IMG/VR virus record: IMGVR_UViG_3300020159_003429
Coordinates: 1 to 20,684 of that record
Strand: one strand, 5' to 3'
Origin: a virus
DNA: 20,684 nt
Position 1 is the stretch's first letter, and the number at the start of each line of letters is the position of its first letter. This document shows positions 1 through 20,684 of the stretch, piece by piece. The notes under the pieces are model-generated. The model was given only the letters and a program-made list of their open reading frames with translations. It had not been told where the DNA came from and did no database searches. The position numbers and the translations under genes are program-made.

Positions 1-25
1 ATCAAGCTTGGCTCGGTATTGCCTC

Positions 26-166
26 CTAGAGGTTTCCACCGAATTCACGGGATTTGCAGACGTAGATGTTCATCTGCTTCAGCATTGCATCTGCTGCCTG
101 AACACTGTTCAATGCTGAATTATCAGGTCGCAGCTATATAACCTGATCGAACGTTACTGAGGCCAT
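26..166 (-). CDS. Small hypothetical protein interrupted by an in-frame amber codon
   Basis: An ATG at 166 on the minus strand follows AAAGG seven bases upstream. It reads MASVTFDQVI, meets TAG at 136-134, and the same frame continues LRPDNSALNSVQAADAMLKQ and on to a TAG at 28-26. The part after the first TAG looks like real protein (amphipathic, NSVQAADAMLKQMN) but has no convincing start of its own. Read through, the product would be 46 residues. The second TAG is followed directly by GAGG, a likely SD for a further gene beyond the left edge. I do not recognise the family. It could be a small gene with a CAG-to-TAG change, a readthrough gene, or chance. It lies downstream of the four beta-rich genes on the same strand. 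Confidence 0.4.
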
Positions 167-329
167 TGTAGAACCTTTCACCTACCATTTAATCATGGAT
201 AGGATAGCTGAATTGCCTCCGAAATGGAGGGCTTAATTGGGAACCTGGTTATCAAAGAACTGACCGGCTCAGCTATCGCCACTTGCAATACAGCTATCCA
301 ACTTTACCAAGACTAATAAAAGCCTACAA
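167..329. other. Gap without a clear gene; inverted repeats and a small hairpin
   Basis: This stretch separates the last beta-rich gene from the small amber-interrupted gene. It contains an imperfect inverted repeat (202-216 against 285-299, 14 of 15 bases, core GGATAGCTG/CAGCTATCC) and a short CCTCC/GGAGG hairpin near 217-231 that could act as a weak terminator for minus-strand transcription. A plus-strand frame at 224-313 encodes a plausible 29-residue peptide but has no SD. An antisense open frame overlaps it. I see no tRNA. Confidence 0.4.
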
Positions 330-695
330 TTATTCCCGAAGTGTTATTACATAATCGATCGTGGCTCCGGGATTTGCGTTCTGAAATGCTAAGCATAAAT
401 ATCGTGCAGGAAGGCAGGTAGGAAGTGTATAGGGGCTAGGTAGTGGATTAGGAATGGAATTCCATCCTCCGCCATTCACTAAACTAGGATATACAGGAAT
501 CCATCCCACCGGCATCCCAGATTCGTCAATTAATCCCGAGAACTGGACGGCAGCACCGCAAGTAGTACCATTTGGTTTAACTTGTACAGAGAATGCATTA
601 TAACCAGATATATCTACCGCTTCAGTATTATAATACCCTGCAGGACCAGCAGGTACCACAAACGTCTTCGTAATCGTGGTAACTTGCTTTGCCAT
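330..695 (-). CDS. Small beta-rich phage protein, paralogue 4 of a tandem family
   Basis: This 121-residue protein starts MAKQVTTITKTFVVP. The ATG at 695 overlaps the stop of the upstream gene by one base (TAATG) and has GAGAAGGA as SD. A longer frame opening further upstream exists, but it would lie inside the neighbouring gene and has unnatural composition. The sequence is rich in Gly, Pro, Thr and beta-branched residues, with no signal peptide or membrane segment. Features shared with its three upstream neighbours are an MxKQ-type start, a [S/V/E]GY motif near residue 30 (DISGYNAF), a DESGMP-like turn, a cysteine just before the last strand (PTCLPARYLCLAF) and a short hydrophobic C-terminal strand (YVITLRE). 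Function is unknown. A capsid decoration, fibre or adhesin-type virion protein is the best guess. Confidence 0.75.
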   Translation of the reverse strand: MAKQVTTITKTFVVPAGPAGYYNTEAVDISGYNAFSVQVKPNGTTCGAAVQFSGLIDESGMPVGWIPVYPSLVNGGGWNSIPNPLPSPYTLPTCLPARYLCLAFQNANPGATIDYVITLRE

Positions 696-1051
696 TATCC
701 TTCTCCCAAACAGATTCCAAGGTTTAATGTCCCAGGGCCACCCGTTGCGGTAAATGTTACTCTTACATACTTGGTGCATGTGCTGAAGGGTAAAGCAATC
801 GGAATATTTATCCCACCAATGACAGCAGATCCTATCGAAGACCAACCTGTTGGTGTGTCCGGAGGTGAGGTGTTGTTAAAAATATCTCCCAACGTCGCGC
901 TGGTCCTTTCAACGTTGATTGTAGACCCGGCCGAAGATGTATTGACAAATGCTTGAATTCTTCTATATCCCTCAGCAAGAAATACGGCCGAAACCACCTG
1001 GTTCAGGATGACGTTTCCATTATATATCTGTACATTAACTTGTTTAGACAT
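695..1051 (-). CDS. Small beta-rich phage protein, paralogue 3 of a tandem family
   Basis: This 118-residue protein begins MSKQVNVQIYNGNVILN. AGGAG lies seven bases before the ATG and contains the stop of the preceding gene. It has the family pattern: AEGYRRIQAF near residue 28, a conserved Cys before a basic-aromatic strand (STCTKYVRVTF), and a hydrophobic C-terminus (LNLGICLGEG). No catalytic motif, signal peptide or membrane segment is visible. It is one of four consecutive genes of nearly equal length, which suggests gene duplication followed by strong divergence. It is probably a small jelly-roll or sandwich domain on the virion surface. That role is inferred from composition and the phage setting, not from a recognised family. 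Confidence 0.78.
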   Translation of the reverse strand: MSKQVNVQIYNGNVILNQVVSAVFLAEGYRRIQAFVNTSSAGSTINVERTSATLGDIFNNTSPPDTPTGWSSIGSAVIGGINIPIALPFSTCTKYVRVTFTATGGPGTLNLGICLGEG

Positions 1052-1054
1052 ATA

Positions 1055-1414
1055 TTACTCCTGCACCGTGGTGACCATAACCGCAGTCGCGCTGCCAATA
1101 CCAAGGCTAATATTTACGCGATATCGAATAAATTGATTACAAAGCGGCGGCGGAGATGAACCAGACCAACCAGTCCAAGTACCGCTAAAGGCCCCTGAAG
1201 TCCCAGAAATTATGTACTGCGCGGGTTCATAGGGTCTTCCGTTTTCATCTGCTATAGTAGTCAATATTTCTATATTGCCGGAAAACCCCATGCCAGTAAC
1301 ATAGTATTGATAACTGAGACGGCTATACCCCGCTACACTCGTCCACGGGGTTAGAATATTGCCACTTGGAGCGGTAAACGGAACCTGTATCAAAAATGTG
1401 GTTTGCTTAGCCAT
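1055..1414 (-). CDS. Small beta-rich phage protein, paralogue 2 of a tandem family
   Basis: This 119-residue protein starts MAKQTTFLIQVPFTAPSG. The ATG at 1414 shares a base with the upstream stop (TAATG), and AAGG sits just upstream. Family marks are SVAGYSRLSYQYYV near residue 28, the turn DENGRPYEP in the middle, PPPLCNQFIRYRVN before the end, and a final strand VMVTTVQE. The middle is rich in Ser, Gly and Trp (SGTWTGWSGSS), typical of loop-rich surface proteins. DENGRP here and DESGMP in paralogue 4 occupy the same position, supporting common descent. Function is unknown. A virion surface or receptor-contact role is inferred. Confidence 0.78.
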   Translation of the reverse strand: MAKQTTFLIQVPFTAPSGNILTPWTSVAGYSRLSYQYYVTGMGFSGNIEILTTIADENGRPYEPAQYIISGTSGAFSGTWTGWSGSSPPPLCNQFIRYRVNISLGIGSATAVMVTTVQE

Positions 1415-1761
1415 TAGCCTTGCTCCGTTATATACACTATTACGGCTCCGCCTCCCACCACCGGAGCCTCTTGATACCTAATCCGAAGCCATTTTGCACA
1501 AATCGGAATGATACCAGATGGCTGCCAGAGTGCCGCGCTAGATACATTTATAAGGCCGAGATCCATCCAGCTTGTGGCGTCAGGAGTTCCATCCGGATTT
1601 TCTACACTGGTTAGTTGGATTAGGATATCCCCAATGTTCGCATAGAACCCTTGCAATAAGATGTTCTTATATCCGCTACAATCGATTGCTTGGCTCACAA
1701 TATCGCCGGAGATCGCGTCGGTCGATCCATCTAGTAGTTTAAAACTTGTTTGTAGAGGCAT
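1414..1761 (-). CDS. Small beta-rich phage protein, paralogue 1, first gene of the tandem family
   Basis: This 115-residue protein begins MPLQTSFKLLDGSTDAIS. It has a strong SD (AGGAG, seven bases before ATG) and follows a promoter at 1780-1788, so it leads the left minus-strand operon. Family features are CSGYKNILLQ near residue 28, NPDGTPD as the central turn, PICAKWLRIRY with the conserved Cys before a basic-aromatic strand, and a C-terminal VIVYITEQG. There is no signal peptide or membrane helix. Having its own promoter and facing away from the replication genes, the four-gene set is probably regulated separately from the main late operon. Function unknown; virion decoration or adhesion is inferred. 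Confidence 0.78.
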   Translation of the reverse strand: MPLQTSFKLLDGSTDAISGDIVSQAIDCSGYKNILLQGFYANIGDILIQLTSVENPDGTPDATSWMDLGLINVSSAALWQPSGIIPICAKWLRIRYQEAPVVGGGAVIVYITEQG

Positions 1762-1779
1762 GTGGGTCTCCTAAAAATC

Positions 1780-1788
1780 ATTATACCA
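1780..1788 (-). promoter_or_regulatory. Extended -10 promoter for the four beta-rich genes
   Basis: On the minus strand the sequence TGGTATAAT gives a consensus TATAAT (1785-1780) preceded by the TGn extended -10 element (1788-1786). It lies 19 bases before the ATG at 1761. No good -35 box is present at 17 bases, which is compatible with extended -10 promoters. The leader would be very short, with AGGAG right before the start. Confidence 0.6.
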
Positions 1789-1836
1789 TAAAAAGACCAA
1801 TAACACCAGAAACGCAATAGAAAAGATCCTTAAACG

Positions 1837-1855
1837 TTTTAATCGGATTTTAATC
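1837..1855 (+). repeat. Two TTTTAATC direct repeats, 11 bases apart
   Basis: TTTTAATC occurs at 1837-1844 and 1848-1855, exactly one helical turn apart, upstream of the first plus-strand gene and beside the divergent promoter. The spacing suits a small repressor binding the same DNA face, such as one of the RHH proteins encoded next door, but this is inference. I could not define a convincing plus-strand sigma-70 promoter here. Confidence 0.35.
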
Positions 1856-1878
1856 ACTTGTAAAGTAAGGAGGTTGAA

Positions 1879-1977
1879 ATGGAAACACTTAGAGTGATCA
1901 TCGGTACTATCGTTTGGCTCGGATCAAACTGGGTCGTCAACAACTGGTGGTATACCAGAATCCTTAAGATGGAGTGA
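1879..1977 (+). CDS. 32-residue hydrophobic, tryptophan-rich peptide
   Basis: An ATG at 1879 follows a near-perfect SD (AAGGAGG, five bases spacing), the best ribosome site in the region. It encodes METLRVIIGTIVWLGSNW followed by a second aromatic stretch (VVNNWWYTRILKME). The segment from about residue 5 to 25 could span or sit in the membrane, with a basic C-terminal tail. The TGA stop overlaps the region before the next gene's ATG at 1980, so translation is likely coupled. It is the first gene of the plus-strand operon. Small membrane peptides in early phage operons often act on host proteins or superinfection, but nothing here proves a role. Confidence 0.6.
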   Translation: METLRVIIGTIVWLGSNWVVNNWWYTRILKME

Positions 1978-1979
1978 CA

Positions 1980-2168
1980 ATGTCGAAGAATTCAGAGTGG
2001 CCGCCCCTACTCGTTCGGATCAATCCAGCTGTTATGGATATCTTGAAATTCCATAAGGATCGAACGGGAAATTCGGTTACTTCCATGGCTAGAGATGCTA
2101 TCGAGCGCTATGCTTACGAATTGGAGAAGAAGTATGAAGGAGTATCCCGGGAGGACCCAGATGAGTAA
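1980..2168 (+). CDS. Ribbon-helix-helix DNA-binding protein 1 (CopG/Arc-like)
   Basis: This 62-residue protein begins MSKNSEWPPLLVRINPAV. The ATG at 1980 has GGAG seven bases upstream; a GTG six bases earlier in frame is less well placed. Residues about 9-15 (LLVRINP) form the beta ribbon, followed by two helices (VMDILKFHKDRTG and SVTSMARDAIERYAYELE), the classic RHH layout in which a dimer inserts its ribbon into the DNA major groove. It ends in an acidic, flexible tail. It is the first of three similarly sized RHH proteins within 1 kb; all three keep a His near the end of helix 1. Probably a transcriptional repressor or replication/copy-control factor that binds nearby operators. Confidence 0.75.
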   Translation: MSKNSEWPPLLVRINPAVMDILKFHKDRTGNSVTSMARDAIERYAYELEKKYEGVSREDPDE

Positions 2169-2349
2169 CCTAGATGCTGAACTTGCACTCATAAGTCAAA
2201 ATAGGCGGTAGAAGGCTCGTCCTTTGACCTTAACATTCTCTAACACAGTATCCCTTCTCTTGGAGATACATCAGCAAAAGACACGCAAAACGCATACCGA
2301 GATCGTGGAGGAGGCTCTACTCGCTTATCTGAGTCCTCCTTCGAAGTAA
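2161..2349 (+). CDS. Ribbon-helix-helix protein 2, split by an in-frame amber codon
   Basis: An ATG at 2161 overlaps the end of RHH protein 1 by eight bases and has an excellent SD (GGGAGG, six bases spacing). It encodes MSNLDAELALISQNRR, then TAG at 2209-2211, and the same frame continues KARPLTLTFSNTVSLLLEIH and on to TAA at 2347. The second part is a complete RHH domain: ribbon PLTLTFS, helix 1 ending EIHQQKTRK, helix 2 TEIVEEALLAYL. With the amber codon read, the product is 62 residues, the same length as its neighbour. Alternatively a TTG at 2224, with AGAAGG seven bases upstream, could start a 42-residue protein that is still a full RHH domain, making the first 16 codons a leader peptide. 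A decayed gene is the third option. Confidence 0.6.
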
Positions 2350-2372
2350 GTCGACCTAGCGATGGTCGCATC

Positions 2373-2406
2373 TTGGGCTCCTCGGGACTCATCCTGGGGG
2401 GCCCAA
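2373..2406 (+). terminator. Hairpin downstream of RHH protein 2
   Basis: TTGGGC (2373-2378) pairs with GCCCAA (2401-2406), and the stem can extend inward by about five pairs including two G-T wobbles, leaving a 12-base loop. It lies 24 bases after the RHH2 stop and before the repeat array. There is no immediate T-run, so it may be an inefficient terminator, or a structure that protects the upstream mRNA. Confidence 0.4.
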
Positions 2407-2477
2407 AACGTATTCTTTTCACAATTTCTTCACGGGTTTTCACAATTTGAGTGCAAAATTGTGAAACGTTCTAAGCT

Positions 2478-2500
2478 AAGCGGGACGCGGGTCTCCGCTT
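2478..2500. repeat. 23-base direct repeat, copy 1, with internal AAGCGG/CCGCTT arms
   Basis: This copy matches 2634-2656 at 22 of 23 bases in the same orientation. Each copy starts AAGCGGGACGCGGG and ends CCGCTT, so each can form a 6-pair GC-rich hairpin. This copy is followed by CTTTTTC, which makes it terminator-like on the plus strand. Both copies lie inside the nested inverted-repeat array. Confidence 0.7.
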
Positions 2501-2633
2501 CTTTTTCACAATTTTCACATATTTAAGGAAGTTCTTACGCGAAGAAAATTCCGGTTCCGGATCCATCCCTTCCTTTTTCTTTTTTACCGACCGCCCAAAA
2601 TATGTGAAAATTGTGAAAAAACGTCGCTCGTTT

Positions 2634-2656
2634 AAGCGGGACGCGGGTTTCCGCTT
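2634..2656. repeat. 23-base direct repeat, copy 2
   Basis: This is the second copy of the AAGCGGGACGCGGG...CCGCTT element, differing at one base from 2478-2500. It runs directly into the left arm of the 2655-2693 palindrome, so the elements are packed edge to edge without spacer sequence. Confidence 0.7.
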
Positions 2657-2696
2657 TCACGGGTTTTCTGTAAAAGTGTGAAAACCCGTGAAAAAA

Positions 2697-2725
2697 TTGT
2701 GAAAAGCCGGTAGGTAGTGTAAAAT
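2697..2725 (+). promoter_or_regulatory. Sigma-70 promoter of RHH protein 3 and the primase operon
   Basis: TTGTGA (2697-2702) and TAAAAT (2720-2725) are separated by exactly 17 bases. The -35 box is part of the last TTGTGAAAA repeat of the array, so any protein bound there would block RNA polymerase. Transcription would start near 2731, within the inverted repeat at 2726-2748. Confidence 0.6.
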
Positions 2726-2748
2726 TATAGGGCTTTAATAACCCTATA
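2726..2748. promoter_or_regulatory. TATAGGG/CCCTATA operator-like inverted repeat
   Basis: A perfect 7-base inverted repeat (2726-2732 and 2742-2748) with a 9-base spacer lies over the predicted transcription start and just before the SD (GGAGG, 2755-2759) of RHH protein 3. The size fits a dimeric repressor site. Autoregulation by the RHH protein is a reasonable inference. Confidence 0.5.
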
Positions 2749-2765
2749 AGGGTAGGAGGCACGAC

Positions 2766-2957
2766 ATGAAATCTCAGATCATGACATTTTCGGCAGATGA
2801 AGAGACCAGGGCTTTGCTCTGGCACCACAAGCAGGTTTACGGGTCGAATTACTCGGCTCTAATCCGCAAGGCACTGGCCGAGTACAAGAAGAATCACTGG
2901 GAGCAGTTCTCGGCTCAGGGTATTATCACTGAGGAGGCGCCATACAATGTCGGCTAA
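2766..2957 (+). CDS. Ribbon-helix-helix DNA-binding protein 3
   Basis: This 63-residue protein begins MKSQIMTFSADEETRALL, with AGGAGG eight bases before the ATG. Residues 2-9 (KSQIMTFS) form the beta ribbon, helix 1 covers DEETRALLWHHKQVYG, and helix 2 covers NYSALIRKALAEYKKN, the CopG/Arc/MetJ fold. The MTFS ribbon resembles LTFS of RHH protein 2, and the helix 1 His is kept in all three paralogues. The gene sits directly between the repeat array and the primase-helicase. Its promoter shares bases with the array, so it is the best candidate for the protein that binds the TTTTCACAATTT sites. It may repress itself and control replication, by analogy with CopG-type copy control. Confidence 0.75.
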   Translation: MKSQIMTFSADEETRALLWHHKQVYGSNYSALIRKALAEYKKNHWEQFSAQGIITEEAPYNVG

Positions 2958-3087
2958 TCTAGATCTGGACTACGAATACGAAGCCCACTGGCATTTCTTG
3001 ATGGAAAAAGAGCGCCTTGAACGTTTAATCGATTTGGATTTAGACCACGATTTTTGGATGCACGAGATTTCCAATACAGTTCACTAA
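2947..3087 (+). CDS. 46-residue acidic hypothetical protein
   Basis: The ATG at 2947 overlaps the RHH3 gene by 11 bases and is preceded by GAGGAGG (ten bases spacing), so it is translationally coupled to RHH3. The sequence starts MSANLDLDYEYEAHWHFL and is rich in Asp, Glu, His and aromatic residues, probably mostly helical and strongly acidic (RLIDLDLDHDFW). I recognise no family. Its position between the RHH regulator and the primase suggests a small accessory replication or regulatory partner. The C-terminus ends four bases before a strong hairpin. Confidence 0.55.
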   Translation: MSANLDLDYEYEAHWHFLMEKERLERLIDLDLDHDFWMHEISNTVH

Positions 3088-3090
3088 CAA

Positions 3091-3122
3091 TTCGGCCCGG
3101 GGTCATCACCCCCCGGGCCGAA
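3091..3122. promoter_or_regulatory. Strong 12-base-pair GC hairpin upstream of the primase gene
   Basis: TTCGGCCCGGGG (3091-3102) pairs perfectly with CCCCGGGCCGAA (3111-3122) around an 8-base loop. There is no T-run after it, so it is more likely an mRNA-processing, stability or attenuation element than a simple terminator. A second small stem follows (AGGCC 3126-3130 with GGCCT 3138-3142) whose loop and right arm contain the primase SD (GGAGGG), suggesting control of translation. Confidence 0.6.
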
Positions 3123-3146
3123 ACCAGGCCACCGGAGGGCCTAGCC

Positions 3147-5627
3147 ATGACTACATCTGATATAATTTACACAGACGATCAAAAGTCTACAATACCAGGC
3201 TTAGTTCGAATTTCTGAGCTGAGCAACGATATTCTATTCCCGAACGGAGAGTGCAACAAGGCCCACATCACCAAAGTCTTTACAGATCTCGGAATTCCGG
3301 TCATACCCGTAAAAAGCCCCATGAAGACCTGGGATTCGCAGCGCGGCGAGATGTATCAAATCTGGCAGGACGCTTCCAAAGATCCTTCACTACTTACCGG
3401 GCCCAACGCTGAAGGTTACGAGGATTGGAACGCATATTTTAAACACCCGGTCGAAATTGAGTGGCAGAATAAACCACATATGGATCCACGTGCCTGGGAT
3501 CGTAATGAGATCCTCTACACCTACGAATTCCAGGGTAAGAAGTGCGCCAAAAAGGGAAATCCGGATTTTAACATCGGTTACCCCGTTGAGTGTGGGATCG
3601 TCGTCGTTGATCTCGATATGAAGAATGGAATAGATGGGATCAAGGAATTCTGTGAAGTCCTCGGAGTTAAGAGTATCCGGGAGCTAGGCAAGTTCTATGC
3701 TACACGCACTCCGTCTGGCGGCATCCACATTCCGTTCAAGACCGATGAGATATACAGCAATACTGCGGGTCAGATCGCACCTGGTGTCGATATTCGCTCG
3801 CTGAATGGTTTCGTGATGCTTCCGGGGTCGTCCGTACCCACTCCGTCGGGTTGGAGCCACTACACGATCGCTTCTTCAGGTCCGATCCCCACGATTCCTG
3901 AGCGTCTGGCCGAGCGTCTCAAGGCTATAAAGGCCAAGCCGAAGAAGCTGGCGCGCGTCGTGGGGTGCGGGAACGCCGACGACGGCCTTTCCGAAATCTT
4001 AAAGGACGAGACGCACTCAGAGCCGATCCGTAAGGGAACGCGCCACGACAGACTCAAGGCGGCCTTCTCTGATCTACGTGGCATGATTGAAGATGATGAC
4101 CAGTTCGAGGCTGCCTGCAGGAAGTACGTTGATCACCACGAAGTAGGTGGTCGTGGCAAAATCGACACCCGCAATCTGATTGAGTATTTCGTTCAGAAGG
4201 AATATACCGGACCTGTCAAGCTCGATGTGAGCAAGATGGACTGGTGCTCAATGGAGAACGTGGACGACCTTCCGAAGGAGGAGAAGGCTCAGATCAAAGG
4301 GAGGTTCCTTTTAGGCGATGATGCCGAATTCGCTAAGGACTTCATCTCGCAAATCGGTGCGGACAAGATCGTCTATTCCCAGTTCACTTTCTGGAAGTTT
4401 AACGCTTCTAAGGGTATATGGGAGCGCTACGAGACCATCCGCAAGGATATTCTAGACCAGTACTCGAACGTTTGGATCGACAAGAAGCCGGTTCGGATGG
4501 GTGCCGCTCGCGTCATCGGGATCGAAGATACAATTATCATAAATGTTCAGAATGATAAGTTCTTCGAATCAGAGAAGTCTGGTATCGCTTGCAGGAACGG
4601 TTTCTGGTATTTCAAGGACTTCCAGATTCTGAGCCGTCCTCATTCTCCGGATAACCGGAAGCGCTCTTTTGAGGACTACGATTTCGATCCGAAGGCCGAG
4701 AGTGAAGTCATCTCTCCGCTCTACGATGCCACGTTTCAGAATCCGGAAGCCCGTCGCCTGGTTGACGAGTTCATCGGCGTGACGAAGTTCGGTAAGATCA
4801 CCGATACACGCAAGTCTCTTTGGATCTACGGCAAGAAGCGCACGGGAAAGAGCACTATTCTCAGCACGATTGGTCTTCTGTTCGAGAATCATCACTGCTC
4901 AGTTTCACCTCACTCGATGGGCGAGAATTTCCGACTGACGCCCATGGTGGATGCCAAGGTAAATCTGGTATTCGAAGTTCACAACGGAAAGATTAATCTC
5001 AGAGCGTCCGATGTCTTTAAGTGTCTGGTTGCTGGCGACCCGGTATTCATTGAAGCGAAGGGCAAGGATGGGTACCACACTACTCTCAATACGGCCCAGA
5101 TTTACGCAATCAACCGTCCGCCCCAGTTCGACGACCAGAACGGATCGGTTAGCGACCGCATTTTGGCGGTTGAGACCAAGCAGGTGTATACCGAGGAGAT
5201 GGCAAAACCCCAGTCTGAGATACTTGAGGAGTGCCGAAAAGACCTTCCAAACTTCGTCGCGGAGCTCGCGCGCGCTTTCATCCGCTTTTCGAAGCGCAAG
5301 CACTTTGAAGCCATCGAAGAGACCCGCCGCCTAGCCGTCCAGTTCAAGAACGAGAACAGCTACGATCTCTCGTCGTTCCAGGATGAATGCCTCGAGTACG
5401 GTTCCGGATATGAGACAACGTCGGAAGCAGTCTATCTGACGTATCAAACATGGCATCGCCAGGTATTTGGTGAGAGCGCCCAGTGTAATACAAGCAAGAT
5501 CGCCCTGATGCAGAAGCTCACTTGGCCATCTTCAGTCAAGGTAGATGTAAGGATCGGAACACGCCGTGGATTCTCGGGTGTTCGGGTCAAGCAAGAGTAC
5601 CTGTCTATCAATCAGACACACAACTAG
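3147..5627 (+). CDS. Bifunctional primase-polymerase/SF3 (D5-like) helicase
   Basis: This 826-residue replication protein starts at the ATG at 3147, because GGAGGG precedes it by eight bases. An upstream in-frame ATG at 3054 overlaps the previous gene and the hairpin. Residues about 40-250 form a primase-polymerase domain: VDLD (154-157, metal-binding acids), TRTPSGGIHIPF (187-197, catalytic His) and GVDIRSLNGFVMLPGS (213-228). Residues about 390-720 form a D5_N/SF3 helicase: Walker A GKKRTGKST (562-570), Walker B VNLVFE (605-610), sensor IYAINRPP (652-659), and an arginine-finger region SDR (669-671). The C-terminus is probably a small DNA-binding domain. The protein would open the origin, unwind DNA and make primers or extend them in the host cytoplasm. 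The TAG stop is followed in the same frame by the next gene. Confidence 0.92.
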   Translation: MTTSDIIYTDDQKSTIPGLVRISELSNDILFPNGECNKAHITKVFTDLGIPVIPVKSPMKTWDSQRGEMYQIWQDASKDPSLLTGPNAEGYEDWNAYFKHPVEIEWQNKPHMDPRAWDRNEILYTYEFQGKKCAKKGNPDFNIGYPVECGIVVVDLDMKNGIDGIKEFCEVLGVKSIRELGKFYATRTPSGGIHIPFKTDEIYSNTAGQIAPGVDIRSLNGFVMLPGSSVPTPSGWSHYTIASSGPIPTIPERLAERLKAIKAKPKKLARVVGCGNADDGLSEILKDETHSEPIRKGTRHDRLKAAFSDLRGMIEDDDQFEAACRKYVDHHEVGGRGKIDTRNLIEYFVQKEYTGPVKLDVSKMDWCSMENVDDLPKEEKAQIKGRFLLGDDAEFAKDFISQIGADKIVYSQFTFWKFNASKGIWERYETIRKDILDQYSNVWIDKKPVRMGAARVIGIEDTIIINVQNDKFFESEKSGIACRNGFWYFKDFQILSRPHSPDNRKRSFEDYDFDPKAESEVISPLYDATFQNPEARRLVDEFIGVTKFGKITDTRKSLWIYGKKRTGKSTILSTIGLLFENHHCSVSPHSMGENFRLTPMVDAKVNLVFEVHNGKINLRASDVFKCLVAGDPVFIEAKGKDGYHTTLNTAQIYAINRPPQFDDQNGSVSDRILAVETKQVYTEEMAKPQSEILEECRKDLPNFVAELARAFIRFSKRKHFEAIEETRRLAVQFKNENSYDLSSFQDECLEYGSGYETTSEAVYLTYQTWHRQVFGESAQCNTSKIALMQKLTWPSSVKVDVRIGTRRGFSGVRVKQEYLSINQTHN

Positions 5628-5636
5628 GAGATAAAG

Positions 5637-5813
5637 ATGAAAGAGATAGATAAGGTAGAACGGTTTTTAGCAATTCGAGGTGTAATGGATATCTACGGAG
5701 CGGTCGGTAAAACTAACTTCAGGATGCTAGATAAGGTGATGAATCTATCCGATCAACAGATCAGAGAGATCTGGGTTCAGATCCACCTGGTAGTGATGGG
5801 CGATTACGAATAA
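5637..5813 (+). CDS. 58-residue hypothetical protein after the primase gene
   Basis: The ATG at 5637 follows AGGAG (seven bases spacing) that overlaps the primase stop. The protein starts MKEIDKVERFLAIRGVMD, is mostly helical by composition, and contains NFRMLDKVMNLSDQQIREIW, which could form a small helix-turn-helix-like unit. No family is recognised. It lies in the same frame as the primase, separated by the TAG at 5625 and three codons, so readthrough would add this segment as a C-terminal extension. It is the last gene of the plus-strand operon, followed by a hairpin. Confidence 0.6.
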   Translation: MKEIDKVERFLAIRGVMDIYGAVGKTNFRMLDKVMNLSDQQIREIWVQIHLVVMGDYE

Positions 5814-5817
5814 GCAG

Positions 5818-5850
5818 AGGCCCCACCCGGAGAAGATCCTGGTGGGGCCT
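5818..5850. terminator. Intergenic hairpin between convergent operons
   Basis: AGGCCCCACC (5818-5827) pairs perfectly with GGTGGGGCCT (5841-5850) around a 13-base loop. It lies five bases after the plus-strand stop and four bases beyond the minus-strand stop, so it probably ends both operons. Neither side has a long T-run, so termination may be imperfect or factor-assisted. Confidence 0.7.
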
Positions 5851-5854
5851 AAAA

Positions 5855-6136
5855 CTATTCTACTTTAAACTTCTTGACGATCTCAATAAATTCGTCCCGC
5901 TGCTTGATTAAATATGCTTCACGTGTTATCAGCCTATCACGTTCTCCAGCAATTAGCGTCTCATACTTGGCTTGACATGCGTTGATATTTCCAGTCATTT
6001 CCTGATGCAACGTCTGCATGAGCTGATGCTGATAGTACACGATGCCTAAGCACAAGAGAATGGCGAATGATTGTTCCTTCAGTTTCGACAGGAACGTGTC
6101 GGTCATCGAAGTGGGCTTCTCAGCGGTTTCAGGTTC
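5855..6136 (-). CDS. Small membrane protein with coiled coil, spanin-like
   Basis: This 93-residue protein starts MEPETAEKPTSMTDTFLS; the ATG at 6136 overlaps the upstream gene by eight bases. A second ATG at 6103 is also possible, and a longer frame upstream is unlikely because it lies inside the preceding gene. About 27 cytoplasmic residues precede a hydrophobic segment (SFAILLCLGIVYYQHQL), then a charged helical region follows to the end (LIAGERDRLITREAYL). A single N-terminal membrane anchor plus periplasmic coiled coil is the layout of an inner-membrane spanin. It is the last gene of the late operon, next to two other small membrane proteins. Role in lysis is inferred. Confidence 0.6.
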   Translation of the reverse strand, partial: EPETAEKPTSMTDTFLSKLKEQSFAILLCLGIVYYQHQLMQTLHQEMTGNINACQAKYETLIAGERDRLITREAYLIKQRDEFIEIVKKFKVE

Positions 6137-6329
6137 CATTAGCGCTTTTGATCGATTTAATGGCCTGCTTCGTCTTGTCGATATTGAGCGCAAGTACATT
6201 TAGGACAGCCTGGAAGATGGCCATCCCTCTGCTTGGAGCGCCTCCACCATTCCTAATGCCTTCATTCACTCCCGAGGCCAAGGAAGATGCCAAGATGACC
6301 ACGAGACCTACAACGTCTAGCTTATTCAT
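6129..6329 (-). CDS. Small hydrophobic protein, possible holin
   Basis: This 66-residue protein begins MNKLDVVGLVVILASSLASG, with GGAG seven bases upstream of its ATG and one base after the preceding stop. The first hydrophobic stretch (residues 6-19) can span the membrane. A second less hydrophobic one (MAIFQAVLNVLALNI, about 36-50) may do so too, with a basic C-terminal tail (DKTKQAIKSIKSANGT). Two short hydrophobic helices and a charged tail fit a class II holin, but no family is recognised. It could also be a structural membrane peptide. It lies between two other small membrane proteins at the end of the late operon. Confidence 0.5.
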   Translation of the reverse strand: MNKLDVVGLVVILASSLASGVNEGIRNGGGAPSRGMAIFQAVLNVLALNIDKTKQAIKSIKSANGT

Positions 6330-6330
6330 G

Positions 6331-6561
6331 TTATTCTCCGAAGCAGGTGCTCGTATCCATCTTGCACAGGATGAGCGATAAACGTTTATCGATCCGTACT
6401 AACGTTTCCTGGATATCTCCATTAGATCGCTCAAGTTTCGACACCCGTTCCTCCAGCGCCCCTACCTGCGATTCGATCTTGGTGAACGAAACGATGACGC
6501 CGCTCACCAGAACGATAATAGTGATAACGGCTGTTAGATTCTTAGACATGAAATCTGTCAT
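6331..6561 (-). CDS. Membrane-anchored coiled-coil protein of 76 residues
   Basis: The ATG at 6561 was chosen because GGGGG lies a few bases upstream. A GTG at 6573 in the same frame overlaps that SD. The protein starts MTDFMSKNLTAVITIIVLVS: a membrane segment at about residues 9-25, then a heptad-like coiled coil (QVGALEERVSKLERSNGD) and two cysteines near the C-terminus. The layout is like small phage lysis or haemolysin-type proteins or short spanins. It follows the scaffold-like gene by 23 bases and precedes the possible holin. A role in lysis is inferred from layout and neighbours only. Confidence 0.55.
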   Translation of the reverse strand: MTDFMSKNLTAVITIIVLVSGVIVSFTKIESQVGALEERVSKLERSNGDIQETLVRIDKRLSLILCKMDTSTCFGE

Positions 6562-6584
6562 CGTTTCCCCCACCCATAAAGAAT

Positions 6585-7517
6585 CTACTTTTTCGCAGCT
6601 GCCTCTAGAGCAGCGACCGCCCGGTCTATGATGTCTCGGCGCTCTTGGTTATGTCCCTTATAGGGCACACGAGACGTTGGTCGCATATTGTTGGTGATGG
6701 TCGGCACATCTTTAACCTTAAACGCTGACGCGTTCAGACGACCTTCCGAAGCAGTTGAATCCGATTTCACCTCCGCAGGCGCGGTTGGGGCACTCGATGC
6801 AACTGGAGATACCTCCGCTTTTGTCTCTTGGGTATTCTCTACAACTGCAGGCTTCACCCCGGACAGCACGCCGTTCAGCTTATTCCACTCTTCTCGGAAG
6901 TACTCTTCAGCTGAGGCGGCTGCTGCATCCAGGTCTAGTAATTCGCCAGTCTCGTCATAGTAATTGGAAATGACCTCAAATACAAGCTGACCGGGGTCTT
7001 GCGTCTCAGCGAGGGGACCGGATAGTTTCTGGAGATACGGGAATTTGTCGATATTGGTCTCAAGAAATGTATCTATTTCCTTCCCGAATCCTTCAATCGC
7101 CTGGCTCGCTTGCTCCTGAATCTTCTTTGCCTCTCGCTGCTCGAATTCCTTGGTGATCTCCTTGCGCAGCTCCTCGACAGAAGGCGTCTTCTGTCCCTTC
7201 TCCTTCGCATCTTGATAGTCGAGAAGGGATTGCGTGAGCTCATCATATGTAATACCAAGTTTACTGAGTAGCTCTTCGGGATTTTGCTTAGCGATATCTT
7301 TAGCTTTCTGGAAGTAAGACAGCTCCTCCACCTGCTTCTGATACGTTTCGAGCTGCTTCTTATATTCCACTTCCTTCTTGATGAAGCTTGCCTCTTTCTT
7401 GGCAAGATCCAGCAGTTTGGAGGACGATGGCGTTTCGGGTGCCTTCGCCGCTTCAGGAGTGGATTCAGGAGTGGTCGTCTCAGCTGTTGACGGAACTACA
7501 GGGGCTGCTTCAGTCAT
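6585..7517 (-). CDS. Scaffold-like capsid assembly protein
   Basis: This protein has 310 residues. The ATG at 7517 (MTEAAPVVPSTAETT) was chosen because GGAGG lies nine bases upstream. Longer frames begin inside the HTH gene. The N-terminus is low-complexity Pro/Thr/Glu, the middle is highly charged and helical with coiled-coil character (KKEVEYKKQLETYQKQVEEL), and the C-terminal 70 residues contain a Ser/Ala/Pro linker and a basic end (GHNQERRDIIDRAVAALEAA). This profile, together with its place just after the portal, matches scaffolding proteins that guide procapsid assembly and bind the coat through a small C-terminal basic helix. Unusually, no capsid gene follows. Confidence 0.65.
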   Translation of the reverse strand: MTEAAPVVPSTAETTTPESTPEAAKAPETPSSSKLLDLAKKEASFIKKEVEYKKQLETYQKQVEELSYFQKAKDIAKQNPEELLSKLGITYDELTQSLLDYQDAKEKGQKTPSVEELRKEITKEFEQREAKKIQEQASQAIEGFGKEIDTFLETNIDKFPYLQKLSGPLAETQDPGQLVFEVISNYYDETGELLDLDAAAASAEEYFREEWNKLNGVLSGVKPAVVENTQETKAEVSPVASSAPTAPAEVKSDSTASEGRLNASAFKVKDVPTITNNMRPTSRVPYKGHNQERRDIIDRAVAALEAAAKK

Positions 7518-7518
7518 G

Positions 7519-7704
7519 CTATTCATCCTCCGATAGGTGCTTCCAGGCGTGTTGTGAACGAATTTTCGCGCACCACTGTTGTGAGATGCCATACTTCCGA
7601 GCTATCTCAGATAAAGATCCAATGGCCTTGCGTATTTCACGAACGCTAGCTTCAGTTAGCCTGGCGTTTCCGTGTCTTTCTCCCTTTGCGATGTGATTCT
7701 CCAT
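7519..7704 (-). CDS. Free-standing helix-turn-helix protein between portal and scaffold genes
   Basis: This 61-residue protein starts MENHIAKGERHGNARLTEAS and shares a base with the portal stop (TAATG). It contains GERHGNARLTEASVREIR followed by a helix-turn-helix (LSEIARKYGISQQWCAKI, residues about 31-48) and ends WKHLSEDE. The GE(R/K)xGxAxLTE...VxxIR...S.xxIAxxxGxSxxxxxxIxxxxxWxHL pattern is well known as the DNA-binding part accompanying phage HNH homing endonucleases. Here no nuclease domain is present. It could be a remnant of a homing endonuclease, a domesticated regulator, or a DNA-recognition subunit used in packaging. The SD is weak (GGGA), so expression probably depends on translational coupling. 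Confidence 0.7.
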   Translation of the reverse strand: MENHIAKGERHGNARLTEASVREIRKAIGSLSEIARKYGISQQWCAKIRSQHAWKHLSEDE

Positions 7705-9671
7705 TATACGATCCCAGGAGCGCCAGCAGCCTCAGCCACTAGAGCTTCAGCCCCAGGGAGCGGAGCAGTCGCCGCAGGAAGCGCAAGCTGGCTCGCCTCA
7801 GCAGGTGATACCTGGACGCCGAGCTCAGGAGTCGGCAAATTCGGGATGACCGGCTCAGGAGCTTGCATAACCGTCAGATCCTTGACGAACTGGCGTATCA
7901 GCTCTAGCTTCTCCTCACCCTCACCCAGCTTCTTGCCCAAAGCGTAATACTGTAAAGCCAGTTTCTGAGCCAGCTGGAGGTTATCCATCGGATCCGGAGC
8001 CGTGTACTCAGTATCCTCGAGCATCTTCTCGAATACTTCCTTGAGGTACTCGTCTTGAGCCGTGGATAGGAGGTTAGAAGCCTCAATATCCGGGAAGTTC
8101 AGGAGCTCGCGCTGCTCCACCGGATCCAGGAGACCACGCTTCACGAGATCGTCGATGGCCTCGAGACGGCCAGCGGGATCATTCGGAAGGCTGGAGGACG
8201 GGAATACTGAGATCGAGTAATCCTCCTCTGCCACTTTCACGTGCTTGAAATCTAGCTTCTGCATGCCCTTAGGACTAGTGATATTGACCGGGTAGTGCCC
8301 CTTGTTGGCTTCTGCAATACGTTTTACCATAGTCATAGCACACTTCGCGATATCTACGAAGAACTGCTCGATATCCTGCGAGAATTCCAGGAACCGGGCA
8401 GACTCAATGTCGTTATACTCACGGAGGGCCACGCCGGAGTTCAAACCAGCGGGCTTCTGGGCGAACGCGGATAGGCTCGAAACGCCTGAAATCTGGTACG
8501 AGCGCCCGATCAGAGTGTCCAAGTTCCGATAGAATTCGGGAGGCAGGACTGGAGGTGTGATGTACTCAGGCTTGTTCCCCGTGTACTTGATGATAGTACC
8601 AATGTTATTATTGAACGACTCAACCGGGATCTGGCTACCATTCTGCACGAGAATCTTGAATGATCCGGACAAGTGGTAGGACCGCTGCTGGACGGCCAGG
8701 AGCTTGTTGATCTCGAGCTGCGTGGACTTCAGCTGCTCAGCGAGAGACTGGCTCCAATAACCTGAGAACGGCTGGGTCCACGATATCTTGCTGAACGGGA
8801 ACTGCTTTTCGGTCCATTCCCCATACCCAAGGAGACAGTCAGGAACGGCCAAGAGATGCCGTCCATCCTTCTTTTCCTCTCCGGATCCGATCTTCCAGGC
8901 CTCTAATACTTCGATCTGGTCCGTCGCCGGGGATGTCGAGTGTATCCGAACGTTGAATAGCTGCTGACTCTGTGCGATCTCGTCTTTCTTCTCTGGGAAT
9001 AGATCCATAAGGGCCTGACGGCTAACCAGCTTAATGCGATACATGTGAGTGGGAGTAGCACCACCGACGCACTCCATCTCGTCAACGAAGATCTCATATG
9101 GGATGACACGTTCTAATTTTACTCGATCATTTTCCGCAAAGATATGGACAAAACCATCTCCATAAACCAGGGCATCACGAAGTACACTTCGTGACATCGA
9201 ATAAACGTCATTCTCCTGAAAGATCCCATCCGCAAAGTACCCCAGTTTTTTGGCTGCCTTCACTGCCCGGAACCCACCAGCGTTCGTAAGGAAGCGCGCG
9301 CGGGGGCGAAGACGGCTTAGCTTTGAGATGAGGGTATCAATATTCGACTGGACTGCGTTAAACGTCAGCCGGTCCGGAAGAACGTTCGCCGTGTTCCAGT
9401 TAGATCCGGATGAACGGGAATAGCTAGCAATATAATCGGGGACACCGTAGAGCCTAGACTCAATACGGTATCTGGCGATACGTGATTGGATGTCGCGTTC
9501 CAACAACGTAATCATTTGCTTTACGGAGTCAAGTACCTCGTAAGCATCATCAAAATACCACCATTGACTCGCTGGAGTATAATTATCTGAGTTAGAAGAA
9601 TTTACCTGGATCTTCTTGTTGGGGTTTACGGCCTTAACGTCATTTAGCCGGAAGTCTTTGCTATCTGCCAT
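7704..9671 (-). CDS. Portal protein
   Basis: This 655-residue protein starts MADSKDFRLNDVKAVNPNKK, with AGGAG six bases upstream of the ATG. It carries portal features: an N-terminal helical region, the stem-like segment LTFNAVQSNIDTLISKLSRL followed by RPRARFL (about residues 105-130), a region of helices around ALREYNDIESARFLEFSQDI, and a C-terminal Pro/Ala-rich tail that may form the barrel or crown. Length is typical for portals of short-tailed phages. As a dodecamer it forms the DNA entry channel at one capsid vertex and docks the terminase. It follows the terminase genes in the same operon. No truncation is seen. Confidence 0.85.
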   Translation of the reverse strand: MADSKDFRLNDVKAVNPNKKIQVNSSNSDNYTPASQWWYFDDAYEVLDSVKQMITLLERDIQSRIARYRIESRLYGVPDYIASYSRSSGSNWNTANVLPDRLTFNAVQSNIDTLISKLSRLRPRARFLTNAGGFRAVKAAKKLGYFADGIFQENDVYSMSRSVLRDALVYGDGFVHIFAENDRVKLERVIPYEIFVDEMECVGGATPTHMYRIKLVSRQALMDLFPEKKDEIAQSQQLFNVRIHSTSPATDQIEVLEAWKIGSGEEKKDGRHLLAVPDCLLGYGEWTEKQFPFSKISWTQPFSGYWSQSLAEQLKSTQLEINKLLAVQQRSYHLSGSFKILVQNGSQIPVESFNNNIGTIIKYTGNKPEYITPPVLPPEFYRNLDTLIGRSYQISGVSSLSAFAQKPAGLNSGVALREYNDIESARFLEFSQDIEQFFVDIAKCAMTMVKRIAEANKGHYPVNITSPKGMQKLDFKHVKVAEEDYSISVFPSSSLPNDPAGRLEAIDDLVKRGLLDPVEQRELLNFPDIEASNLLSTAQDEYLKEVFEKMLEDTEYTAPDPMDNLQLAQKLALQYYALGKKLGEGEEKLELIRQFVKDLTVMQAPEPVIPNLPTPELGVQVSPAEASQLALPAATAPLPGAEALVAEAAGAPGIV

Positions 9672-9674
9672 GAC

Positions 9675-9929
9675 TTACTCCTGAGTAGGTTTATCCTGGT
9701 CGCAGCCATGGAGACACTCTCCGGCTTCGTTAGACTCCCATATTGTATGACCGCACTTTTGCTTTTCGGTCTCATCCTCAAATCGAGATGGCTCATGCTC
9801 GATCTTTTTAGCAACCGGAGCGCCAAGCGATATGGATTTTCCATCTATAGATACAGATAGTATACCATATGAGTGCATGGTGTCGACCATCTCATCTATA
9901 GGAAGGTCAATAAGATCTGAAAGTCTCAT
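9675..9929 (-). CDS. 84-residue protein with zinc-finger-like C-terminus
   Basis: The ATG at 9929 overlaps the terminase stop (ATGA), and GGAG lies upstream. The stop is inside the SD of the portal gene. The sequence begins MRLSDLIDLPIDEMVDTMHS, is helical and acidic, then after residue 55 has KCGHTIWESNEAGECLHGC, with Cys59, His61, Cys72, His74 and Cys76 arranged like a small zinc-binding knuckle. Its place between the large terminase and portal suggests an accessory packaging factor or portal-terminase adaptor, but no family is recognised and that role is inferred only from position. Confidence 0.7.
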   Translation of the reverse strand: MRLSDLIDLPIDEMVDTMHSYGILSVSIDGKSISLGAPVAKKIEHEPSRFEDETEKQKCGHTIWESNEAGECLHGCDQDKPTQE

Positions 9930-11416
9930 AAGCCGTCTCCATATAGCTCTTCGTTGCCCCAGATCAATTCCTGACGTTCCATACGCTGGCGGTCGAACTG
10001 AGCATTCATTTCAGCTTTTTCTTTTTCCATGTCGCTCATGGTGCTAACAAGATCAGGAGTATGAGTATAAGCGTAGCAATACCGATAAGCATAAAGAGCA
10101 GCGTCGCAGCAATCGCCGTGAAACGAAAGATCTTCTTTATAAATCCCACGTTCTAGAGCCCTCTTATTCCAAACCGCTTTATCGTACTCATTTATTAACG
10201 ACCCACATTTCGTAGGATCGACTTTGACTTTTCCTGATATGAAGTCCGAGTTCATGATACGTATGAACGAGACTTTGTCAGTCTTCTCAGCCGCCACCAG
10301 AGGTAGCTGATGATGTCTCACGATCTCTTCGACCGCCTGTTTATTGGCTCCATCCACTATGAAGTAATTAATCGGATAGAGTCCCATCCACTCTCGGATC
10401 CGGTCAGCGGTATCCGATATAGTCAGTCCACGCCATTTGGATGATTGGATGATGTACGTATTAGGGTCGTGGTCGTGGTATGCCATCAATACAAGTGCGG
10501 TCGCATCGTTGAATCCAAGGTCGATGCCGAGCACGTAATTCCAATTCTTCCAGGAATATTCCTTCAGAATTCCGTCCCAGTCATTTCTAGCCGAAGTATA
10601 CTTATAAATTCGATTCGAATCTTCAATCACCCACTGGCCAAGATAGTGTTGCTTATACCAAGGCTGCTCCTCAACGAACGGATCGGCCGCCTTAAGGTCC
10701 CTGATTGTCTCAGCCCATTGAGCGGCCATGAACGGATTATCAACCGTGGACCACGTGTAGACGCGCCAGCCGTTTAGATCGCGTCTCTGGGGCGGCGATA
10801 CGGGCACATCCCTCGTCAAGTCAAAGAAAATACCTTCTTTGCGGTTGTCCGGGGTGCCGCACATAACGATCGTGCCCTGAAGATCTGCCATCGCGGGCTT
10901 CAGGACCTTGTATATCAGGGCATGTAGATCGATCGAATAGGATGCAGCCTCATCTATAACCGCTAAAGCGTATTTCTTTCCGAGCAGCTTATCCTTCTCC
11001 GCTTCAGAATCATCCACTCCAAGAACGTATATGATTGATCCGTTCTCCAGAGTGATAGTCAGCTCGGTCTCGTTGATCTTGGCTTCTAGGTCGTACTTCT
11101 GTAGGATGACCTTTAATATATCATTCCATACAATTCGCTTGGACTGGTCCCGCGTTAAACCGATATACACGGAAGACGTTCCCGGGCGCTCGAGAGCGGT
11201 TTTGACTAGGTACAACCCCGCCGTATAGCTCTTGGCGCTACGACGTGTACAGAAGAGGGCTTTGAGCTTGGAAGAATCGTTAATGAACTGGCTTTGGAGG
11301 TCGAACGTATCTTTAGTTAAATCCGGGCATGTCTTCGCCTTGAGGAGCTTGGTGATTTCCTTCCGCTCCTCAGCAGTCAAAGACTTCCACATTGATTTAA
11401 CATCAACTGCGTCCAT
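9926..11416 (-). CDS. terL: Terminase large subunit (packaging ATPase and nuclease)
   Basis: This 496-residue protein starts MDAVDVKSMWKSLTAEERKE, with GGGAG four bases upstream, overlapping the small terminase gene by 14 bases. The N-terminal ATPase has a Walker A-like LFCTRRSAKSYTAG (residues about 54-67; the usual Gly before Lys is Ala), Walker B LAVIDEA (151-157) and coupling motif MCGTP (185-189). The C-terminal RNase H-like nuclease has GIDLGF (Asp299), YFIVDGAN (Asp355) and HGDCCDAA (Asp435/438), which bind metal. The protein pumps DNA through the portal and cuts concatemers. Length is normal. The tail after residue 450 is charged and may contact the portal. Confidence 0.92.
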   Translation of the reverse strand: MDAVDVKSMWKSLTAEERKEITKLLKAKTCPDLTKDTFDLQSQFINDSSKLKALFCTRRSAKSYTAGLYLVKTALERPGTSSVYIGLTRDQSKRIVWNDILKVILQKYDLEAKINETELTITLENGSIIYVLGVDDSEAEKDKLLGKKYALAVIDEAASYSIDLHALIYKVLKPAMADLQGTIVMCGTPDNRKEGIFFDLTRDVPVSPPQRRDLNGWRVYTWSTVDNPFMAAQWAETIRDLKAADPFVEEQPWYKQHYLGQWVIEDSNRIYKYTSARNDWDGILKEYSWKNWNYVLGIDLGFNDATALVLMAYHDHDPNTYIIQSSKWRGLTISDTADRIREWMGLYPINYFIVDGANKQAVEEIVRHHQLPLVAAEKTDKVSFIRIMNSDFISGKVKVDPTKCGSLINEYDKAVWNKRALERGIYKEDLSFHGDCCDAALYAYRYCYAYTHTPDLVSTMSDMEKEKAEMNAQFDRQRMERQELIWGNEELYGDGL

Positions 11417-11954
11417 TAGACTCCCGATCCTTCGCAGCCTGGATGATCTCTAGGATCCTCTTAGTACGCTCCTCCTCAGTGATAACATTTAGCTCTACCT
11501 TAGGCTCCTTGAATAAATTCGTCATCTTCCCTAGGATTTCGAGAGCCTTCAGCTTACCGCCGAGACGATACTTAACACAGTCTCCATCCACTTCGATCTC
11601 GGTTATCGATTTGCGAAGCGGATCCGGTAGCTCTCTCAGCTTACGAGGCTTCCCATTCTCATCTATTACCTCACCAACGTCCGCAAACGCCATGGACAGT
11701 AGATTTTCAGTCGTAAGTGCTGCGGCTTCCTCTATCCGACTGGCCCGAAGCTTATTCTCTCGGTCTATGATGAGTCTGACATCCGGTCTTGCTGCTAACT
11801 TCCACGCCCTTCCCCGGATGATGGCATTATTCTCTGCGCCTGGATGGCTCATAATGTACGACTGAACGAAGTTAAATCCCGCCAAGACATTCATAATGAA
11901 TTTTTGGACTGGCTCCTTTAATTTCTGGAATACAAGATCACCCTCCAGAGCCAT
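11403..11954 (-). CDS. terS: Terminase small subunit
   Basis: This 183-residue protein starts MALEGDLVFQKLKEPVQKFI; the ATG shares a base with the upstream stop (TAATG). An N-terminal helical DNA-binding region contains FVQSYIMSHPGAENNAII and WKLAARPDVRLIID, which resembles the HTH pattern of Terminase_2-type small subunits in which an 'isolated tract, then xxPDVxxxI' is typical. The middle (EEAAALTTENLLSMAF) and the C-terminal charged helix would form the oligomerising core. It recognises the packaging site on phage DNA and loads the large subunit, with which it overlaps by 14 bases. Confidence 0.8.
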   Translation of the reverse strand: MALEGDLVFQKLKEPVQKFIMNVLAGFNFVQSYIMSHPGAENNAIIRGRAWKLAARPDVRLIIDRENKLRASRIEEAAALTTENLLSMAFADVGEVIDENGKPRKLRELPDPLRKSITEIEVDGDCVKYRLGGKLKALEILGKMTNLFKEPKVELNVITEEERTKRILEIIQAAKDRESNGRS

Positions 11955-12259
11955 TACTCATTCCTCCAATACTTGATTCGATATGGAGGAATAGTATATA
12001 CCTGACCCTCCTTAGCTTCTACGGTGAGGTATCCTGAAGACATATCGAGTCTCTTGACCAGCTTGATAGTGCGCTCTTCACGGTCAGGAACAATAGTCAG
12101 ATGATATCCGTAGATCGGCGGGGGAAGTGTGAAGTCTAGCAGTACTTCTTTGAGGGATCCTGGTACAATCCACTTCTCGACTTCCGAAGGCCATGAACTA
12201 TCAGGATTCTGCTGTATTGTGGGCTTCTCAACTACTTTGTCCTTATTAGGCTTGGACAT
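11954..12259 (-). CDS. 101-residue hypothetical protein upstream of the small terminase
   Basis: The protein starts MSKPNKDKVVEKPTIQQNPD after AGGAGA upstream of the ATG, and overlaps the GNAT-like gene by 14 bases. A disordered, charged N-terminus of about 25 residues is followed by a beta-rich domain with alternating hydrophobic and charged residues (YGYHLTIVPDREERTIKLV, then GYLTVEAKEGQVYTI) and a basic-aromatic end (RIKYWRNE). No family is recognised. The position, tightly coupled to terminase, suggests a packaging or head-completion role, but this is inferred. Confidence 0.65.
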   Translation of the reverse strand: MSKPNKDKVVEKPTIQQNPDSSWPSEVEKWIVPGSLKEVLLDFTLPPPIYGYHLTIVPDREERTIKLVKRLDMSSGYLTVEAKEGQVYTIPPYRIKYWRNE

Positions 12260-12695
12260 CTTGCGTCTCCTCTAGTAGATACGGGCAGTAAATAAAATGC
12301 GAGTACTTTGGATTTTCCTTTAAAAGCCTTTCGACATTAAAGTCGGGGCTCTTATGGGTATAGAATATAGGCTCGGACCAGATTAGCTTTTCCATTAGCC
12401 GTTCAGCGATCTTCACCTTACGGCACGCCTGCTTCACATACATATAATGGATAACGTTCGGCTTTCCGATAACGATATATCCATAGAAGAACTCGGGGCA
12501 GTCGTAGCTACTAGCCACATGGATTTTAGTATCTCGGCGCGCCAAAATTCTCTCAATGCGCTTCCGTTGATATTCCATATAGATCGGAGCGGGGACAGCA
12601 CGGACCGATGAGGAGTCTTTGAAGTTCTTGAGCCATGTGGACATGATGAAGGCCTGGTCGGACACCTCATCGTAGTCCCGAATGGTCACAATCAT
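12246..12695 (-). CDS. GNAT-fold acetyltransferase-like protein
   Basis: This 149-residue protein starts MIVTIRDYDEVSDQAFIMST; the ATG shares a base with the upstream stop (TAATG). The order of elements fits the GNAT fold: an N-terminal strand and helix, YGYIVIGKP as strands 2-3, then HYMYVKQACRKVKIAERL (about residues 83-100), where the V-x-x-x-x-R-x-x-x-I-A pattern is the acetyl-CoA motif A. The glycine expected in R/QxxGxG/A is Lys95, so cofactor binding may be weak or lost. It lies in the packaging cluster. It could be a catalytic protein modifier or a structural use of the fold. Confidence 0.6.
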   Translation of the reverse strand: MIVTIRDYDEVSDQAFIMSTWLKNFKDSSSVRAVPAPIYMEYQRKRIERILARRDTKIHVASSYDCPEFFYGYIVIGKPNVIHYMYVKQACRKVKIAERLMEKLIWSEPIFYTHKSPDFNVERLLKENPKYSHFIYCPYLLEETQDVQA

Positions 12696-13084
12696 TAGTT
12701 CTTCACCTGGTTGATCTTATCCAAGAAGATAACACCAGATGACGCGCGGCGAAGGATAACCTGCGCCTCAAAACCCATAGCTTCATGGAGATCGCGAACT
12801 ACCTTATAATGCTGGGTAAACATCTCCTGGGTTATCAGACCACCGGCAAGAGCGTTCATCGATCCCTCTAGCGTCTCCATCTCTGCCTTTAGAGTGGCGA
12901 TTTTAGTATCGACTCCAACATGGATTTCAACGCACTTATTGTAGTCAGCACGAATTTCTTCGTATTTTTCATCCAGACCTTGTACATTTCGATGATCCTC
13001 GACGAGGTTGAATACCTCTTCGCACGTTTGACGTTCATCTAGTTCCTGCACCGCCTGCTCGATTTCACTTGCAATGTTGCTCAT
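12695..13084 (-). CDS. 129-residue coiled-coil protein
   Basis: The protein starts MSNIASEIEQAVQELDERQT, with AGGAG nine bases before the ATG. It is helical and acidic, with a long coiled-coil section about residues 35-75 (KYEEIRADYNKCVEIHVG, then KIATLKAEMETLEGSM), and ends in a more hydrophobic part (SSGVIFLDKINQVKN). No signal peptide or membrane segment is seen and no family is recognised. It is the first gene after an 18-base palindrome, upstream of the terminase set, so it could be a small structural or assembly factor. Confidence 0.65.
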   Translation of the reverse strand: MSNIASEIEQAVQELDERQTCEEVFNLVEDHRNVQGLDEKYEEIRADYNKCVEIHVGVDTKIATLKAEMETLEGSMNALAGGLITQEMFTQHYKVVRDLHEAMGFEAQVILRRASSGVIFLDKINQVKN

Positions 13085-13100
13085 GATATGGATCTCCTGG

Positions 13101-13118
13101 TTCTATTGATCAATAGAA
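13101..13118. promoter_or_regulatory. Perfect 18-base palindrome between late genes
   Basis: TTCTATTGATCAATAGAA is perfectly self-complementary and lies in the only intergenic gap (46 bases) between the 994-residue protein gene and the coiled-coil gene. It has no loop and no T-run, so it fits a dimeric protein-binding site or an mRNA-processing point better than a terminator. Confidence 0.45.
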
Positions 13119-13130
13119 GCCTAAGACACT

Positions 13131-16115
13131 TTACTCAGCGGTAGTTCCTTCGCGTTCTAACTCGATGCGACGGGGGCTTACGGGTCCCTCACCAGAAGAC
13201 GCCGACTTTTCGAACGTTTTTTGTAGGGTCCTAATTTGAGTCGCAGTAAATCCTGATACCGACATCCCAAGCAATTTCTCAACAGACCTCATTTGCTTCG
13301 GATCGATCTTCTCACCGGCCTTGCGCGCTTCCACAATCTGGTCTAATATTTTCATCTTTAAGGAAGCATAGTTGGCAGGATAGACCTTGCCCAACACCTC
13401 AACGGCTGCGTCTGGGACGTATTTTTTACTTTCTATATCGTCGAATATAACGTCTATATTGCGTACGTACCTACTGTATTGACCGTATTCGTAAATCTGC
13501 CGACGGTCCGGTTTAATGTCGGCATAAGCGTTATCTTTCGGCTGAAAGATAGAGTCCATCTTCTGCTTTAGAAAGAGAGCCGCTCTGGGAGTAACCATAG
13601 AGGCGTCAGCAGCGAGTCTAGGATATGCGGCGTCGACTCGCGACATTTCGGATCCAAACAGTGCCGTACTCTTTCCAATTGCATCTGGTCCCGTAAGATC
13701 AGTTAGCCATGCTCGATCCGCCTCAAATCTATCTCTTGCCCCCTCGATCGAATCTTCAGGGGTCGGAGGCATCATCCCAAATACATTGCGGCTCGCGACA
13801 CCGCCGATGTTGGTCTTACGCTCCGCTGCTCCAGTAAGCTTCGTAACAACGCCCGGGTTCCTTACTATCGAGATTGCCGCAGTGTCTAATGCCCGGTTCA
13901 CCTGAGCACCCCACATCTGGGCTGCCGCATAATTGTTGACCAAAGCCTTCTGGTTATACATCAAATTATAGGCGAATCGTCCACCTACTGCCAGACCCGC
14001 CGTACCCAATCCGACCGGAATCCCAAGACCCTCATCTGCCTTTTCCGCTAAATATCCAGCGCCTGCACCTAAACCGGCTGAGACCGCGTACCCTAGGAGC
14101 GGGCTAAGCGGTTGAACCTCCGGGAGCCTAGCCCCTATGAGATTTTCGTTGTAACTAAGTACCAATGGATTTCGAATTGCTGCTTTCGGTAATCCTAGGC
14201 TAAGCGGCTCGGGTGGCAATAAACGTTCTCTACCAAGTATCGGAAGTGATGGAATGTCTTCCCCCATGTCAGAAAACGGTGTAGTCATCCCGGGGCGTGG
14301 TCGGGTCGCTAAGTCTGGACGATAGAATGACGATGATGGCGGAGCACCTTCTACATCTACGATAAATCGCTCTAAACGCCCAAGAGCGTTCTGTAGTCTC
14401 TCCAAAGGTTCCGGATAGTCAAAATCTACAGATACAACTTGGTTCGTGGTAGGGTCCCGAGTGACCTGTATCGGAGATTCTTTGACCGCTTTTTCAAGGC
14501 CTATATTATATCGGTAGCTGCCGTCATCCTTTTTAGTCATAAATTGTCTGCGTAAGTCAGCACGAGCAGCTCGCACCTCGTCACCAATAGATGCAAGCTC
14601 TGCCTGTAGAACATCAGCACGCGGACCTAATCCAGCAGCTCGAATATCGTCGATCACTGAAGATTCCGAGCTTAATACTTGATCATAAAAAGATTCAATA
14701 TTATCATATTGGTATTGAGCATTGCTACGGAATTTGGTTAATTCAGGCGCGATATCAACATCAGCCGCCGCCTCCGCCACGCTTAAGCCTTTTCTGATAT
14801 CCTCTAACTCGGCAACACCGGTCATCGAACCCAATTTTGGGTATAACTTGCTAGCTAATTTTGATGAGGCAAAGCGAAGACCACGTATTCCTTCAGAAAC
14901 CGCAGTAACGATCATTGGGGTGGCTGCACCAAGCGCTGTGTTGATTGCGACCGAACCTGCGATGTCAGTCAATAGTTGGGATGCTAGGTGTTCAGACATT
15001 ACCTTTGCGTCTTGCTCAGATAAATTACTGTCGAGTGCCGTCCCCTTAATAATAATATTCCCAACGCGTGGAATTGATGATACAACCGACCCCGCTCCAC
15101 TAGCAAGCGCTGCATCCAGTGCGTCTGCTCCAGCTTGACCTAGTCTGCCCTCCCACCCCATATTGCGATAATTGTCCGCCATTCTAGTAGCAAGAACACG
15201 ACGCGCTTCATCCCTTACATATCGCTCTTCAGCCTTTCTAGATACCGGCTTACGAGTGACCCTTGCTGCAGTCTCCGCGATCGGACCTGGCTTGGATAGG
15301 GTTTCGGCTGTATTGAGTAATTTCAGCTCTTCCTGAGTAAGCTCAGTGCCAACCGCTCTCGCAGCACGAAGGCGCTCAAGCTGACCCGCTACCTCCGCCT
15401 CTACCTTCCCTACTGTCGTCCCCTGGCGAGCAGCTTGACGAGCGGCACCGACGCGACTGGCCACTTCAGCCCCGGCCTCCAGTTCTTTCGCGCCCCTTAG
15501 TACTTCTGATGCAAGTCCGCCCACTCCTGGTATTTTACTAACTGTACGAAGAGCCGTTGCAAACTTAGCTGGAGCTATAGCATTGGTAACCCAAGCCAAT
15601 GGGTCTAGCATAGCGCCTACAACCGCGCCAGCTGCTTCTGCCCTCGGATTTTCGCGCTTTCTTGCTTCAATATCTGCTTGCGTCAAAGGTAGGCCCGGAA
15701 TCATACCAAGCGTTCTCTCACCTACATCCGCAAGAGAGGTATCTCCGAAGCCCGGGATGAGGCTTGTGACGCTCGTAGGATCGTAACCACGCGCTAGCCC
15801 TTCAAAAAACGCTCCGATAGTACTTCCGGCGTCTCCATATTCATTCGTGCCCTGACGGATAACGGTGCCACCTTCACGCAATAAATCTTGAGCGCGCTTC
15901 GCGCGTTTTCTGGCTTCCTCAGGTGATACTCCGGAAGCTTCAATACGCTTCACCAATTCCGGATCTAAGGTCTCCGGCGTTGTATCAACCTTCCCACCTA
16001 ATTCGGCAAATGGTTTGTCTGGAGCCGAAGGAACAGCGCCCAGATCTGAATATGGATTGGAAGGCGGTACTACTTCCTGTGCTCCGAGGTCTGCATACGG
16101 GTTATCTTGAGCCAT
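13131..16115 (-). CDS. Large putative internal virion/DNA ejection protein (994 residues)
   Basis: The ATG at 16115 (MAQDNPYADLGAQEVVPPSN) has GAGGTG just upstream. The N-terminus carries three copies of a short motif: NPYADLGA (5-12), NPYSDLGA (20-27) and KPFAELGG (34-41). It is followed by long alanine/arginine-rich helical stretches (about residues 200-320) and glycine-rich hydrophobic segments (about 345-420 and 672-718, for example GYAVSAGLGAGAGYL). The size, alanine-rich helices and possible membrane-inserting Gly-rich segments fit internal head or ejection proteins of short-tailed phages, which enter the cell envelope ahead of the DNA. No lysozyme or peptidase motif is visible. It belongs to a set of three consecutive long virion proteins. 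Confidence 0.65.
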   Translation of the reverse strand: MAQDNPYADLGAQEVVPPSNPYSDLGAVPSAPDKPFAELGGKVDTTPETLDPELVKRIEASGVSPEEARKRAKRAQDLLREGGTVIRQGTNEYGDAGSTIGAFFEGLARGYDPTSVTSLIPGFGDTSLADVGERTLGMIPGLPLTQADIEARKRENPRAEAAGAVVGAMLDPLAWVTNAIAPAKFATALRTVSKIPGVGGLASEVLRGAKELEAGAEVASRVGAARQAARQGTTVGKVEAEVAGQLERLRAARAVGTELTQEELKLLNTAETLSKPGPIAETAARVTRKPVSRKAEERYVRDEARRVLATRMADNYRNMGWEGRLGQAGADALDAALASGAGSVVSSIPRVGNIIIKGTALDSNLSEQDAKVMSEHLASQLLTDIAGSVAINTALGAATPMIVTAVSEGIRGLRFASSKLASKLYPKLGSMTGVAELEDIRKGLSVAEAAADVDIAPELTKFRSNAQYQYDNIESFYDQVLSSESSVIDDIRAAGLGPRADVLQAELASIGDEVRAARADLRRQFMTKKDDGSYRYNIGLEKAVKESPIQVTRDPTTNQVVSVDFDYPEPLERLQNALGRLERFIVDVEGAPPSSSFYRPDLATRPRPGMTTPFSDMGEDIPSLPILGRERLLPPEPLSLGLPKAAIRNPLVLSYNENLIGARLPEVQPLSPLLGYAVSAGLGAGAGYLAEKADEGLGIPVGLGTAGLAVGGRFAYNLMYNQKALVNNYAAAQMWGAQVNRALDTAAISIVRNPGVVTKLTGAAERKTNIGGVASRNVFGMMPPTPEDSIEGARDRFEADRAWLTDLTGPDAIGKSTALFGSEMSRVDAAYPRLAADASMVTPRAALFLKQKMDSIFQPKDNAYADIKPDRRQIYEYGQYSRYVRNIDVIFDDIESKKYVPDAAVEVLGKVYPANYASLKMKILDQIVEARKAGEKIDPKQMRSVEKLLGMSVSGFTATQIRTLQKTFEKSASSGEGPVSPRRIELEREGTTAE

Positions 16116-16125
16116 TGCACACCTC

Positions 16126-18744
16126 TTATGGGTTAACTAATCCACGAGCACGAGCGGCTGCTTCATTCGCCTTCGGGAATTCATATAAAACCCCTGTTTT
16201 TGGATCCTTCAATTTCACTGTGCCACCCACTGGTGTAGGGATTCCATCAGGTCCGATATAAACGTCTGCCATAGATCGAACCTTTTCTCTATATCCGTCC
16301 GCAATCAATCTAGCTTTCTCACGATATACTGCTTCTGAGAACTGTCCGGTATAAAACAATCCGTTCGGACTTAATTCGATGGCCAAGCTTGCACGGTCGG
16401 ACGGCTGTAAAACGCCTAATTCTTGAATTTTGCCAAGGTCCGGAATCATTGCATCAGACAGGGCCTGATATGTACCAACATCTTTCCGATCGGTCCATGT
16501 GCTTACCGGCTGATATCCATGCTTCCTTGCCAGACGGGCCGCAGCATTCCACTTAGTTAAAAACCCTTCAGCGCCCGAACGTATTTGCTTTAGGTCTTTC
16601 TTGGTAGGATCATCTTCAATAAATACATATGCCTCGGGGGTTGCTGACAGAGTGGTTTCACCGCTAGTAGATACCACCTTTGGAAGTGCTACGAAGTTAG
16701 CCGCATTTTTCGGATCGGTCTTGCGGACATCCGCATATTGCTCAGGAGTGGCATAACCGGCCTCAAACGCGGCTTTGGCGCCAACACTTGGAACAGCTTT
16801 AGCGCTGCCAGCTTTAGCGCTGCCAGTTCGAGCTTTACGATCTTCGAACTGATCCCAAAGGAACTTCTGACGATCAAGTTCCAACCGAGCGCTGGTTAAT
16901 GCCTGATTAACGGGCTTAGACTCGGCTTCAACGAGGTCGGTAAACGCCTTTAATTCCTTTTCGCGAGCTGAGGCCAGCGCGGATTCAGACTTGGTTAATG
17001 CGAGCATCCGCAGACGTTCATCAACGATGGGCCCCGCCACCTTACGTACCTGATAGGCACGAATGCGTTCCATCGAGGCACGAGCTAATTCGGACGACGC
17101 CTTGATATCTCCGGTCTGGTCCATGTACATCTTCAGCAAGCCCTGCTTCTTAGACAGCAAGGAGTACTGACGATCCATATCTCGATCTATTTGGCGATCA
17201 AACCACTGTGAAAATGATTCGCCACCACCAGAAGACATTCCACCCAGTGCGCCCAAGACTACCTGCCATCCTGCAGGTTCGGCTCCGGCTAAACGCTCTG
17301 CACGGTCATATCCGGCCTCTACATCTGCTCTAAGGCGATCCGCCGCAGCTTCTGCTGCCTGGAGACGACGCTGTACTTCTAACTCTCGGGCCAGTTCCAA
17401 GTCATTCTGAGCGGCAAGAAGCGGTTCAGTTATCTGTTGCTCAATTACCTGTAGCGCATCCGCCCGGCGCTGAGCCTTTTCAGCGTTAACTACAGCCTCG
17501 GTCATAGCGGCCATGGCCGGAGTCTTAGCCACAGTCGCAATATCGAGCGGAGAAGGTGGTTCGGTAGCGGCTCCGAATTGTGGAGCCACATCAGCAGCTA
17601 ACTTGGAAGGTAACCCAGCAGCTTTTGCAGACGCTTCCACTAAAGCAGGAGTGACTAGCCCCGGTGGCGTGGCAACACTTGATACACCATCAACGGGAGC
17701 ACCAGGGCCTGCGCTAGGCGCGCTAGCGGCTGGAGCTTGGGGCGCAGGAGACGCATCCTTGGCTAGAAGATCTTTGGCGGCTTTCGTGCTTCGTGCGACC
17801 GCGAGACCGTAATTACGTGCTTTGGCCTCTCTATCTGCATCGGCTTTCGCATCACCGGTCAATCCGCCTAAAAGGTCTATTGCTTCCTTGTAACCCTCGC
17901 GGTAGGCCGGTACGAATTCCTTGCCTAGGTCCGTTTCCAAAGCCATTTCAGCGTCTACGGCTCCGACCATTTTCGCTAACGGGCCAGACGTTTCGCGCTT
18001 TCTACTTTTGGTCACTAACTCTGGCGCTGGACCACCGACTTCTGCCGAAGTAAGCTCGTCCGGAGTTATAAAGTCCAAAAATCGACTAACCATCGATTTT
18101 TCAGCCGGTTTCTCCGCAACGGTCTCGGCTGCTGCAGGGACGGAAGGCGCCGGGGTCTCAGTGGCCTTAGGCTCAGTGGCTTTAGGCTCAGTCTTAGCAG
18201 CAACCGGAGTAGCTTCTCCAAATGTTGCAGTGACGGTGCCCTTCTTAATTGGCTCCGGAGCGGTGTCTTTCTTCGGCTCATCCTTGCCAAGCACGGCTGT
18301 CGGTTTTTCTCCGGTTCCCCATTTCTTTTCATTAATGCGGCGACGAGTATTCTCGAGGATCACCTCAGGTGTTATCCCCTTCATCTTCGCATCGGCACGA
18401 GCCTGCTGAAGTATCGGATCCCAGTCGTTCTGATTTAATCCAGACACCGCGAGTTCGGCTTCAATATCAGGCAGTACCATCTCAGGAGCCGCTAAGGGCT
18501 CAGCTGGTTGGGTGGTTTCAGGTTCTACAACGCCACCCTCTTGCATCATTTGAATCCGCTTCAATGACACATCAGGAGAAATACCGGCGTTGTCCCTTTG
18601 ATATCCGATCTGGGGACCTTCAGGATACGGATTTGAAACCATGGACCCTGTGAAATTACGATCCTCCTGCGGGCGAAGAACGGTCACCTCGCCGCCGAGA
18701 GCCATATTCCGGAGCCTTCTCTGCATCTCGAGGTATTTAGACAT
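16126..18744 (-). CDS. Large putative internal virion protein (872 residues)
   Basis: The ATG at 18744 shares a base with the upstream stop (TAATG); the SD is weak, suggesting coupled translation. The protein begins MSKYLEMQRRLRNMALGGEV, then has a Pro/Ala/Thr/Glu-rich linker (about residues 70-230, including KATEPKATE at about 187-195), a long alanine-rich region, a coiled-coil section (around 415-490, AERL and RLRADVEAGYDRAERL), and a C-terminal, more globular part ending AAARARGLVNP. A SAKAGSAKA repeat lies near 641-649. No enzyme motif is seen. It is likely an internal virion or ejection protein working with its two neighbours. Confidence 0.6.
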   Translation of the reverse strand: MSKYLEMQRRLRNMALGGEVTVLRPQEDRNFTGSMVSNPYPEGPQIGYQRDNAGISPDVSLKRIQMMQEGGVVEPETTQPAEPLAAPEMVLPDIEAELAVSGLNQNDWDPILQQARADAKMKGITPEVILENTRRRINEKKWGTGEKPTAVLGKDEPKKDTAPEPIKKGTVTATFGEATPVAAKTEPKATEPKATETPAPSVPAAAETVAEKPAEKSMVSRFLDFITPDELTSAEVGGPAPELVTKSRKRETSGPLAKMVGAVDAEMALETDLGKEFVPAYREGYKEAIDLLGGLTGDAKADADREAKARNYGLAVARSTKAAKDLLAKDASPAPQAPAASAPSAGPGAPVDGVSSVATPPGLVTPALVEASAKAAGLPSKLAADVAPQFGAATEPPSPLDIATVAKTPAMAAMTEAVVNAEKAQRRADALQVIEQQITEPLLAAQNDLELARELEVQRRLQAAEAAADRLRADVEAGYDRAERLAGAEPAGWQVVLGALGGMSSGGGESFSQWFDRQIDRDMDRQYSLLSKKQGLLKMYMDQTGDIKASSELARASMERIRAYQVRKVAGPIVDERLRMLALTKSESALASAREKELKAFTDLVEAESKPVNQALTSARLELDRQKFLWDQFEDRKARTGSAKAGSAKAVPSVGAKAAFEAGYATPEQYADVRKTDPKNAANFVALPKVVSTSGETTLSATPEAYVFIEDDPTKKDLKQIRSGAEGFLTKWNAAARLARKHGYQPVSTWTDRKDVGTYQALSDAMIPDLGKIQELGVLQPSDRASLAIELSPNGLFYTGQFSEAVYREKARLIADGYREKVRSMADVYIGPDGIPTPVGGTVKLKDPKTGVLYEFPKANEAAARARGLVNP
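16795..16824. repeat. Perfect 15-base tandem repeat inside the 872-residue gene
   Basis: AGCTTTAGCGCTGCC occurs twice in a row (16795-16809 and 16810-16824), encoding GSAKA twice. In-frame linker expansion by slippage is the likely origin. Confidence 0.7.
18157..18186. repeat. 15-base tandem repeat (14 of 15) inside the 872-residue gene
   Basis: CTCAGTGGCCTTAGG (18157-18171) is followed by CTCAGTGGCTTTAGG (18172-18186), with a partial third copy after it. It encodes the KATEP linker repeat. Confidence 0.65.
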
Positions 18745-20054
18745 TATTCAACCGCCTTCTTGCCAAGAGCGGCCTTGAGAGCCAGCATCTTTGCGTCTGA
18801 CTTATCCTTATTCAACAAAAGAGCCTCAACGAATTTCTTGGAGGCCACACCGGGCTTAGGAGACGCTACAATAGAACGAGGGATTACGATCTCGCCAGGT
18901 GATAGCATGGCAGGAACCGTATCATTGGCCTCATCATCCATCTTATCATAATGGCCCATAGCAGCACTCACTTCACCGCCCTCGGCCATACATTCGCCAC
19001 CTTCGGCTAATTTATTCTTCTTAGCCATCTTCATCATAGTGGCGTACGCAACACGCTCTCCCTCTTCAGCGCCGTACTGCTCCTTGAAGCCCTTCATGTT
19101 CTTCTTGGCAGCGGCATGGGCAGCTATCTGCTTCGCCTTAGAGACCTTTCCACCCTGTGCGTAGCGCTGGATCAATCCACCCTGAGCCGCTTTTTTAGGA
19201 ACGGGGCTTTTCAATTCAGCTACCGTTTTTGCCACACCACCTAATTGGCCACGTGCACGAGCGGCCGATTCATATGCACTAATTTCTTGGCTAAGTTTCA
19301 GGCGGTCGGCCTCTTGCTTCGCTTTTTGGTCCGCCTCAGCCGCATCGAATTCGCGCTTCCGCTGTGATTCCTGGGTCTCGACACCAAGACGCTCTTGGCC
19401 AAGGCCTGCGGTGGCAGAGGTACCAAACAACTGGCCTTCAGCCGTTCGCATATTACCAAGTACGTTCCCAAGGGCGGCCTCAGCAGCCTGCTGCTCCTGG
19501 GCACGCAATATTGAAGCCTGTCCTGCAGATTGCTGAGAGATGTCAGCCTGTTGACGGAGCAGCAGACGTTGGGCTAAAGCGGGGTTGATGCCCCGACCAG
19601 CGGCGGCAAGACGTCCTGCAGCATCCCGAGCATTTTGCTCCATGGATTGGCGGAGCTGCAGCTCAGCTACGGACGGGCCTCCACGACCTTCCGCACGCGC
19701 CCGAAGGACGTCAGCCAATGATTGCTGCTGACGACCGGCAGCTTGACTCGCGGCTTGGGCCTGCCTCAAATAATCATAATAAGCAGCCTTCTCGAACTCG
19801 GACATCCGACCAACAGCCGCCGGATTAATCAAATTTGCTTCAAATTTCTGGCGTTCTGGACCCATCAGTCCTGCACTTACTAAAAGATTAGCCCCACCTT
19901 CAGTGGCTAATCCTGCACCGCCTTTTTCATTAAGATATCCTCTTTCTTCATCAGTTAGTGGGCGACCCTTTTGCCATTCTGCTAGTTTTTCTAGGTTCGT
20001 TTTGCCAGACCCGTCCCCTGCAAAGAATTCCACGATGCTGTCATACCAGGCCAT
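18744..20054 (-). CDS. Putative internal virion protein with VPAMLSPGE motif (436 residues)
   Basis: The ATG at 20054 (MAWYDSIVEFFAGDGSGKTN) has GAGGTG upstream. The N-terminal 100 residues include a charged region, followed by a glutamine/alanine-rich helical section (about 95-260, ALAQRLLLRQQADISQQ). The C-terminal third has several GG-turn repeats (AAQGGLIQRYAQGGKV, LAEGGECMAEGGEV) and the motif VPAMLSPGEIVIPRSIV at about residues 380-396. That motif is familiar from phage tape-measure ends and virion proteins. GSGK near the start is not in a P-loop fold context. Probably a small member of the ejection/internal protein set. Confidence 0.6.
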   Translation of the reverse strand: MAWYDSIVEFFAGDGSGKTNLEKLAEWQKGRPLTDEERGYLNEKGGAGLATEGGANLLVSAGLMGPERQKFEANLINPAAVGRMSEFEKAAYYDYLRQAQAASQAAGRQQQSLADVLRARAEGRGGPSVAELQLRQSMEQNARDAAGRLAAAGRGINPALAQRLLLRQQADISQQSAGQASILRAQEQQAAEAALGNVLGNMRTAEGQLFGTSATAGLGQERLGVETQESQRKREFDAAEADQKAKQEADRLKLSQEISAYESAARARGQLGGVAKTVAELKSPVPKKAAQGGLIQRYAQGGKVSKAKQIAAHAAAKKNMKGFKEQYGAEEGERVAYATMMKMAKKNKLAEGGECMAEGGEVSAAMGHYDKMDDEANDTVPAMLSPGEIVIPRSIVASPKPGVASKKFVEALLLNKDKSDAKMLALKAALGKKAVE

Positions 20055-20089
20055 AGCACACCTCTTTTTAGTAAACGGTTATAAATGAC

Positions 20090-20684
20090 TTAGCCGAACA
20101 CCTTGGTGTCTGGCAGGCGGTTCTTACCGCCGATGACCCCGTAGGAGAGACGTACGTTCGATAGATTGTATCCCTCAGCAGTCATGAGCACGTCCGAAAC
20201 CCGCATCTTGAAGCTCATGCACTTCTGAACAGAGGGCCGGATCTCGTATTGATAAAGATCAAATACTCCACCGTACGGCGTTTCGACCCCGTAGACACCC
20301 GTTCCGTATACTGCAGGAGCGGTCGGAACTACCGTAATAACTTGGCTATAAGCGTTATTGTAGTTGTAGAACAATTCAATCTGGAGATCATGCGCGCTCT
20401 TGAATTCACCAAGGAGCTGGGCGGCCCAGAATCTCTGGTATCCTTGCACCCCTCCGAATTGAAACCAGTTGGTCGTGAATTCCATCGGGTAGGGAGTTCC
20501 GTCATCCGAATATATTGTAGGATCTTCGACGGGCACGAGACCGGTAGACTTAATAAACGCGTGAGTGCTGTTCCAGATGCAGGAATCCACCGCATAAAGG
20601 TTTGTGAATGTAGCCCAGTTGTCCACGAAGTAATCGTATACTAGGAAAATGCCGCTATCAAGCGTAAGGCGGACCTGATTCACA
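20090..20684 (-). CDS. C-terminal part of a beta-propeller-like virion protein (cut by window edge)
   Basis: The frame enters from the right edge, so the start is outside the window; the GTG at 20683 is not a credible start. The visible 197 residues include repeat-like beta segments (FLVYDYFVDNWATFTNL) typical of propeller blades, then NWFQFGGVQGYQRFWAAQL and a beta-rich end. The pattern of 'YDY..W..' blades followed by a FGG-x-QG-x-Q-R-F end domain resembles packaged-DNA stabilisation or tail-hub proteins of podoviruses such as the P22 gp10 group. That match is from general pattern only. It is the first gene of the visible late operon. Confidence 0.55.
   Translation of the reverse strand, partial: VNQVRLTLDSGIFLVYDYFVDNWATFTNLYAVDSCIWNSTHAFIKSTGLVPVEDPTIYSDDGTPYPMEFTTNWFQFGGVQGYQRFWAAQLLGEFKSAHDLQIELFYNYNNAYSQVITVVPTAPAVYGTGVYGVETPYGGVFDLYQYEIRPSVQKCMSFKMRVSDVLMTAEGYNLSNVRLSYGVIGGKNRLPDTKVFG

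Follow-up and report, generated by a model that had tools for sequence, protein, structure and literature searches.

The closest described counterparts of the array reported here are the replication origins of P4, of the PICI satellites and of the archaeal plasmid pRN1 from Sulfolobus. The winged-helix domain of the P4 alpha protein binds the repeats of the P4 origin, after which alpha unwinds the DNA and primes synthesis (PMC4234260). PICI satellite origins carry two iteron sets that flank a central region, an organisation reported in no other known bacterial replicon, and the origin of the E. coli satellite EcCICFT073 is functional (PMC6092414). SaPI Rep binds its iterons apparently as two hexamers, and an analogy between SaPI and SV40 origins has been drawn (PMC7581432). 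In pRN1, the proposed origin is an essential stem-loop whose arms measure 21 nt and whose loop measures 58 nt, and the replication operon begins with a gene for an RHH-type repressor (PMC4234260).

We analysed a window of 20,684 bp, the whole of IMG/VR virus record IMGVR_UViG_3300020159_003429, from an uncultured phage. The record is classed as linear in IMG/VR and is perhaps a fragment. It encodes its own portal, TerL and TerS, genes of a kind that P4/PICI satellite genomes lack, and is a phage, not a satellite. A tandem run of related-looking small proteins (115–171 aa) is encoded on the minus strand at 330–1761; these are perhaps virion decoration proteins, and a family match sought for one of them (330–845) was not found.

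An earlier reading of the letters alone (the original prediction) had proposed that a nested array of inverted repeats at 2416–2705 is an origin with protein-binding iterons beside a primase-helicase. Judged from its sequence, this array is very probably where the phage's own primase-helicase starts DNA copying.

Two mirror-image modules of six iterons

The candidate origin array (2416–2705, assigned to no strand, centre near 2560.5) is 290 bases long and contains 12 copies of TTTTCAC-type sites arranged as two mirrored six-iteron modules. Read as TTTTCAC, the site polarity is + + + - + + on the left and - - + - - - on the right. Each module comprises three sites at distances of 11 and 10 bp, a reversed site after a further 24 bp and then, 41–42 bp beyond the reversed single, two sites 9 bp apart, for a span of 95–96 bp. 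The left module (2416–2518, plus strand) has its triad at 2416, 2427 (a TCTTCAC variant) and 2437, its reversed site at 2461 (GTGAAAC) and its duo at 2503 and 2512, with spacings of 11, 10, 24, 42 and 9 (span 96). The right module (2604–2705, minus strand) has its duo at 2604 and 2613, its reversed site at 2654 (CTTTCAC) and its triad at 2678, 2688 and 2699; counted from outside, the spacings are 11, 10, 24, 41 and 9 (span 95).

The 7-base core word is not matched exactly at three of the 12 sites (2427, 2461 and 2654). TTTTCAC/GTGAAAA occurs 10 times in the 20.7 kb, nine of them inside the array, and TTTCAC/GTGAAA occurs 22 times in the window, 11 of them inside the array. The core had been said to recur at least six times; this is correct for TTCACAATTT (6 copies) and too high for exact TTTTCACAATTT (5 copies).

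Direct reading recovered the repeats of the original prediction. The outer arms (2416–2441/2680–2705) pair at 25 of 26 positions and extend to 2415–2466/2655–2706 (52 nt, 83%). The inner arms, 2502–2524 (plus strand, holding the left duo) and 2598–2620 (minus strand, holding the right duo), form a perfect 23-bp inverted repeat around a 73-nt loop, 5' of the operon. The local palindromes at 2438–2466 and 2655–2693 are both present. Perfect inverted repeats within 300 bp reached at most 13 bp in 50 dinucleotide shuffles of the entire window, compared with 23 bp for the inner arms. The array is real and lies far beyond chance, and its DNA fold z-score is -10.7. GC skew of the window follows gene strand and is uninformative here.

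The 85-bp central spacer between the duos (2519–2603, no strand) contains a polypyrimidine tract and is a candidate melting region, with a GC content of 40% vs 50% for the window. The single-duo gap is 60% GC and holds an imperfect GC-rich hairpin (AAGCGG...CCGCTT; repeat H1, 2477–2500, plus strand), of which a 96% identical copy in the same orientation (repeat H2, 2633–2656, plus strand) occupies the mirrored gap; these are the predicted direct repeats. The near-symmetry that had been claimed holds for the modules and fails at H1 and H2, whose shared direct orientation breaks the mirror, though each is a small hairpin. The hairpin copy at 2482–2495 precedes a T-rich tract and is terminator-like. 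It had been said that no coding sequence fits the region; two mechanically called ORFs (54 and 97 aa) do run across it, but neither has any support.

Terminal inverted repeats of 26 bp and a strong RNA fold predicted on either strand are also what a MITE-like remnant of a mobile element, or a structured RNA, might present. We consider this very unlikely: no target-site duplication was seen in the flanks, the array is present as a single copy in the record, and neither kind of element would be expected to have regularly spaced iterons. The RNA fold is equal on both strands because of the symmetry of the DNA, which counts against an RNA. Membership of an RNA family was rejected after an Rfam search gave no credible match.

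A primase-helicase operon lies downstream of the array

A candidate sigma-70 promoter (2697–2725, plus strand; TTGTGA-17-TAAAAT, a match to consensus only) has its -35 element inside the outermost iteron. Between this promoter and a small RHH-like gene, and apart from the iterons, is a candidate RHH operator (2725–2749, no strand), a perfect 8-bp inverted repeat of the form TTATAGGG-N9-CCCTATAA. The RHH-like gene (2766–2957, plus strand) encodes 63 aa and resembles ORF56 of pRN1 in position; its Pfam RHH_1 match (E 0.023) is below the cut-off. Three RHH genes had been predicted, and this weak match is the only one found. A second RHH-like gene (2161–2349, plus strand) has an in-frame TAG at 2209–2211; because TAG is a normal stop elsewhere (e.g. 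in the primase gene), the gene is either a copy in decay or encodes a shorter protein with its start at TTG 2224. A 46-aa ORF (2948–3088) lies between the RHH-like gene and the primase gene, and between that ORF and the primase gene is a perfect 12-bp GC-rich inverted repeat (3091–3122), terminator-like on the minus strand and a possible attenuator on the plus strand.

The proposed initiator, a P4-family-like PrimPol-SF3 primase-helicase of 826 aa (3147–5627, plus strand), begins 0.4 kb downstream of the array. Pfam places a Prim-Pol domain at its N-terminus and also identifies a DUF5906/SF3 helicase. An SF3 helicase of the P4-family/D5 kind is encoded beside the array, with a TIGR01613 match (E 1.5e-24) below the curated cut-off. 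Profile comparison matches the protein to the EcCICFT073 primase as well as to P4 alpha and ORF904, and a profile built from an alignment that it heads finds the PDB chains of 7ola, poxvirus D5 and pRN1 ORF904. The 7ola entry is named 'DNA primase', and we take it to be the SaPI5 primase-helicase. By analogy with P4 alpha, the window initiator may recognise the iterons through a C-terminal winged helix.

Comparison with described origins

In the annotated P4 sequence (NC_001609), the type-1 repeats of ori are at 9310, 9320, 9331, (reversed) 9353, 9396 and 9406, giving spacings from triad to duo of 10, 11, 22, 43 and 10 and a span of 96. P4 ori1 resembles the window in its six iterons disposed as triad, reversed single and duo, as well as in its SF3 primase-helicase initiator. 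The two differ in that P4 has one module at ori, with additional iterons located 4.7 kb away in two crr repeats of 120 bp, and in that its iteron, GGTGAACA, is not the window word. The single-duo gap is AT-rich in P4 (17% GC) whereas the window has the 60%-GC hairpin there, and the primase of P4 alpha is of the Toprim type, unlike the PrimPol of the window. Relative to module order, the GTGA of the window and the GGTGA of P4 point in opposite directions, which prevents alignment of the two iterons as homologous words; GTGAAAA does resemble GGTGAACA, but what the two origins share is layout, not sequence.

The EcCICFT073 origin (L193 4010–4237, E. coli CFT073 PICI) contains the six-site 3-1-2 module twice, with the iteron GGTAGACA. 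PICI/SaPI origins, of which EcCICFT073 was the one tested, share with the window a mirrored pair of modules around a centre, the 3-1-2 spacing and an adjacent initiator gene. Triads point to the centre in EcCICFT073 and duos do so in the window; the EcCICFT073 origin is 3' of its initiator gene, whereas the window array is 5'; and EcCICFT073 is a satellite, whereas the window phage has its own head genes. The concentric arrangement had been described as unfamiliar from known phage origins, but two iteron sets flanking a centre are established in PICI satellites (PMC6092414).

The order of a CopG/RHH-type gene followed by a PrimPol-SF3 gene in pRN1 (orf56/orf904) is that of the window, with the reservation that the RHH match there is weak. 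The arms of the pRN1 stem (L139 5084–5104/5163–5183) contain TGTCCA twice, 9 bp apart, so the stem-loop can be read as an inner duo pair; the related plasmid pHEN7 gave a duo / duo match in the geometry scan described below. Unlike the window, pRN1 shows the inner duo pair only, triads were not found, and the stem-loop is 3' of orf904, whereas the similar inverted repeat of the window lies 5' of the replication genes. SV40 and papillomavirus SF3 origins also have short opposed sites that load two SF3 hexamers, but differ from the window in unrelated sites, an N-terminal DNA-binding domain and another geometry.

Among the features of P4/PICI-type origins, the window has the cluster of direct and inverted iterons, the two flanking sets and the P4-like spacing. 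The array is best read as a phage member of the P4/PICI/pRN1 class of origins, a variant in which the duos face inward and the initiator gene lies downstream.

The spacing geometry recurs at P4-type primase loci

We collected distant PrimPol/P4-type primase loci from IMG/VR. Exact 8-mer arrays (at least 5 copies, both orientations) were present at 11 of 38 primase loci, a count that takes in the window and P4, and at 0 of 82 terminase loci. Iterons are found at the 3' end of the primase gene in L105 (GGTGACGCA), L124 (AGGTTCCG) and L108 (GTAACATA), and also in L104. All 12 sites are present in L124, with spacings of 9, 11, 18, 48, 9 / 9, 48, 18, 11, 8. No other IMG/VR contig has the exact concentric iteron pattern, since the iteron word is different there; what recurs elsewhere is the spacing.

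A motif-free geometry scan scored L124 at 12, the window at 10, L105 and L108 at 9 each and P4 at 6, with lower scores in five further loci, against 1 of 85 controls and 0 of 114 shuffles. Because P4, the window and L124 had served to tune the template, their own scores are no test, and a held-out set was used: 30 TIGR01613 (P4-primase family) loci from bacterial genomes of one phylum, with the template unchanged. Eleven of the 30 scored, vs 1 of 150 shuffles. One of them, L179, has 12 sites, exact or with 1 mismatch, at spacings of 10, 11, 12, 44, 8 / 8, 43, 11, 12, 10. Seven of the 11 matches are intergenic and sit directly 3' of the primase stop codon; the remaining four, L177, L178, L189 and L190 (score 4), overlap with the primase reading frame and could be chance matches. 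Matched GC-rich controls (31 loci, 256 kb) gave four matches, all with motifs of C and G only. When such motifs were left out, L189 being one such match, the count was 10 of 30 held-out loci vs 0 of 31 controls.

The array is just 3' of the primase in most array loci and 5' of it in the window. Modules are single in P4 ori, paired with duos inward in the window, L124, L105, L108 and L179, and paired with triads inward in EcCICFT073.

Relatives covering the array itself were sought with single proteins (primase, terminase, portal) in IMG/VR and by portal among genome contigs, and none was found by either route; a search of a cultured-phage collection with the array region gave no convincing DNA match. 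The closest terminase/portal relatives (L011 and L012, 69% and 80% identical) are contigs of ~6 kb that end before the array, and in the distant relatives G003 and G005 neither a primase match nor the module was found.

The primase-helicase is the likelier partner of the array

RHH proteins had been put forward as possible binders of the array, together with the primase-helicase. RHH repressors are known to bind short repeats in direct or inverted orientation; the window has an RHH-like gene 60 bp downstream of the array and a promoter -35 that overlaps the outermost iteron, and the pRN1 operon starts with such a repressor. One or more RHH proteins might accordingly bind the sites, spread over the array and repress the RHH/primase operon, the array having no origin function. 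We regard this operator or silencer as improbable. The palindrome at 2725–2749, with its 8-bp arms, fits an RHH operator better, and at ten further array loci of like layout none of the small ORFs scanned nearby matched an RHH family, although Pfam is weak on short proteins. The layout instead follows primases, including two established origins (P4 and EcCICFT073); its common partner is the primase-helicase, which is also the likelier origin binder here. The RHH protein remains a candidate binder of the array.

Short-repeat arrays beside RHH genes also resemble centromeres of the ParG/omega type, and the array could serve partition or copy control as a centromere-like site bound by an RHH adaptor. 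This is extremely improbable, given that none of the scanned window proteins resembled ParA or ParM and that the geometry fits origins.

The geometry shared with P4 and EcCICFT073 and the enrichment at P4-type primases support the iteron origin that the original prediction had proposed beside the primase-helicase. We consider it highly likely that the array is a replication origin with the downstream primase-helicase as its iteron-binding initiator, one hexamer per module.

A model for initiation

What the sequence shows is the array, its geometry, its neighbouring genes, the homology of the initiator and the recurrence of the layout; binding, hexamer loading, the site of melting, bidirectionality and autoregulation are steps that we infer. 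The primase-helicase (PrimPol primase, SF3 helicase and P4-type C-terminus) would recognise the TTTTCAC iterons through its C-terminal part, and each six-site module would receive one helicase hexamer. With the modules in mirror orientation, the two helicases would face one another over the 85-bp spacer, and this spacer would be melted; the PrimPol domain would then prime both strands, and replication would proceed both ways. The RHH protein would act at the separate palindrome. Since the -35 of the operon promoter is inside the outermost iteron, binding of the initiator could turn down its own operon, an overlap that would couple origin occupancy to initiator supply.

Discussion

The concentric layout of two iteron sets is not unique to this phage; the shared 3-1-2 spacing rule may be new. 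A prior description of the rule was not found in the literature covered, a scope set outside the primary P4 and SaPI papers. We lean, if only slightly, towards a general form of the rule, in which the origins of P4-type SF3 initiators would follow one sequence-independent grammar: a 3-1-2 module, usually of ~95 bp, used singly or as a mirrored pair, with pRN1-like stem-loops corresponding to the inner duo pair, and with iteron words that diverge freely under a spacing that the shape of the hexamer keeps constant.

The analysis gives a location for the probable replication origin of an uncultured phage, together with a likely initiator, and it would extend the PICI-type origin organisation to true phages and plasmids. 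The spacing rule would let origins be found from sequence without knowledge of the iteron word, and would make the loading of two SF3 hexamers at an origin testable.
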